Assembly (NCBI RefSeq): GCF_009689585.1
Contig: NZ_AP018694.1
Location: 4,951,501 to 5,015,500 of the forward strand
Length of the DNA stretch: 64,000 bases
DNA from: Aquipluma nitroreducens
GTDB taxonomy: Bacteria > Bacteroidota > Bacteroidia > Bacteroidales > Prolixibacteraceae
Direction: 5' to 3'
Below the pieces are notes generated by a model, which ran no database searches, had not been told where the DNA came from, and saw only the letters and a program-made list of their open reading frames with translations. Positions 1-64,000 of this stretch are shown piece after piece. Position numbers and translations under genes: made by a program. Position 1 is the first letter of the stretch. Every line of letters begins with the position of its first letter.

Positions 1-95
1 TCTATATTGTTAAATAATTAGTTTTTCATAAGATTACTCTCCGAAAAGAAAAACTAAGTTTCAGTAGTATTGTATCAATATGAAAGGAAATGTTT

Positions 96-1472
96 ATGAC
101 TAAAATAAGTGTTACGCGAAGAGATTTTATTGGTAAAACAGCAGCTGGAATAGTTGGCGTTGCTGTTTCATCAAATGCCTCATCCATGAGTGCAGTTTCA
201 TACAGTAGAATTATCGGCTCCAATGATAGAATCAATATTGGATTTTTGGGCTGTGGAGATCGCAGCAGCGATCACCAAAGCATGGTAAAAACTTCATCAA
301 AAGAAAAAAATCTGGCTGTAGTTGCCGTTTGCGATATTTGGAAAAACAATAAAGAAAAGGCCGCAGCCAACTGCAAAAAGTTGTTCGGAACAGATGTACA
401 GCAGTTTAAATATTCCGAAGATATGCTCAAAATGCCAGAGCTTGATGCGGTAATGATCGGCACAGGTGATTTTCAACACGCCAAACTGTTGGCTGAGGTA
501 GTAGAGGCAGGTAAAGACTGCTATTGTGAAAAGCCGATGGCAATCGATGTGGAAGATGCTAAACTGGCAAGAAATGCAGTTCTTGCATCCTCTCAGGTTG
601 TACAGCTTGGCTCGCAATGGGTGAGCGATCCTATTCAGCTAAAAGTTCGTGATATCATTCGTTCCGGGAGATTAGGTCAGATTACAAAAATCGATCAGGT
701 TTGGAATGATAATGAACCTCGCTGGCATGTTCCGAATGATCCCGATGTGGCTGCAATCCGGGAAGAAGACACTGACTGGAAAAGATGGCTATTAGGTAAG
801 CCATATGTCCCATTCGACCCATGGAAATATTTTGAATTCAGGATATTTCGTGATTACTCCGGAGGAATTACCTCACAGTGGGTGAGTCATGGTGCTGGAT
901 TAGTTCATTTCTATACCGATACTGCCATTCCAGATTCAATGGTGGCAAACGGAGGAATATTTGGTTGGCCTGATATCCGGCAGAATCCGGATACGTTCCA
1001 GGCTTTGGCCACATACGACGATGCGAAATTTTTATATTCCTACTCTACCAATTTCGCAAGCAGATTTGGTGATTACTCCTGCATTCATGGAAAAGAAGGA
1101 ACCTTATTTGCACATGGAGGTGAAGGCAGTTCATGTTGGTTCTTTATCTCCGAACATCAGAACCTTCCTGGTGGATTCGATTTTTATGAAGGTATGAAAG
1201 AGATGATTAAAAGAGGTAAAGCGGAGATTGTAAGTACGGAAGAATACGGGATGAAGCCTGGCCCTGTAAATACGAATGACAATATGCCCTATCACCTCAA
1301 TAACTGGATTAATTGTATGAGGAATCGGGATGTAGTCCCGAACGGGAATATCCATACAGGATTTTGGCATTCGATAGCCAGTATTATGGCTACACAAGCT
1401 TACCGTGAAGGTAAAAAACTATACTGGGACCGAACAAAGGAAGAGATCTTAGACCATCCAGTAATCATATAA
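96..1472 (+). CDS. Tat-exported Gfo/Idh/MocA family oxidoreductase (copy A1)
   Basis: Probable NAD(P)-dependent sugar dehydrogenase of the Gfo/Idh/MocA family, exported through the Tat system. A twin-arginine signal (TRRDFIGK) opens the protein. It is followed by a Rossmann nucleotide-binding segment (INIGFLGCGDRS) and the family EKP motif (CEKPMAID) near residue 145; the C-terminal half is the substrate domain. I prefer the ATG at 96 over the one at 90. AAAGGA at 83-88 then lies at normal distance, and the arginine pair falls at residues 8-9, exactly as in the paralogue at 4168. The gene is followed 112 bp later by a second family member. A role in oxidising a glycoside at C3 is inferred from the DUF1080 gene downstream; the substrate is unknown. 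Confidence 0.9.
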   Translation: MTKISVTRRDFIGKTAAGIVGVAVSSNASSMSAVSYSRIIGSNDRINIGFLGCGDRSSDHQSMVKTSSKEKNLAVVAVCDIWKNNKEKAAANCKKLFGTDVQQFKYSEDMLKMPELDAVMIGTGDFQHAKLLAEVVEAGKDCYCEKPMAIDVEDAKLARNAVLASSQVVQLGSQWVSDPIQLKVRDIIRSGRLGQITKIDQVWNDNEPRWHVPNDPDVAAIREEDTDWKRWLLGKPYVPFDPWKYFEFRIFRDYSGGITSQWVSHGAGLVHFYTDTAIPDSMVANGGIFGWPDIRQNPDTFQALATYDDAKFLYSYSTNFASRFGDYSCIHGKEGTLFAHGGEGSSCWFFISEHQNLPGGFDFYEGMKEMIKRGKAEIVSTEEYGMKPGPVNTNDNMPYHLNNWINCMRNRDVVPNGNIHTGFWHSIASIMATQAYREGKKLYWDRTKEEILDHPVII

Positions 1473-1584
1473 TAGATTCCTCAAATCTTTTTGGTTACGA
1501 TTACTAATCGTTGTATTAATTAATTTATAGGACAATATAAAAACCCCTGCGTTCATGACGCAGGGTAGTTTATAATTAACCAAC

Positions 1585-2967
1585 ATGACAAAAAGAAGAG
1601 ATTTTATCAAGAAAAGTGTAATAGGTGCCGCTGGTATTGCTATCGGCGGGATGGGATTCAGCACAAAATCGTATGCTTCAATTATCGGATCCAACGAACG
1701 CATTAATGTTGCAGTTATTGGTCTTCGAAGCCGGGGCGAGGCCCACATTAAAAGTTTTTGCGCTCTGAAAGACAACAAAAACATAAAGATTACAGCTTTA
1801 TGCGATGCTGACGAACAGTTCTTTAACGAACGGGCGAAACTAGTGACCGATAGGTATGGCGTAGCACCTAAGTATGAATGGGATATGCGCAAGATTTTCG
1901 ATGACAAGGATATCCATGTTGTTTCTTTTGCGACACCGGATCATTGGCATGCACTGGGCTCCATCTGGGCTTGTCAGGCAGGTAAACATGTATACGTGGA
2001 AAAACCTTGTAGTCATACTGTCTTTGAAGGGCGGAAAATGATTGAAGCTTCCCGCAAGTATAATGTTCGCCTTCAGGTTGGATTTCAAAACCGTTCAGGT
2101 AAAAATATAATAGAAGCTATGAAATTCCTGCACGATGGAGGTATTGGCGAGGTCTATATGGCTCGAGGGCTATGTATTAACCCACGTGAATCATTTGGCA
2201 TTGCAAAAGACAGCACTCCACCAGCCACCCTTCATTATGACCAGTGGTTAGGGCCAGCCCGCTGGCAGCAGTATAACGAAAAGCGGGTTCATTACAACTG
2301 GCACTGGTTTTGGGATTACGGAGCTGGAGACACTGGTAATCAGGGACCTCATCAGTTTGATGTTGCCCGTTGGGGACTTAACAAAAACGAACACCCTATA
2401 TCAGTTTATTCCACCGGTGGTATTTATGGGATTGACCCTAAAGAATGTGCTCAGGAAACGCCAAACACACAAACCTCTGTATTCAAATATGAAGATGGAA
2501 AGATGCTTGAGTTTGAAACAAGAGGCCGTTATTCAAATGCTGAATCAAGTGTTGATATAAAGGTCGGAAACATTTTTTATGGCACTGAAGGTTACCTTGA
2601 ACTTAAAAACGAGGAAGCAAGGCCGTGGAAAGCATTTCGCAAATGGGAAGATGTTCCTTTCGCAGGCTCAAAAGAGGACGAAAGTGGCCCAGCCCTTGAC
2701 CGCACCGGACCAATTGGTACAGATGTTGATTCACATTGGGGCAATTTAATTGATGCAGTGCGCTCAGGCAAAGACGAGGACCTGAATTGCGACATTATTG
2801 AAGGTCATTATTCATCTACACTTCCCAATCTGGCTAATATCTCCTATCTACTTGGACGTGAATTGAAGTTTATGGGTGATTTTGAAAAGTTTGCTAACGA
2901 TCCGGAAGCAGATACTCTTCTGACAAGGTACTATCGTAAACCATTTGTTGTCCCCGAGGAAGTTTAA
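1585..2967 (+). CDS. Tat-exported Gfo/Idh/MocA family oxidoreductase (copy A2)
   Basis: Second type of Gfo/Idh/MocA oxidoreductase in the locus, 460 residues. It starts with a Tat signal ([16 protein letters not shown]) ending near an SYA-type cleavage site. The Rossmann segment ([13 protein letters not shown]) follows, then the EKP signature (VEKPCSHT) and a DYGAGDTGNQGPHQFDV segment typical of the subgroup whose substrate pocket carries a catalytic His. Codons run from the only nearby ATG. It is paired with the preceding gene in the same way as 4168/5616, so the two enzymes probably act together, for example on successive or reverse redox steps. The exact substrate cannot be read from sequence. 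Confidence 0.9.
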   Translation: MTKRRDFIKKSVIGAAGIAIGGMGFSTKSYASIIGSNERINVAVIGLRSRGEAHIKSFCALKDNKNIKITALCDADEQFFNERAKLVTDRYGVAPKYEWDMRKIFDDKDIHVVSFATPDHWHALGSIWACQAGKHVYVEKPCSHTVFEGRKMIEASRKYNVRLQVGFQNRSGKNIIEAMKFLHDGGIGEVYMARGLCINPRESFGIAKDSTPPATLHYDQWLGPARWQQYNEKRVHYNWHWFWDYGAGDTGNQGPHQFDVARWGLNKNEHPISVYSTGGIYGIDPKECAQETPNTQTSVFKYEDGKMLEFETRGRYSNAESSVDIKVGNIFYGTEGYLELKNEEARPWKAFRKWEDVPFAGSKEDESGPALDRTGPIGTDVDSHWGNLIDAVRSGKDEDLNCDIIEGHYSSTLPNLANISYLLGRELKFMGDFEKFANDPEADTLLTRYYRKPFVVPEEV

Positions 2968-3032
2968 ATATTTAGCAATATTAATTGTTAATTCTGAAAT
3001 GCATAATGCTTAACCACTAATTTAGATAAAAG

Positions 3033-3923
3033 ATGAAGAGAATTCTTCCACGACGTCTTTTTTTACAAAGAAGTGTCACTGTCGGAGTTGGATTAGCAAC
3101 AATTCCCAATTTTATGTTCGGTTCAAATTCATTATATACTGGAATGAAACTTGGACTGGCAACTTATCAATGGGGTAAAGATTGGGACTTACCGACACTG
3201 ATAGCCAATTGCGAAAAAGCAGGACTTTCTGGCGTAGAACTTAGGACGCAACATGCCCATGGTGTCGAAATTAATCTTAATGCAACGCAACGTGCCGAGG
3301 TTAAAAAGCGTTTTGCCGACAGCCTTGTAAAATGTGTCGGTTATGGTTCAAATTTCGAATTTCACTCGCCTGACAAGGCTGTACTTCGTCATAACATTGA
3401 ACAGACAAAAGAATATATAAAGCTTTGTAAAGATATTGGTACTAACGGAATAAAGGTAAAACCCAACGGACTTCCGGTTGAAATACCTAAGGAAAATACA
3501 ATTGCACAGATTGCTGCTTCGTTAAATGAGGTTGGAAAGTTTGCTCAGGATTATGGTCAGTTAGTAAGGCTTGAAGTACACGGTAACCTTACACAAAGGC
3601 TATCCAATATAAAAGAAATATTCGATCAGGTTACCGAACCGAATGTGAAAGTCTGTTGGAACAGTGATGATACAGATTTGCTTGAACCAGGTCTTGAAGG
3701 AAACTTTAATTTGGTTAAAAAATGGATTGGAGATACTGTCCATGTGAGGGGTTTCAGATTAGTCGATTATCCTTACCAACAACTTTTTGATTTGTTGGCA
3801 GGAATAAGTTTTAAAGGGTGCATACTTATTGAATCAGAAACCGAACCAAATGATAAGATTCTTGCATTGAAAGAGCAGTTGGCTTTGTTTAACCAATTAG
3901 TTTCCAATATAAAAAAGGCCTGA
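3033..3923 (+). CDS. Sugar phosphate isomerase/epimerase-like TIM-barrel protein, exported
   Basis: A 296-residue protein of the xylose-isomerase-like TIM-barrel superfamily (AP endonuclease 2 type). The N-terminus has a twin-arginine-like signal (PRRLFLQRS) and a hydrophobic stretch ending near residue 30. The barrel follows with metal-ligand-type segments: GLSGVELRTQHAHG, LVRLEVHGN, KVCWNSDDTD and a late CILIESETE. Such proteins often isomerise or epimerise keto-sugars, or act as hydratases beside Gfo/Idh/MocA dehydrogenases. It sits between the two duplicated oxidoreductase pairs, 66 bp after the first, and is probably cotranscribed with it. The fold call is firm; the reaction is inferred. 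Confidence 0.82.
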   Translation: MKRILPRRLFLQRSVTVGVGLATIPNFMFGSNSLYTGMKLGLATYQWGKDWDLPTLIANCEKAGLSGVELRTQHAHGVEINLNATQRAEVKKRFADSLVKCVGYGSNFEFHSPDKAVLRHNIEQTKEYIKLCKDIGTNGIKVKPNGLPVEIPKENTIAQIAASLNEVGKFAQDYGQLVRLEVHGNLTQRLSNIKEIFDQVTEPNVKVCWNSDDTDLLEPGLEGNFNLVKKWIGDTVHVRGFRLVDYPYQQLFDLLAGISFKGCILIESETEPNDKILALKEQLALFNQLVSNIKKA

Positions 3924-4167
3924 TTTTATAAAACTTCCCGAGAAGGAATACCTGTAAATAAATGACAAGAATCGGACTTTAAATATTGAAATGATGAATA
4001 ATTATCCGTCCTTCAATTGATAACAATTGGATAGAAGTCATCTGGAAGAATTTTTGGCGGAACACAATAAATTATTAAAAAGGAATTATGGTAGGTTTTG
4101 TTTGGTTGCAATGGTATTTATACTTAACGGGCAAAGAACATACTAATTTTAAAAAACAAGAAATATT

Positions 4168-5544
4168 ATGGCTAACAATGATTTTACACGAAGAAATTTC
4201 ATAGGTAAAACGGTAGCAGGACTTGCTGGTGTAGCTATATCCACAGGCGCTTCATCTATGAGCGCCGTCTCGTACAAGAGGATAATTGGTTCCAACGACC
4301 GCATCAATATCGGGTTTTTAGGTTGTGGAAGTCGGAGCAGGGGGCACCAAAGTATGGTAAACGCATCGGCAAAAGATAAAAACCTGGCTGTAGTTGCCGT
4401 TTGCGATATTTGGAAAAACAATAAAGAAAAGGCTGCAGCCAACTGCAAAAAGTTGTTTGGAACAGATGTCCAACAGTTTAAATATTCTGAAGATATGCTG
4501 AAAATGCCTGAACTTGATGCGGTAATGATCGGTACCGGAGATTTTCAGCACGCAAAGCTTTTAGCAGAAGTAGTCAAGGCTGGCAAAGATTGTTATTGTG
4601 AAAAACCCATGGCTATCGATGTGGAAGATGCTAAACTGGCAAGAAATGCAGTTCTTGCATCCTCTCAGGTTGTACAGCTTGGTTCACAATGGGTTAGCGA
4701 TCCTATACAGTTAAAGGTTCGCGATATTATTCGTTCCGGGAGATTGGGTCAGATTACAAAAATCGATCAGGTTTGGAATGATAATGAACCTCGCTGGCAT
4801 GTTCCGAATGATCCCGATGTAGCTGCAATCCGGGAAGAAGACACTGACTGGAAAAGATGGCTATTAGGTAAGCCATATGTCCCATTCGACCCATGGAAAT
4901 ATTTTGAATTCAGGATATTTCGTGATTACTCCGGAGGAATTACCTCACAGTGGATGAGTCATGGTGCTGGATTAGTTCATTTCTATACCGATACTGCCAT
5001 TCCAGATTCAATGGTAGCAAACGGAGGAATATTTGGTTGGCCTGATATCCGTCAGAACCCGGATACGTTCCAGGCATTGGCAACGTATGACGATGCGAAG
5101 TTCTTATATTCATACGCAACAAACTTTGCAAACATGTTTGGTGATTACACCTGTATTCGTGGAAAAGAAGGAACTTTATTTGCACATGGAGGTGAAGGTA
5201 GTTCACGCTGGTTCTTCATTCCCGAGCACCAAAATCTTCCCGGAGGTTTTGATTTTTATGAGGGGATGAAAGAGGCGATCAAAAGTGGAAAAGCTGAAAT
5301 TGTTACTACTGAAGAATATGGGATGAAGCTTGGACCTGTTAACGTGAATGACAATATGCCGTTTCATCTTAACAATTGGATTGATTGCATGCGGAACCGA
5401 AATGTAGTCCCGAACGGGAATATCCATACAGGATTTTGGCATTCGATAGCCAGCATAATGGCTACACAAGCTTACCGTGAAGGAAAAAAACTTTACTGGG
5501 ATCGCACGAAAGAAGAGATCGTTGACCATCCGGTAATCATTTAA
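4168..5544 (+). CDS. Tat-exported Gfo/Idh/MocA family oxidoreductase (copy B1, paralogue of A1)
   Basis: Close paralogue of the first gene in the window: 458 residues, the same Tat signal layout (FTRRNFIGK), GFLGCGSRS nucleotide-binding loop and CEKPMAID motif. Divergence is uneven. The first 270 bp differ at many positions. A central block (about 4732-5051, matching 660-979) differs at only a handful of bases, and the block 4615-4682 matches 543-610 exactly. That mosaic suggests gene conversion after duplication. The function is presumably that of copy A1, with any specificity difference residing in the termini. It is followed 71 bp downstream by the B2 partner. Confidence 0.9.
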   Translation: MANNDFTRRNFIGKTVAGLAGVAISTGASSMSAVSYKRIIGSNDRINIGFLGCGSRSRGHQSMVNASAKDKNLAVVAVCDIWKNNKEKAAANCKKLFGTDVQQFKYSEDMLKMPELDAVMIGTGDFQHAKLLAEVVKAGKDCYCEKPMAIDVEDAKLARNAVLASSQVVQLGSQWVSDPIQLKVRDIIRSGRLGQITKIDQVWNDNEPRWHVPNDPDVAAIREEDTDWKRWLLGKPYVPFDPWKYFEFRIFRDYSGGITSQWMSHGAGLVHFYTDTAIPDSMVANGGIFGWPDIRQNPDTFQALATYDDAKFLYSYATNFANMFGDYTCIRGKEGTLFAHGGEGSSRWFFIPEHQNLPGGFDFYEGMKEAIKSGKAEIVTTEEYGMKLGPVNVNDNMPFHLNNWIDCMRNRNVVPNGNIHTGFWHSIASIMATQAYREGKKLYWDRTKEEIVDHPVII

Positions 5545-5615
5545 CCGGTTCACTATATTTTGTATTCCTACCTTATTGCAAAGTAAGGGTTAAAATAATT
5601 TTTAAAAGAATCCAA

Positions 5616-6983
5616 ATGACAGAAAGAAGAGATTTTATCAAGAAAAGTGTAATTGGAACTGCTGGAATAGCTATTGGTGGCATGGGATTCAGCACAAAAA
5701 CCTATGCGTCGATTATCGGTGCCAATGAACGAATTAATGTCGCCGTTATAGGTATCCGGAACCGGGGAAAAGACCATTATCGTGCCCTTGCGAAAATTCC
5801 CAATGTAAATATTGTGGCTATTTGCGACATTGATAAAAGACTTATCCCTGAAGCAGTAGCTGAAATTGAAAAACTTACAGGAAGGAAACCAGCCGTTGAA
5901 GCAGAATACCGAAAGATTCTTGAAAACAAAGATATCGATGCGGTTACGATAGCTACTCCAAATCACTGGCACGCACTGCAAACCATATGGGCCTGTCAGG
6001 CAGGAAAGGACGTATATGTTGAGAAACCAGTGTCTCACACCCTATTAGAAAGCCGGAAAATGGTAGAAGCAGCCCGAAAATACAATCGGGTGGTACAGAC
6101 AGGAACACAGGCTCGGAGCCAAACTTCTACAAGGAATGCTATTAAATTTATGAATGACGGTGGATTAGGAAAAATATATATGGCCAGGGGCCTTTGCCTG
6201 AAACCTCGTGGAAGTATTGGCCATGTAAAAAACAGCGAGATACCCAATGGTGTGGACTGGAATACTTTTCTTGGACCTACTCCGTACCGTCCTTTTAACG
6301 AAAATAGGTTTCATTACAAGTGGCACTGGTTCTGGGATACCGGTTGCGGGGATCTGGGAAACCAGGGAATTCATCAGGCAGATGTTGCCCGATGGGCACT
6401 GGGAAAAAGTACACATCCAGTCAGAATCCAGGGTGTTGGGAATTATTTTATATGGGATTCTGATCAGGAAACCCCCAATATGCAGCAACTTGAATTTGAA
6501 TATGAAGACGGATCGATTTTACAATTTGAAGTACGCGGGTTAGGTACAAATTCCGAAGCAGGAATTCGGGTGGGTGACCTTATTTACGGCTCTAAAGGTT
6601 GGATGAGCATGGAGAGTGAAGATGAAGGGACTGGAAAAGTTTACCACAGCAACATTAACATCAAACCCGATGGATTTTCGTCTTACAAAGAAGAAGAAGG
6701 CCCGGTTTTCACCAATGATATTCCGGATGAGGCTGAATCTGTGGTCAATCACTTTACTAATTTTATCGAATGCGTGAAATCCAGAAAATGGCAGAATTTG
6801 AATGCAGAAATCATGGAAGGGCATTTATCTACCTCGCTGTGTCATTTGGGAAATATTGCAACCCGGCTAAAGCGACCCCTTTATTTTAATCCGGGAGCCG
6901 AAAAATTTATAAACGACGCGGAAGCAGATACTTACCTGACTAAAATATATAGGCCTCCGTTTTTATTGCCGGAAAACGTTTAA
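5616..6983 (+). CDS. Tat-exported Gfo/Idh/MocA family oxidoreductase (copy B2, paralogue of A2)
   Basis: Paralogue of copy A2: 455 residues, with Tat signal [16 protein letters not shown], Rossmann loop [18 protein letters not shown] and a [14 protein letters not shown] segment corresponding to the presumed catalytic region. The signal peptides of A2 and B2 are almost identical while the catalytic domains are clearly diverged. The pair may therefore have specialised for different glycosides or linkages. It lies in one + strand run with the DUF1080 gene 26 bp downstream, the tightest coupling in the locus. That spacing makes it the best candidate for the dehydrogenase that supplies 3-keto substrate to the DUF1080 enzyme (inference). 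Confidence 0.9.
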
Positions 6984-7009
6984 TATCTATTTTAATACAT
7001 ATCAAAACT

Positions 7010-8371
7010 ATGAAAAACCTGATTTATATATTTGCCGGAATTATCGTACTAATGACTTCATGTAATACTCCTAATGATCCTTGGGAAAATCTAATCAAGG
7101 AGAATCTTGGGAATTGGCAACAGATTAACGGTCCTGCACATTATGAAGTTAAAGATGGGGTAATTATCGGAACCGCAGCAACAAGCGATCCTTCCGACGA
7201 TTCGTTTCTTTGTACGAAAGCTAATTATGGCGATTTTATCCTTGAGTTCGATACATGGCTTGACCCTCAGATGAACTCAGGGGTAAATATACGCAGTGAA
7301 AGCCGTCCAAATTATCTTGATGGCCAGGTTTACGGGTACCAGTTTGAACTTGATCCTTCTCCAAGATCATGGACTGGTGGCATTTACGATGAGTCAAGAA
7401 GGCTCTGGTTATATACACTCGATATTAATCCCCCTGCAAAAAAAGCGTATAAAAACGGCGAATGGAACCATTGCCGCATCGAAGCTATTGGAAATTCAAT
7501 CCGGACTTGGGTCAATGGGATACCCTGTGCTGATCTTGCTGACGATATGACACCGACAGGGTTTATCGGGCTTCAGGTACACGGAATTGGAAACGATTCA
7601 GGTAAGGTTGGCATACAGGTTAAATGGAAAAATCTCAGGATTATGACCAAAAATCTGGAACAATATGCTACCCCTTATCTGCCTGTTATCCCTCAAAGCA
7701 GTTATCTGAAGAACACGCTGAGCGACCGGGAGCTTAAAGATGGCTGGAAATTGCTTTGGGATGGAAAAACCACCAATGGATGGCGCGGCGCAAAACTTTC
7801 GGCTTTCCCTTCAACCGGTTGGGAAATTAAGGATGGCACCCTGACTATCCATGGGTCAGGAGGAGCTGAGGCAGCATCAGGAGGCGATATCGTAACGGCT
7901 GATAAGTATAAGAATTTTGAGGTTGTCGTTGACTTTAAGTACTCTCCGGGAGCAAATAGCGGCATTAAATACTTCGTCGATACCAACCTAAACAAAGGGG
8001 AAGGCTCCTCAATTGGTTGCGAATATCAGATTCTTGATGACAAATTGCATCCGGATGCACACGAAGGAATTGGTGGAAACCGCACCCTGGCAGGTCTTTA
8101 TGATCTTATAGCCCCGTTGCCCAAACGCGATAATGGTACCGGGCAATGGAACAGAGCTACTATCGTTGTTAACGGAAACCATGTTGAACACTGGCTCAAC
8201 GGGCAGAAAACTGTTGAGTACGAAAGAGGAAACGATGCATGGAAGGCTCTTGTAGCAACAAGCAAATATAAAATCTGGCCAAATTTCGGGGAAGCAACTG
8301 AAGGGAATATCCTTCTTCAGGACCACGGATGGGAAGTTTCTTTCAAAAATATGAAAATAATAGAATTGTAA
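7010..8371 (+). CDS. Two-domain DUF1080 lipoprotein (3-keto-glycoside hydrolase/lyase family)
   Basis: A 453-residue lipoprotein: lipobox-type signal [10 protein letters not shown] puts the modified cysteine near residue 18. Two concanavalin-like DUF1080 domains follow, roughly residues 25-215 and 235-452. Shared hallmarks are the WxxLIKENLxNWQQ / [13 protein letters not shown] starts, [10 protein letters not shown] / [11 protein letters not shown] strands, NSGVNIR / NSGIKYF and WNHCRIEA / WNRATIVV segments. DUF1080 proteins in Bacteroidota include enzymes that cleave 3-keto-glycosides made by Gfo/Idh/MocA dehydrogenases. Here the tandem domains suggest two active sites, or one catalytic and one binding domain. 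Location is periplasmic or surface membrane. Confidence 0.88.
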
Positions 8372-8416
8372 GTTCAAATAATTGGCGGATGAATATATCA
8401 CCGCCAGTTATTTGAA
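8372..8416 (+). terminator. Long hairpin directly after the DUF1080 gene
   Basis: Starting at the base after the stop codon, 17-nt arms (8372-8388 and 8400-8416, core TTGGCGG / CCGCCA) pair with a single G-U wobble around an 11-nt loop. No T-run follows, so this is either a weak terminator or a 3'-end stabilising structure. It separates the enzyme genes from the transporter gene 150 bp later. Confidence 0.5.
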
Positions 8417-8567
8417 CGACACCATGCCCGTGACAGGCTTTTATAATTCTCTTGAAAAAGAGATAAACGAAAATTACACTTCAACCATCCTCGAGACACA
8501 TTAGTCATCCATATAACTTGATAAAGAATGTGCCAGATTATTAAAAACCCTTTGAATTTGACTCATA

Positions 8568-9872
8568 ATGAATGAAGTAAAGAAAAACATTGGAAATTAT
8601 CGTTATCGAATTCTGGCACTGGTATTTATGGCCACTACGATTAATTATTTTGACCGTAGTATTGTTGGTGTAATGGCCCCAACCTTGCAAAAACTTTTCG
8701 ACTGGACAAATAAAGACTATGCGGCGATCATGGTCTCCTTCAAAATTGCCTATGGTATAGGATTGCTGTTCATGGGAAGCATTATTGACCGGCTTGGCAC
8801 CAAGATAGGATATACTATTTCAATTGTAGTCTGGAGCATATTCGGAATGCTGCATGCTGTAATCAGGCCGGCTTTCAGTTTAATTGGATTTATTACGGCC
8901 CGGTTCGGACTTGGAATTGGCGAGTCGGGAAATTTTCCTGCCGCAATTAAAACTGTAGCAGAGTGGTTCCCCAAAAAGGATCGGGCTTTTGCCAACGGCA
9001 TTTTTGATGCATCAACCAGCGTTGGGGCAATTTTAGCCCCGTTCATTGTTGGAGCCATTGTTTCCCTCGAAGGAGATAACTGGCAAATACCTTTTCTTAT
9101 TACAGGTGCGCTTAGTGCTTTGTGGGTATTTTTATGGATGAGAACCTATCAAAAACCGGAAGAACATCCAAAATTATCAAAAGAGGAGTTAGCCTATATT
9201 AACAGCGATTCTGAAGAGGAGACAACAGAAAAAATTCCCTGGTTAAAATTATTACCAAAGAGGGAGACCTGGGCTTTCTCATTAACTACACTAACTGATG
9301 GCGTTTGGTGGTTTTATCTTTTCTGGGGTGCGAAATTTCTTGCAGAACAGTTTGGAGTAGACATTAAAAACATAGGACTTCCTTTTCTGATTATTTTCCT
9401 GATGGCTGACGCAGGGAGTCTGCTTGGGGGGTATTCCTCTGGTGCATTAATAAAAAAAGGCTGGTCAATCAATAAGGCCAGAAAAATAACCATGCTGGTT
9501 TGTGCCATTATTATTTTACCAGTAAGCTTGGTACCGGTTATTACAAGCAAATGGATAGCAGTCTTTTTAATTGGTCTTGCTGCTGCAGGACATCAGTCAT
9601 GGTCAATCAATGGCTATACGTTGGTTCCGGATGTTTTTCCCAAGAAAGCAATCGCTTCTGTGATAGGAATAGGAAAAATGATTGGGGTGGCAGTCGCGAT
9701 AATTGCGGATATTGCCTTAGGGGCAGTACTTGATACCGCCGGTAATTCAGGCTATTTCTGGGCATTCATGATCGCAGGGTTCTCTTATATCCTCATCTTG
9801 GGATTTGTACATCTGTTGATGCCAAAGATGACCCCATTGGATGACAATTTGAATTATATAAATAATAAATAA
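8568..9872 (+). CDS. MFS transporter, hexuronate/anion-cation symporter type
   Basis: A 434-residue major facilitator with about 12 hydrophobic segments. The N-terminus [18 protein letters not shown] is typical of the ACS/ExuT-like branch (sugar acid and hexuronate symporters). [12 protein letters not shown] matches the loop 2-3 MFS signature, and [18 protein letters not shown] is the family hallmark in TM4. The inner-membrane protein probably imports the monosaccharide or keto-sugar acid product of the periplasmic enzymes encoded upstream. The substrate is not determined. A NagB-like gene follows 23 bp downstream, supporting coupled import and cytoplasmic processing. Confidence 0.88.
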
Positions 9873-9895
9873 CTTTTTTAAATAACAACAAGAAT

Positions 9896-10624
9896 ATGGA
9901 AATTGTAATTTTAAAAAACAAGCAAGCTCTTGGTGAAATAGCCGCCCATAGGGGTGCAGAATTGATTCGTAAAGCTATCCTCGACGGGGGCATGGCCAAC
10001 ATCATTGTTGCTACAGGTGCATCGCAGTTCGAAATGCTAAACGAGTTGGTAAAAGAGGATGTTGACTGGTCGAAAGTCACTGCTTTTCACCTGGATGAAT
10101 ACATCGGCATTTCTGAAATGCACCCTGCATCATTTCGGAAATATCTAAAAGAACGATTTGTAGATATTGTATCCCCGAAAATGTTTCACTATGTAAATGG
10201 AGAAATTAATCCGGATGAAGAATGTAAAAGCCTGGGAAATCTAATCAGGAAACATCCGATTGATGTCGCTTTTGTGGGAATTGGCGAGAATAGTCATTTA
10301 GCTTTTAATGATCCGCCGGCAGATTTTGAAACGGAAGAAGCCTATCTTGTAGTTACACTTGATGAAGATTGCCGGAAACAGCAGATGGGTGAAGGTTGGT
10401 TTCCCACGATTAGCGATGTTCCTGAAAAGGCAATCAGTATGTCGATAAAGCAGATCATGAAATCGAAAGCCATTATCTGCTGCGTCCCCGACCTACGAAA
10501 GGCAGAGGCTGTTAAAAAAACGGTTGAAGGTTCAATTTCACCAGCAATTCCAGCTTCGATCATGCGAAACCATGAGGCAGTGTGGCTTTATCTGGATGAA
10601 GATTCAGCCTCAATGTTATCCTAA
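9896..10624 (+). CDS. NagB/6-phosphogluconolactonase-family protein with altered active-site residues
   Basis: A 242-residue member of the glucosamine-6-phosphate deaminase / 6-phosphogluconolactonase fold. The HLDEYIG segment and HPASFR are as in NagB. The catalytic loop reads [13 protein letters not shown], where true deaminases have GxGxDGHIAFNEP. The Asp of the DGH triad is Asn here and the Glu after FN is Asp, while the His is kept. It is therefore a divergent paralogue unlikely to be a standard NagB. It is probably cotranscribed with the preceding permease. Its substrate could be a phosphorylated keto- or amino-sugar (inference). Confidence 0.8.
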
Positions 10625-10840
10625 AATGCAAACGGTCCATTTATGCATTTAAAACTTCATAACTCTTTAGAAAATATCAATTTATGTAAACAAATGACAA
10701 CAGGTGTTATGTATTCATTTTTCTGCCTAGACTCCTCATCTCCACCTGTGATAAAATCATGGATTTCAGAAATGGATTAACATACCTAATGATAAAATAG
10801 TTTATGGAGAATTAAATTAAAATTAAGCATTATTATTATC

Positions 10841-12028
10841 ATGGCTTCATCTAATAGTTATAAATCGGATGTCCTTTCAGTAAATGCTACCGAAGCATCT
10901 CTTGATAAAAATGGATTAGAAAAAGTGATTGGAATGGGTGTTCGGCTCGCTTCACTGGATTTCTACAGAGGACTGGTGATGGTGCTTCTAATGCTTGAAG
11001 CCTCGGGCTTATACGATCATATATTCAATATGACCACGCCGGGTTCTTTTTTACATTCGATAGCCAATCAATTTAAGCATTATCCCTGGCATGGATTACA
11101 TTTCTGGGATTTGATACAACCAGCTTTCATGTTTATTGCCGGTACTGCCATGGCTTTCTCACTTACCAGGCAAATGACAATGGGACGTTCGTGGAATCAA
11201 CAGGCTAAACATGCTTTTAAACGGAGCTGGTGGTTGTTTTTTTGGGGTGTGTTTGATTATGCTGTACGAGGAGATCATTTATCCTTCGAACTTTGGGATG
11301 TATTAACACAATTATCTTTTACCATGCTGGTGGCATTTCTCGTTTTTCGCTGGAAGGCTGGTTCCCAGATACTTTTGAGTATTGGTTTATTAATACTGAC
11401 TGAATTTTTGTATCGGTTTATACAAATCCCCGGTTTTGATCAACCTTTTACCGATCAGCATAATTTTGGTAATTATATTGATCTGATATTAATGAATAAG
11501 ATCAATTCCGGAGGATGGGTTGCTATAAATTGTATCCCCACCGCCGCACACACAATATGGGGCCTGGTAGCCGGGAAATGGCTGCTTACTAAGCCCGATA
11601 ACAAAAGCAAAATTGCTCCTGTTATTATTCTTGGAGCACTTGCTTTGTTGGTAGGTTATGGACTCGACATTGCAGGTATCACTCCTATTATTAAAAAAAT
11701 TGCCACTTCTTCTTTTACCCTTGTTTCCGGCGGCTATTGTTTGCTGGCATTGGCGTTTCTTTATTTTTGGATTGATGTAATGAAACATACCCGATTTCTT
11801 CCTTTTTTTACAATTGTTGGAATGAACTCAATTTTTATTTATCTCTTCTTCGAAATCGTGGTAAATCGATGGCTTTCTAATTATATCAATACGATTGTAA
11901 ATGGTGTTATATCGCCAATTGGCATATCACAAGCGGCAATTGCAATCATTGGTGCACTTGCAATATTTATGGTTGAATGGTATTTGTGTTTCTGGCTCTA
12001 TCAAAAGAAGATATTCTTTAAGTTATAA
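10841..12028 (+). CDS. DUF5009 / acyltransferase-like multi-pass membrane protein
   Basis: A 395-residue integral membrane protein with about ten hydrophobic helices. It has the DUF5009 / heparan-alpha-glucosaminide N-acetyltransferase-like opening (RLASLDFYRGLVMVLLMLE), a conserved HWxxxxxxDLIQPAFMFIAGTAM-type segment, and the late TIVGMNSIFIYLFFE. Family members are thought to move acyl groups across the membrane onto sugars. In Bacteroidota they commonly sit in glycan loci. The gene looks full length (ending WLYQKKIFFKL). Its last 28 bp are overlapped on the other strand by the end of a degraded transposase frame. Role in the locus: possibly acetylating or deacetylating the glycan (inference). 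Confidence 0.78.
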   Translation: MASSNSYKSDVLSVNATEASLDKNGLEKVIGMGVRLASLDFYRGLVMVLLMLEASGLYDHIFNMTTPGSFLHSIANQFKHYPWHGLHFWDLIQPAFMFIAGTAMAFSLTRQMTMGRSWNQQAKHAFKRSWWLFFWGVFDYAVRGDHLSFELWDVLTQLSFTMLVAFLVFRWKAGSQILLSIGLLILTEFLYRFIQIPGFDQPFTDQHNFGNYIDLILMNKINSGGWVAINCIPTAAHTIWGLVAGKWLLTKPDNKSKIAPVIILGALALLVGYGLDIAGITPIIKKIATSSFTLVSGGYCLLALAFLYFWIDVMKHTRFLPFFTIVGMNSIFIYLFFEIVVNRWLSNYINTIVNGVISPIGISQAAIAIIGALAIFMVEWYLCFWLYQKKIFFKL

Positions 12029-13240
12029 AATTCAACTAAAATATTCAGGAAATAACTTTTGACCGTGGATATAAACTCAATAGTTCGTTCAAAAAGCGAT
12101 AAATAATTAAGCGGCCATAGTGACGAAATACAATAGTTCATTGACATGTTGACGATTTTTGATTGAGTTCGGGTTAATAGCAAATAGGCGAAAAATCTTG
12201 ATAGCATTAAAGTATTATGAAACAAGATCTTGTAAGTTGCCATCGAAAATGAGTTTTCCCGGGTTTGCAGATTTTTCAATTGCATTACCTTGTCAATATT
12301 CACCGTTGTTAAGGCCGTATTGAAATGAAAAATAAGCTTATTTCCACTTCTTGCATGCGAGTTTTTAAGTCCAGCAAATTGCTTGGCATCCCTGAATCCA
12401 AACTCTATTTGGAAGCGGGTGTGATAAATATCGATCACATCGATTGGGGCTTGCATGGTATCGGTTGAAAATAATAGCCTGTAAATTGTTTTCACTTTCA
12501 ATTGGAACAGTTCTACTACCAGCAAGAGATTCCTTTCAAGAGACTTGGAATATACAATGGAAGAATATGTCATTATTCCTTTCTGGTTTTCAACCAGAGT
12601 GAAGTGTTCAGGATTTAAGTTGGTGACATCATCCTTTCTCCCGTACTTTGCTGGCCGGCCTATTTTGCCGGTCTTAGGTTGTATCGAAAAGTAAGAAAAG
12701 TCCGAATCCTCCCAAAGTTTGCTTACCAAACGAAGGGAGCATCCCATTATCTTTTCAACAAAGTTTTTCTTGGAGAAATATGCATCTGCGACAACATAAC
12801 AGGTAATGGAAAGTATCAGTTTGATCTGTTTTTTGATCAGGACTGCATACCAATCGATTAATGTCAGTTCATTATCCGAAAGGCAATTTGGTGAAGGTGT
12901 CTGCACTGCTTCCAGATGGAAACTTAACCTTGTGTCTGCATCGATTAGGTAAAGTAAAAGGATTTCAATTCCACGAATTGCCCGCACTGCACAACCCGAC
13001 CAAAAGTATCCGATTACAGGAGTATGCTTGCCTGATTTATGAATAAAACTTGGATCGAAGGCGATGGCATTATGCTTGCCAATCCAAGGCTTCGACAAGG
13101 ATTTATTGAAGCTGAAGAAGTCAAACCCCTGCTCAAACTGGCGACGGAAGCATTGTTATCCAAAAACGGCTGTATCGGTCTAACTGAAGAAAGTTGATCC
13201 GTGAAGGAATACTTAAGTATCGCATGAAAATCTCAATCAT
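12001..13240 (-). pseudogene. IS4-like DDE transposase, frameshifted and 3'-truncated
   Basis: A remnant of a Bacteroidota IS4-type transposase. The intact part carries AIAFDPSFIHKSGKHTP, GYFWSGCA, FHLEAVQTPSPN, YVVADAYFSK and the late YHTRFQIEFGFRDAKQF glutamate-helix motif. The long open frame begins only at a TTG (13098). The true N-terminus continues upstream in another frame: an ATG at 13240 opens MIEIFMRYLSIPSRINFLQ. One extra base near 13153-13158, beside an in-frame stop, joins the two. The last codons run into the antisense of the DUF5009 gene end, so the element's own 3' end appears lost. Not expected to be active. Confidence 0.75.
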
Positions 13241-13534
13241 AAAATCTCGTCTGCATTTATTAAGCTTTTATTTTAGAAACAGATAAAGCATCAAAAACAA
13301 TTCTTGTGTACAAATCATAAATCTCAGGGGTGGCCACAATTATATTAATTAACTGATATTTAATATTTTAAAGATACAAATTCCTGCGATTTTATATTAA
13401 TAAATATTCAGTTATTTTGCTGTAAATCAGTTAAATAACTAAGGTGTCAACTGAAATGTTGTAATAGAATCAAAAAATAAAATTTATATAGTCTCTATAT
13501 TTTAATTATAATTCAGGAGATAATAACTTTAAAT

Positions 13535-15133
13535 ATGAAAGACCAAATAAAATTCATTTCTAAGTTAATTCATACTGACAACCAACAGAATGCTTCCGTC
13601 TGGCTTCTTACAGCATTGCGAATATTTATCGGATGGCATTTTCTATTTGAAGGTATCTCTAAATTATTTAATCATAATTGGTCGTCTTCGCCATACCTGA
13701 TGCAATCGAAATGGCTGTTCTCAGGTTTCTTCCACTGGTTGATAAGTAATAACAATTCATTGCAAATTGTCGATTTTCTAAATATTTGGGGATTGATCAT
13801 CATTGGTTTATGTTTGTTTATTGGTTTTTTTACTCGCGTTGCCAGCACCTCAGGAGCATTGCTACTCTTATTGTATTATGTTGCCAACCCACCATTTATT
13901 TATTCGTTAGCTCCTTCCGAAGGGCATTTTTACATTATCAATTATAACCTGATAGAAGCAGCAGCACTGATAGTATTTGCATCATTTCATAAGGATTACC
14001 TTTGGAGCATCCAACGACTGATTGCTTATTATCATTCAAAACTGAAAGAAAAAAAATTTCCTCAGGAGGATAACCATGAGATGTTAGAGTCATATAATGA
14101 TTCACGGCGCGAGTTAATAAAAAACCTCGCTGTACTTCCGGTTTTAGGAGTAGCATTTTGGGGTATGGCAAAAAAAAGGGGATGGATTAGTTTTGAAGAG
14201 AAAAATCTGGCTGCTAAGACCGATGGGATAAGCGGCGCTTCAATGATGGTAACCAAAGGTCGAAAAATCAGTGAGTTGAAAGGGAAAGTCCCTGCAGGTA
14301 AAATTAAAAATGTAGTATTAAGTCGCATTATGGCTGGCGGTAACCTGATTAGCGGATTTGCTCATTCACGCGATCTTATTTACGTTTCTTCTTGGCTTAA
14401 AACTTATTTTACTGATGAAAAAGTAATCGAAACCTTATGGCTCTGCGAAGCCTGTGGAATCAATACAGCAGTTTTACGTTGTGATGAAAATACCATCAGA
14501 ATTTTGGATAAGTATTGGAAGAGGGGTGGAAAAATACAATGGCTCGCACAAACCTATCCTAAGGGATCTGATATAACCAATGTAAAAGCAGCCATTGACA
14601 ATGGCGCCATAGGGGCTTTTGTAATGGGCAATATAGCTGACCAAATCGTTTATAATAAAAAGATAGAAGACCTGATAAAACCCATTGAATTTATCCAAAG
14701 CCAGGGATTGATTGCCGGAACTGCTGCCCATTCAATAAAGGTACCTATGGCATGCGTGGAACACGGAATTAAAGTCGATTTTTTCATGAAAACCTTTCAC
14801 GACAATTTATATTGGTCGGCAACTACAATAGACCCGGAGGACTCAGAACTCCCAAAGCAAGGTAAAGACCACAATCAGGCCAACGACAATATCTGGTGCA
14901 TGTCAGCACCGATTGTTGCTGATTTTTTCAAAGAAAACACCACACCCTGGATTGCCTATAAAGTATTGGCTGCAGGTGCAATAAAACCGGAAGATGGGTT
15001 TCGCCATGCATTTGAGAGCGGGGCTGACTTTGCGTGTGTGGGAATGTTTGATTTCCAAGTAATTGACAATGCCAATATTGCTTATGATATCCTGAATTCG
15101 AATTTGAAACGCGAACGAAAATGGTATGGATAA
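13535..15133 (+). CDS. DoxX-type membrane domain fused to an exported TIM-barrel-like domain
   Basis: A 532-residue two-part protein. Residues 1 to about 165 form a DoxX-like four-helix membrane domain (LRIFIGWHFLFEGISKLF, then GLIIIGLCLFIGFFTRVAS). A charged linker leads to RRELIKNLAVLPVLG, a twin-arginine-like or transmembrane segment near residue 190. From about residue 235 an alpha/beta domain resembling aldolase-type TIM barrels follows (SRIMAGGNLISGFAHSRDL, ITNVKAAIDNGAIGAFVMG, VLAAGAIKPEDGFRHAFE). The DoxX part probably anchors and perhaps couples electron flow. The barrel probably acts in the periplasm on locus intermediates; its reaction is unknown. The next gene overlaps or follows within 20 bp. 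Confidence 0.78.
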   Translation: MKDQIKFISKLIHTDNQQNASVWLLTALRIFIGWHFLFEGISKLFNHNWSSSPYLMQSKWLFSGFFHWLISNNNSLQIVDFLNIWGLIIIGLCLFIGFFTRVASTSGALLLLLYYVANPPFIYSLAPSEGHFYIINYNLIEAAALIVFASFHKDYLWSIQRLIAYYHSKLKEKKFPQEDNHEMLESYNDSRRELIKNLAVLPVLGVAFWGMAKKRGWISFEEKNLAAKTDGISGASMMVTKGRKISELKGKVPAGKIKNVVLSRIMAGGNLISGFAHSRDLIYVSSWLKTYFTDEKVIETLWLCEACGINTAVLRCDENTIRILDKYWKRGGKIQWLAQTYPKGSDITNVKAAIDNGAIGAFVMGNIADQIVYNKKIEDLIKPIEFIQSQGLIAGTAAHSIKVPMACVEHGIKVDFFMKTFHDNLYWSATTIDPEDSELPKQGKDHNQANDNIWCMSAPIVADFFKENTTPWIAYKVLAAGAIKPEDGFRHAFESGADFACVGMFDFQVIDNANIAYDILNSNLKRERKWYG

Positions 15134-15153
15134 AACTATTAATTATTTTTATT

Positions 15154-16191
15154 ATGAAAATCTGGAATTTTGGAATTATCGGGGCCGGGCTGATTGCTGA
15201 TTTTCATGCAAAAGCCATTCAAAGCCTTGAAAATTCAAGACTTGTAGGAATTTGTAGTTCAAATCCTAATAAGGCACGTCATATTGCCGAAAAATATAAT
15301 TGTAACATATTTAAGAATCCATCGGAATTGCTACGTTCCGATGAAATTGAGATTGTCACAATTGCAACACCAAGTGGTGCACACATGGAACCAACCATTG
15401 AAGCAGCAAAATATGGAAAGCATGTGATATGCGAGAAACCACTTGAAATTTCACTTGAACGCATTGACAAAATGATTGAAGCCCACAACAAGGCCGGTAC
15501 AAAACTGGGTGGCATATTTAATTATCGTTATCATGATTCATTTAAATATATGAAATCAGCCGTTGACGACGGGCGCTTTGGAACAATAACCTATGCCTCG
15601 ATAAGTGTCCCCTGGTGGAGAAGTGATGATTATTACAAGGATAGCTGGCATGGAACTTTGAAACTCGATGGTGGGGGCGCTTTGATGAACCAGGCGATAC
15701 ATATGATTGATATTCTTCAACATCTAATAGGGCCTGTTAATTCTTTGCAGGCATATATCGCGACATTAGGCCATTCAATTGAAGTTGAGGACACAGCAAC
15801 AGCTGTTTTGAAGTTTAAAAACAATGCACTGGGTGTAATTTACGGTTCTACTGCCTCATTTCCCGGTCAGTTTCGCCGCATCGAAATTACCGGAACAAAA
15901 GGAACAGCCATTCAGGAGGAAAATAGTTTTAAGATCTGGCAATTTGCTGATCAGACAGAAGCTGATAATGAAATATTTAACCGATTCCACCAAATTGAAG
16001 GAGGAGGCGGTGTATCAGATCCGGGCGCTATCCCTTTTGAACCACATGCAAAAAATATAGCTGCATTTATTGACTCAATCGAAACCGGTATCCCCTTTGA
16101 AATTAATGGCCATGAAGCACGAAAAGCTGTTGAGATTGTTCTGGCTATTTACACCTCTGCCAGAGAAAAGAGGCCGTTCAATTTTTTATAA
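15154..16191 (+). CDS. Gfo/Idh/MocA family oxidoreductase, cytoplasmic
   Basis: NAD(P)-dependent sugar dehydrogenase-type protein without an export signal, unlike the four Tat copies upstream. The start at 15154 gives MKIWNFGIIGAGLIADFHAK, where the Rossmann glycine loop begins near residue 8. An earlier in-frame ATG at 15121 adds an unconvincing hydrophobic tail overlapping the previous gene. The EKP motif (CEKPLEIS) follows ATPSGAHMEPTIEAAKYGKH. The C-terminal domain has GGGALMNQAIHMIDIL, matching the catalytic Lys/His region of the family. It likely reduces or oxidises the imported sugar intermediate in the cytoplasm (inference). It lies 15 bp before the DUF5916 gene. Confidence 0.88.
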   Translation: MKIWNFGIIGAGLIADFHAKAIQSLENSRLVGICSSNPNKARHIAEKYNCNIFKNPSELLRSDEIEIVTIATPSGAHMEPTIEAAKYGKHVICEKPLEISLERIDKMIEAHNKAGTKLGGIFNYRYHDSFKYMKSAVDDGRFGTITYASISVPWWRSDDYYKDSWHGTLKLDGGGALMNQAIHMIDILQHLIGPVNSLQAYIATLGHSIEVEDTATAVLKFKNNALGVIYGSTASFPGQFRRIEITGTKGTAIQEENSFKIWQFADQTEADNEIFNRFHQIEGGGGVSDPGAIPFEPHAKNIAAFIDSIETGIPFEINGHEARKAVEIVLAIYTSAREKRPFNFL

Positions 16192-16206
16192 TGTCAATTG
16201 CATCAA

Positions 16207-18441
16207 ATGGTAAAATCCTCATTTGTATTGGCTTTAACTGTTCTTTCCTTATTTTCGTCACAGCTTTATTCAGCCAAATGTGAAACTGATACAATTAAGC
16301 GAAACATCTTCCATTCCGAAAAGCAGGACAAGCAGGAAGTCAATAAAATAAATAAGGATTATATTATCAGAGTAAAAAAACGTGCCAGCGATATAAAACT
16401 TGATGGCCTTATCAATGAAGATGATTGGCGAAAAGGTGAAATAATTAACCTTTCTCATATGGTGCTGCCATACGATACAGGACAGGCCACTGCTAGGTCT
16501 GAGGTCATGATGACATATGATGAAAAAGCATTTTACCTCGCATTTATATTTCATGATACCGTTCCTGGGAAACGACCGGTAGAGTCGCTGCGACGAGATT
16601 TTGTTTTTACCAACAATGACAACTTTTCAATTTATATTGATCCTTTTAATGATCAGACTACAGGTTATTCATTCGGGATAAGCGCTTCGGGCGCTCAACG
16701 TGACGGGTCAATCAGTAACGGAAATGTGAATAACCTGATGTGGGATTGTAAATGGCAATCTGTTATCAAGAACTTTGGTGACAGATGGACCGGCGAAGTC
16801 CGTATTCCCTTTAAATCAATCCGGTATAAAACAGGAGTGGACCACTGGGGAATTCAAATTTCCCGAAATGATATGAAGCTAAATGAGAAATCGGCCTGGG
16901 CTCCTGTTCCCCGCCAATTTGCAACAGCAACTTTGTCGTATGCAGGTCAGCTATTATGGGAGACACCTCCTCGCCGATCGGGGCTTAGACTAACATTTAT
17001 CCCATATTTAAACAGTAGTATTTCACAAAATATTGAAAATGGAGAAAATCCTAAATATAAATACAATTTTGGCTTGGATTCAAAGATAGGTCTTTCCACT
17101 TCACTCAATCTTGACTTAACTTATAATCCTGATTTTTCACAGGCAGAAGTTGATGACCAGGTTACAAACCTTGACCGTTTTGAACTCTATTTTCCGGAAA
17201 AAAGGCAGTTTTTCCTTGAGAACAGCGACCTCTTCGGCAGTTTTGGCACAGATAATATCAGGCCATTCTTTTCACGGCGTGTAGGTCTGGATGCACCAGT
17301 CCTTGCTGGAGCCAGATTAAGCGGAAAAATCGGACGAGACTGGCGCTTAGGACTCATGGATATGCAAACAGAAAAAGAAGGAAACTTATTAGTTCGGAAT
17401 TTTTTCGTTGCATCATTTCAGAAAAAGGTTTTTGCCAGGTCGAATGTGGGTGGTGTTTTTGTGAATAAAGAACAAATTAATGCTCCGCTGGATTGGCAGG
17501 ATGGCAACAAGTATAACCGGATTGTTGGGTTAGAATACAACCTTGCAAGCCGAGATAACTTCTTGAATAGCAAGTTCTTTGCACAAAAATCATTTACATC
17601 CGGAAAAATGACATCAGAGGAGTATACTCAGGGTATTAATTTTGCATATTCAAGAAAATCACATCTTCTTGAAATGGAAGAATTATATGTGGGAAGAGAT
17701 TATAATGCTGAAGCAGGATATGTTCCCCGGAAGGATTATCTGAAAGTTAATCCCAAAGCGACATTTAATTTTTTCCCAAAAAATGGTCTGCTCGAATATC
17801 ATGGTTTCTCCACTGAAGTTGTCAATTTTTACTCACCTTGGAACATGGAGTTAATAGAAAGGCAAATAAGTGCCAATTATTTCCTGCAATTTAAAAACAG
17901 GGCACATTTGGTTATTATTAACGAACTAAACTATCTTGTTCTCCAAAAAGATTACGATCCTACAAATAACGGAAAGTATTATCTCCCTGCTGAAAGTTCA
18001 TACAAGTGGTATAAATTTGCACTCAGTTTCACTTCAGATAACAGTAAACTTTTCAAGTACTTAATTCATTCAGGTTATGGTGGCTATTATAATGGGGAAC
18101 GATGGATTGTTGAGGGCAATCTTAATTACCGGGTCCAGCCATATGGGTATATCTCACTGGTATACAGTTACAACAATCTAATATTACCGGCCCCGTGGAA
18201 CCATTCCGGATTATGGCTTGTCGGAACTAAACTCGATATGACTTTTACAGATAAGCTATTCTTCAGTACTTATATACAATACAATCAACAGATTAATAAT
18301 ATCAATATAAATGCACGGTTCCAATGGCGCTACAAACCTGTTTCCGATTTATTCATCGTTTACACTGATAACTATTTTCCGGAATATATGGTTGAGAAAA
18401 ACAGGGCTTTAGTACTAAAGATTTCTTACTGGTTCAACTAA
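16207..18441 (+). CDS. DUF5916 outer-membrane protein with CBM9-like N-terminal domain
   Basis: About 744 residues. A Sec signal peptide (SFVLALTVLSLFSSQLYSA) is followed by a carbohydrate-binding family 9-like domain (KLDGLINEDDWRKGE, YDEKAFYLAFIFHD, NDNFSIYIDPFND; residues about 55-230). The DUF5916 beta-barrel region comes next (DLTYNPDFSQAEVDDQVTNL, YFPEKRQFFLENSDLF). The barrel end is aromatic (ALVLKISYWFN). I choose ATG 16207; a TTG nine bases earlier is in frame. It belongs to the sugar locus by position (15 bp after the oxidoreductase) and probably binds or admits the glycan at the outer membrane. A second DUF5916 protein is encoded at 47094. Confidence 0.82.
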   Translation: MVKSSFVLALTVLSLFSSQLYSAKCETDTIKRNIFHSEKQDKQEVNKINKDYIIRVKKRASDIKLDGLINEDDWRKGEIINLSHMVLPYDTGQATARSEVMMTYDEKAFYLAFIFHDTVPGKRPVESLRRDFVFTNNDNFSIYIDPFNDQTTGYSFGISASGAQRDGSISNGNVNNLMWDCKWQSVIKNFGDRWTGEVRIPFKSIRYKTGVDHWGIQISRNDMKLNEKSAWAPVPRQFATATLSYAGQLLWETPPRRSGLRLTFIPYLNSSISQNIENGENPKYKYNFGLDSKIGLSTSLNLDLTYNPDFSQAEVDDQVTNLDRFELYFPEKRQFFLENSDLFGSFGTDNIRPFFSRRVGLDAPVLAGARLSGKIGRDWRLGLMDMQTEKEGNLLVRNFFVASFQKKVFARSNVGGVFVNKEQINAPLDWQDGNKYNRIVGLEYNLASRDNFLNSKFFAQKSFTSGKMTSEEYTQGINFAYSRKSHLLEMEELYVGRDYNAEAGYVPRKDYLKVNPKATFNFFPKNGLLEYHGFSTEVVNFYSPWNMELIERQISANYFLQFKNRAHLVIINELNYLVLQKDYDPTNNGKYYLPAESSYKWYKFALSFTSDNSKLFKYLIHSGYGGYYNGERWIVEGNLNYRVQPYGYISLVYSYNNLILPAPWNHSGLWLVGTKLDMTFTDKLFFSTYIQYNQQINNININARFQWRYKPVSDLFIVYTDNYFPEYMVEKNRALVLKISYWFN

Positions 18442-18647
18442 AATCTCATTACTGCTTTTAAAATTGACTTATTCTCAGGTGAAACTGAACATGCCGGACA
18501 AATTGACCACTCTGCGCCGTTTGCAATAATGGTCCCATAATTATCACAAGTTTAATAACTTAAATCCGTCGTGTATGGTTCAATAATCCCCGGCGTAAGG
18601 TATTTTTTAGTCCGGCTTTTCCAATCTAACACAGTTACTTTATACTC

Positions 18648-18695
18648 AAAAAAAAAATCTGAGAAAATGGAAAGATTTTCTTTCCATTTTCTCAG
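18648..18695 (-). terminator. Strong intrinsic terminator (minus strand)
   Basis: A perfect 15-bp stem (18659-18673 with 18681-18695) closes a 7-nt loop. On the minus strand it is followed by a run of ten T (A-run at 18648-18657 on the + strand). It would end minus-strand transcripts coming from the Fic-fragment side. Confidence 0.75.
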
Positions 18696-18862
18696 AAAAA
18701 ATTGAATTAGTCTGAAATTAAGAGTTATACCTTTCGATTAATCGCAAAATTTCACTATTTCACTATAATCCCAAGCAAATTGTTTTTGATTTTATCGGAC
18801 CAATTTTTATATAACACAGCAAATTAATGCGATCTGAAAACCAAGACAATGCGTTTTTTTTT

Positions 18863-18952
18863 TAGGTTGTAATTCGGGAGTTGAAAGGCTTATTGAAAAT
18901 AAGAGCTTTCACAATGGATTAGGCGACGGGTTCAGTTTCCGCTCTACAAAGA
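18863..18952 (+). repeat. Diverged repeat, left copy, with tmRNA/tRNA-end-like 3' part
   Basis: Shares AGGTtGTAATTCGGGAG at its start, and a GACGGGTTCAGTTTCCGC...CTACAAAGAC end, with the segment at 20712-20811. The 3' part looks like a degraded T-arm plus acceptor strand. The two copies flank the Fic module, so they may be old attachment-site duplicates. The 549-bp gap holding this repeat (18442-18990) otherwise shows only the terminator at 18648-18695. Confidence 0.5.
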
Positions 18953-18990
18953 CCGCTATCTTTCGATATTTGTCTTTTATAATCTTTACT

Positions 18991-19311
18991 TTAATGGTTT
19001 TCAAAAATTTCCTTAAAATGATTTTCAATCTCTTTTACCTCATTTCCATTGAGTAAAGAGAATTCTTTTATTTTTGCTCTTTGAGAAAGTGTTCCGTTAT
19101 TCTGTTCTAGAAATCTTACCAATATTGACACCATCTTGTCTGGCATCTCAAAAGTATTATCTAGAAATCGTTTGAATTCATCGTATTTATAAATATAACT
19201 GACTTCTTCCGGAATAATCCTGTTGATGGTATCCAGAACACAATCAAATAAAAACTCAGCTTGTTTGGTGGCATCGCATCTTTGAGGAATTGAGCCGATT
19301 GTTCCGTTCAA
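18991..19311 (-). pseudogene. C-terminal fragment of a Fic/filamentation-type protein
   Basis: About 106 codons, starting only at a TTG directly after an in-frame stop (TGA), so no proper N-terminus exists. The sequence (EEVSYIYKYDEFKRFLDN, MPDKMVSILVRFLEQNNG, LSQRAKIKEFSLLNG) looks like the C-terminal tail that follows the Fic domain in some Bacteroidota Fic proteins. I recognise that from memory of the family, not from a search. It lies head to head with the intact Fic gene at 19407. It is probably the leftover of a second, unrelated Fic gene broken by insertion or deletion. Confidence 0.45.
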
Positions 19312-19353
19312 TCAGGTTTTGACTCTCTCGACCAGCAATTTCCAGGATCGAGT

Positions 19354-19424
19354 GAGCCAAATATTAGTTGTATTCGGCTCGTTATTTTATTATATTTGAG
19401 CCGAATATGAAAAATAATCGGCTC
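19354..19424 (+). promoter_or_regulatory. Cluster of GAGCCGAAT half-sites at the Fic gene start
   Basis: A perfect 9-bp inverted repeat, ATTCGGCTC (19372-19380) and GAGCCGAAT (19398-19406), has centres 26 bp apart and ends at the ATG. Two more half-sites flank it: GAGCCAAAT (19354-19362) and TCGGCTC (19418-19424). This arrangement suggests an operator for autoregulation by the Fic protein's own C-terminal helix-turn-helix (inference). Confidence 0.55.
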
Positions 19425-20531
19425 ATGAAGTATAACTGGCAGTTGCCTGAATGGCCTATGTTTTCCTTTGAGACCACGGATGTTCAGCCTCTTATCCTCG
19501 AATTTGCAAAAGAAACAGGTGAAATAGACGGTATAATCCAGGGGTTACCAAACCACCTGAAGCAGGAAACGCTTTTACAATTAATGATGTCTGAAGCCTT
19601 GAATACCTCGGAGATAGAAGGAGAATATATCAGCCGTGAAGATGTGCTTTCCTCATTGAGGAACAACCTTGGGCTAAACGACATGCCTATTGCTGTAAAA
19701 GACCGAAGAGCTATAGGGATAGCCCAACTGATGACGGAAGTCCGAAAAAGCTTTCAGGAACCACTGACAATAAATACGCTTAAAACCTGGCATGGCATGT
19801 TAATGGCCGGTACACGGAATATAAATCCGGGCGATTGGAGAAAGGGAAACGCCCCCATGCAGGTGATTTCAGGTGCTGTTGGACGTGAAGTGGTACACTA
19901 TGAAGCGCCGCCATCGGAGAAGGTACCAGCAGAAATGAAAGCTTTTATTGAGTGGTATAATTCAGCTGTCTTTCCATTAAAAGGAGAAATTGCCGAAGGG
20001 GTACTAAAGTCGGCCATAGCGCACCTCTATTTTGAATCGATTCATCCTTTTGAAGACGGAAATGGTCGCATAGGCCGTGCGGTTGCTGAAAAAGCGTTGT
20101 CGCAGTCACTCAATCGTCCTGTCATGCTGAGCTTGTCAAAAACCATCGAAAAGAATAAAAAAGACTATTATAATGCACTGAAGGAAGCACAACGTTCTTT
20201 GAATATTACTTCGTGGATAACTTATTTTACCCTAGTTATTCTTGATGCTCAGAGGGATGCCAGATTAATGGTTCAGTTCACATTAAAAAAAGCTCAGTTT
20301 TTTGACCGTTACCGGGACGAGTTAAATGAGCGCCAGTCGAAAACCGTCCTCAAAATAATGGAACAAGGAGTTGATGGTTTCGAAGGGGGAATGACAGCGA
20401 GAAAATATATGAGTATAACCAGGGCATCCAAAGCGACGGCGACAAGAGACTTACAGCAATTATACGATTTGGGCGTATTTACCCGTGATGGAGGTGGTAG
20501 ATCAGTACGCTATCAACTGAATTTTGATTGA
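19407..20531 (+). CDS. Class II Fic family protein (AMP-transferase) with C-terminal winged helix
   Basis: A Fic-domain nucleotidyl transferase of about 374 residues. The N-terminal DUF4172-like part (YNWQLPEWPMFSFE) is followed near residue 66 by TSEIEG, the inhibitory-helix motif [S/T]xxxE[G/N] that marks class II Fic proteins. The catalytic loop HPFEDGNGRIGR lies around residues 213-224 with all core residues intact, so it should be active once inhibition is relieved. The last 65 residues form a helix-turn-helix (MTARKYMSITRASKATATRD). ATG 19407 and ATG 19425 are both possible starts. It lies between two diverged repeats as an accessory module and is probably autoregulated through the GAGCCGAAT sites. 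Confidence 0.9.
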   Translation: MKNNRLMKYNWQLPEWPMFSFETTDVQPLILEFAKETGEIDGIIQGLPNHLKQETLLQLMMSEALNTSEIEGEYISREDVLSSLRNNLGLNDMPIAVKDRRAIGIAQLMTEVRKSFQEPLTINTLKTWHGMLMAGTRNINPGDWRKGNAPMQVISGAVGREVVHYEAPPSEKVPAEMKAFIEWYNSAVFPLKGEIAEGVLKSAIAHLYFESIHPFEDGNGRIGRAVAEKALSQSLNRPVMLSLSKTIEKNKKDYYNALKEAQRSLNITSWITYFTLVILDAQRDARLMVQFTLKKAQFFDRYRDELNERQSKTVLKIMEQGVDGFEGGMTARKYMSITRASKATATRDLQQLYDLGVFTRDGGGRSVRYQLNFD

Positions 20532-20711
20532 AATGCAGTCCCACACTCAAAAAAAAGGATACAGAAATAAAAGTCGTGATTTAGATTGGAATGAAAAGTA
20601 TAAATGCATTGGATTGGACGTTGGGTATTAGTCAGGGACTTTTATTCCGAATTTTTTGGTAGTTTTGTTATGCAAATGGAAGCAACCTGATACTCAAAGC
20701 AGTACTTTTTC

Positions 20712-20811
20712 GAGGTGGTAATTCGGGAGTTTGAACGATTTTGAAAAATTAAATATCTGATGTTTAGCGGTATAGCTGATGGGTTCCGTTCCCGCCAGCT
20801 CCACAAAGGAC
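20712..20811 (+). repeat. Diverged repeat, right copy, with tmRNA/tRNA-end-like 3' part
   Basis: Counterpart of 18863-18952. GGGTTCCGTTCCC resembles a T-arm, and CCAGCTCCAC resembles an acceptor 3' strand of the kind that pairs with GGGGCTG at a tmRNA 5' end. No 5' half is present in the 180 bp after the Fic gene, so this is a remnant or attachment site, not a functional RNA. A terminator follows at once. Nothing else is seen in the gap 20532-20864. Confidence 0.5.
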
Positions 20812-20842
20812 TCAAACCTTCCAGTTTGAGTCTTTTTCTTTT
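20809..20842 (+). terminator. Intrinsic terminator after the tmRNA-like repeat
   Basis: Stem GACTCAAAC (20809-20817) pairs with GTTTGAGTC (20824-20832) over a 6-nt loop, then TTTTTCTTTT. It is a classic + strand terminator. Such a terminator just after an acceptor-like end supports origin from the 3' end of an RNA gene. Confidence 0.8.
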
Positions 20843-20864
20843 ACTATTATTGATATATTGCGTT

Positions 20865-22490
20865 TTAATACACATCTTGATGAATCCTGTTTTCATCGAT
20901 CATTTTTCCCCAATAAAGCAAAGCTTCCGGCTCTGTTTTTTCTCCGACAGTCTGAATGACCCGACAGATGGCTTGTTTAACATCGCGCCCCATTGCAACC
21001 GAACCGCAAATATAAACATGCGCTCCCCGATTTAGCCAATCGAAGAACTCAGTTGCCTGTTCTTCAATTTTATGCTGCACATAAATTTTAGCTGACTGGT
21101 TGCGCGAGAAAGCCAGATCAATGCGGTTCAATAGTCCGGTTTGTTGCCAGCGTTCTAATTCCGCCTTGTAAAAGAAATCTGTTTGTGGGTACTTTTCACC
21201 AAAAAGCAACCAGCTTTTTCCATCGGCCTTCCCCCTTTCTTTTTCATGCAGAAAAGCCCGGAATGGCGCGATTCCAGTTCCTGCGCCAATCATTATCATA
21301 GGTGTTCCGTTGGTTTGTATACGGAATTGCTCATTGGGTATCAGTTGAATGTTGATCGGACAACCCGGTTCCAGAGAGTGGTTCAGGAATGATGAACATG
21401 CCCCTGATCGGATGCGTCCTTTTTGTTCTGACTGCACTTGTTTTACCATCAAATGAACTTCGCGGGGATATTTTTGCTGACTGGACGAAATCGAATAGTG
21501 CCGTGCCTGAAACGTCCGAAGTACAGAAATGAAATCTTCAGGGCTTACGGATAATGAGAAATCTGTAATGATGTCGAGTACGTCACAATTCCGGATGTAA
21601 TCGTGCAATTCCTTTTCGTCGGTAAGTAAACTGGCTAACTTGGCGCTTTTAGCCAGTTGCTGATAATTTTCAATTAACTTTTTACTGATCGAAGTTAATT
21701 CAAACTGGCCGATCAGTAATTTTTTCAGTAAAACGGTCTCGTTGAGGTAAATAACAGTAGTTTCGGCGCAGAAGTTAAGCTGTTTTAATATCTGATCAAC
21801 AAGCGGTTCCTGATTTTGAGGAACGATACCAATTGAGTCGCCAGGCTGATACCGAAAATCGCTATCAATACTCAACACAACATGATAAGTTTCAGAAGAT
21901 GACCCTTCGTTTAAACAGACTTTTTCTTTTATAATGGCCTGATGAACCTGATGTAAGTTTTCTGTACGAATCAGGATTGGCGTAGGTTCGTTTTCTATTG
22001 TTTTGCATTTCCGGAGAACTTCTGAAACCCAATTGGAAGCGGCCTGATGAAATTCCAGATCACAATCGACCCGGCTATGGATACGCAGGGCTCCCAGCTC
22101 TTCCAGCCTGAGATCAATATCTTTACCTGTTTTGCAGAACTGTTCGTAGCTGCTGTCGCCCAGTGCGCAAACGGCAAATTGCAGGTTTGTAAGCGCTGGC
22201 GCTTGTTCCGAAAATAAGTTTTTATAAAACTTCAGGGCTGATTCCGGAGGATCGCCTTCGCCATGTGTACTGATGACGATCAATACTAATTTCTCGGTAC
22301 CCAACCGTCGCACATCGTATTTTGCAACATTTTGGGTAATTGCTGTAAGCCCGTTCTTTTTCAGGTAAGTTTGAGCTTCTTTTGCAATGAACTCCGAATT
22401 GCCGGAATGGCTGCCATATAAAACCGTGATTTCATCAGTCGGCCTATCGGTTTGTTTTCTGAATATTTTTTTGATTGCTGTTCCAAACAT
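20865..22490 (-). CDS. Diflavin reductase (sulfite-reductase flavoprotein / CPR-like)
   Basis: A 541-residue flavoprotein with a flavodoxin FMN domain (VLYGSHSGNSEFIAKEA, STHGEGDPPESA, CALGDSSYEQFCKTG; residues about 20-165). A connecting and FAD domain follows (ARHYSISSSQ near residue 345, GACSSFL), then an NADPH domain (MIGAGTGIAPFRAFL, LLFGE, YICGSVAMGRDVKQAI). It transfers electrons from NADPH to a one-electron acceptor. No sulfite reductase hemoprotein is encoded nearby. Its operon partners are a PepSY membrane protein and a TonB receptor, so ferric-siderophore reduction is the likelier role (inference). The downstream PepSY gene's stop lies 23 bp before this start. Confidence 0.85.
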   Translation of the reverse strand: MFGTAIKKIFRKQTDRPTDEITVLYGSHSGNSEFIAKEAQTYLKKNGLTAITQNVAKYDVRRLGTEKLVLIVISTHGEGDPPESALKFYKNLFSEQAPALTNLQFAVCALGDSSYEQFCKTGKDIDLRLEELGALRIHSRVDCDLEFHQAASNWVSEVLRKCKTIENEPTPILIRTENLHQVHQAIIKEKVCLNEGSSSETYHVVLSIDSDFRYQPGDSIGIVPQNQEPLVDQILKQLNFCAETTVIYLNETVLLKKLLIGQFELTSISKKLIENYQQLAKSAKLASLLTDEKELHDYIRNCDVLDIITDFSLSVSPEDFISVLRTFQARHYSISSSQQKYPREVHLMVKQVQSEQKGRIRSGACSSFLNHSLEPGCPINIQLIPNEQFRIQTNGTPMIMIGAGTGIAPFRAFLHEKERGKADGKSWLLFGEKYPQTDFFYKAELERWQQTGLLNRIDLAFSRNQSAKIYVQHKIEEQATEFFDWLNRGAHVYICGSVAMGRDVKQAICRVIQTVGEKTEPEALLYWGKMIDENRIHQDVY

Positions 22491-22513
22491 CAGTTAGCTT
22501 TTTAAAGGTTTCA

Positions 22514-23632
22514 TTACTGAAACAATGGTCTTTGTTGTCTTTTCTTACGGTTCCGCCAGATGAAAAATCCAGTTACCGGAAGCGACGCGGCAATTAGGCT
22601 GGCACAGAAAGCCAGGATTTTACCGGCCAGTCCGGCAATAGCGCCAACGTGGATGTCGTAGTTCATGCGGGCAATTTTATCTGCCACAGTTGTGCTATCC
22701 AGTTTCCCGTAAATGTGAGTTACTTCAATTTCGTTGAGTGTGTACTGGTCGAAATACCTGTAATCCGCTTTCCAGTAAGTTTTATCGTCAGGGTTTGCGG
22801 CAACTTCGATGGCCGAACTGTCGTTTTCAGGAATGTGAACTTCAAGCACTTTAGCCGAAGGATATTCTTTGGTCATGCGCTGCCACAACACATCTATCGC
22901 CGGAATTACAGGTTTTTGTTCCGGAATCGAATCAACTGTTGGCATATAAAATTCAGTCAACTGTTTTCCTCCTGAAGTAATCCAGTAGGTTGATTTTGCA
23001 AACCACTGAAATCCCCAGACCAATCCGGTAAACGTGATGAAGATCAAAATCCATGAGGCGTAAAATCCTAGCACCCGATGTAAATCAATATTTAGGCGTT
23101 CTGCTCTTATCCATTTAAACGAGAAATTTTGCCTGCTAAACCTGCTGTTCCGTGGCCACCACAAAATGATGCCTGTTATCAGGATAATTACAAAAATAAG
23201 CGTTGCTGAAGCTACAATAGGTTGTCCGATGTGGGGAGGAAGCCAAAGGTAAAAATGCCCGTTGACAATGATTCGGAAGAAATCACGACCCATGTCTTTT
23301 ACCTTAAGCACTTCGCCTGAATAAGGATTCAAATAGACGAGGTAATAATAATCCTCGCTGTAAAAAGTGGCGACAATTGCTTTTCCCGGTTCGTGGTAAG
23401 AAATGCCATGAATATGCTTTTCGGGTAAAGCTTGCACAGCTATTTCCTGAAGTTTGGATGGTTTGAGGACGGGGTTTTCCTGAACTTCAACAAACTGGTA
23501 AGGATTGGTTATCCGTTCAATCTCGTGCTGAAAGGCCAGTATGCAACCGGTTATACCCAAAAAAGTGACTATTATTCCGGAGATAAAACCCAGCCTGAGA
23601 TGTATTTTTTTGATAATTTGCTTGAAACTCAT
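22514..23632 (-). CDS. PepSY-associated TM protein (siderophore-reductase type)
   Basis: An inner-membrane protein of about 372 residues starting at MSFKQIIKKIHLRLGF; the longer frame to 23692 adds an unlikely leader. The pattern is PepSY_TM: helix 1 (GFISGIIVTFLGITGCILAF), a periplasmic PepSY domain (NPYSGEVLKVKDMGRDFFRI), a helix pair around LILWWPRN, and LHRVLGFYASWILIFITFTG with a conserved His. A final helix and a basic tail follow. Such proteins act in ferric-siderophore reduction and release across the inner membrane. It sits between the TonB receptor and the diflavin reductase on one strand, as expected for an iron-uptake operon. Confidence 0.85.
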   Translation of the reverse strand: MSFKQIIKKIHLRLGFISGIIVTFLGITGCILAFQHEIERITNPYQFVEVQENPVLKPSKLQEIAVQALPEKHIHGISYHEPGKAIVATFYSEDYYYLVYLNPYSGEVLKVKDMGRDFFRIIVNGHFYLWLPPHIGQPIVASATLIFVIILITGIILWWPRNSRFSRQNFSFKWIRAERLNIDLHRVLGFYASWILIFITFTGLVWGFQWFAKSTYWITSGGKQLTEFYMPTVDSIPEQKPVIPAIDVLWQRMTKEYPSAKVLEVHIPENDSSAIEVAANPDDKTYWKADYRYFDQYTLNEIEVTHIYGKLDSTTVADKIARMNYDIHVGAIAGLAGKILAFCASLIAASLPVTGFFIWRNRKKRQQRPLFQ

Positions 23633-23740
23633 TGTTCGTTTTTTTTTGTGTATAAAACCTCGGTTACTAAAAATTAGATATTGAAATTCCATCCATTTTC
23701 AGGACGGAATTTCAATAAAGCATGACCTGAATAAATCAGA

Positions 23741-26122
23741 TTAAAAACGGTAAGCGAGGCTTAGTCTTAAGTTTCTTGGAGCCTCTGTTTGCCAGTAATA
23801 AGCAGGTAGATAATCATAATAGCCGCCGCTATATAGGTATTTATCGAGAATGTTAAATACATTAGCGGTAATCTTGAATTTTTCTTTTTCCCAGAAGATA
23901 CCACCGTCAAGTTTAAAATAATCAGGCAGGTTCTTTGTGTTTTCGGTTTTGCTCCATGTTGCCGTTGCCCGGTCGATCAGGTAGGTAAAGCCGAGTGAAG
24001 CGCCGGTTCCTTTCAATACGCCGTTCTGTATTTTGTAGCTTAGCCAACTGTTTGCGGTGTGTTTGGCAAATCCGGGGATTACATCGCCAACGCTGATCGA
24101 AGTAACACCTTCGGTTACTTTAGTTACTTTTGAGTCGGTATAAGCGTAGTTGGCAACCAGATTTAAGCCGGGAAGGATCGTTCCGCGCAAGTCAAACTCA
24201 ATACCCTGAGATCTTTTCTGTCCTAATTCAACGCTGAGTCCTGAATTTGGGTCACTGTCAGGGTCGCTGGTTAGTTCATGGTTTTTCATGATTCGGTAAA
24301 TGGCCAGCGAAGTGTTCCAACGGCCATTGCCCCAGTCTTTCTTGATTCCGAATTCGGTATTGTTGCCGGTAATTGGCTTAACATCCTTTCCGTTTGCCAA
24401 AATACCCGACTGCGGAGTAAACGCCTGATCGTATAGCGCGTAAACCGAAGTTTGTTTGTCGATTGATGCACTGAGTCCAATGCGTGGCGAAAAATGCCTG
24501 GCTTCATCGGGCGAACCTCCCCAGGCCGATTGTTTTACAAAAGTATATCTTCCGGCAAGTGTAAGCCTGATTTTGTTTTCCAGAAAACCCAGTTCATCCT
24601 GAAGGTATAGCCCTGAATACTGCTGATCGATCAATCCGCCACTGTACACTGCCCGCGCTTCCAAATTCAGGGTACGGTTAGGGATGGGATATCCATTTAC
24701 AGGTGTTGTATAGCTTGGCGAGGCTGTGTTAAATTCAGCGCCGATTGAATCTAATTGGTGATTCTGACTCCAGTCAGCCATATAATTTTTTGTTCCCAGA
24801 TCTAAGCCACCAAGAATGGTGTGACTGATTTGTCCGGTTTGGATTTTTCCATTTACGAAAAACTGAGCTAAAGTCATTTCGCTTTTCGCGTCCCAAATAG
24901 AAACGGCACGGATCATCGTTCCGTCAGTATTTACTGCGGCAGGCCACATATCACTTCCTTCCTGAAAAAAAATGTAATAGGCGGCCTGTGCGGTTAATTT
25001 CCAGTTCTTGTTAATCTCGTGCTGGAAATTGAACGAAAGGCTATGATCGTTTGTAATTGTTGGAGCCAATCCGGGAGGCATGGTTGTAAAGTCAACAGGC
25101 AAAGTTGCGTAGCCTTCCGTAGAGAATACATAAAAGGAGCCGACATCCGACATTTTTGAGTGTTGCAGCGTGTATTCCATCGTTAGTTTGGTACGGTCGT
25201 CAAATTGATATGACACTACCGGAGCAATGCTGTAGCGGTTGTTGTATTCGTAAGCACGGAATGAATTTTTATTCTGGCCGGCCACATTCAGGCGATAAAG
25301 TAACCGTCCGTTACGGCTTAATTTGCCATCGAGGTCAATGGTAGCGCGGTACAAGTCGTAACTTCCGCTGGTTAAAGTAAATTCGCCTTTGGTTACTCCT
25401 GTAGGTTTTTTGGTAACTACATTGTATAATCCGCTCGGATCGCCATTGGCCAGCATAAAACCGGCCGGCCCTTTTACAAACTCAATATGATCAACGAAAC
25501 TCATATCTTCGGTAAGCGGCCCCCAGTATGAATTAACCACATTGAATCCGTTACGAAACGCCTGAATTTGAGAACCGCGCATCGTGATGTTGGTGTACAT
25601 ATCGCCCCAATGCTCTACTCGTGTTGCTCCGCTAACATTTCGGAGCACGCCATCGCTCATACTGATGACCTGCTGGTCGGCAAGAACTTTTCCGGTTACG
25701 ATCTGGATGTTTTGGGGCGTTTCCAAAATGGGGCGCATCAAACGCATGGAAGAAGACATCTCGTTGTCTTTATAGGCTCTGGATGCCGAAATAATTACCT
25801 CATCCAGTTTCTCACTGCTTTCGTTCAATACAATTTCATGCACAATAACTGTTTTCCCGGATTCGACCTCTACCGGTACTTCTTTAGATTCAAGTCCAAT
25901 CGATGATATTTGCAGCGTATATTTTCCATGCGGAACTTTCCGAATTTCATAATTACCGCTTTTGTTTGTGGTGGCTCCCATTGAAGTGTTCTTCAACCCA
26001 ATGTTGACATACTCTGCATGCTGTCCATCTGCAGTTTTTATAGTTCCTGAAATAGTCCCGGTTTGGGCTGTTGAAATACTTATTTGGAAAATAAGCAAGA
26101 TAAAACCAAGTGTAATTCTCAT
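23741..26122 (-). CDS. TonB-dependent siderophore receptor with carboxypeptidase-like domain
   Basis: An outer-membrane receptor of about 793 residues. The start chosen at 26122 gives a clean signal peptide (MRITLGFILLIFQISISTAQ). Next come a CarboxypepD_reg-like domain (GTISGTIKTADGQHAEYVNI; about residues 24-105), a plug domain (PQNIQIVTGKVLADQQ, NITMRGSQIQAFRNGF, VKGPAGFMLANGDPSG) and a 22-strand barrel ending in aromatic LRLSLAYRF. Plug and barrel features match siderophore receptors, not SusC proteins; no SusD partner follows. It is the first gene of the iron operon with the PepSY and diflavin genes. No Fur box was assigned. Confidence 0.88.
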   Translation of the reverse strand: MRITLGFILLIFQISISTAQTGTISGTIKTADGQHAEYVNIGLKNTSMGATTNKSGNYEIRKVPHGKYTLQISSIGLESKEVPVEVESGKTVIVHEIVLNESSEKLDEVIISASRAYKDNEMSSSMRLMRPILETPQNIQIVTGKVLADQQVISMSDGVLRNVSGATRVEHWGDMYTNITMRGSQIQAFRNGFNVVNSYWGPLTEDMSFVDHIEFVKGPAGFMLANGDPSGLYNVVTKKPTGVTKGEFTLTSGSYDLYRATIDLDGKLSRNGRLLYRLNVAGQNKNSFRAYEYNNRYSIAPVVSYQFDDRTKLTMEYTLQHSKMSDVGSFYVFSTEGYATLPVDFTTMPPGLAPTITNDHSLSFNFQHEINKNWKLTAQAAYYIFFQEGSDMWPAAVNTDGTMIRAVSIWDAKSEMTLAQFFVNGKIQTGQISHTILGGLDLGTKNYMADWSQNHQLDSIGAEFNTASPSYTTPVNGYPIPNRTLNLEARAVYSGGLIDQQYSGLYLQDELGFLENKIRLTLAGRYTFVKQSAWGGSPDEARHFSPRIGLSASIDKQTSVYALYDQAFTPQSGILANGKDVKPITGNNTEFGIKKDWGNGRWNTSLAIYRIMKNHELTSDPDSDPNSGLSVELGQKRSQGIEFDLRGTILPGLNLVANYAYTDSKVTKVTEGVTSISVGDVIPGFAKHTANSWLSYKIQNGVLKGTGASLGFTYLIDRATATWSKTENTKNLPDYFKLDGGIFWEKEKFKITANVFNILDKYLYSGGYYDYLPAYYWQTEAPRNLRLSLAYRF

Positions 26123-26370
26123 GATTATTTGTTTTGTGTAAATAACTAGTTTGAAATCTGGGGCAAGATTATTATTTAGAATGATTCTTAACAATCCCTA
26201 AATGTTGGGATTTAGCTTGAGGAGAATACTAAGATGTAAGAGGGGTGGCATTGACTTATTATTAATCGCTTCCTTTGGAAAATGATTATTATAAATTACA
26301 ATACATTTGATACCCAATTTAATAACTTTGGCGCCATTCTTTTCAGGAAGAAAACCTATTTCAGAAAACC

Positions 26371-27441
26371 ATGAATCCAATTAGACCAGCTGTTTTATCC
26401 CTCTTTTTGTGTATTTTTATTGTTCTTAATTTATTTTCACAAGACCGTATAAAGGTTAAAAAGGTAAAAATACTGCCTGTACCAACCTTTGGATATTCTC
26501 CTGAAACAAAGACTTATGTTGGAGTGGTGTCGCTTTTCACGATAGATCTTTATCAAGATAGTATTACGAGATCGTCCAATTCAAAAGTCGAATTTAACTA
26601 TACATGGAATAAGCAGATTGTTCTGGAAACTGAATGGAACTACTTTTTAAAAGACGAAGCCTGGTTTACGCAAGGATTATTCCATTATTCGAAATATCCT
26701 GACTTGTATTATGGAATTGGTGATAAAACCCTCAATTCGGCTGAAGTCAATTTTGAGAGTGCCCGTATAAAAGCTGATATCGACCTTCTGAGGAATATTA
26801 AAAACAAATGGTTTGTCGGTATTGGAATCAACTATTTCAACTTCGCAAAAGTCAGTTATAACAGTTCAAAAATGGTCCATCCGGAATTGAAAGATGCATC
26901 AAACGGGGGGCTTAAATTGATTCTGTTAAACGATTCAAGGAATAACATTCTCACACCCACAAAAGGCACATATTTCAAGTTTGTCAATTCGTTTAAGTTT
27001 AGTGAAAATTTTTATGACCAAATAACTATAGATATGCGGCAGTATTATGGTTTTGGAAAGAAACAAAACCAGACAATTGCAGGTCGTTTTTATCAGTCTT
27101 CAGTCATAAATACTCCGCCATTTTATGACTATTCGCTTGTAGGAGGAGATAAACTGGTCAGAGGTTATTACTTCGGAAGATATCGGGACAAAAACCTCTC
27201 AACATTACAGTTGGAATATCGGGTGAATCTCTTTTGGAAAATTGGGCTGGCAACCTTTGGGGGAGTTTCAGCAATTTATCCTGATTTATCTTCTATTGGT
27301 AAATTAAGTGCCAAGCCAAATCTTGGCTGCGGATTGAGATTTCTGGTTGACAAGAAAGAAAATACAAGTTTAAGATTTGATTATGCTGTAGGAAGTAACG
27401 ATCAATCCGGCTTTTATGTGAGTTTTGGTGAATCGTTTTGA
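26371..27441 (+). CDS. Omp85/BamA-family surface antigen (D15-like) outer-membrane protein
   Basis: 356 residues: signal peptide (VLSLFLCIFIVLNLFSQ), no obvious POTRA repeats, then a beta-barrel of the bacterial surface antigen family. Diagnostic segments are LLNDSRNNILTPTKGTYF and the conserved VRGYYFGRYRDK (VRGF-type motif). It ends GFYVSFGESF with a terminal aromatic. It is much shorter than BamA (about 800), so this is an accessory Omp85-like barrel, not the assembly machine. It is divergent from the TonB receptor gene with 250 bp between starts. Function unknown. Confidence 0.8.
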   Translation: MNPIRPAVLSLFLCIFIVLNLFSQDRIKVKKVKILPVPTFGYSPETKTYVGVVSLFTIDLYQDSITRSSNSKVEFNYTWNKQIVLETEWNYFLKDEAWFTQGLFHYSKYPDLYYGIGDKTLNSAEVNFESARIKADIDLLRNIKNKWFVGIGINYFNFAKVSYNSSKMVHPELKDASNGGLKLILLNDSRNNILTPTKGTYFKFVNSFKFSENFYDQITIDMRQYYGFGKKQNQTIAGRFYQSSVINTPPFYDYSLVGGDKLVRGYYFGRYRDKNLSTLQLEYRVNLFWKIGLATFGGVSAIYPDLSSIGKLSAKPNLGCGLRFLVDKKENTSLRFDYAVGSNDQSGFYVSFGESF

Positions 27442-27500
27442 TAATTATTATTGGTGTCTGAATACATACGAATGGGGCAAAGTGGTTTGGCTTTACCAGA

Positions 27501-27887
27501 TTATTCCGAATTGATGGAAATCAGGTAATCGGTAATTTGGTCAATTTCATCTGACGAGAGCGTCGGTTTGGGCATTTTCTTATTCTTAAAATCAACCAGT
27601 TTCTCAAAATCCGGGTCTTGAATCGATTTTTTGATGTATTCGCGATCGACTTTAATTGAATGTTCTTTTCCTCTCTGAATTACAATTACTTCAGTATTTA
27701 AAATTTTATTTAATGATGGGCCATACCGGGTTTCGCCCGATAGTGAATGGCAGGTGGTACAGCCAACTGTGGCAAATAAGGTCTCTCCTTTTTGGATGCT
27801 TTCCTTAGTCGTTAGTTTATTTCTATTCTGAGAATTACATCCTGAAATTAAGAACACAATCAGGAAAATTAGATTGTTTTTCGCCAT
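27501..27887 (-). CDS. Lipoprotein monohaem cytochrome c, COX2-tail type
   Basis: 128 residues: lipobox LISGC near residue 16, then one class I cytochrome c domain. Haem attachment is CTTCH near residue 43, and the distal Met is probably in KKMPKPTLSSDE. The layout (GPSLNKIL, DREYIKKSIQDP, MPKPTLSSDEIDQITDYL) is that of the cytochrome c domain at the C-terminus of cytochrome oxidase subunit II. A CuA domain, its usual fusion partner, is encoded 2 kb away inside the polyferredoxin gene, which suggests an electron route between them (inference). Periplasmic, membrane-tethered. Confidence 0.88.
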   Translation of the reverse strand: MAKNNLIFLIVFLISGCNSQNRNKLTTKESIQKGETLFATVGCTTCHSLSGETRYGPSLNKILNTEVIVIQRGKEHSIKVDREYIKKSIQDPDFEKLVDFKNKKMPKPTLSSDEIDQITDYLISINSE

Positions 27888-28042
27888 TGAACTGATTTGT
27901 ATATTATCCTGAAGTTCGGGTTCAAATAAATGTTGTCAGCTATTAACACCCGTCCTTTATGAAACGTTCAACGGCTTTCTTTGAATATTAGGATTTCAGA
28001 GTGATTTTTGCTTCTGTCTACGTCAGAGGGTTCATAGATTAC

Positions 28043-28100
28043 TAAAGAAAAATCGACCTTTTCAATCCTGAATTCAGGGGAAAAGGTCGATTTTTCTTTA
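28043..28100 (-). terminator. 21-bp perfect hairpin, probably bidirectional
   Basis: Arms 28043-28063 and 28080-28100 pair perfectly over a 16-nt loop. The A/T-rich outer stem gives T-rich tails both ways. It lies 46 bp after the FG-GAP gene's stop on the minus strand and would insulate it from the cytochrome gene. Confidence 0.75.
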
Positions 28101-28146
28101 GGTTTTGTGAGTTGAACAGAATACTGATATGGTGGCCTACGTCTGG

Positions 28147-29541
28147 CTATTTCTTTTTATTGAGTTTTCCGCTGTTTGTCCACAGAGTTATTCTTCCCAT
28201 CCGGTCAAATGGCGGGTAAGTATGCATATTTCCTGTTACCAGATCAATTTGTCCGTCATTGTTAAAATCGCCGGGTTCGCAACAAAGAATATGCGTCGGA
28301 TTCTTGGTGATTTCATGTTTAGTGTATTGCATATTCCCTGTATTCTCAAGCCAGATTAAACTATACGAATCGGGTTTATCCCATAAATTAAATTCGCTTA
28401 CTACGAAAAGATCAAGATCACCGTCATTGTCGATATCAGCAGCACGCACATTGGTTGCACCGGTAAAACTACAAAGCCTGTGAAACTCAAATTTCATGTC
28501 TCCCTTGTTTTCAAGCCATTGTGCACCATGCCAAGGGCGTCCTTGTGGCGGAATATAATCAAAGGCATCTCCGTTGCTATATAAAATATCCATGTCTCCA
28601 TCTTTGTCCAGATCGCACATCGAAATACCGCTTGAACCGTAATCCTGGTTACTTGATCCCCAAATAAGCTTGGGCTGAAAATTTCCCTTTCCATCGTTGA
28701 TGAAGCAATAAATCTCTTCCCATTCCTGGCTTACCAATGAAACAATGTCGAGATCGCCGTCGTTATCAACATCTACGATTTCTACATTGATTGGTCCCGA
28801 AAGATTTTGAAGGATATGTTGTTTAAATTTCCAGCCGCCCATATTCTCAATCCAGCGAGTTTCCCCATCGTCATAGCCGAATTGTGCAACGGCCAGATCC
28901 ATATCTCCGTCTTTGTCCAGATCGCCTGCCCGAACATCCGAAACTCGCGCAATCTTATCCACAACCAAATGTTTGGTGAAATGACTATGCCCATCGTTTT
29001 CAAGAATAACTACCGAGCCTATTTTGTCGTTGTTAGGAAACAACATTCCCAAAACAGCAAGAATAAGGTCCAAATCACCATCATTATCGAAATCGATGGC
29101 CTGAATGTGCGCCGGAGCTATTAAATCACCTGCAAGAATTGATTCGGTGTAGACTCCTGCCGGATACTGCCTGATCCAGTTGATGGTGTTGTTTTTTGCA
29201 TCACAATCAATCACATCGAGCAATCCGTCACCATCCAGATCGACAGCTTGCAGATGTGAAATGAGTGGTGGTTCGGTAAATTTCATTCCGATAGGTAATG
29301 AAGTAAGGAAATCGATTTTTTCACCTGAATTATTTATTGCCGCATTTTCGGAACCCGCTTCTTTCGAACCCGTTTTGGTAGTGATTCTCTTGATGGCATC
29401 TCCCATGCTCATTCCACTGCGTCTGGCCTGATAATTCAGGAATAAGAGTGGGATTCCAACGATTACGATTAAAATTACGAGGATCGGAATGAGGTTCTTC
29501 AGGCCTTTATTCTTTTTTTGTGAAGTTTTTTCTTTCATCAT
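28147..29541 (-). CDS. Membrane-anchored FG-GAP/VCBS beta-propeller protein
   Basis: 464 residues with an N-terminal anchor (LIPILVILIVIVGIPLLFL, residues about 17-36), a linker, and a periplasmic seven-bladed propeller. Each blade carries a calcium-binding DxDxDGDxD loop: DLDGDGLLD, DFDNDGDLD, DLDKDGDMD (twice), DVDNDGDLD, DIDNDGDLD and DFNNDGQID. The propeller probably serves as a binding or scaffold module. It is divergent from the CuA-polyferredoxin gene (about 200 bp between starts), and the pair may be coregulated. A function in that redox system is an inference from position. Either of two adjacent ATG codons could be the start. Confidence 0.85.
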   Translation of the reverse strand: MMKEKTSQKKNKGLKNLIPILVILIVIVGIPLLFLNYQARRSGMSMGDAIKRITTKTGSKEAGSENAAINNSGEKIDFLTSLPIGMKFTEPPLISHLQAVDLDGDGLLDVIDCDAKNNTINWIRQYPAGVYTESILAGDLIAPAHIQAIDFDNDGDLDLILAVLGMLFPNNDKIGSVVILENDGHSHFTKHLVVDKIARVSDVRAGDLDKDGDMDLAVAQFGYDDGETRWIENMGGWKFKQHILQNLSGPINVEIVDVDNDGDLDIVSLVSQEWEEIYCFINDGKGNFQPKLIWGSSNQDYGSSGISMCDLDKDGDMDILYSNGDAFDYIPPQGRPWHGAQWLENKGDMKFEFHRLCSFTGATNVRAADIDNDGDLDLFVVSEFNLWDKPDSYSLIWLENTGNMQYTKHEITKNPTHILCCEPGDFNNDGQIDLVTGNMHTYPPFDRMGRITLWTNSGKLNKKK

Positions 29542-29738
29542 GGTTTAAATTCTGGAGGATATGGTTTAGTATAGTTCGTGCTTCGTTGCATTCGACATAA
29601 AACTAATTAAAAAACTAAATTCTCTTGAGTTTTTTTTATAAAATAGTTACTATTGATCCCTGAATCCTTGATTTTAAAGAAAGCTTGAGAGTCTAAAACT
29701 AACGTTTACCAAAACTATACCTGATCTTAACTTGCACC

Positions 29739-31685
29739 TTGAAAAATTTCAGAAAAAACATCTTATACATTCTAATTATTTTTGCGTTTGGATTGATTCC
29801 TGCTTTGATCTGCCAAAATTTTACGGGAAAACCTGTTGATCGGAACATTCATGTGCGAAGCTTCCGGTACGGGAAAGATCCTTCCGTAATCCGTTGCAAT
29901 CGTGGAGACCGACTGCATCTGACTTTCTCAACCGAAGATACCGGGCATTCATTTTTCCTCGAAGAATTTGACATGGATGCGAAGATTAGTCCGGCTCGTG
30001 ATAAAGTTGAGGTTTTCAGGCCGAGCGATCCAACGAAGGAATCAGTTACAACAGAAGAAGTGACGTTTACGGCAAGTCATCCGGGAATTTTGAATTACCT
30101 GGTTGCCCGAAGCAATTACCGCTGTCATGTTTGGTGTGGACCGATGCATGCTTTTGAAATGGGAAAGCTGGTGATTTGGCCCAATACTTTGCTGATTTTC
30201 AGCCTTGGGTGCGTGCTTGGAATACTGGTTTTAGGATTGATCGGCATTTTCAGGAAAAAAGCAGAGGAATCACCTGTAAATGTTGAAGAATCAGCTTATA
30301 GCGATGTTCTGAAAAACGCTCCGGTTCTCCGGAAGATAATTTCGTCCAGATGGCCGCAAATCATTTTAGCCATACTCTCCATGATGATGATTTACGTGGT
30401 GCTCCTGACTACTTTGTTTGGAACTAAAGTTTCTGGCCGTAATCTGGGAGTTCTTTTGATGTGGGCAATCTGGTTGTTTTTACTTGTGGCTTTTCTAACT
30501 CCCTTTTTAGGAAGAATATGGTGCACGATTTGCCCCTTGCCAGTTTTTGGAGACTGGTTGCAACGCCGATCGTTTTTCACTCCTCAAAAAGGTAAGACCA
30601 ATGAATACAACAATTGGTATTCAGGTCTATTCCTGAAATGGCCGGCATACCTAAAAAACGATTGGTTGAAACTGATTGTTTTCTTGATCCTGACTACTTT
30701 TTCTACCACGCTAGTAGCCAATCCAATGGCTTCAGCGATAGCGGTAATTTTGCTTGTTCTGGCTCCTACATTGATGTCTGTATTCTGGGAAAACCGTACT
30801 TTCTGCCGCTACATTTGCCCTGTAAGTGCATTCGTTGGCCCTTTTTCCCGGATGAGCCCGATTGCTCTTCGAAGTAAATCTCAGCAGACTTGCGATAACT
30901 GTAAACCTCATTATTGTCAAAAAGGAAGCCCCAAAGGATGGGCGTGTCCATATGGTTTGAATGTGGGGCAAATCAAAGAAAATCAGGATTGTGGACTTTG
31001 TCTGGAATGTACCCGAAGTTGTTTGTATAACAATGTAACCATCTACAAACGGCCTTTTTTCTCCGAACTTGGAATACGGAGTAGGAGCGAAGCCTGGCTG
31101 ACGATGGCTGTGTTCTCACTTTCAATTGTGTACAGCATTTTGTATGAAGGAACCTGGTCCGAAGTTCGTGACTATGTCAATATTCTGGACAAACAAAACT
31201 GGGGTCTTTTCGGTTTATACACCTTGTTTGTTTGGACACTTTCATTGGTTTTGGTTCCCGGCCTGGTTTATCTTTTGTCGTGGACAGCAACAAAACTCTC
31301 CGGAATAAAACACAGCACCAATGAAGTGTTTCTGGCTTCAACCGGGGCTTTGCTTCCATTAGGGCTGATGCTTTGGATCGCTTTTGTCATCCCGATGCTC
31401 TTTGTCAATGTCACTTTTATTCTTCAATCCATGTCCGATCCATTCGGCTGGGGTTGGGATTTTTTCGGTACGGCAAATATTCCATGGCATCAGTTTGTGC
31501 CAAGTCTTGTTCCCTGGCTTCAGTCATTGCTTATTTTAATCGGACTTGGCTACAGTTTGCGGAATCTAAAAAAGACATTGTCGAATGAATATCTTTCAGC
31601 AAAAAAGCTATTTCTGATTATGTTGCCGATGGCTGTTCTAATTATAACAGTGGCAGTGTTTATGATATTTTTTCATACGAACTAG
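29739..31685 (+). CDS. CuA-cupredoxin fused to NosR/NapH-like polyferredoxin membrane protein
   Basis: 648 residues from a TTG start; no ATG fits. After an N-terminal helix, a periplasmic cupredoxin domain (about 30-140) ends in CHVWCGPMHAFEM, matching the CuA pattern CxxxCxxxHxxM, with the first ligand likely the His in DTGHSFF. A membrane region follows, with the NapH/NosR-type CTICPLPVFGDW and CRYICPVSAF motifs. A cytoplasmic 4Fe-4S segment has CDNCKPHYC and CGLCLECTRSC with its following turns. Four more helices end the protein. It likely moves electrons from the quinone or cytoplasm side to a periplasmic carrier. N2O-reduction genes (nosZ, nosL, nosD) are absent from the window. Confidence 0.85.
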   Translation: MKNFRKNILYILIIFAFGLIPALICQNFTGKPVDRNIHVRSFRYGKDPSVIRCNRGDRLHLTFSTEDTGHSFFLEEFDMDAKISPARDKVEVFRPSDPTKESVTTEEVTFTASHPGILNYLVARSNYRCHVWCGPMHAFEMGKLVIWPNTLLIFSLGCVLGILVLGLIGIFRKKAEESPVNVEESAYSDVLKNAPVLRKIISSRWPQIILAILSMMMIYVVLLTTLFGTKVSGRNLGVLLMWAIWLFLLVAFLTPFLGRIWCTICPLPVFGDWLQRRSFFTPQKGKTNEYNNWYSGLFLKWPAYLKNDWLKLIVFLILTTFSTTLVANPMASAIAVILLVLAPTLMSVFWENRTFCRYICPVSAFVGPFSRMSPIALRSKSQQTCDNCKPHYCQKGSPKGWACPYGLNVGQIKENQDCGLCLECTRSCLYNNVTIYKRPFFSELGIRSRSEAWLTMAVFSLSIVYSILYEGTWSEVRDYVNILDKQNWGLFGLYTLFVWTLSLVLVPGLVYLLSWTATKLSGIKHSTNEVFLASTGALLPLGLMLWIAFVIPMLFVNVTFILQSMSDPFGWGWDFFGTANIPWHQFVPSLVPWLQSLLILIGLGYSLRNLKKTLSNEYLSAKKLFLIMLPMAVLIITVAVFMIFFHTN

Positions 31686-31801
31686 AAAAGATTCAGGAAC
31701 TTAGCTGGGAGGGTTTATATGCCTTTGGGGCAAACAATAGAATCTTTAAAACTGATCTGAATTTAAATTTTGATATATTTAGCCAACTAAACTTAAGCAG
31801 A

Positions 31802-33598
31802 ATGTTCAAGAAAAAGAAGAATATTTTTTTTATTGCCGGACTTGTTATTGTTTTAATTGTTTTGGTAAAGATCGTTCCGGAAATTCCTTACCGAAGCAAT
31901 ATTCCATCACTTCCTGATCTGACAAACGTCTCTGATTCTCTCAGAGTCCAAATTAAAGTGGCATCCTCCAAAGCATATCGTAATCCCTCTTGTGATAATC
32001 TGGGAAGGCTTGGGATGGTTTATCATTCAAGTACATATTACAAAGAGGCACAAGTGTGCTACGAGCTTGCCATTAAAAGAGACAAGACGCAATGGATCTG
32101 GAATTATTATTTGGGTTCCCTAAATATGGAAATGGGTGAATCTGAGAAAGCGATTACTAATTTTAAGACGGTTATAAAACTTAATCCTGACAATCACCTG
32201 GCTTGGTATTATCTTGGTATTGCTTATGAAAACATTGGGGAAAACGATAAGGCAGAATTAGCTTTTTTAAATATTGAATCATTAAAAGGAGACGATAGTC
32301 GGGGTGAATTACCACAACGGACCGACCATTTTACATTGAATATTTATGCCAGGTATCAGATGGCCCGCATATACATGAAGGCCGAAAAATTGGGTTATGC
32401 TGAAAATGTTCTTCGGCAAATCCTTTACGAAAATCGCTCGTTTGGAGCTGCATACCGACTTCTCGGAGATATATACAGCAAAAAGGGAAACAAGGCGCTA
32501 AGCGACCAGTTTATTTTACGGGCGAATGATAAGATTACCTACAATATCCCAGTTGATAACCTGATGGATAAGTTAACCCTGCTTTCAAAATCCGATCTTT
32601 ATTTATTGAAGCAAATTGATGAGGCTAAAAGAACCATTTATCCTGAATGGGTTTATAAACTGATCAGTAATGCATTGCAGGTTATGCCTGAAAATAAATA
32701 TGTAATTTCGAAAGCAGTTAAGTTTTATGTTGAAATTGGTGCAGCTAAACTGGCATTTCCGCTTCTTACTAAGCATTTGGATTATTACAAGGATGATGTT
32801 AACGAAATCAACGAGGTGGCTAATTTGTTGGTGAAGGACGGTGCGTATTCTGAATCGTTGCCCTATTTTAATCAGACTTTGAAGCTCAATCCTGAAGCAA
32901 CCGATCAAAAACTAAGTCTGGTATTTGCTTCATACAAGGCTGGAATGAAGGACAAATCTCTGATTTTTTTAGATGAACTAATTAATAAGGATAAGAATGA
33001 TGTTGCGGTAATCTCGCGAGGTATATATGTTTTGTTGACTTTGGGTGAAATTGAAAAGGCAAAAGCTTATTTAGGTGAACTTAAAGGGACTGCACTCACG
33101 AATCCGAAAGTGCAACAGTGCGCCGGAATGATTGCAGAACATGAAGGCAAACCGGATGTTGCACTTACTCAATATGAAAAATCGTTTGGTGGTGATCCGA
33201 TGGATTTAAATACTATAGAAATGCTTGGAAATATACTTGTGAAAAAGGAATTATGGAATCGGGCCATTGAACATTTCAGAAAAGCGCTGACCTACCATCC
33301 TAATGAAGCATTTTTACTGGAAAGGCTGGGAACCTTGTTAATTACTTGTCCGGTTATTTCGCTCCGAAAAATTGATGAAGGTATTGAATATGCTCAACGG
33401 GCAGTAGACCATAAGTCCTGCTCAACCGAGACTGCAATTGCAGCAGGGAGCAGCTTAGCGGAGGCCTACACAGCCAAAAAAGATAAAAAAACGGCCCTTA
33501 GTTATTTGAATATGGTCATTGACTTGGCTCAAAACAGCAATACCCCCAAAGATTATCAGCTAAATCTCCAAAGAAAATTAAAGGAGCTTAGTCAATAG
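31802..33598 (+). CDS. Membrane-anchored TPR-repeat protein
   Basis: 598 residues with an N-terminal anchor (FIAGLVIVLIVLVKIV, residues about 10-25), then many tetratricopeptide repeats through to the end. Good repeats are YYLGSLNMEMGESEKAITNF, AWYYLGIAYENIGENDKAEL and ALTYHPNEAFLLERLGTLLI. It is 116 bp after the CuA-polyferredoxin gene on the same strand, and probably cotranscribed. Anchored TPR and FG-GAP proteins beside a redox protein suggest an assembly or scaffold role in the periplasm (inference). No catalytic domain is seen. Confidence 0.85.
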   Translation: MFKKKKNIFFIAGLVIVLIVLVKIVPEIPYRSNIPSLPDLTNVSDSLRVQIKVASSKAYRNPSCDNLGRLGMVYHSSTYYKEAQVCYELAIKRDKTQWIWNYYLGSLNMEMGESEKAITNFKTVIKLNPDNHLAWYYLGIAYENIGENDKAELAFLNIESLKGDDSRGELPQRTDHFTLNIYARYQMARIYMKAEKLGYAENVLRQILYENRSFGAAYRLLGDIYSKKGNKALSDQFILRANDKITYNIPVDNLMDKLTLLSKSDLYLLKQIDEAKRTIYPEWVYKLISNALQVMPENKYVISKAVKFYVEIGAAKLAFPLLTKHLDYYKDDVNEINEVANLLVKDGAYSESLPYFNQTLKLNPEATDQKLSLVFASYKAGMKDKSLIFLDELINKDKNDVAVISRGIYVLLTLGEIEKAKAYLGELKGTALTNPKVQQCAGMIAEHEGKPDVALTQYEKSFGGDPMDLNTIEMLGNILVKKELWNRAIEHFRKALTYHPNEAFLLERLGTLLITCPVISLRKIDEGIEYAQRAVDHKSCSTETAIAAGSSLAEAYTAKKDKKTALSYLNMVIDLAQNSNTPKDYQLNLQRKLKELSQ

Positions 33599-33700
33599 CA
33601 CTAGTTTCTTGTTTGTAAATATTCAGCAAAATGATTTAAAATGAAACCTTCTGAAGATCTTAAGATTGGTGGGTCATGTCGTTTAATTTCGGCTAAAGAC

Positions 33701-34696
33701 CTACTTTATATCTATTGATTCATGAAGCAGGGAAAATGATCTCAACTTTGCCTCCTTATCGTATATATTACTTGAAACCATAAGTTCATCAATACCGGTT
33801 TCAGCTATAAATTGGGATAGCTTATTTCTCAATGTATCACTGTTGCCAGTAAAAGTGCAAGCCATCATACTATTTACTGCTGAACGCACGGCAGGAATTC
33901 TAAATGTTTCTGGTAATTCTCCGGGTGGCTGTATGGGTTTGCGCGAATTGGTAACCAGTCCAACGAATAAGCGGATAAGGCTTGTTGACAGAAATTCAGC
34001 TTCAACATCAGTCTCTGCGGCAATGACATTGACACATGCCATTACGTAGGGCTGATTTAACTGTTTGGAGGATTTGAAATTTTTACGGTAAATATCTATT
34101 GCCATCCGGAATTGTGCCGGAGCAAAATGAGCAGCAAACGCATATGGTAGTCCCATTTGAGCAGCCAGGTAAGCACTGTCGGTACTTGAACCTAAAATCC
34201 AGAGAGGTATGTTTAATCCTTCTCCAGGGAAAGCACGCACATTTGCTGAACTATTCTCCTTACTGAAATAGGTCTGTAATTGCTTTATGTCGTTGGGAAA
34301 ATCATAGGTAGAGTTCATGTTGTTACGTCTTAATGCCATCGCCGTTAGTTGGTCCGTCCCTGGTGCCCTTCCCAGGCCAAGATCAATTCTTCCGGGATAT
34401 ATGGTTTCCAAAGTTCCGAATTGTTCTGCGATCACCAACGGGCTGTGGTTCGGTAGCATGATTCCTCCTGAACCTACGCGAATCCTGTTTGTTTTGGAGG
34501 CAACGTGGCTAATCAATACCGCCGTTGCTGAACTTGCAACAAATTCCATGTTGTGATGCTCTGCCATCCAGATCCGTTTATATCCCAGTGATTCTGTGTG
34601 TATAGCCACTTCAGTTGTTCTTTCAATGGCGCTTCGCAGATTTCCTCCTTCAACAACTGTTGCCAATTCCAGAACTGATAAAGGTATTTTATGCAT
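33701..34696 (-). CDS. LLM-class flavin-dependent oxidoreductase (luciferase-like)
   Basis: About 331 residues from ATG 34696 ([18 protein letters not shown]); the frame to 34789 adds a leader not seen in the family. It is a TIM-barrel of the bacterial luciferase-like group: [42 protein letters not shown]-type phosphate loop, [31 protein letters not shown]. It uses reduced flavin supplied by a partner reductase; the substrate is unknown. It is monocistronic, convergent with the TPR gene, and an IS3 element lies 156 bp upstream of its start. Confidence 0.88.
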
Positions 34697-34878
34697 TGTT
34701 ATTGTTTTTAATCGAAAGTTTGACCTGTACGATGTGAAATTAATGATTGCCTGTTGATCTGTTTGGAGATTTAGAACAGTTAAAGGCAAGAATAGTTTGG
34801 TTTGTCAATTCTGGAACTTTTTTTTGCGGTTCTGAGTTTGGTTAACCATCTGACTAGTCCTAAATAAGCGATACAGAT

Positions 34879-35820
34879 TTATAGGACTAAATTAATAGAT
34901 TCACTGACCGTTTCAAAGCTAGCTTTGAAACGGTCAGTTTTTTTATAGCTTTTAATTTTAATGGTCTGTTGTTTATGCATTTGCTCCGGAGTTAGCATGT
35001 GGCAAGACCAATGAGGTCGTTTGGTATTGTAAATTTCAATACTGTCTTTTACTAACTGTTGCATCACCGGGAGTTCTACCCGGTAATCTTCAAGCATAAA
35101 TTCCTGTTTCAGTATCCCGTTAACACGCTCTGCAACGGCATTGGTATAGGGATCGTACGATTCGGTCATACTGCATCTTACCTTCTTCCTGGTTAAAATT
35201 TGCTGGTAGGCATCGCAACAATACTGTAAGCCTCTGTCTGAGTGGTGTATCAGTGTATTGGCTTTGTACGACCGGCTTTTCAATCCTTGTTTTAAAGCAC
35301 GTATGGCACCATCTGAGCTCAGGTTTTCTGAAACATCATGCCCGACTATCTTCTTGGAATAAGCATCGGTTACCAAGGCCAGGTATTGCTGGTTCTCCCG
35401 ATTCCCGATGTAAGTGATGTCGGCTACCCAAACCTGCTCCGGTTGCGTTGGAACAAGTTCTGCAACCAGGTTCTTGTGTTTATGGAAACGGTGATGTGAA
35501 TCCGTAGTTTTCCGATAACTCCTTGCTGGTTTTATCAGCAGGTGGTTTGCCTTCAGGATAGAAAAAAGCCGATCCCTGCCCACTCCCAGTGCTTTGAGCC
35601 GATCCTCCAACAAATAGTATAGCTTACGGGTACCAAGACGCGGCAATTGCCGGCGAACCTGATGCACCATCGCAACTACCTGCGAGGCTTTCCCCCGGCT
35701 TCGAGTCAAAGAGGATTTACTGCGATAATATACCTGTCTGCTTACCCCGAACAAGTCACAGGCTGAAACTATCGTTTCTTTTCTTTCTTCACGGCTTCGG
35801 TCGACTGTTCGGGTAAACAT
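34879..35820 (-). CDS. IS3 family transposase OrfB (DDE integrase)
   Basis: 313 residues: HTH_21-like region (VRRQLPRLGTRKLYYLLEDR), then an rve integrase core with the DDE triad. The first Asp is in VWVADITYIGN, the second in HHSDRGLQY, and the Glu is in NAVAERVNGILKQEF. It is made as an OrfAB fusion by -1 frameshifting. The heptamer A-AAA-AAA covers 35820-35826 just where orfA and orfB overlap. Its own ATG at 35820 overlaps the slip site. The last codons contain a 34-bp palindrome (34904-34937). Confidence 0.92.
   Translation of the reverse strand: MFTRTVDRSREERKETIVSACDLFGVSRQVYYRSKSSLTRSRGKASQVVAMVHQVRRQLPRLGTRKLYYLLEDRLKALGVGRDRLFSILKANHLLIKPARSYRKTTDSHHRFHKHKNLVAELVPTQPEQVWVADITYIGNRENQQYLALVTDAYSKKIVGHDVSENLSSDGAIRALKQGLKSRSYKANTLIHHSDRGLQYCCDAYQQILTRKKVRCSMTESYDPYTNAVAERVNGILKQEFMLEDYRVELPVMQQLVKDSIEIYNTKRPHWSCHMLTPEQMHKQQTIKIKSYKKTDRFKASFETVSESINLVL
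34904..34944 (+). terminator. 34-bp perfect palindrome plus T7 inside the end of orfB
   Basis: 34904-34937 is a perfect palindrome centred on GCTAGC, followed on the + strand by seven T. It reads as a terminator for transcription entering the element from the left, against orfB. It probably shields the transposase mRNA from antisense transcripts. Confidence 0.65.
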
Positions 35821-36203
35821 TTTTTTCTGATCGGGATATTGAACTCTTTCTCGGCCAAATCAATCATCATATCAAACAGGACCGCCTTGCGGTCGGCCCG
35901 GTCGATCTGGTGCTCTAAAAAAGCTTTTTGCTTCTCCAGTAACTTGACCTTTTGCTCCAGTTCAAGAATCGTTTGTTCCTGGCTCTTTGGCATATGCGAT
36001 GGAGTTTGGTTTTCCCAATCAAAGGTACCATATTTCCGGAGCCAATTGATGACTGTCGCATTCCCCTGGATACCATATTTACGCTGAGCCCCTTTTAAAC
36101 TGAGATGACCTCGTTCTACTTCATGAACTACTCCAAGTTTGAAGGTCATCGAATAATCCTTCTGACTGCGCTTAATGTACTCTTTAATAATTTCTTCTTT
36201 CAT
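35769..36203 (-). CDS. IS3 family transposase OrfA (HTH protein)
   Basis: 144 residues. The N-terminal helix-turn-helix of the Tnp/IS150 type (FKLGVVHEVERGHLSLKGAQ, GNATVINWLRKYG) binds the element ends. A leucine-zipper-like coiled coil follows (LELEQKVKLLEKQKAFLEHQ), for multimerisation. It shares 52 bp with orfB in the -1 frame, with the slippery A7 run at 35820-35826. Translation past the slip site ends after a short tail rich in Lys (VKKEKKR). Full length for the family. Confidence 0.9.
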   Translation of the reverse strand: MKEEIIKEYIKRSQKDYSMTFKLGVVHEVERGHLSLKGAQRKYGIQGNATVINWLRKYGTFDWENQTPSHMPKSQEQTILELEQKVKLLEKQKAFLEHQIDRADRKAVLFDMMIDLAEKEFNIPIRKKCLPEQSTEAVKKEKKR

Positions 36204-36253
36204 AGTGTTACTTGTTGTGTAACGCTATTTCAGGACTAGACAATCTAAAAACA

Positions 36254-36285
36254 AAAGGGAACAACCCTTTCGGATCATTCCCTTT
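36254..36285 (-). terminator. ppdK terminator
   Basis: AAAGGGAA (36254-36261) pairs with TTCCCTTT (36278-36285). On the minus strand a TTGTTTTT run follows. It lies about 45 bp after the ppdK stop; the IS3 right end begins 15 bp beyond. Confidence 0.65.
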
Positions 36286-36330
36286 ATTTATTTTTAACTC
36301 CGGACTTCGAACTTCGGACTCCGAACTTTT

Positions 36331-39054
36331 TTATTTACTGTGTTTGATATTTGCCTGAGCAGCAGCCAAACGTGCAATTGGCACACGGTATGGCGAACAA
36401 CTTACGTAGTTCATTCCCACTTTATCGCAGAATTCAACCGAACTTGGTTCGCCGCCATGTTCGCCACAAATACCGACTTTCAGGTCGGGTTTCGTCTGGC
36501 GGCCACGGTTTACACCAATTTCAACCAGCAAACCTACACCGTTCTGATCCAATACCTGGAATGGGTCTTGTTTCAGGATGCCGCGGTTGAGATAATCGGG
36601 TAGGAATTTACCAGCGTCGTCGCGCGAGTAACCCAAAGTCATCTGGGTTAAGTCGTTGGTTCCGAATGAGAAGAAATCGGCTTCGGCAGCAATGTGGTCG
36701 GCTGTTAAAGCAGCGCGTGGAATTTCGATCATAGTACCTACCAAATAATCGATACGGTCGCCTTTTTCAGCAAATACTTTCTCGGCAACACTGCGGATGA
36801 TTTCAGTCTGGTTTTTCAATTCGGCAACAGTACCTACCAGCGGAACCATAATTTCAGGACGGGCATCGATACCTTTAGCTTTCAAATTCATGGCAGCTTC
36901 GATGATGGCACGAGCCTGCATCGCAGTAATTTCAGGATAAGTAATACCCAACCGGCAACCACGGTGACCCAACATCGGGTTAAATTCGTGCAGCGATTCC
37001 ACTTTGTGTTTCACCTGTTCAACCGAAATGCCCATTTCAGCGGCCATTTCTTTCTGGTTGGCTTCTTCGTGAGGTACAAATTCGTGCAATGGTGGATCGA
37101 GCAAACGAATAGTAACGCCATAACCGGCCATCGCTTCAAAAATTCCTTCGAAGTCGCTGCGCTGCATTGGCAACAGTTTTTCGAGCGCTTTTTCGCGTCC
37201 GGCAACGTCGTCGGCCAAAATCATTTCGCGCATGGCTTTAATGCGGTCGCCTTCGAAGAACATGTGCTCGGTACGGGTCAACCCAATACCTTTTGCACCG
37301 AAGTTTCGGGCGATCTGTGCGTCTTTTGGTGTATCAGCGTTGGTGCGTACACTCATGCGGGTATATTTTTCTGCAATTTCCATCAGTTCGCCAAAGTATC
37401 CACTCAATTCAGGATCGATAGTAGCAATTTTACCATCGTAAACTTCACCGGTAGTACCGTTCAGCGAAATAAAATCGCCTTCTTTAAAGGTTTTTCCATC
37501 AACCACCATGGTGCGGGCTTTGTAGTCGATCTGCAGCGATCCGGCACCCGAAACGCAGCATTTTCCCATACCACGGGCAACAACAGCAGCGTGCGAGGTC
37601 ATACCGCCACGGGCTGTCAAAATACCCTGAGCTACGGTCATACCACGAAGGTCTTCAGGTGAAGTTTCGATACGAACCAATACCACTTTTTTGCCTTCAG
37701 CAACCCATTCGGTAGCTTCGTCGGCAAAGAATACGATTTGGCCTGTGGCAGCTCCAGGAGAAGCAGGCAAACCTTTTGCCAGAACACGGGCAGCTTTGAT
37801 GGCTTTTTTATCGAATACTGGGTGTAGTAATTCATCGAGTTTGTTAGGCTCAACGCGGAGTAAGGCTGTTTTTTCGTCAATCAAACCTTCTTTCAGCATG
37901 TCGATGGCAATTTGCACCATAGCAGCTCCGGTACGTTTCCCGCTGCGGGTCTGCAACATCCACATTTTGCCTTCCTGAATGGTGAACTCCATATCCTGCA
38001 TGTCTTTGTAATGCTTTTCAAGGTTCTTCTGGATGTTGAACAAAGCCTGGTACATTTCAGGCATTGCTTCTTCAAGCGAAGGATATTTGGCAGCGCGGTC
38101 GGCTTCAGAAACGCCAGCCAGAGCAGCCCAACGTATCGAACCTTCTTTGGTAATTTGCTGTGGGGTACGGATACCGGCCACAACGTCTTCGCCCTGAGCA
38201 TTGATCAGATATTCACCATTGAATAAGTTTTCACCGGTTCCGGCATCGCGGCTAAAGCAAACGCCTGTTCCTGAAGTCAGACCCATGTTACCGAATACCA
38301 TAGCCTGAACGTTAACTGCAGTTCCCCATTCTTCAGGAATCTGGTTCAGCTGGCGGTAGTAGATCGCGCGGTCGTTCATCCAGCTATTGAATACGGCACA
38401 AACAGCACCCCAAAGTTGTTCGTATGAACTTTCAGGAAAATCGTGACCGGTTTTGGCTTTTACGGCAGCTTTAAATTTGGTAACCAGTTCTTTCAGTGCA
38501 TCTACCGAAAGTTCGTTATCGTTGATAACACCTTTTTCGTGTTTTACTTCTTCCAGAATTTCTTCGAAAGGATCGATATCGGTTTTTGATGTGGGTTTCA
38601 TGTCAAGAACTACATCGCCATACATTTGAACAAAACGGCGGTAGCTATCCCAAACGAAACGTGGATTGCCGGTCTTTTTTGCCATGCCTTCCACCACAGT
38701 GTCGTTTAATCCGAGGTTTAAAATAGTATCCATCATCCCGGGCATTGAGGCACGTGCACCAGAACGAACTGATACTAAAAGTGGATTGGTGGAATCGCCA
38801 AACTTGCCACCGGTTTGTGCTTCAACTTGAGCAATTGCGGCCTCAACATCAGCTTTGATAAGTTCGACCACGTAGTCACGACCCAGTTTGTTGTAAAGGG
38901 TACAAACATCAGTAGTGATAGTGAATCCAGGAGGAACAGGAACACCAATCAGGTTCATTTCTGCAAGGTTTGCGCCTTTACCTCCAAGTAAATTTTTCAT
39001 ATCAGCTTTTCCTTCAGCTGCACCATTCCCAAACGTGTAAACGTACTTTGTCAT
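36331..39054 (-). CDS. ppdK: Pyruvate, phosphate dikinase
   Basis: 907 residues. It interconverts pyruvate + ATP + Pi and PEP + AMP + PPi. The N-terminal nucleotide-binding domain ([40 protein letters not shown]) leads to the swivelling phosphohistidine domain with [15 protein letters not shown]; the phosphorylated His is near residue 488. The C-terminal PEP/pyruvate barrel follows ([51 protein letters not shown]). All motifs are intact. It is monocistronic with its own terminator and a long upstream region. Physiologically it supports gluconeogenesis or PPi-linked glycolysis in anaerobic Bacteroidota. Confidence 0.97.
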
Positions 39055-39420
39055 AGAGTGTTAGTTTATAAATTATTGATATGTTATCGGTTATTTTTAT
39101 TTAGGTGTGTAATGTCTTGGTTAATCTCACGTATTTAAATCAATTGTTTGTACTACATATTAAAATTGAATCCCAAAATCAAACGTACAAGTATCAATTT
39201 TGTTTTTGATTTCAGAGTGATGCAAATATATATATTCGTTCATCAAGCTAAAAGCACTTTCTTAACTTTAATTTAATGTTGGTGAGTTTTTATTGCTATG
39301 GATCAAAAAATCTGTAGTTCAGGTAATTCAATAGTATGTTGAATTAATTGTTTTTGCTTGTCCCTTTTTATGTAATAAGAATATTTAAATGTCGCATTTT
39401 AAATTCTACCGATATTGTTG

Positions 39421-39508
39421 ACTCACCCCATCGCATCTGCGATGCTCTGCCCCTCTCTAAGAGTAGAGAGGGGAGAAGCCCCCGAGTACTCGGGGGCTTG
39501 GGGTGAGT
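39421..39508. repeat. 88-bp multi-hairpin (cloverleaf-like) palindromic element
   Basis: Outer arms ACTCACCCCA (39421-39430) and TGGGGTGAGT (39499-39508) pair perfectly. Inside are three further perfect hairpins: GCATC/GATGC; CCCCTCTCT/AGAGAGGGG; and the palindrome CCCCCGAGTACTCGGGGG. It is far more GC-rich than its surroundings. It looks like a mobile or interspersed palindromic element, not a simple terminator. Confidence 0.7.
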
Positions 39509-39637
39509 GGATTCAAAACACGACATTATATTTTTGCCATTACTTAAAATATCTTTTTGCTTGAAATTTTATTTCAGAAATGCTTACAACTCGTGTTCTC
39601 AGTAATCTTAACATTACTTAACGATCGTTTAAACATC

Positions 39638-39662
39638 TTAACTGAACGGTGATTTATCTTTG
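39638..39662 (+). promoter_or_regulatory. Promoter of small RNA unit 1
   Basis: TTAAC (39638-39642), 12 nt, then TATCTTTG (39655-39662), which fits the Bacteroidota -7 box TAnnTTTG. The same TTAAC-N12-TAnnTTTG spacing recurs exactly in the next two units. Confidence 0.65.
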
Positions 39663-39668
39663 TTGTGT

Positions 39669-39759
39669 AGCTAGAAGCAAGTAATAACACAGAATAGGTT
39701 TTTTCATAGAAATAGGTTAGGTTAGGTTGAAAAGGATGGTTGGGGCCATCCTTTTTTTT
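39669..39759 (+). ncRNA. Tandem small RNA unit 1
   Basis: About 90 nt from the predicted start to the T-run. It contains TTTCATAGAAATAGGTT, repeated in unit 2, and ends with an intrinsic terminator: AAAGGATGG (39731-39739) with CCATCCTTT (39746-39754) plus T-run. No open frame is visible. First of three similar units in the ppdK-clpB gap; not recognised as a known family. Confidence 0.65.
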
Positions 39760-39862
39760 GTCCTTTTAATTTTGATTTTAGTAGTGTGAGTATAAATCAG
39801 AAAAAACTGCCAAATATGGATATTCGATAATTTTAATCTTCTTTAACGTTGATTCAGATGTG

Positions 39863-39887
39863 TTAACAGAGTTGGTCAGTATATTTG
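39863..39887 (+). promoter_or_regulatory. Promoter of small RNA unit 2
   Basis: TTAAC (39863-39867), 12 nt, then TATATTTG (39880-39887). The upstream CTTTAAC-N-ATTCAG stretch (39841 on) is also shared with unit 3. Confidence 0.65.
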
Positions 39888-39893
39888 TAGAGG

Positions 39894-39975
39894 CAATATA
39901 GAGATAAAAGTTTAGTTTTTTTCATAGAAATAGGTTTGGTTAGTTAGAAAAGGATGGCAGGGGTCATCCTTTTTT
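39894..39975 (+). ncRNA. Tandem small RNA unit 2
   Basis: About 80 nt, with the same TTTAGTTTTTTTCATAG start region as unit 3 and TTTCATAGAAATAGGTT as in unit 1. It ends at hairpin AAGGATG/CATCCTT (39949-39975) and a T-run. The loop and outer stem differ from units 1 and 3, and the stem keeps pairing. Confidence 0.65.
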
Positions 39976-40066
39976 CATTAGCAGATTTTATTCTAAAACT
40001 GACTCTTAGTTGCCCTGAAAAAGGGATGGTGATGATTTAAAGTTCTTTAACTTTCATTCAGGTGCA

Positions 40067-40091
40067 TTAACTTAATCGTGAGTTATTTTTG
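40067..40091 (+). promoter_or_regulatory. Promoter of small RNA unit 3
   Basis: TTAAC (40067-40071), 12 nt, then TATTTTTG (40084-40091). Same spacing as units 1 and 2. Confidence 0.62.
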
Positions 40092-40097
40092 TATCAG

Positions 40098-40180
40098 ACA
40101 TTAGAAGTAAAAGTTTAGTTTTTTTTCATAGATAAGTTTGGTTTTGTGAGGAAAGGATGAAGAGATTCATCCTTTTTTTT
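40098..40180 (+). ncRNA. Tandem small RNA unit 3
   Basis: About 80 nt with the variant core TTTTCATAGATAAGTTTGG, ending at hairpin AAAGGATGAA/TTCATCCTTT (40152-40173) and T8. It is the most diverged of the three units. Its terminator keeps pairing by compensatory change (GATGAA with TTCATC), which supports a selected RNA. Confidence 0.62.
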
Positions 40181-40412
40181 ATTGCGGTTTTTATTGTTTA
40201 TCATATTTATGAATCAATTTGAGCCTTGAAATGTCCGAAAAATGAATTTTTATGTCAAAAAGTCGGTTGATTTTGATTATTTCTGAAATATTTTCCATAG
40301 AAGCATTCATTACCAGTCAATTTGTCTCGTGTTCGTGCGAAAACGATATTGGCAAACCATTTGATTGCTTCGATTCGTTATCTTTATTTTGGAAACAGTT
40401 AAAACTAAGTAT

Positions 40413-43004
40413 ATGAACTTTAATAATTTCACCATTAAGTCGCAGGAAGCTATTCAACATGCTTTTGAGGTGGCACAGGGCAAGCAACAGCAAGCTATTG
40501 AAACGGGACATGTTTTGAAAGGTCTTTTTCACGAAGCAGAAAACGTAGTTGGATTTTTGTTGAAAAAACTGGGTTCAAACCCGGTTGCGATTCAACAGGC
40601 GCTCGACCGCATTGTAGATTCGTATCCGAAAGTTACCGGAGGCGAACCTTATTTATCGACTGATGCCAACAAGGCTTTGCAGAAGTCAATTGCGATCATG
40701 CAGGAAATGAACGACCAGTTTGTCTCGGTTGAGCATATTTTAATGGGATTGCTGGAAACCGGAGATACCATTAGCCATCTTCTGAAGGATTCTGGAGTTT
40801 CCAAAAAGGAACTTGAAATGGCGGTAAAAGAACTTCGGAAAGGAGCCAAAGCGGACAGCCAGAGTGCTGAAGATAAATTTGATTCACTAAACCGATTTGC
40901 TGTTAACCTGAATCAACGAGCCCGTGACGGGAAGCTTGATCCTGTTATTGGTCGCGACGACGAAATCCGCCGTATTCTTCAAATCTTATCCCGAAGAACA
41001 AAAAATAATCCGATTTTGATTGGCGAACCTGGAACAGGAAAAACTGCCATTGCAGAAGGTTTGGCGCAACGAATTGTTCGTGGCGATGTGCCTGAAAACC
41101 TAAAAACAAAACAGCTCTTTTCGCTTGATATGGGCGCTTTGATTGCTGGGGCAAAGTATAAAGGCGAATTTGAAGAACGTTTAAAAGCTGTTGTAAACGA
41201 GGTTGTCTCAGCAAATGGCGAAATTATTCTGTTTATCGATGAAATTCACACCTTGGTTGGTGCTGGTAAAAGTGATGGAGCCATGGATGCTGCAAATATT
41301 CTTAAACCTGCTTTGGCACGTGGAGAACTTCGGGCAATAGGAGCAACAACATTAAATGAATATCAGAAATATTTTGAAAAGGATAAAGCGCTGGAACGCC
41401 GTTTCCAGATTGTGACTGTTGACGAACCGGATACTTTAAGTGCCATCGCGATTTTGCGTGGATTGAAAGAACGGTACGAAAATCACCACAAGGTGCGAAT
41501 CAAAGATGAAGCAATTATTGCTTCGGTTGAACTGTCGCAAAGGTATATTACCGAACGTTTTTTGCCGGATAAGGCTATCGATCTGATGGACGAAGCCGCA
41601 GCGCGTTTGCGTCTGGAAATGGATTCGGTTCCGCAGGAATTGGACGAAATTGACCGCAAAATTATGCAGCTCGAAATTGAACGGGAAGCCATTAAACGCG
41701 AAAAAGATGAGAAAAAGCTTTCTGTTTTGAATGAAGATATTGCCAATCTGAAACAGGAACAATCGAAATTCAGGGCACAATGGCAGCTCGAAAAGTCGCT
41801 GATTGATGGAATTCAGCAAAAGAAACAGGAAATTGAATCGATGAAACTCGAAGCCGATCAGGCTGAACGTGCCGGTGATTTTGGTCGGGTGGCTGAAATC
41901 AGGTATGGTAAAATAGGGGAATCCGAAGCGGAAATTGAGAAATTAAAAGCAGAATTAAGTAATAATAAAGCTCAGCATTTGATTAAGGAAGAGGTTGACG
42001 CTGAAGATATTTCACAAATTGTTTCGCGCTGGACTGGTATTCCGGTTGCCCGAATGTTGCAGAGTGAACGCGAAAAGCTTTTGCATTTGGAAGATGAACT
42101 TCACCAGCGGGTGATTGGACAGCATGAAGCGATTCGCGCGGTTTCTGATGCCGTCCGAAGAAGTAGGGCAGGGCTTCAGGATGAGAAACGACCTATCGGT
42201 TCCTTCATTTTTCTTGGAACTACCGGGGTTGGAAAAACCGAACTGGCAAAAGCGTTGGCTGAATACCTGTTCGATGATGAGAATATGCTTACCCGAATCG
42301 ATATGTCGGAATATCAGGAAAAATTTTCGGTGACCCGGCTTATTGGTTCTCCTCCCGGATACGTTGGATATGACGAAGGTGGTCAGTTAACTGAAGCTGT
42401 TCGCCGGAAACCCTATTCTGTAATTCTTTTCGATGAAATTGAAAAGGCACATCCGGATGTTTTTAACGTATTACTTCAGGTTTTAGACGATGGTCGTTTG
42501 ACGGATAACAAAGGTCGAGTGGCCAATTTCAAGAATACGATTATTATCATGACCTCCAACATCGGATCGCATTTGATTCAGGACCGTTTTGAGAAAATGA
42601 ATGAACGAAATATGGCGGAAATTGAGGAGCAAACCCGTACCGATTTGTTTGAGCTACTCCGTAAAACAATTTCACCTGAATTTCTGAATAGGATTGACGA
42701 TGTAATCATGTTTACGCCGTTGACTAGAAAAGATATTCGCGAAATTGTGAAATTGCAAATCAATCTGATTTTGAAGCGTATTCCGAATAATCAATTTACG
42801 ATTGAAGTGTCAGAAGAAGCCATTGACTGGCTTGCCGTAGTTGGTTATGATCCAACGCATGGTGCACGTCCGGTAAAGCGAATGTTGCAGAAATACCTGA
42901 TTAACGATTTGTCGAAGGAAATACTTTCAGGAAGAATGGAAGGCAGAACGAAAGTAATGGTTGCCGTTGAGAACGATGAAATTGTATTTAGGTACGAATT
43001 TTAA
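40413..43004 (+). CDS. clpB: ClpB disaggregase (AAA+ chaperone)
   Basis: About 863 residues from ATG 40413, the normal ClpB length; the upstream in-frame start at 40365 adds a leader absent in the family. It works with DnaK to pull apart aggregated proteins. Domains in order: Clp_N repeats (1-145; [13 protein letters not shown]), AAA-1 with Walker [14 protein letters not shown] near residue 204 and [12 protein letters not shown]. The long M-domain coiled coil (about 400-525) shows ClpB, not ClpA/C. AAA-2 has [13 protein letters not shown] near 602, [14 protein letters not shown] and the D2-small domain. All key residues are present. It is followed by a structured ncRNA on the same strand. Confidence 0.97.
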
Positions 43005-43129
43005 GCGAATCAAAAACGCGACATAGAGATTAAGCAAAAAGCCCCTTCTATGTTGTAATCCAAATTCTTTGAGCATTATTTTTTCTGACTATTTTTTTCT
43101 GTTTTTCAAATCGCTTGGTCCCAATAGAT

Positions 43130-43246
43130 TATCTTTGCTTTTAGTAAAGAGGAAGGGGACACAGGCTCTGCTGGGGAGCAACCTGTCAGCAATACTCTTT
43201 ACGGATACACTGTATAAGGGAAGGTTTTCGAACCTTCCTTTTACTT
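43130..43246 (+). ncRNA. Structured small RNA, possibly SRP (4.5S-like) RNA
   Basis: A -7 box TATCTTTG (43130-43137) precedes a roughly 100-nt RNA. GTAAAGAG (43144-43151) closes with CTCTTTAC (43195-43202). The inner helix ACAGG/CCTGT carries a CAGGCTC-loop-GGGGAGCAACC core that resembles the SRP domain IV signature (CAGG / AGCA). A UUCG-capped terminator follows (43219-43238 plus TTTT). The promoter, nested stems and terminator are seen directly; the SRP identity is tentative. The rest of the gap 43005-43465 shows nothing recognisable. Confidence 0.6.
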
Positions 43247-43465
43247 ATACAGGAATCCAGATATGGCTAAGAAAAACCCAATGTTTTAAGTTTTAAGCCG
43301 ATGGACGATAAACATCTCATAAAAACAACCTTCTATCAGTAGACAAATTAATGCTACATTTCCCTGTTTCAGTTTTTACAAGTAAAGAGCCGCATTCTCG
43401 TTAAGCAGACTAAGCTGCAAGGGGCAGTTAGCGGTCACTTTGATATACTGATTGTTTTTAAGGAT

Positions 43466-44545
43466 TCATTTGACAACTCCCGGAACATATTCCACTTTGT
43501 TTTTGAGTACATAATACATTCGGTTCAATACTTTTCTTGCAATTCTGACAATCGCTTTGTTTGGGTCCATTCTCTTGATATAACTATGATAGCTCATCGT
43601 CAGGGCAGGATCAAACCTTGCGGCAAACCAGGAACTCTCAATTAATGATCTTCTGAGAGTATTATGTCCCCGAAACGTCATTTCCCCGTTATTGGCTTTT
43701 TCCCCGGAAGAGTGATAATTGGGAACCAGTCCTACAAACCCGGCAAAATGATCAGTGTTTTCAAACCGTTCAATATTTTCGATCTCTGTCAAGAACGTGA
43801 TGGCAGTTATTAGCCCAATTCCAGGTATAGTTCGCAGCAAAGCGATATTTCCAGCATATCTTTCACTGCGCGACAATAACCTGATCTCTCTAAGCACTTC
43901 CAGCAATAGTTTCCGTTGTTGTTCGGCCTCTTGCACCAATATTTTTAACGCCTGTGTCCCGGATCCGTGTTGCAATGAAACTTCACCGAGCCATTTCATA
44001 AATCTCTTTGACCAATGGGACCCAGATTTTTCAAATTCCGGTGGATAATCGATTCCATAGAAGTACAGAAACGATTTAATCCGTTGCTTGAACCGAACCA
44101 TGTCTTTGACCAAAGTTGCCCGCATACGAACCAAGGACCTGTCTTCCAACGTTGATGAACTTGGAATGTATATAGACTTTAAATCACCTGAACGTAATGA
44201 CCGTGCTAGTTTTCGGCTGTCAGTCGGGTCATCTTTCTGCAATTGCTCCTTCTGTGAGGTCGGAACATCTGCCGGGTTGATAACGACATTGTTTATTCCC
44301 ATTTCCTTTAACCTGTAATGAGTCCAAAAACCACTAAAACCAGCTTCATATACCGAATTGTAATTGCCACCGGGAAAATTACGCTTCAGGTAGTTGCACA
44401 ATATTACTGCACTGGCAGGCTGGGTAAATGTTTTATGTAACAGCTCTTCTGTTAAAATTGTCACTGTCCAGCTTTTCAGGTGAACATCAATCCCGACAAA
44501 AAAATTTTGTCCTTTAAAATCTAATTCCGTCTTTTGTGTTTGCAT
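43466..44545 (-). CDS. IS110-family transposase (DEDD recombinase)
   Basis: 359 residues. The N-terminal RuvC-like DEDD domain has Asp in FVGIDVHLKSWTV, Glu in VYEAGFSGFW and Asp residues in KDDPTDSRKLAR. The middle is helical. The C-terminal Transposase_20 domain (LLRTIPGIGLITAITFLTEI, FAGFVGLVPNYHSSGE) precedes the serine-containing segment RRSLIESSWFAARFDP. It is complete by length and motifs. IS110 elements lack terminal inverted repeats, so exact ends cannot be set from one copy. The noncoding flank is where a bridge RNA would be encoded. Confidence 0.92.
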   Translation of the reverse strand: MQTQKTELDFKGQNFFVGIDVHLKSWTVTILTEELLHKTFTQPASAVILCNYLKRNFPGGNYNSVYEAGFSGFWTHYRLKEMGINNVVINPADVPTSQKEQLQKDDPTDSRKLARSLRSGDLKSIYIPSSSTLEDRSLVRMRATLVKDMVRFKQRIKSFLYFYGIDYPPEFEKSGSHWSKRFMKWLGEVSLQHGSGTQALKILVQEAEQQRKLLLEVLREIRLLSRSERYAGNIALLRTIPGIGLITAITFLTEIENIERFENTDHFAGFVGLVPNYHSSGEKANNGEMTFRGHNTLRRSLIESSWFAARFDPALTMSYHSYIKRMDPNKAIVRIARKVLNRMYYVLKNKVEYVPGVVK

Positions 44546-44775
44546 AAGTCTTTGAGTTTTATTAGTTAATAGCGTAACTAAAAATAATACTCTTTTGACT
44601 TATGCTACTTTAGCAAAATCGTATATTACAAACATAGGGACTCGTTTATGCATGGCATAACGGGGGGCTTTTGTGAATATTAAAGCTTTTTATCTGTTTC
44701 TAATTTGTTTTTTTTATAATCAGATGTCCGCCCGACAAGTCTTTGGGAGGGCCTAAAATCATCATTTTGGCCATC
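44546..44775 (-). other. Noncoding flank of the IS110 element, possible bridge RNA region
   Basis: AT-rich noncoding sequence upstream of the transposase start. IS110-group elements encode a guide (bridge) RNA in such an end. A hairpin GGCC-AAAAT/ATTTT-GGCC with one bulged T lies at 44753-44775. No frame is seen here; the rest of the gap to 45078 also lacks recognised features. Confidence 0.35.
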
Positions 44776-45078
44776 CTCGTGAGTGAGTAATATTTACTCA
44801 TGGCTCGTTTCCTGTGATCCTGATTAGCCACTGATTTCCGCCGATTTATAAGAATGTGTTCTCGTCACAACATCAAGCTGTGGCTAATTTTTGTTTTGCG
44901 ACTGACAAAATCACGAACATCTTCGGTTTAATTTATTCACTAATTGTTTTTGTCTTTGAGTCAATCGGTAAAATTTGGCTTCAAATAATTTTACAAAGCA
45001 TAAACAAAACATGGTTATTATTTGCGTACAAAGTTACCTTTGCAAATACAGCAATGTAACCATAATCAACAGCCAACG

Positions 45079-46944
45079 ATGAACTTAATTTTTACAATAT
45101 ATTCTGTATTGTTTCTGGCAACTGCATTAGTCTCATTTTTTGTTTCATTTCTTGCCTGGCAACGACGATTGGTAAACGGGGCGAAAGAGCTTGTTCTATT
45201 GATGATAGCTATAGGTCTTGGTGCGTTTTGTCTCATATTTGAGACCGCCTCACTTTCCATCACAGAAAAGATATTATGGTCAAAGCTCGAATTCTTTGGT
45301 GGCATTACTGCTCCTGTGCTTTACTTAATTTTTGTTCTTCGTTATACTGGTAAAGACAAATTTCTATCCCCGAAATATTTATTCCTTTTATTTATTATTC
45401 CATTAATCACGCTGGCTCTAACGATAACCAATGAAAAACACAGTTTAATCTGGGTTGGATTTTCAGCCATATCGGAAGAAACAAATCTTATGGAATATTA
45501 CCATGGGCTTGGATTTTGGCTTGGATATATAGTCTATTCCAACCTCATGTTGCTTTTTGCTGCCATCAATTTAATTGGATTTATTCTTCATCAAAATAAA
45601 CCTTTCCTCACCCAGGGATTAATTCTTTTGATCGGAGGTCTTTTCCCCTGGATAACAAGCTTTATATATCTTACAGGCAACAGTCCTGTTATTGGTTTAG
45701 ATATTACTCCTGTAAGTATTTTGTTGAGTGGCATCATAGCCGCATTTGCAATTCTAAATATTCGATTTCTCGACCTTGTACCTGTGGCTCGGGAAACACT
45801 GGTTGAAACTTTACCTGATGGAATCCTGGTTCTTGATGGTCAAAACAGAATACTGGACATAAATGGAGTCGCTCTATTATTCTTAGGTATCCAAAATAAA
45901 AATATTATCGGGTTACCGGTCCAATCCACCGTAGCTTCAGAAATACAACTACTGAATGCGGTAATTGACCGCGAAACAAACGATCAGACACATGAAGTTC
46001 GAAGTCGCGCTGAAATTAGAACCTTCAGGATACTAAAGCATTTTGTAAAAGGCCAGATAGAAAGCCGTTTGGTTATTATCCGCGACATTACAGAACAGAG
46101 AAAAGCGGAGTGTGAGTTAATCAAGGCAAAGGAACATGCAGAAGAAAGTGATCGCTTAAAATCAGTCTTTCTGGCTAACATGAGCCATGAGATTCGCACA
46201 CCGATGAATGGCATACTCGGCTTTGCTGATTTGCTGAAAGACAGAGAGCTTTCCAATGAAACATCACAAGAGTATTTGTCGATTATTGAAAAAAGTGGGA
46301 TGCGATTATTGAATATTATTAACGAGCTGATTGAGATTTCAAAGATTGAATCGGGTACGATGGGAATCAATATGTCTGAAACCAATGTAAATGACCAAAC
46401 CCAGTTTGTTTTTAACTTCTTTAAGCCTGAGGCTGAACGAAAAGGATTATTTCTGACAGTAAAAAACTCACTTTCTGGTTCTAAAGCAATTATATGCACT
46501 GACTGTGAAAAGCTTTATGCTATCCTAACCAATCTGGTAAAAAATGCGATCAAATTCACCAATGCCGGAACCATTGAAGTTGGTTATAAATGCATTGAAT
46601 CAAATAGCTTGTCTTCGACTTCAGAATTGTTGTTTTTTGTGAAAGATACCGGAATAGGAATATCACCTGAACTCAAAGAAATTATTTTCGAACGATTCAG
46701 ACAAGGGAGCGAATCGCTAAATAAAAGATTTGAGGGTATCGGACTGGGCTTAGCTATATCAAAAGCTTATGTCGAAATGTTGGGTGGTAGAATCTGGATT
46801 GATACTGATTCTGAGGTTGGATCAGTTTTTAATTTTACAATTCCTTATTGCAATAACGGGACAAATAAACAATCCAATAAAGGGTTTATCCAGGATAAAT
46901 TAGGTGTAAATGCAGAGAATACGAATGAAACTTTAATTGCCTAA
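45079..46944 (+). CDS. Hybrid-less sensor histidine kinase with 7TM sensor and PAS domain
   Basis: About 621 residues from ATG 45079. The N-terminal seven-helix sensor resembles the histidine-kinase 7TM domain (residues about 1-225; LIFTIYSVLFLATALVSFFV). A PAS domain follows (LVETLPDGILVLDGQNRILD). HisKA has the phospho-acceptor His in FLANMSHEIRTPMNGILGF (near residue 373). The HATPase_c domain has the N box (NLVKNAIKFT), G1 (VKDTGIGISPE) and G2 (EGIGLGLAISK). It has no receiver domain, and no response regulator lies beside it, so the partner is elsewhere. Signal unknown. Confidence 0.92.
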   Translation: MNLIFTIYSVLFLATALVSFFVSFLAWQRRLVNGAKELVLLMIAIGLGAFCLIFETASLSITEKILWSKLEFFGGITAPVLYLIFVLRYTGKDKFLSPKYLFLLFIIPLITLALTITNEKHSLIWVGFSAISEETNLMEYYHGLGFWLGYIVYSNLMLLFAAINLIGFILHQNKPFLTQGLILLIGGLFPWITSFIYLTGNSPVIGLDITPVSILLSGIIAAFAILNIRFLDLVPVARETLVETLPDGILVLDGQNRILDINGVALLFLGIQNKNIIGLPVQSTVASEIQLLNAVIDRETNDQTHEVRSRAEIRTFRILKHFVKGQIESRLVIIRDITEQRKAECELIKAKEHAEESDRLKSVFLANMSHEIRTPMNGILGFADLLKDRELSNETSQEYLSIIEKSGMRLLNIINELIEISKIESGTMGINMSETNVNDQTQFVFNFFKPEAERKGLFLTVKNSLSGSKAIICTDCEKLYAILTNLVKNAIKFTNAGTIEVGYKCIESNSLSSTSELLFFVKDTGIGISPELKEIIFERFRQGSESLNKRFEGIGLGLAISKAYVEMLGGRIWIDTDSEVGSVFNFTIPYCNNGTNKQSNKGFIQDKLGVNAENTNETLIA

Positions 46945-47054
46945 GATAATCAGGTTTCTTCCTAAATAATATTGATAACTGGAATTCTGACAGAGATCGC
47001 AGAATCATTTCTTCTTTTGCTTTTCAAAAAAAATCAAAGATTGTTGTAACGGAA

Positions 47055-47074
47055 ACTCCTTTTCGGAGTCTTTT
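47055..47074 (+). terminator. Short hairpin terminator after the histidine kinase
   Basis: ACTCC (47055-47059) pairs with GGAGT (47065-47069), then CTTTT. Short and only moderately convincing; it lies 20 bp before the next start. Confidence 0.35.
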
Positions 47075-47093
47075 AGGATATTAAATCCTGTCC

Positions 47094-49724
47094 ATGAAAA
47101 CAAAACTTTTTCTGACTAGTATTTTTCTAGCCACTATGACATCTCTTGTTGCTCAAAATCAGCCTAAGAAGGAATATTATCCGGGCAACTGTACAAAAAA
47201 TGAACTTTCGATAGACGGGAAATTGGATGAACCTGACTGGCAGAAAGCCACTTGGCTGGACGATTTTACACAATACGAACCATCTGAAGGGAAAAAGCCC
47301 TCGCAAAAGACTGAATTTGCAATTCTACTCGACGAAAATAGCATCTATGTCGGGTTCAAATGCTGGGATAACCATCCCGACAGCATTGTGCAAAGACTTA
47401 CCCGTCGTGACGAGATGGATGGTGATTTTGTTGCTGTTCAGTTTGATTCGTACTTCGACAAACGAACAGCTTTTTCTTTTATGGCCAATGCTGCCGGAAT
47501 TAAAAATGATTTTATTATCAGCAACGACGGCGAAAATGAAGACAATACCTGGGATCCGATTTGGTTGGTAAAAACCAGTCGTGATGATAAAGGTTGGTAT
47601 GCCGAAATAAAGATACCGTTGACGCAATTGCGTTTTGAAGGTAATGCGGAGCAAACCTGGGGATTACAGATAGGTCGTTCGCTTTTCAGAAAACAGGAAG
47701 TTAGTCTTTGGCAGGCGTCTTCGAGGAAAACCTCAGGATGGGTTTCGCAATATGGCGAATTGAAAGGACTTAAAAATCTGAAATCCAGAAAGGTCGCCGA
47801 CATTATGCCTTACGCCGTGGTTAGAGCTGATCGCTTTGAAAAAGAATTCGGTAATCCATTTAAGGAATCCGGTAAAAAGAATCATTTGGATGGCGGATTG
47901 GATGGTAAACTTGGACTGACAAATAATTTGACTCTGGATTTTACTATCAATCCTGACTTTGGGCAGGTTGAAGCCGACCCGTCACAAGTGAACCTCTCAT
48001 CGTTTGAGACTTTTTTTCAGGAAAAGCGCCCTTTCTTTATTGAAGGGAAAAATATTCTGAGCTTTCCACTCATGTTTGGCGATGGTGATCTGGCTTCCGA
48101 AAATCTATTTTATTCACGTAGGATTGGGCGCCGACCTCATTACGATCCGGAACTTAAAGATGGCGAATACATGAATGCACCCGAATTTACAAGCATTCTC
48201 GGAGCAGCCAAAATCACTGGCAAAACCAAAACAGGGTGGTCACTCGGCATTCTTGAAAGTTTGACTTCCGAGGAGTTTGCCGACATCAGCAATGGTACTC
48301 AGCGGCGCGAAATGATTGAACCTTTCACCAACTACACGATTGGACGAGTACAGAAAGATTTCAATAAAGGAAATACACTTTTGGGTGGAATATTTACCTC
48401 GGTAAACCGGAACCTGAGTGAAGAGCAGTTGAATTATCTGCACAAATCAGCCTTTACCGGAGGATTCGATTTTGTCCATAAATGGCACAATAAAGATTGG
48501 GAATTTGACTTAAGCACTTATTTTAGTCGGGTTGAAGGAAGCGCCGAAGCAATTACAAACACGCAGGAATCATGGATCCATGGGTTTCAGCGACCCGACG
48601 CTTCATATCTGAAATTGGACACAACACGCACAAGCTTGTCTGGACAGGGCGGGAAAGTTGTGCTTTCGAAAAATGGAGGCAAATTAAGGTTTATGGCAGC
48701 CACCGCCTGGAAATCGCCAGGATTGGAACTGAATGATGTTGGTTATATGCGTCAGGCCGATAATATACTGGAAGTGTTTTGGGTGGGTTACCGTATTTAC
48801 GAACCTTTCTCCATTTTCAGGAACATGAACCTGAATTTTAATCAATGGACTGAGTGGAATTTCGGTGGCGAATTAACCGGTCCGGGCGGAAATATTAATG
48901 CTCATACCCAATTGAAAAACTACTGGAATTTTCACCTGGGAGGCAATTGGAATGGAGAGGGACTATCCACAACTGAGCTTAGGGGCGGTCCGGCTCTTAA
49001 AACTTCAGGAAGCAAAAATGTTTGGTTTGCTTTTGGCTCGAACGATCAGAAAAGATTAACCGGCGAAGCTCAAATCATGCTGCTTGGCGGAAATGAGAAA
49101 AATTCGAAACAAATGTTCGATTGCGGGATTAGCTTCGGTTACCGTCCGTCAAAAAGCCTGAAGATTACACTTTCTCCTAATTTTAACTCGAACAACGACG
49201 AGTTGCAATATGTAACTCAACAGGATTATCTGAACAAAACCGATTACATTTTTGCGCGTATTCATCAGAAAACGCTAAGTGCATCATTGCGGATCAATTA
49301 CATCATAACTCCAAATCTGAGCATTGAATATTGGGGACAGCCCTTTTTGGCAAGTGGTAAATACACCGAATTTAAACGAATTACCAACAGCAGGGCAACA
49401 AATTATACCGACCGTTTTAGTCTGTTGAATGGCAATGAGCTGGCTTATGTAAATCCTGACGAGATGTACCGGGTTTCTGATCTGTCTGGGAACCAACTTT
49501 ACACATTTGACCAACCCGACTTCAATGTAAAAGAGTTTTTATCGAACATGGTGGTGCGTTGGGAATATTTGCCCGGTTCGACCATTTACCTGGTTTGGTC
49601 GCAGTCCCGCGATCAATCGGTATCAAATGGTAATTTTAATTTGCACAACGACTTTAAAACCTTATTCGACGATAAACCTTACAATGTTTTTCTCCTGAAA
49701 ATGTCGTTCAGACTTGGTAAATAA
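47094..49724 (+). CDS. DUF5916 outer-membrane protein with CBM9-like domain (second copy)
   Basis: 876 residues: signal peptide (LTSIFLATMTSLVAQ), CBM9-like domain (LSIDGKLDEPDWQKA, LDENSIYVGFKCWDNHP, DGDFVAVQFDSYFDKRT; about 35-230), and a DUF5916 barrel (LDFTINPDFGQVEADPSQVN, FFQEKRPFFIEGKNI, FYSRRIGRRPHY). It ends in LLKMSFRLGK. It is distantly related to the protein at 16207; the FxEKR(Q/P)FFxE and NPDFxQ segments are shared. It is likely surface or outer-membrane located with carbohydrate or peptide binding. No partner gene is obvious, and the hexokinase follows 107 bp later. Confidence 0.85.
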   Translation: MKTKLFLTSIFLATMTSLVAQNQPKKEYYPGNCTKNELSIDGKLDEPDWQKATWLDDFTQYEPSEGKKPSQKTEFAILLDENSIYVGFKCWDNHPDSIVQRLTRRDEMDGDFVAVQFDSYFDKRTAFSFMANAAGIKNDFIISNDGENEDNTWDPIWLVKTSRDDKGWYAEIKIPLTQLRFEGNAEQTWGLQIGRSLFRKQEVSLWQASSRKTSGWVSQYGELKGLKNLKSRKVADIMPYAVVRADRFEKEFGNPFKESGKKNHLDGGLDGKLGLTNNLTLDFTINPDFGQVEADPSQVNLSSFETFFQEKRPFFIEGKNILSFPLMFGDGDLASENLFYSRRIGRRPHYDPELKDGEYMNAPEFTSILGAAKITGKTKTGWSLGILESLTSEEFADISNGTQRREMIEPFTNYTIGRVQKDFNKGNTLLGGIFTSVNRNLSEEQLNYLHKSAFTGGFDFVHKWHNKDWEFDLSTYFSRVEGSAEAITNTQESWIHGFQRPDASYLKLDTTRTSLSGQGGKVVLSKNGGKLRFMAATAWKSPGLELNDVGYMRQADNILEVFWVGYRIYEPFSIFRNMNLNFNQWTEWNFGGELTGPGGNINAHTQLKNYWNFHLGGNWNGEGLSTTELRGGPALKTSGSKNVWFAFGSNDQKRLTGEAQIMLLGGNEKNSKQMFDCGISFGYRPSKSLKITLSPNFNSNNDELQYVTQQDYLNKTDYIFARIHQKTLSASLRINYIITPNLSIEYWGQPFLASGKYTEFKRITNSRATNYTDRFSLLNGNELAYVNPDEMYRVSDLSGNQLYTFDQPDFNVKEFLSNMVVRWEYLPGSTIYLVWSQSRDQSVSNGNFNLHNDFKTLFDDKPYNVFLLKMSFRLGK

Positions 49725-49831
49725 CTCATTTTTTATTTTAGATAATACCGAAAGTCCTTTTGCTGATGTAAGAGGATTTTTCTATTTTTAGCCGGAATTG
49801 AAAAATAACCAAATAAACGAATAAACATACC

Positions 49832-51034
49832 ATGAACAATCCATTTGCATTATCTAACAGTCAATTGCTTGAAATAGCAAACGACCTGAAATCAAAAATC
49901 GAAACAGGTCTTCAGGAAGATGGCACAGAAATTAAGTGCCTGCCAACTTATATTCATCCTAAAAAAGACGGAATAACTGGTGAAGCAACCGTTTTCGATT
50001 TAGGTGGGACCAATTTCAGGGCTGCCGTAGTTTCGGTTGGGGAAGAAACAAAAATTACCGGTCTGGCCGAAAAGAACATTACTGAAATGAAAACAGCCGG
50101 GTTTACCGAAACCGACTTATACAATTCTGAAGCTGAAGCAATTGTACAGTTAAAGCTTCCTGCAAATTCTCCAATTGGCTATTGCTTTTCTTATCCTGCA
50201 AAGCCGATGTTAAATGGCGATGCCGAGCTGATCGTATGGACTAAAGGCGTGAATATTGCTGGAATGGCTGGAAAACCCATTGGCGCTCCTATGGTGGAAT
50301 TTCTGAACGACACATTAAACGCAGGGTTCAATGGGAAGATTGCTGTTGTAAACGACACCATTACCAGTTTGTTTGCTGGTTTGGCAAATCCTGGATATGA
50401 TGCTTATGTCGGTCTGATTGTTGGTACCGGAACCAATATGGCTACGTTCTTTCCATCAGCCTATATCCCAAAAATCGAAGGCATGGAAGGTTGGAGTGGA
50501 GAAACTCCGGTTAATCTTGAATCAGGAAATTTCAATCCGCCAAATCTTACCAAATTCGATGAAGAAGTGGATAACTATTCGGATAACAAAGGAAATCAGC
50601 GCTTCGAAAAGGCTATTTCGGGTATGTACCTGGGACGTATCTTCCGTGCTGTTTTCCCTCACGACGGATTGGATGTTAACCTTGACGCTGCCGGATTAAG
50701 CAACATGATGAACAATCCTGATCAGTACAAACTGGAATATGTTGAAACTGCTTTCCAGATTTATCAACGTTCGGCAAAACTGGTAGCTGCTTCAATTGCA
50801 GGACTGGTTTTGAACTTGAACTCGGCTTACCCATCGGTGAAAAAAATTCAGGTTTTGGCCGAAGGAAGCTTGTTCTGGAGCAAGGTTAAAGCCCACGATG
50901 CCAAATATGTTGACATGGTAAATGCTTCATTGAAAGAATTATTGGCCGAAAGTGGTTTAACCGATACTGTTGTAGATATTTCGAGAATTGAAAATGCGAA
51001 CTTGATTGGCGCTGCCATGTCGGTACTGTCGTAA
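49832..51034 (+). CDS. Hexokinase family protein
   Basis: 400 residues, of the eukaryote-like hexokinase family common in Bacteroidota, not the ROK or Glk type. It phosphorylates hexoses with ATP. Phosphate-1 segment FDLGGTNFRAAVV (about residues 53-65), sugar-binding region PIGYCFSYPAK and KGVNIAG, catalytic Asp in VVNDTITSLFAGL (about 174-186), and phosphate-2 GLIVGTGTNMATF (about 196-208). The C-terminal adenosine segment includes VLAEGSLFWSK. All motifs are intact. Probably monocistronic with a strong terminator behind. Substrate (glucose, fructose or mannose) is not resolvable here. Confidence 0.93.
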   Translation: MNNPFALSNSQLLEIANDLKSKIETGLQEDGTEIKCLPTYIHPKKDGITGEATVFDLGGTNFRAAVVSVGEETKITGLAEKNITEMKTAGFTETDLYNSEAEAIVQLKLPANSPIGYCFSYPAKPMLNGDAELIVWTKGVNIAGMAGKPIGAPMVEFLNDTLNAGFNGKIAVVNDTITSLFAGLANPGYDAYVGLIVGTGTNMATFFPSAYIPKIEGMEGWSGETPVNLESGNFNPPNLTKFDEEVDNYSDNKGNQRFEKAISGMYLGRIFRAVFPHDGLDVNLDAAGLSNMMNNPDQYKLEYVETAFQIYQRSAKLVAASIAGLVLNLNSAYPSVKKIQVLAEGSLFWSKVKAHDAKYVDMVNASLKELLAESGLTDTVVDISRIENANLIGAAMSVLS

Positions 51035-51060
51035 ACAATTTTTAAATTAAAGGATATTCT

Positions 51061-51099
51061 ACTGAGCAGGTGACTCGAAGTCACCTGCTCAGTTTGTTT
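51061..51099 (+). terminator. Strong terminator after hexokinase
   Basis: Perfect 15-bp stem (51061-51075 with 51079-51093) on a CGA loop, followed by TTGTTTT. It ends the hexokinase transcript 27 bp after the stop. Confidence 0.85.
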
Positions 51100-51160
51100 T
51101 ATATGATATTATAAGCGCAACCTTTGGATGCTTTTCTTCATCTTCTGGAAAACATTTGAA

Positions 51161-51574
51161 ATGAAAACCAAAATTCTGATTATCCTGATCTTATTTGTGG
51201 TTTTGATTGCCTGCAACAAAGATGATGAGGCAAATGTGGATAACCTTTACCATTCCTGGGAAGCAAAGAGTTTTATGTCGGTCGAGTCGGCGGCTTATCC
51301 GAAAACTGAGGGCAGGAAGATTGGGCTTGTTTTCTTCAAAGATGGGACTTACGGATTAAATTTAGATGTTAATGGCTGTGGAGGTACATTTAAAGTGAGC
51401 GATAATAGTATTGAAATCTCTTCAGCTATGTGTACTCTCATTTGTTGCGACAGCAAATTTTCTGAAAAACTAGCCATTATGCTGCCCAAGGTTACTACTT
51501 ACAAAATTGATGGAAAGACTCTGAAACTGAACGTTCCGCAATGGGGTTACATTGAACTAGAATTATCCGAGTGA
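51161..51574 (+). CDS. META/lipocalin-like lipoprotein of unknown function
   Basis: 137 residues from ATG 51161; an earlier in-frame start at 51128 would spoil the signal. Lipobox FVVLIACNKD places the acylated Cys near residue 18. The rest is a small beta-rich domain like META or lipocalin-like lipoproteins (NLYHSWEAKSF, IGLVFFKDGTYGLNLDVNGC, TTYKIDGKTLKLN). It contains a CTLICCD cluster of three cysteines plus NGCGG. It could protect against stress or bind a ligand; nothing shows which. Its last 12 bp overlap the end of the symporter gene on the other strand. Confidence 0.7.
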   Translation: MKTKILIILILFVVLIACNKDDEANVDNLYHSWEAKSFMSVESAAYPKTEGRKIGLVFFKDGTYGLNLDVNGCGGTFKVSDNSIEISSAMCTLICCDSKFSEKLAIMLPKVTTYKIDGKTLKLNVPQWGYIELELSE

Positions 51575-53002
51575 TTCTTTATTATGCGCCGATCCAGATG
51601 GATTAAACTCGTTTTCCCATTTGGCCACCACGACTGTTGCCAAACAATTCCCGATTACATTAACCGAAGTTCGTGCCATATCCATCAGTTCGTCAATTCC
51701 AAGAATGATATAAATTGGCCAGATTGGTAACTCAAAACTTGAAGCGGTAGCCAATAAAATAACCAGCGAGGCGCGGGGAACTCCTGCTACGCCTTTACTG
51801 GTGAGCATCAGGGTAAAAACAATGAGTAGCTGTTTGTCGAATGAAAGGTGAATTCCGCTGATTTGTGCCACAAAAATGGTTGCAAGTGAGAGATAAAGCG
51901 TTGTGCCGTCCAGATTGAAGCTGTACCCAGTTGGCATTACAAAAGCTACAATTTTACGGGGAACGCCAAATTCTTCCATCCGTTCCATGGCTACGGGCAA
52001 AGCCGACTCGGAGCTTGTTGTGGCAAATGCGATGGCCACTGGTTCTGAGATTGCGTTTATAAATTTTCGTACCGGAATTTTCAGGATTAAGGCAATGGGG
52101 AGCAGCACACCAACCAAAAATACGATCAACGAAACGTAAAGCGTGGCAAGCAATTTAAACAGGTTGACAAATATTTCGAGTCCCATATGACCAATGCTAT
52201 ACGAGATTGCAGCAAATACAGCAAAAGGCGCGAAATACATGATGATGGAGGTAAACTTGAACATGGTTTCCGACAGTGCTTCGGTAAAAACAAGCATCGG
52301 GCGCTTAAATTTGTCTTTCAGCATGGCCACGGCAATGCCGAACAAAACACTAAAAATGACGACTTGAAGCACTTGCCCTTCGTAAATGGCTTTGGCAATG
52401 TTCTCCGGAAAGACATGCAGAATGACATCTGTTCCTTTCAGGACCGGAACATTGGTAAGCTCGGAGTGTGCCATGCTTTGAGGTACGGTAACTCCAATAC
52501 CAGCTTTACTGATGTTGATGGATATTAACCCAATAACGAGGGCGATTGATGATACAATTTCGAAATAAAGGAGCGACTTCCAACCCATACGCCCAACCTG
52601 TTTCAGGTCGGAATGTCCTGCAATGCCAACAACAATAGTAGCAAATAGTAGTGGTGCGATTATCGTCTTGATCAGGCGGAGGAATATCTGGCTGATGACA
52701 TTTAAATTCAACGCAATATCCTTGAAGTCGTGACCAAATTCCGCTCCAACAATCATGCTGATCAATATCCAGGTAGTCAATGAACGTTTGAAAATAGCAT
52801 AGCCAACCAAGCCAAAAAGGAAACACCAACGAGAAATAATTAAGAAGGTTTCGTTGATTTCGAACAAACCATAGTGGTTAAGTATAGTTGTGAGTGAGAC
52901 TACAAAGAGAAGCGCAAGCATTGAAAGTAGATACTTTGCCGGCACTTTCTTTTTTATTGGGCGATTACTTTGTTTGTTGGGTTGGGCAAATCTAGTTGTC
53001 AA
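51563..53002 (-). CDS. Dicarboxylate/amino acid:cation symporter (DAACS family)
   Basis: 479 residues with about eight to ten membrane segments and the re-entrant loops of the GltPh fold. Key marks are the serine-rich loop AFATTSSESALPVAMERM, the NMDGT-type motif as YSFNLDGTTLYLSLA, and TSKGVAGVPRASLVIL; DELMDMARTSVNVIGN carries the late Asp/Asn substrate and cation ligands. It imports glutamate, aspartate or C4-dicarboxylates with Na+ or H+. It has a longer N-terminus than GltP (about 60 extra residues with two extra helices). Convergent with the META-like lipoprotein gene. Monocistronic. Confidence 0.92.
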   Translation of the reverse strand: MTTRFAQPNKQSNRPIKKKVPAKYLLSMLALLFVVSLTTILNHYGLFEINETFLIISRWCFLFGLVGYAIFKRSLTTWILISMIVGAEFGHDFKDIALNLNVISQIFLRLIKTIIAPLLFATIVVGIAGHSDLKQVGRMGWKSLLYFEIVSSIALVIGLISINISKAGIGVTVPQSMAHSELTNVPVLKGTDVILHVFPENIAKAIYEGQVLQVVIFSVLFGIAVAMLKDKFKRPMLVFTEALSETMFKFTSIIMYFAPFAVFAAISYSIGHMGLEIFVNLFKLLATLYVSLIVFLVGVLLPIALILKIPVRKFINAISEPVAIAFATTSSESALPVAMERMEEFGVPRKIVAFVMPTGYSFNLDGTTLYLSLATIFVAQISGIHLSFDKQLLIVFTLMLTSKGVAGVPRASLVILLATASSFELPIWPIYIILGIDELMDMARTSVNVIGNCLATVVVAKWENEFNPSGSAHNKESLG

Positions 53003-53096
53003 ATCCTTTGATTTTCGGTTGAGTTTTACAAAAATAGTAAAAAAGAGTTCAGTTTGACTACTTTTAATTTGTGCCCATAGGTGTTAAAAATTAATC

Positions 53097-53960
53097 TTAT
53101 TTAAAGGCTATTAATTTTCCTTCAGCAACCAATTTCTGAATAATGTCAGCTTCTGCTTTATCTGCAATTAACCTGGAAATCAAAAGAGCTTCTTCCCTGA
53201 AATCTACCGATTCATTGTCGAAAGAATTGTTAGCTTCAACTGGAGCAACAAATCCTCTTTCCATCACTCTCTGAATGGCTTTAGCTTCTTCCTTGTCTGC
53301 AATTGATTTAGTTATCAAAAGAGCTTCTTTACCGAAGTCGGTTGTTTCAGTACTGTTTTCATTTTCGAACGAATTGTTTGTTTCAACTGGAGCAACATAT
53401 CCTCTTTCTATCACTCTCTGAATGGCTTTAGCTTCTTCCTTGTCAGCAATTGATATAGTTATTAAAAGAGCTTCTTTACCGAAGTCGGTTGTTTCAGTGT
53501 TGCTTTCATTTTCGAACGAATTGTTTGTTTCAACTGGAGCAACATATCCTCTTTCCATCACTCTCTGAATAGCTTTAGCTTCTTCCTTGTCAGCAATTGA
53601 TATAGTTATTAAAAGAGCTTCTTTAGCGAAGTCGGTTGTTTCAGTGTTGCTCTCATTTTCGAATGAATTGTTTGTTTCGCTTGGTGCAACAAATCCCAAT
53701 TCAATCACTTTTTTGTTCGTCTTTGCTTCTGCCATGTCGGCAATCCATTCAGTAACCAATAAAGCTTCTTTTCCATAGTCAACAGTTCCGTTTTGTTCAC
53801 TTTCGAACAAAGCAATTTTTTCATTCAAAACGGCAAAATTTTCGTTTGCATTGATCAATCCAGAATTTTTTACTTCGAAATTTACTGCTGAGTTAGCATT
53901 TAATACTCCGGTAAATACAAGTGCGCTAACTGTAATTAAGGTTCTAATTTGTGTTTTCAT
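53097..53960 (-). CDS. Secreted protein with five 49-residue repeats
   Basis: 287 residues. A Sec signal (TLITVSALVFTGVLNANSA) has no lipobox. From about residue 60, five units follow. The consensus is DFGKEALLITISIADKEEAK, then AIQRVMERGYVAPVETNNSF and ENESNTETT. Units 2 and 3 differ at only a few residues; the outer units are more diverged. Each unit is a likely amphipathic helix pair plus an Asn/Thr/Glu-rich linker. The near-identical 147-bp DNA units imply recent expansion and possible length variation by slippage. No known domain is recognised. Isolated gene; function unknown. Confidence 0.8.
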   Translation of the reverse strand: MKTQIRTLITVSALVFTGVLNANSAVNFEVKNSGLINANENFAVLNEKIALFESEQNGTVDYGKEALLVTEWIADMAEAKTNKKVIELGFVAPSETNNSFENESNTETTDFAKEALLITISIADKEEAKAIQRVMERGYVAPVETNNSFENESNTETTDFGKEALLITISIADKEEAKAIQRVIERGYVAPVETNNSFENENSTETTDFGKEALLITKSIADKEEAKAIQRVMERGFVAPVEANNSFDNESVDFREEALLISRLIADKAEADIIQKLVAEGKLIAFK

Positions 53961-54469
53961 GACTTTGAGTTTTAATGTTTAAAATTTTGTTTTCTGTTTC
54001 TAAAAATTGTTTTCTGATTCTATAGACGCTTGAAATTTGAATTCGTTACAATGTGTATAGTACATTTTTAAAAATTCTACCTTTCGTTGCATTGTTGTTT
54101 GTACTGCAAATATATATAGAAAAACTAATACCATGCAACACATAGTACTAAAATATTTCAAATATTTTTTAAATAAATCTTTATATGTCTGATTATTAAT
54201 ATTATGTGATATTAATATTTTTTGAAATAAATTAAATATTTTTCAATTTGAATCGATTTTGTCGTTCATTCGGGTGTGAAATCGTTCAAAACAGATTTTC
54301 TGAACGACAAAAAATCTCAAAATAGACAGTGAAAATATTTTTCAGAATAGAATATAACCGAACCTGATAGTTTTACTTTGGTTTGAAAACTACCTTAAAG
54401 TTGATGGGTCCAATTGGGAAAGTAGAGGTGGGGATGAACTTATTTGAATTTGTGTTTGTATAAAAAATG
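53961..54469. other. Long AT-rich intergenic region
   Basis: About 510 bp of very AT-rich sequence between the repeat-protein start and the terminator of the glutamine-synthetase gene. No gene, RNA or promoter could be assigned with confidence. A promoter for the repeat-protein gene (minus strand) must lie near 53961-54060. Confidence 0.5.
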
Positions 54470-54513
54470 AATGCTGTAATCATCCAAATCTGGTTTCGGA
54501 TGATTACAGCATT
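54470..54513 (-). terminator. Terminator of the glutamine-synthetase-family gene
   Basis: Perfect 16-bp stem (54470-54485 with 54498-54513). On the minus strand a T-run (A at 54462-54467 on +) follows. It lies 38 bp after the stop. Confidence 0.8.
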
Positions 54514-54550
54514 GCGTATTAAATACGGAGATAGTTGGGATGGGTCCCGT

Positions 54551-56044
54551 TTATTGACAATGAATGTATTTGAGGACGATGGCTCTTGTAGCCTCCGCAT
54601 TTCCCATCAATTCACTGCTCAAATTTTTATCTTGAAATGCAGTTAACGATTCGATGGTAAAATTCATCAATTGGTTCGGAAAAATGCCATCCTTTTCAAA
54701 AATCTCACGCTTCGAATTTAGTCGTTCTCCCGATTCAACGCACGATGCAGGTAATTGCTGCAATTGCTGTGCTGGTATATTCCTGAAAATATTTCCTTCA
54801 ACGTACAACTGGTCGGCCATTTCCAGGGCATTAGGCATTTCTATTCCATGTAACGAGGCTACAATTAATCCGGCCAGAATCAGGTGAATATTGGCGCTTC
54901 CATCGGGTACCCGAAACTCAAAAGTTTGGCGGCTATCGCCATTTTTAGCCGATACATTGATGTCGGGGTTGGCTTTGGCAGCCATGTTCTGCTTTCCTGT
55001 CCATCCAAGAGGAACGCGCACCAATGCGGAGCGGTTACGATCGCCCCAGCATATTTTTGTAGGCGCCTCCTGATTTGGAACCAGGCGCAAATAGGAGGTT
55101 GGTATGGTATTCCCAAAAGCGGTGAGTGCATCGGCAACATCCAGGATGCCGGCAATCATTTTTCGGGCCGTTGGCGATAATTTGCCATTTTCCAGCACAA
55201 CATTTTGCCCGTTTTTTTCGATCAGCATGTGAAAGTGAAGTCCGCTGCCGGCTTTCCCGACTGTAATTTTCGGTGCAAAACTGATCTCAACTTTTCGCTT
55301 TTCGGCAAGCATGCGCAACACCCATTTGGCAATGATGAGCTGGTCGGCTGCAAATTCAGGATCGGTTGGTAAAAATTCAATTTCGTGCTGCTCAAACGAT
55401 TCATCGCCCATCGAGAAATTTCCTACTTCAGAATGCCCATATTTGATTTTGGCACCGCAAGAGGCAATCAGCCGAAGCGCTTCTTTACGCATTCCCTCAT
55501 ATTTGGCAAATGGTTCCGATTCATGATAACCTTTCTGGTCGGCTGCCGGGAAAATTCCTTCGATTTTGCTGTTCACATAATATTCAAGCTCACCCATCAT
55601 CTTCATGTTTAAACCTGTAGTTTTCCTGAAATGTGAGATTGCCTTTTGCAGGACATATTCCGGCGATAATTCGAGCTGATTTCCTTCATGATCAAAGAAT
55701 GAGCACAGTATTTCAAGAGAAGGCACATCAGCGAATGGGTTGATGAAGGCTGTCCGGTATCGTGGAATTACATATAAATCAGAACTCCCGGTTTCCATAA
55801 AAGGAAAAAGACTTGACCCGTCAACCCGTTCGCCAAAGGTTAAAATGCTCTCCAGATGTTCATGACCGGTGATGATAAAATTAAGTGTTTTGAGTCGTCC
55901 ATCGCCGGCTACATATCTAAAGTTTAATTCCTGAATCTGGTTTCCTTCGACAAATTTGATCAGGTCTTCGCGGGTAAATAGTTCGGCAGGTTTTTGAAGA
56001 TAGCGAACCAGCGGATTTGGATTAAAAGAGAATAAGCTTTCCAT
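54551..56044 (-). CDS. Glutamine synthetase family protein
   Basis: 497 residues with the GS fold: a beta-grasp N-terminal part (about 30-115) and a catalytic domain. Recognisable segments are ELEYYV (metal-ligand strand), GHSEVGNFSMG and EQHEIEF, GSGLHFHMLIEKNG (loop with the catalytic His), the nucleotide-binding NQEAPTKICWGDRNRSALVR, and EFRVPDGSANIHL. The divergence from GlnA and the tuned N-terminus suggest a glutamate-amine ligase of the PuuA/GlnA-like group, acting on another amine. Monocistronic with strong terminator. Substrate cannot be told from sequence; cytoplasmic. Confidence 0.87.
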   Translation of the reverse strand: MESLFSFNPNPLVRYLQKPAELFTREDLIKFVEGNQIQELNFRYVAGDGRLKTLNFIITGHEHLESILTFGERVDGSSLFPFMETGSSDLYVIPRYRTAFINPFADVPSLEILCSFFDHEGNQLELSPEYVLQKAISHFRKTTGLNMKMMGELEYYVNSKIEGIFPAADQKGYHESEPFAKYEGMRKEALRLIASCGAKIKYGHSEVGNFSMGDESFEQHEIEFLPTDPEFAADQLIIAKWVLRMLAEKRKVEISFAPKITVGKAGSGLHFHMLIEKNGQNVVLENGKLSPTARKMIAGILDVADALTAFGNTIPTSYLRLVPNQEAPTKICWGDRNRSALVRVPLGWTGKQNMAAKANPDINVSAKNGDSRQTFEFRVPDGSANIHLILAGLIVASLHGIEMPNALEMADQLYVEGNIFRNIPAQQLQQLPASCVESGERLNSKREIFEKDGIFPNQLMNFTIESLTAFQDKNLSSELMGNAEATRAIVLKYIHCQ

Positions 56045-56177
56045 AAGTTTCGTGTTTTGTTTATCCAGAGAAGTACTTTGTTTATCTGGATTTGATCCAT
56101 CGAACTTAGATCTTTTTAGACTCGCAAATGATGAGCAAGGTCATTCGAATCGGGTGATTAAAATCAACAAAACAGAA

Positions 56178-56203
56178 GAGAGCCACTCTTTCGAATGGCT
56201 CTC
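56178..56203 (-). terminator. Probable terminator of the sulfur operon
   Basis: GAGAGCCA (56178-56185) pairs with TGGCTCTC (56196-56203). On the minus strand a T-rich tail (TTCTGTTTTGTTG) follows. It lies 50 bp beyond the last operon gene. Confidence 0.6.
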
Positions 56204-56252
56204 GGCATATTGGCATCACAAGATGCACGTTTTATTCTTGGTTTTTATGCTT

Positions 56253-56840
56253 TTAACAACCTCCGCCAGATGTGGCTTCTTTACGAACAGTAATTACCAC
56301 CTGAGGTTTCTTTTTCTCGGGTTGAGCTACTTTTATTTCCTGTTTTGCCTTCATGGTCGCGGTATCCAGCAACATGACTTCAGTAGCAGGTAAAGCGGGT
56401 TTCATTAATTCATTGGTTGCAACATATCCCCCTTCTAAAGTTTTCAGGTTGGTGTAGCCCATCTGTTGTAAAAGTAAACAGGGTGCAATGGTTTGCAATT
56501 CATCACTTCCATAGAGAACTGCCGTTTGCCCGTTTTTTTTAAGTCGGTTAAACAGTTCGAGCGATTCTTCGTCGAGTAGGTTTCGAACTGGAATATTAAT
56601 GGCATTCTCGGCATGGCCTTGTGCGAATAATTCTGTTGTACGGATATCGATGAGTTGCGCACCTGCCAAATCCGAGATTGTCACCTGGTTCTGCTGATCA
56701 ACCATCATTTTCATCGCTTGATCTGTTCCGGTTTGATATTCAGGCAACTTTGGCCTAAATAAAAATGCCAGAAACACGATAACGATTGCAAGTCCAAGCA
56801 GACTTAACCAGATTTTATTCGATTTAATGAATGGATTCAT
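56253..56840 (-). CDS. Membrane-anchored, catalytic-Cys-less rhodanese protein with SGGGC tail (1)
   Basis: 195 residues: N-terminal anchor (LSLLGLAIVIVFLAFLF, about 12-28), periplasmic rhodanese domain (about 50-150; IDIRTTELFAQGHAENAINI). The usual active-site Cys after the VxY strand is replaced: AVLYGSDELQTIAPC. The C-terminal tail KKPQVVITVRKEATSGGGC ends in a lone cysteine on a glycine hinge. Such an arm recalls SoxY (GGCGG) or DsrC sulfur carriers. It is the last gene of the Psr/YedE operon, 55 bp after the homologous gene. A sulfane-sulfur carrier role is my inference. Confidence 0.8.
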   Translation of the reverse strand: MNPFIKSNKIWLSLLGLAIVIVFLAFLFRPKLPEYQTGTDQAMKMMVDQQNQVTISDLAGAQLIDIRTTELFAQGHAENAINIPVRNLLDEESLELFNRLKKNGQTAVLYGSDELQTIAPCLLLQQMGYTNLKTLEGGYVATNELMKPALPATEVMLLDTATMKAKQEIKVAQPEKKKPQVVITVRKEATSGGGC

Positions 56841-56894
56841 TGGTACTTTTTTAGATTTTACTTTTGCCTTTTTACTTTTGCTCTTTGCCTTATT

Positions 56895-57518
56895 TTAGCA
56901 ACCGCCTCCCGATTTGGCTTCCGGCGCTTTTCTGATGACTTTGACTTTTACAGGAGCTTTCGCCGCAACCGGAGTTTCTGATGTTTGTCCGGCTCCGGTA
57001 AAATATTGGCGGGCAGCATTTCTGAAACTCATCAGGTCAAGGTCAGCCGACGATGCCGTTGAAGAAACCTCGCCGGGTTTGATGATCGTATTGTACCATT
57101 CGTTCAAACCACCTTTCAGGATATATAACCGATTGATTGAATAGCGTGTGCCAAGTAGCCAGGCTTTTTCAGCCATCAGATCAGAGTTGGAATACAATAT
57201 TTTATCTTTCCCGGGTTGGTTAAGCAATTCGAGAGTGGTGGCCGAAAGCAGCGAATCGGGTTGAATGTTGATTGCCCCGGGCAAGGCGAATGCTTTAAAC
57301 TCATTAGCCGGACGAAGATCGATGAGCAACAATGTCGGATCGTTTTCGATGATTCGGTGAGTAACCAAATCAACCGAAAGGTACCTCGACTTTTCGGTAA
57401 TTGCCGACAATAAAGCTTTCGGATCGGTTTCTTTTAAATCTTTTTTTTTCGGCAGAACAACCAGTCCCAAGGCCAAAACAATCAGAAGAACAGCAAGTAT
57501 GGTGTATTTTCTTTCCAT
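56895..57518 (-). CDS. Membrane-anchored, catalytic-Cys-less rhodanese protein with SGGGC tail (2)
   Basis: 207 residues: anchor helix (ILAVLLIVLALGLVVLP, residues about 7-23), rhodanese fold (LLLIDLRPANEFKAFALPGA; GGLNEWYN) with Ser where the catalytic Cys should be (KILYSNSDLMAEKAW). A longer linker follows, then a tail VKVKVIRKAPEAKSGGGC almost the same as that of the next gene. The duplicated design, the same missing Cys and the same C-terminal Cys argue for a functional tail and not decay. It lies 14 bp after the YedE gene in the operon. Probably faces the periplasm. Confidence 0.8.
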   Translation of the reverse strand: MERKYTILAVLLIVLALGLVVLPKKKDLKETDPKALLSAITEKSRYLSVDLVTHRIIENDPTLLLIDLRPANEFKAFALPGAINIQPDSLLSATTLELLNQPGKDKILYSNSDLMAEKAWLLGTRYSINRLYILKGGLNEWYNTIIKPGEVSSTASSADLDLMSFRNAARQYFTGAGQTSETPVAAKAPVKVKVIRKAPEAKSGGGC

Positions 57519-57532
57519 GATTTTTCAGGGGA

Positions 57533-58126
57533 TTAATATTCTACTTTTTTAACTTTCTTCTGAACCCATGCTGCTCCGAAGAACATGCCCACGGCTGCCA
57601 AAACAAGAAAGAACGTAAACAGTTCGGGTGAAATTCCGAAGACTGAATTAATCATTTTTGCGCCTTGCGAGCCGCTGTAATACATGTTTTCGAATATTGG
57701 AAATGATTCAGAAAACAGAAACACGCCAAGGAACATCCCACCGAAAAATACAAGTCCGTCGAGTCGGCCAACTGCTGCTGCACACAAACTGGTTCCGGGG
57801 CAAAAACCACCCATCGAGAATCCAATTCCCATGATAATTCCGCCAACAATAGCCGAAGTTAAAAAGGTTGGCTGAATGTAGAGCAATGTGTAATCGACAA
57901 GGCCGAAGTAGCTTAGGTAAAGTAAACCCATTGAAGCTACAATGGCCGCGGTAAAGAACACCTTTACAACCACAAAGTCGTAGCCGAAAAATGTGCCTAT
58001 AATTTTGCGGGATGAAGAAAATCCTGAAGATTCGAGCGCAAAGCCAAAACCCATACCGATTAATACGGCAAATATATTGTCCCATGCCTGGGATACAATT
58101 CCTGATGAAATGATTGGTCCGATCAT
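57533..58126 (-). CDS. YeeE/YedE family sulfur transporter subunit (1)
   Basis: 197 residues with about five membrane helices (Sulf_transp family). Characteristic segments are FAVLIGMGFGFALESSGF, MGIGFSMGGFCPGTSLCAAA (cysteines in the half-repeat signature, about residue 108-118) and GRLDGLVFFGGMFLGV. Family members import thiosulfate or sulfane sulfur by passing it along cysteines. Full-length YeeE has about 350 residues and two halves; here two half-size genes are encoded in tandem, so they probably form a heterodimer. It lies 18 bp from its partner. Together they may move sulfur across the inner membrane. Confidence 0.85.
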   Translation of the reverse strand: MIGPIISSGIVSQAWDNIFAVLIGMGFGFALESSGFSSSRKIIGTFFGYDFVVVKVFFTAAIVASMGLLYLSYFGLVDYTLLYIQPTFLTSAIVGGIIMGIGFSMGGFCPGTSLCAAAVGRLDGLVFFGGMFLGVFLFSESFPIFENMYYSGSQGAKMINSVFGISPELFTFFLVLAAVGMFFGAAWVQKKVKKVEY

Positions 58127-58144
58127 AATTTTTAGCTTAAATAG

Positions 58145-58672
58145 TTAAATCCAGTTTTTACGGAGAATCCATGCCACAACAAAGGCAGTTCCGAAAATAG
58201 CAACCATGGTGATGTAACCTCCGAACGATAAAACAGCCATTCCGCTTAACGCTGCCCCACTGGTACATCCTCGGGCAAGTTGCGCGCCAAATCCAAAAAC
58301 GAGTCCTCCCCCCAACGCAAACCAAAGTCGGCGACGCGAGGTGATTTTAGGCGAATGTTCAACTTTCATTTTCAGGCGATTAAAAACAATTCCCGAAATA
58401 AAAGCCCCTGCTAAGACTCCAAGTACTTCATAAATTAGCCAGTTGTTCATCGGTCTATTGTCGCCACCGGCAAACTGACTGTAATATGCCGATTTTTCAA
58501 CATGTTGCGGTGCAACTGCATTTACCGTTGCAGCAACCGTATTTTTTACGGCTCCACTGGCTCCAACTCCACGGCCCGAAATGTAAAACGAAAGTAAAAG
58601 AACAGTTCCAAGTATCACTCCACCCAAATAAGGATTGAGGTAGAATGATCCGTCGTTTTTTATCTTCTTCAT
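58145..58672 (-). CDS. YeeE/YedE family sulfur transporter subunit (2)
   Basis: 175 residues. The N-terminal helix (LGGVILGTVLLLSFYISGRG) precedes a periplasmic loop. Helices then include LRLARGCTSGAALSG-type sequence (QLARGCTSGAALSGMAVLSF), where the Cys sits in the conserved family signature. It is the other half of the pair with the gene at 57533; the two align as inverted-repeat halves of one YeeE. It follows NrfD by 60 bp in the sulfur operon. Substrate (thiosulfate or polysulfide sulfur) is inferred. Confidence 0.84.
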   Translation of the reverse strand: MKKIKNDGSFYLNPYLGGVILGTVLLLSFYISGRGVGASGAVKNTVAATVNAVAPQHVEKSAYYSQFAGGDNRPMNNWLIYEVLGVLAGAFISGIVFNRLKMKVEHSPKITSRRRLWFALGGGLVFGFGAQLARGCTSGAALSGMAVLSFGGYITMVAIFGTAFVVAWILRKNWI

Positions 58673-58732
58673 TGTTGTGTATTTTATATTTTCAAAATGT
58701 TGCGTGTTTCGGATTTTTAGCCCGTAACCCGA

Positions 58733-59674
58733 TCAGTATAAATATCTTGTAATTTGGCCAGCTTCAACCATCAGAAACCTGAAGATCAATCCTCCTATAA
58801 GAATTAGCACAGCAGGTACAGCAATTGGTACTTTATAGCCTTTCAGTTCAAAAACTTCAAGTACAGCAGGGAATATCAGGCCAAGAATTACAACGAATGC
58901 AAAGAATGGAGCTGTGAATTTTCCTCCCAGGAATAGGTTTGCAGCATTAATCTGGACTTCTGACCCTGCCAGAAAGCCCATGAATAAATGGATAATAAAG
59001 AACAGTTCTACGATAATCAGTAGAATGTCAATTCTTCCCATAATCTTTCGCTCTTTGTGATCTTTACTCATTAGCATGATGACAGCCGCGGCAGTTGACA
59101 TTCCGGAGACCAAAAACAGTGGCCCGAGAATCGATGTATTCCATAAGGGACGGGCATTGAAAGCTGACAATAGTATTCCAGTATAAATACCAAGAATGAT
59201 AGCATAAATAGCCATTGGCCACGCAATGATTTTTCTGTTTTTAATTAACCAGGCTTCTATTGTATTCAGAATCTTGAATTTCCAATCCCAATTTGGAAAT
59301 GCCTCTTTAACGTAACTGGCTGACCAAAGAATAGAGATTGGTGTGATGATCATTAAAACCCATGAACCCCAGCCCATTGGCGATTCCAAACGAATGGTCG
59401 TGTAAAGTTGCCAGAAGTAAAGTTTGTGTTTCAAGTCAAGAAACAGAAAGAAAAGTCCTAGCATCAATATAAAAGGAACGAGTAATGGTGCTTTCTTGAC
59501 TGTGGCTTCCATTTTGTTTTCCTTGCCCATGATGGTGAAAAAGCTGGCAAAGAATAGGATTCCGGCTGCCAAACCACCCAGAAACAGGTAGCCTGGAATC
59601 TGCCAGTGCCATATATTTAGATAAGGATCTATATTTGGAATGTTGCGTCCGCTTGCGAATAATTCTTCTTTCAT
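58733..59674 (-). CDS. NrfD/PsrC-type polysulfide-reductase membrane subunit
   Basis: 313 residues with eight to nine helices of the NrfD family. It starts with WHWQIPGYLFLGGLAAGILF (conserved quinol-site region), then WQLYTTIRLESPMGWGSWVL, RPLWNTSILGPLFLVSGMST and GGKFTAPFFAFVVILGLIFP. It exchanges electrons with menaquinone on behalf of the FeS and Mo subunits. It is transcribed after the FeS subunit; the 158-bp gap between them contains paired ACCACATAG repeats, which may be a processing or transcriptional boundary. Confidence 0.88.
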   Translation of the reverse strand: MKEELFASGRNIPNIDPYLNIWHWQIPGYLFLGGLAAGILFFASFFTIMGKENKMEATVKKAPLLVPFILMLGLFFLFLDLKHKLYFWQLYTTIRLESPMGWGSWVLMIITPISILWSASYVKEAFPNWDWKFKILNTIEAWLIKNRKIIAWPMAIYAIILGIYTGILLSAFNARPLWNTSILGPLFLVSGMSTAAAVIMLMSKDHKERKIMGRIDILLIIVELFFIIHLFMGFLAGSEVQINAANLFLGGKFTAPFFAFVVILGLIFPAVLEVFELKGYKVPIAVPAVLILIGGLIFRFLMVEAGQITRYLY

Positions 59675-59688
59675 AGTATGTTATTTTG

Positions 59689-59821
59689 AACCACATAGAG
59701 CACATAGTTTATTTTTGTAACGCAATTGTGTGTATATGTGGTTGATTTTCATTTTGGTATAGTTTTATTTTTGTAACAGAAAATAGGTTTTAAATTTTTT
59801 TTCTATGTGTTCTATGTGGTT
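59689..59821. repeat. ACCACATAG inverted repeat pair between FeS subunit and NrfD
   Basis: AACCACATAGAGCACATAG (59689-59707) and, inverted, CTATGTGTTCTATGTGGTT (59803-59821) bracket 95 bp. TTTATTTTTGTAAC appears twice between them. The same arms recur at 63329-63375, so this is an interspersed palindromic repeat. Confidence 0.7.
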
Positions 59822-59832
59822 AATTATTGGGT

Positions 59833-60366
59833 TTATACCAGATAAAATATCTGTGGTTTGGTACCTGCTTCAGGAGCCAGTGATTTGAATTTACGGTTCT
59901 TCAGCACGTTTACAATTTTCGAATTTGGATCGTCGAGGTCGCCAAAATTCATGCAACTGGTTGGGCAAACACTCACACAGGCAGGATTTTTCCCTTCACG
60001 AACCCGGTGAATGCAAAAAGTGCATTTGTCAACGTATCCATCCGGATGCGAGTAGCGCGCATCGTACGGGCAGGCTTGGATGCAGGCTCCGCAGCCGATG
60101 CACTTGTCGTGATCAACCAAAACAATTCCGCCATCTTCGAAATGACTTGCTCCGGTTGGGCAGCATCGAACACATGGAGAATTGTCACAATGATTGCAAC
60201 GTTCGGTGCGAAGTTCGATGCTTACATTCGGGTAAGTTCCGTCAACAACTTCAACCACCCAATCGCGGCAGAAACCTACCGGTACATTGTTTTCGGTCTG
60301 ACAGGCTACCACGCAATCGCTGCAGCCTACACATTTCCGGGTATCAATAGCCATTGCATATCTCAT
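59833..60366 (-). CDS. Four-cluster ferredoxin subunit (PsrB/NrfC/PhsB-like)
   Basis: 177 residues with four 4Fe-4S cysteine sets: CVGCSDCVVAC, CNHCDNSPCVRCC, CIGCGACIQACP and CTFCIHRVREGKNPAC with a final CPTSC. It is the electron-transfer subunit between the Mo enzyme and NrfD. Its start overlaps the stop of the catalytic-subunit gene by 4 bp (ATGA), so the two are translationally coupled. It carries no Tat signal; it likely hitchhikes with the catalytic subunit. Confidence 0.92.
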   Translation of the reverse strand: MRYAMAIDTRKCVGCSDCVVACQTENNVPVGFCRDWVVEVVDGTYPNVSIELRTERCNHCDNSPCVRCCPTGASHFEDGGIVLVDHDKCIGCGACIQACPYDARYSHPDGYVDKCTFCIHRVREGKNPACVSVCPTSCMNFGDLDDPNSKIVNVLKNRKFKSLAPEAGTKPQIFYLV

Positions 60367-62603
60367 AGTTTAGCCTCCTTTTTAGGTTCGTCTTTCAAAA
60401 ATGTGACGAAATTTCCACGCATTCCGGTTCCGCCCATGATTGGGTCAATCGCCACATCGGTTATTAATTCAGTATCGTTTACACCACGTCCAAATGCATA
60501 CGTCAGCGGTTTATGATGGTGTCCAAAGCCATGTACAATGTACACTGAATCCCATCGGATGCGCTCTGTAACCCTCACTTTAACTGAAAAATTGGAAACT
60601 ACGCCATCCTGATTTTTCAACCAAACATACTGGTCTTTTTTCAGTCCCCACAATTCAGCAACCTGAGGATTTACCCAGACTGCATTTTCGGGCATCAGCG
60701 CTACCAGATTTCGGTTATTGGCCGTACGACTGAAAGTGTGCATCGGTGCACGTCCGTATATCAGACGGTAAAAGCCTTCCTCTGGTTGGGCATGAGCCGT
60801 AAATTTTGGCATTGAATCGAATCCTGCTTCTTCCAGTTCCTTTGAAAATAATTGTATTTTTCCTGAAGCGGTCTTGAATTTATGATCAGAATCAGGTAAA
60901 ATGTAAGCTGGAGTTTTTCGAGCATATTTTTTCACCCCGATACGCTCCATTTCTTCGAGCGACAGACCCAGTTGTTTCAATTGCCAGTCAATTACTTCTT
61001 TGAAATCGGTAAAGTTAAAATAAGCCCCAAGTCCAAGGCGTTCGCCGATTTGTTTGGCAATCCACCAGGCTGGTTTTGATTCGTACATCGGTTCAACCGC
61101 CGGCATTCGCAGCACAAGCGTTGGTTCGCGGTGTGGTGTGGCGCGCAGATCGTCATACCGTTCAAGGTAAGTACATTCAGGCAAAACCACATCGGCATAT
61201 CCAGTAATTTCCATTGGCATGGTATCAACCACCACCAGTAATTCGAGCGATTGCATGGCTTTCATCAATTGCTCTTTCAGCGGTATCGAAACGATGAGGT
61301 TTGTTCCTGAAACTATCCAGCCTTTTATCGGATGAGTATTTCCTTCCGCAGGAATAGATGCTTCTATTATTGTATTTGTAATTGATTCTTTAGCTAACGG
61401 ATATCTTCCGTTAAGAGTGTCTTGCCACGACCAGCTAGGTTTTGGATAGGCCGGGTGCGGAAAATCAGGAACTTTAATACCTTCTTTGAAGAAAATTCCT
61501 CCGCGGTTTCCCCACGATCCCAGCAAGGCGTTCAGGATTGCAATTGCCCGCGAACGTTGAACATCGTCGCCGTACCAACTGGTGTGGCGTCCGGGGTGTA
61601 TTATTGTAGCTGGCGCAGCGTTGGCCATTTCACGGGCAGTATTGCGGATAACTTCAGGTTTAATGGTTGTAATTCCATACGCCCATTCCGGAGTGAAACT
61701 TCGAACATGTTCTTTCAGTTCGTTGAAACCTTCAGCATATTTGGCTACATATTCTTTATTGTAAAGATCGTTATAGATGAGTACGTGAATCCACGATAGC
61801 AAGAGAGCCAGATCGGTCGATGGTTTAATAGGTAACCAGTATTTCGATTTACTTGCGGCTGTTGATAAGCGTGGATCGACAGTTATGATGGTAGCTCCTT
61901 TGTCGATGGCTTCCGACATTTCCTGAACCTGCCCGTTGTGCATGTTCTCGCCGATGTGTGATCCGATCAGCACGAGACATCGAGTATCGCGGATGTCAGT
62001 TACTTCCGGACTGCTCACCGATTCACCGAAAGTGAGTTCGAAACCCGTATCGCGAGGACCACGGCATTGAGCAAACGAAGGGGCTGTTACGTTATTTGAG
62101 CCATAAGCATTGAGCAATTGTGTAAAATATTTGCCTGAACTTCCGTGGTTGAATAGCGCCATGCTTTCCGGGCCATCTTTCTCAGCAATTTCCTTCATTT
62201 TTTTAGCGATGAAATCAAACGCTTCTTCCCAACTTGCTTCACGATAGGTTTGTTCCCCATTTTTGGTAATACGAATCAGGGGCGTTTTTAAACGATCAGG
62301 ATCCGAAAACATTCCGACACCGCCTGTTCCGCGTGGGCAAAGACGACCGTTACATTGCGGATCGTCAGCATTTCCTGTAATTTTCTGAATTTGGCCTTCG
62401 GTTGTAACATGTGCCCATCCGGCACATTTCCAGAAACAAACTTCACAATAGGTGGAAACCTTTTTCAATATGGGAGCCGATTTTAATCCTCCTGAAAGTT
62501 TTTTTGAAGAAGATCCTACGGCCCAATTCATTGTGCCACCTGCAATTGCAGTAGCGCCTAACCCTAATGAACCAATTTTTATAAAATTCCTCCGCGTATG
62601 CAT
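60363..62603 (-). CDS. Molybdopterin oxidoreductase, thiosulfate/polysulfide reductase-like (PhsA/PsrA)
   Basis: 746 residues: Tat signal (HTRRNFIKIGSLGLGATAIA), then a 4Fe-4S site (CEVCFWKC...GRLCPRG, about residues 50-95), molybdopterin domains (FNHGSSGKYFTQLLNAYGS, APSFAQCRGPRDTGFE with a Cys as the likely Mo ligand, IVSGTNLIVSIPL) and the C-terminal dinucleotide-binding domain (RLIYGRAPMHTFSRTANN, WVNPQVAELWGLKKDQYV). It should reduce thiosulfate, polysulfide or a related oxyanion in the periplasm. Other family substrates (arsenate, tetrathionate) are possible. It is the first gene of the seven-gene operon, 70 bp after a canonical promoter. Confidence 0.87.
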   Translation of the reverse strand: MHTRRNFIKIGSLGLGATAIAGGTMNWAVGSSSKKLSGGLKSAPILKKVSTYCEVCFWKCAGWAHVTTEGQIQKITGNADDPQCNGRLCPRGTGGVGMFSDPDRLKTPLIRITKNGEQTYREASWEEAFDFIAKKMKEIAEKDGPESMALFNHGSSGKYFTQLLNAYGSNNVTAPSFAQCRGPRDTGFELTFGESVSSPEVTDIRDTRCLVLIGSHIGENMHNGQVQEMSEAIDKGATIITVDPRLSTAASKSKYWLPIKPSTDLALLLSWIHVLIYNDLYNKEYVAKYAEGFNELKEHVRSFTPEWAYGITTIKPEVIRNTAREMANAAPATIIHPGRHTSWYGDDVQRSRAIAILNALLGSWGNRGGIFFKEGIKVPDFPHPAYPKPSWSWQDTLNGRYPLAKESITNTIIEASIPAEGNTHPIKGWIVSGTNLIVSIPLKEQLMKAMQSLELLVVVDTMPMEITGYADVVLPECTYLERYDDLRATPHREPTLVLRMPAVEPMYESKPAWWIAKQIGERLGLGAYFNFTDFKEVIDWQLKQLGLSLEEMERIGVKKYARKTPAYILPDSDHKFKTASGKIQLFSKELEEAGFDSMPKFTAHAQPEEGFYRLIYGRAPMHTFSRTANNRNLVALMPENAVWVNPQVAELWGLKKDQYVWLKNQDGVVSNFSVKVRVTERIRWDSVYIVHGFGHHHKPLTYAFGRGVNDTELITDVAIDPIMGGTGMRGNFVTFLKDEPKKEAKL

Positions 62604-62672
62604 TTTGCTGATATTTAGAGTTTTGTGGAATCGTTTTGATCGTAATCAAAATCGTTACGACTATGATTTAAA

Positions 62673-62703
62673 CAAAAGTACTTGATTGCTTGGGTTTAGC
62701 AAA
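62673..62703 (-). promoter_or_regulatory. Promoter of the sulfur operon
   Basis: On the minus strand TTTG (62700-62703), 19 nt, then TACTTTTG (62673-62680): the TTTG-N19-TAnnTTTG consensus of the Bacteroidota primary sigma factor. It gives a leader of about 60 nt. A direct repeat ATCAGATTATCAGAT near 62754-62769 could bind a regulator. Confidence 0.7.
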
Positions 62704-62909
62704 TGACTTTTACTCTAAATATATAGATAATTGCAGGTATTCTATTAATTATCAGATTATCAGATAGATATGTGGTATTTAATTGTCTCATATAATTTTA
62801 TGAGGTCAGTCATGTAGAAAACTGATCTAACGCAGTTTTTGAAAATAAAATGGATAAGCTTGGTTCAGTTATAAAAGTTGTAGATTTGAATCGCTGAATG
62901 TTATTTATA

Positions 62910-63338
62910 ATGGGAATACAAAAACCGATATCGCGAAATACATTTTTTCGAGTTATGTCAGGCTTGATTTTGGGGCTGTTTGGCTGGATTTGGTATCGGC
63001 TTTCAGGCTTTCAAATTGAACATGAGAACCGAATGGAGTACCGGCACGGTCTGGATTTGCCGATGGGATTGAGCTATTACGAAAAATATTACCTGTTCAG
63101 GAGCGATCAATCGGTAAGGGCTTTCTTGACTAAATGTACCCATGCCGGATGCCGCATCGGTTTGGGAACAGAAACAACTTTGCAATGCAATTGCCATGGT
63201 TCCCAATTTGATGCTAAAACCGGAAATCCACTGAAAGGCCCTGCCATTAAACCACTTCAGGAAATTGAATGCCGGTATGATGAAAAGAATGGTCAATGGG
63301 TGGTGAGGATGAAAGAAAAATCAGTAAAAACCACATAG
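62910..63338 (+). CDS. Rieske [2Fe-2S] protein
   Basis: 142 residues from ATG 62910 (12 bp shorter than the first ATG). The N-terminal hydrophobic anchor (FFRVMSGLILGLFGWIWYRL) is followed by a Rieske domain. CTHAGC (near 76-81) and CNCHGSQF (near 97-104) supply two Cys and two His. It is small, as in quinol-oxidising Rieske/cytochrome b complexes. It is transcribed away from the sulfur operon and 48 bp before cytochrome b, so probably forms a cytochrome bc-type complex with it. The electron acceptor is unknown. Confidence 0.9.
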   Translation: MGIQKPISRNTFFRVMSGLILGLFGWIWYRLSGFQIEHENRMEYRHGLDLPMGLSYYEKYYLFRSDQSVRAFLTKCTHAGCRIGLGTETTLQCNCHGSQFDAKTGNPLKGPAIKPLQEIECRYDEKNGQWVVRMKEKSVKTT

Positions 63339-63375
63339 AACACATAGCTAAATTTTCTATGTGCCCTATGTGGTT
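63329..63375. repeat. ACCACATAG palindrome between Rieske and cytochrome b genes
   Basis: AACCACATAGAACACATAG (63329-63347) faces CTATGTGCCCTATGTGGTT (63357-63375) over a 9-nt spacer. Same element type as at 59689-59821. It also overlaps the end of the Rieske gene. Confidence 0.7.
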
Positions 63376-63386
63376 CAACAATATAC

Positions 63387-64000
63387 ATGATGCGCCTACA
63401 AAAAGTAAAGAAGTTTCTACAATTTGATACGGCAGGATGGATCGCCAGTTCATCGCTGCTGATCTGTGCCGTTAGTGGAATTTTACTGGCCATTCCTTAC
63501 GATTTTACACATGCGCATCAGTCTGTTTCTGAACTGCTTTTATACAATCCCGCCGGATCGCTGGTTCGTAACCTGCATTACTGGAGTGCACAGTTGTTTT
63601 TTATTTTTTCGGTTATCCATGTGTACGACCACATGTCAAAATCTACAGAAACCAATGTTCGAAATCGTCGTACCTGGCTGATTCTATGCCTTGCGCTGGG
63701 TTTTATGGGTTACGAAATGATTTCGGGCTTTATCCTGAAAGGCGATGCTGCGGGGATTCAGGCACAGCGAATTTTAGCTTCGTTGCTCGAATCGGTGCCT
63801 TTTTTCGGGAAACTTTTGAGTTCAGCTTTTACCGGGGTGGGTGAAAATAGTCAGGTTGTTTACATCCAGCATGTGGCTACCGGAACTATTTTGTTATTTA
63901 TCGCCGTTTACGATCATGTAAAAACCATTTGGCCAAAGCGCAAATCCTGGCTTATTGTTTTTTCGATTATTCTGATTCTCAGCGTGCCGTTTCGGGCACC
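63387..64000 (+). CDS. Cytochrome b N-terminal domain protein (partial, cut by window end)
   Basis: An open frame from ATG 63387 (or 63390) runs off the window after 204 codons. It reads MMRLQKVKKFLQFDTAGW, then a first helix ending ILLAIPYDF, and LHYWSAQLFFIFSVIHVYDH with two His spaced as haem ligands. A later YIQHVATGTILLFIAVYDH holds the second His pair. The helices match the N-terminal half of cytochrome b/b6. It follows the Rieske gene by 48 bp and probably encodes its partner. The C-terminal part lies outside the window. Confidence 0.85.
   Translation, partial: MMRLQKVKKFLQFDTAGWIASSSLLICAVSGILLAIPYDFTHAHQSVSELLLYNPAGSLVRNLHYWSAQLFFIFSVIHVYDHMSKSTETNVRNRRTWLILCLALGFMGYEMISGFILKGDAAGIQAQRILASLLESVPFFGKLLSSAFTGVGENSQVVYIQHVATGTILLFIAVYDHVKTIWPKRKSWLIVFSIILILSVPFRA

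Follow-up and report, generated by a model that had tools for sequence, protein, structure and literature searches.

Sud of Wolinella succinogenes (PDB 1qxn) is a rhodanese-fold polysulfide-sulfurtransferase of polysulfide respiration, in which the cysteine of the rhodanese loop is the working residue. Arm-borne thiols are found in two other carriers. SoxY, a periplasmic carrier, holds its sulfur-carrying thiol on a C-terminal GGCGG arm (PMC6067878), described as a swinging arm (PMC11237559), and DsrC, which works with cytoplasmic sulfurtransferases, carries sulfur on the reactive penultimate cysteine of a flexible C-terminal arm (PMC3397948). Among sulfur channels, YeeD sits at the cytoplasmic side of YeeE (PMC11073785), and PmpA and PmpB form complementary halves of the Sulf_transp profile, like the two YeeE pieces described below (PMC11582611). 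For SoxT, the same article calls transfer from the SoxY cysteine conceivable only (PMC11582611). YeeE-type sulfur channels are known, and the tailed rhodaneses analyzed here bear on the question of which donor supplies them on the outer face.

These proteins, RhA and RhB, are encoded side by side in the window, the whole 64,000-nucleotide stretch of DNA under analysis. Their family has the look of a sulfur carrier of a type not described before; no description of C-terminal cysteine tails on rhodaneses was found among the matches listed in open-access full texts, a scope outside which most subscription journals fall.

The locus and its two rhodanese-fold proteins

Seven co-directional genes run along the minus strand from position 62603 to 56253, encoding the molybdenum (Mo) and ferredoxin subunits, NrfD, the two half-size YeeE proteins, RhA, and RhB. 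The features of the locus are as follows.

56253..56840, minus strand: RhB, second membrane-anchored rhodanese-fold protein, 195 aa, Gly111 at the catalytic position, SGGGC end
56256..56264, minus strand: RhB tail codons for GGC (Gly193-Gly194-Cys195), invariant in 19/19 aligned rows
56895..57518, minus strand: RhA, membrane-anchored rhodanese-fold protein, 207 aa, Ser110 at the catalytic position, SGGGC end
56898..56906, minus strand: RhA tail codons for GGC (Gly205-Gly206-Cys207), invariant in 26/26 aligned rows
57189..57191, minus strand: RhA Ser110 codon, the catalytic-cysteine site of rhodaneses
57533..58126, minus strand: PmpB-like half of the split YeeE channel (Sulf_transp positions 13–157), rhodanese-fused in paralogous systems
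58145..58672, minus strand: PmpA-like half of the split YeeE channel (Sulf_transp positions 177–309), with a single cysteine, Cys136
58733..59674, minus strand: NrfD/PsrC-type membrane quinone subunit
59833..60366, minus strand: PsrB-type ferredoxin subunit
60363..62603, minus strand: PsrA/PhsA-type molybdopterin subunit whose start, RRNFIK, resembles a twin-arginine motif
62898..63338, plus strand: Rieske protein, divergent (Rieske match in 40/105 distinct loci, window included)
63387..63998, plus strand: cytochrome b/b6-type protein, divergent, continuing past the window edge (match in 38/105 distinct loci, window included)

The Mo subunit is homologous over its full length to 2vpw_A (residues 4–739, E 7.5e-200), which the PDB list names thiosulfate reductase, and scores 480 bits against the NCBIfam model of PhsA, under the cut-off of 694. 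The YeeE channel is split, with two half-length Sulf_transp proteins corresponding to the N- and C-terminal halves of the profile. The cysteines of these halves, Cys136 in the PmpA-like protein and Cys109 and Cys115 in the PmpB-like protein, are candidate equivalents of the channel cysteines Cys91 and Cys293 of TsuA.

Both RhA and RhB match the Rhodanese profile PF00581 (47.9 and 47 bits, cut-off 22.2; E 2e-12 and 3.8e-12, respectively), and both start with a hydrophobic stretch, which forms a helix at residues 3–21 in the model of RhA and was read from the sequence in RhB. The position of the catalytic cysteine is occupied by Ser110 in RhA (KILYSNSD) and by Gly111 in RhB (AVLYGSDE), and neither protein qualifies as an active rhodanese. 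The sole cysteine of RhA is its last residue, Cys207, and RhB contains Cys121 and Cys195. An AlphaFold2 model of RhA built from a 26-row alignment (mean pLDDT 85.6) consists of the N-terminal helix, a confident rhodanese core, and an extra helix (res. 157–174), beyond which confidence is low and falls under 50 at residues 178–189 and 204–207. The ~30 residues ahead of the final GGC are unconserved and predicted to be disordered. A Foldseek search of the PDB with this model retrieved rhodanese structures (best E 3.6e-7). In a Pfam scan, RhA and RhB matched neither SoxY (up to E 0.1) nor DsrC (PF04358), the latter being matched by the DsrC-like gene of a related locus (L194).

These data agree with the first-pass annotation of this DNA, which had described two membrane-anchored rhodanese-fold proteins that replace the catalytic cysteine and share an SGGGC end, located directly before the stop codon in both genes. 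The same annotation had placed them in an operon with a Mo sulfur reductase and a split YeeE, as borne out by the 2vpw match, the two half-size Sulf_transp proteins, and NrfD.

Conservation and distribution of the terminal cysteine

RhA matches were found in 101 of the 149 relatives searched (E 0.001), part of them other rhodaneses. An alignment of 26 RhA proteins, in which the 25 rows other than the window RhA were hand-picked from the fetched homologues and are 28–72% identical to it, has ten invariant columns: D67, R69, W120, G137, N139, W141, R166, G205, G206, and C207. Across columns 178–203, no residue exceeds 20 of the 26 rows, and in most columns the commonest one stays below 14. The corresponding alignment of 19 RhB proteins, drawn from tailed proteins only, is invariant at D65, R67, G128, and G193-G194-C195. 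Invariance in 26/26 RhA and 19/19 RhB rows argues that the GGC ending is not a product of chance, and conservation in homologues rules out both chance and a local oddity as the source of the SGGGC ends. Because the RhA rows were chosen and the RhB rows picked as tailed, counts over the wider family provide the fairer test.

The window and 149 loci contain 3870 ORFs of at least 80 aa, 244 of which end in GGC or in GGC followed by one residue (GGCx); all 244 match the RhA/RhB profiles. The loci overlap in part, and the counts that follow refer to distinct sequences, 271 of which have a complete 3′ end. Single-domain proteins (<260 aa) with a GGC(x) end number 208, and the residue at the catalytic position, readable in 207, is Ser in 88, Gly in 84, Ala in 24, Cys in five, His in three, and Thr, Tyr, or Asp in one each, so that 202/207 are devoid of the catalytic cysteine. 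A further 15 distinct single-domain proteins end in EGC or DGC. Lipobox cysteines set aside, 115 of the 223 tailed single-domain proteins contain no cysteine other than that of the tail. Few single-domain members have neither the catalytic cysteine nor the tail, namely three RhB paralogues of reduced length (158–171 aa) in L059, L071, and L077 and the RhB of L064; both cysteines are kept in the five GGC(x) proteins counted above and in L241 and L243 of the phylum-wide set described next. The RhB gene of L039 has an in-frame TGA at the catalytic site, where selenocysteine was considered and set aside: a near relative, L145, has Gly at this site, and a nonsense change or assembly error is the simpler explanation.

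A profile search with RhA across 395 Bacteroidota genomes yielded matches in 276 (1e-6), many of them ordinary rhodaneses. The phylum-wide set comprises 69 loci among those listed (L211–L239 and L240–L279) with 73 profile-matching ORFs, and scoring was confined to the 63 members that are 130 aa or longer and reach 56 bits against the profile, leaving out four ORFs shorter than 130 aa. A terminal or penultimate cysteine is present in 62/63 scored members, and 60 of these 62 have no catalytic cysteine. Their endings are GGC (31), EGC (18), GGC plus one residue (7), MGC (4), DGC (1), and FQC (1, L253), and the sole tail-less member is a 134-aa frame that appears truncated. Six ORFs scored below 56 bits, three with a cysteine end (two SGGLCS and one second gene of a pair) and three without; L279, a distant 48-bit match, has no cysteine end and a Ser at the aligned catalytic position. 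All four ORFs left out for length are tail-less, with a cysteine at the aligned position in three and adjoining it in the fourth. Tailed, Cys-less proteins are thus set off from ordinary rhodaneses by a sharp, if not perfect, divide.

Comparison of sequences therefore supports the terminal cysteine as the conserved thiol of a large family lacking the catalytic cysteine. It had been proposed in the first-pass annotation that the tail cysteine persists where the active one is lost, which fits the counts of 26/26, 19/19, and 62/63; family homologues with a normal cysteine and no tail, or a terminal cysteine without conservation, were named there as counter-evidence, and neither occurred.

The 5.7-Mb genome containing the window has 52 pattern matches to a C-terminal GGC (28) or GGCx (24) before TAA or TGA. 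Four of the 52 close a frame of 100 codons or more, and in the scan of TAA and TGA stops each of these frames is a rhodanese linked to split YeeE: RhA, RhB, a fusion of PmpB to a rhodanese at 2.7075 Mb, and, at 4.6546 Mb, a paralogue of RhA adjoining its own YeeE halves. Three further matches close two frames that measure 68 and 55 codons when counted from ATG and one frame lacking an ATG. A general C-terminal motif of this genome is ruled out, as all four long frames belong to the rhodanese family. Outside Bacteroidota, a tblastn search of plasmids identified a homologue in Gemmatirosa kalamazoonensis (Gemmatimonadota) that has a catalytic Ser, an RRRGC end, and PmpB-like and PmpA-like ORFs directly upstream; this occurrence is one plasmid record, and its 12.4-kb locus gave no match to Mo, FeS, or NrfD queries (1e-3).

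Gene context and the shared tail peptide

We scored gene context by BLAST (1e-8) in 105 distinct tailed loci that extend 1.5 kb or more upstream, leaving out 37 loci with too little sequence; the loci were fetched by RhA homology and hence form a non-random sample. PmpA-like and PmpB-like genes are both present in 104/105 loci. The Mo subunit is present in 91/105, and in 82 of the 87 loci that reach 4.5 kb or more upstream, the five others being L058 and L073, which have an octaheme cytochrome, and L071, L077, and L078. The octaheme cytochrome occurs in 6/105 loci and accompanies the Mo subunit in three loci besides L058 and L073. Other neighbors are SQR-like (21/105), DsrC-like (15/105), and tandem-rhodanese-like genes (16/105), and the sulfur-enzyme-like neighbors include PsrA-type proteins, the octaheme tetrathionate-reductase family, SQR type III, DsrC, and DsrE. 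Rieske and cytochrome b matches were counted in the 105 loci regardless of position, and together with the SQR-like neighbors they would be compatible with an oxidative role as much as with a reductive one.

Fusions of PmpB to a rhodanese end in GGC in 12/12 aligned sequences. The fusion locus of the window genome encodes an octaheme cytochrome of the tetrathionate-reductase family (576 bits, cut-off 375), cytochrome b561, PmpA, PmpB-rhodanese-GGC, and thioredoxin. A search for the Mo subunit in 12 tailed genomes found a PsrA-type match in three (54–64% identity, near full length); the other nine gave either no match at 1e-10 (five genomes) or partial matches only, at 37% identity or less (four genomes). 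In seven of these nine (G023, G218, G469, G332, G414, G364, and G390), a channel half adjoins or is fused to the rhodanese. The nine genomes without a PsrA-type match argue against an arm that serves only Psr. The reverse arrangement is seen in genome G443 (99% complete, 20 contigs), where the gene order is FeS-NrfD-RhA-RhB, with RhA directly after NrfD and a PsrA of 64% identity. A whole-genome search of G443 returned no PmpA or PmpB match; RhB lies at a contig edge, so a gap could hide the channel. The combination of tails and Psr without a channel match weakens the channel as the sole partner of the tail, and makes a carrier with several clients a little likelier and single-client rivals less likely. 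The relay between transporter and reductase put forward in the first-pass annotation stands in part: it fits tails that occur with a channel and no PsrA-type match, and once with Psr apparently without a channel, but the system extends beyond this reductase, given the octaheme loci.

The tail peptide is shared within operons. We compared 35 non-redundant adjacent tailed pairs drawn from 99, with triplets counted as two pairs, one partner of 138 aa, and one fusion. Over the 11 positions that precede GGC, tails of the same operon are 64% identical, versus 26% for shuffled partners; the residue following the cysteine, or its absence, is the same in 35/35 pairs versus a shuffled mean of 21.6, and none of 5000 shuffles reaches either value. 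The rhodanese cores of the pairs (<260 aa) do not covary, with BLOSUM scores of 100.6 within and 103.1 between operons. Identical tail residues use the same codon in 196/351 cases versus 166.5 expected from codon usage, a small excess suggesting that tail likeness is kept mainly at the amino-acid level. Recent gene conversion is thereby an unlikely source of the shared tails, and the excess leaves room for some exchange. Tandem rhodaneses, most of which keep the catalytic cysteine, have a tail in 9/21 cases; of those that share a strand with a tailed carrier no more than 0.7 kb away, 7/10 are tailed, mostly with a peptide much like that of their neighbor. Up to three proteins per operon, including tandem rhodaneses with an intact cysteine, end in the same tail peptide. 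Two culturable relatives among those retrieved, Draconibacterium mangrovi and Maribellus maritimus, each have two tailed proteins at their locus.

Across 84 operons, the partial correlation with the RhA tail is 0.21 for the Mo subunit, 0.12 for PmpB, 0.03 for both PmpA and the ferredoxin subunit, and −0.07 for NrfD, and that with the RhA core is 0.30. As evidence on the tail partner, this sequence covariation leans at most slightly against the channel. Gene context and fusions favor PmpAB as the partner of the tail, and the Mo subunit has the highest partial correlation among the partners. A model of the PmpB-rhodanese fusion (mean pLDDT 57) is too poor to show docking.

Proposed role, rival readings, and known carriers

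A strongly hydrophobic N-terminal stretch is found in 219/223 tailed proteins. Lipobox-like starts occur in five tailed single-domain proteins, and several tandem ones look alike by eye. The summed net charge around the anchor helix of the 223 proteins is +365 before and +72 after it, the plain count of Lys and Arg being 478 before and 563 after. The lipobox-like starts, the charge bias, and the twin-arginine-like start of the Mo subunit point to an extracytoplasmic rhodanese domain.

RhA and RhB are probably extracytoplasmic, membrane-anchored swinging-arm carriers of sulfane sulfur that serve the PmpAB channel and Psr-type enzymes, a reading in which we infer the chemistry, direction, partners, and export. 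The rhodanese domain would have given up its chemistry to act as an anchor, a docking module, and perhaps an anion-binding platform, and the working thiol would be the terminal cysteine, borne on an arm of ~30 residues that is disordered and in most cases rich in Lys. This cysteine may load sulfane sulfur, as a persulfide or thiosulfonate, on the periplasmic side. The sulfur would be passed, in one direction or the other, between the mouth of the split, PmpAB-like YeeE channel and a sulfur enzyme outside the cytoplasm, which is mostly a Mo complex of the PsrABC type and elsewhere an octaheme cytochrome. Where present, a tandem rhodanese lipoprotein with an intact active cysteine may load the arms.

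A broader proposition, which we hold to be about evenly balanced, is that in Bacteroidota and at least one gemmatimonadote the sulfur-bearing cysteine of rhodanese moved from the active-site loop to the C-terminus and became a portable arm, whose tail peptide serves as an operon-specific address; this would be an independently evolved class of arm carriers beside SoxY and DsrC. As an address, the tail would be alike in the one to three carriers of an operon (Cys-less, tandem lipoprotein, or fusion) because they visit the same PmpAB and Psr or octaheme ports.

A single-client alternative is that the arm delivers polysulfide sulfur to the PsrA-type active site, as a feeder resembling Sud, with PmpAB merely co-transcribed and clearing or importing products. 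The frequency of the Mo subunit in loci with long upstream sequence, its top-ranking partial correlation with the tail, the G443 arrangement, and the profile match of the RhA domain to Sud all fit such a feeder, but the five Mo-less loci, the nine tailed genomes without a PsrA-type match, and the Gemmatirosa locus speak against it, and Sud itself acts through its rhodanese-loop cysteine; we regard it as unlikely. The near-constant linkage and fusion to PmpB would instead suit a channel gate or substrate-binding pseudo-enzyme, in which a rhodanese that has lost its catalytic cysteine binds thiosulfate or persulfide anions for PmpAB, and a disulfide of the tail plugs or regulates the channel. 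This appears improbable, as a carrier arm held in common would account better than a plug for the same tail on up to three proteins of an operon, and G443 keeps its tails with no channel match in the assembly.

Two further readings dispense with sulfur transfer. A structural or sorting role, with the terminal cysteine forming an inter-subunit disulfide or a covalent C-terminal anchor, recalls the extreme C-terminal position after a basic stretch in some sorting signals. We consider it very improbable: nearly all tailed proteins already have a hydrophobic N-terminal stretch, and, in the fetched loci, all GGC(x) ORFs of 80 aa or more encode rhodaneses and adjoin sulfur genes. A C-terminal sorting signal as such is rejected, since neither the alignment nor the AlphaFold2 model contains a C-terminal hydrophobic helix. 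The handling of selenite, tellurite, or metals, with the basic tail and cysteine binding oxyanions or soft metals, has the faintest likelihood of all. It draws on a tandem GGC rhodanese (L194:3717-4616) with a sub-threshold match (65.6 bits, cut-off 200) to ExtH, a rhodanese of a selenite/tellurite operon, but the neighboring genes resemble the sulfur enzymes listed above.

If the swinging-arm reading is true, the sulfurtransferase label of many proteins without a catalytic cysteine comes into question, and Bacteroidota would possess a widespread extracytoplasmic sulfur system. With a single thiol in about half of the tailed single-domain proteins (115/223) and a conserved carrier fused to its channel, mutation of a single cysteine and trapping of a single peptide would give direct experimental access.

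Compared with YeeE/TsuA-YeeD/TsuB, SoxT, and PmpAB, the locus likewise pairs a YeeE-type channel with a dedicated cysteine protein, but the partner here is a rhodanese-fold protein with a tail cysteine, probably located in the periplasm. Sud and RhA have the rhodanese fold in common (profile match E 1.6e-5 over positions 47–144), whereas the loop cysteine of Sud is replaced in RhA and RhB by Ser and Gly (mostly Ser, Gly, or Ala in the family), and the match between RhA and 1qxn ends short of the tail. DsrC/TusE resemble the family in form, and not by homology, through a penultimate or terminal cysteine on a flexible arm; they differ in that RhA and RhB have no DsrC profile match and that a separate DsrC-like gene is present in 15/105 loci. 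SoxY offers the analogy of a cysteine on a Gly-rich C-terminal arm, to which the GGC tail of RhA and RhB, of low model confidence and with putative sulfur binding, corresponds. RhA and RhB differ from SoxY, whose profile they do not match, in their membrane-anchored rhodanese fold, in the last or last-but-one position of the family cysteine, and in their usual partners, a split YeeE together with Psr or an octaheme cytochrome.

Variation in the second rhodanese

Among the homologous loci fetched by likeness to RhA, three (L059, L071 and L077) carry a tailed RhA adjoining a short RhB paralogue of 158–171 residues, which lacks both the catalytic cysteine and the tail; the Mo subunit was not found in these three loci. 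A short tail-less RhB beside a tailed RhA provides a natural control for the role of the tail. The RhB of another relative (L039:8035–8631, L019 and L143 being the same contig) has an in-frame TGA at the catalytic position, beyond which the reading frame continues unbroken through to SGGGC. A near relative, L145, has Gly at this position, and the TGA is probably a nonsense change or an assembly error rather than a selenocysteine codon.

In genome G443, the genes run FeS–NrfD–RhA–RhB (locus L215), with no channel gene in between. Neither PmpA nor PmpB had a match in this assembly, which is 99% complete, and RhB there stops at the contig edge.

Other genes in the window

Further features of the window:
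62898–63998, + strand, a Rieske gene and a cytochrome b gene, transcribed divergently from the Psr operon
53097–53960, − strand, 287-residue protein made of internal repeats
43466–44545, − strand, IS110-family transposase (Transposase_20 and DEDD_Tnp_IS110 matches)

Rieske and cytochrome b were both matched in 38 of the 105 distinct loci, counting the window, pointing to a functional link. The BLAST matches of the repeat protein among the fetched loci were confined to L040 and L041, together with L131 and L132, which are the same contigs.

Other sulfur loci

Two additional loci contain sulfur-related genes:
L073:7555–11571, second sulfur locus of the window's own genome
L194:12202–15006, SQR type III, DsrC-like and DsrE-like proteins, immediately downstream of a tailed-rhodanese operon

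L073 encodes an octaheme cytochrome of the tetrathionate-reductase family, cytochrome b561, PmpA and a PmpB–rhodanese–GGC fusion. The L194 SQR type III scores 652 bits against the NCBIfam selenoprotein-subtype model.
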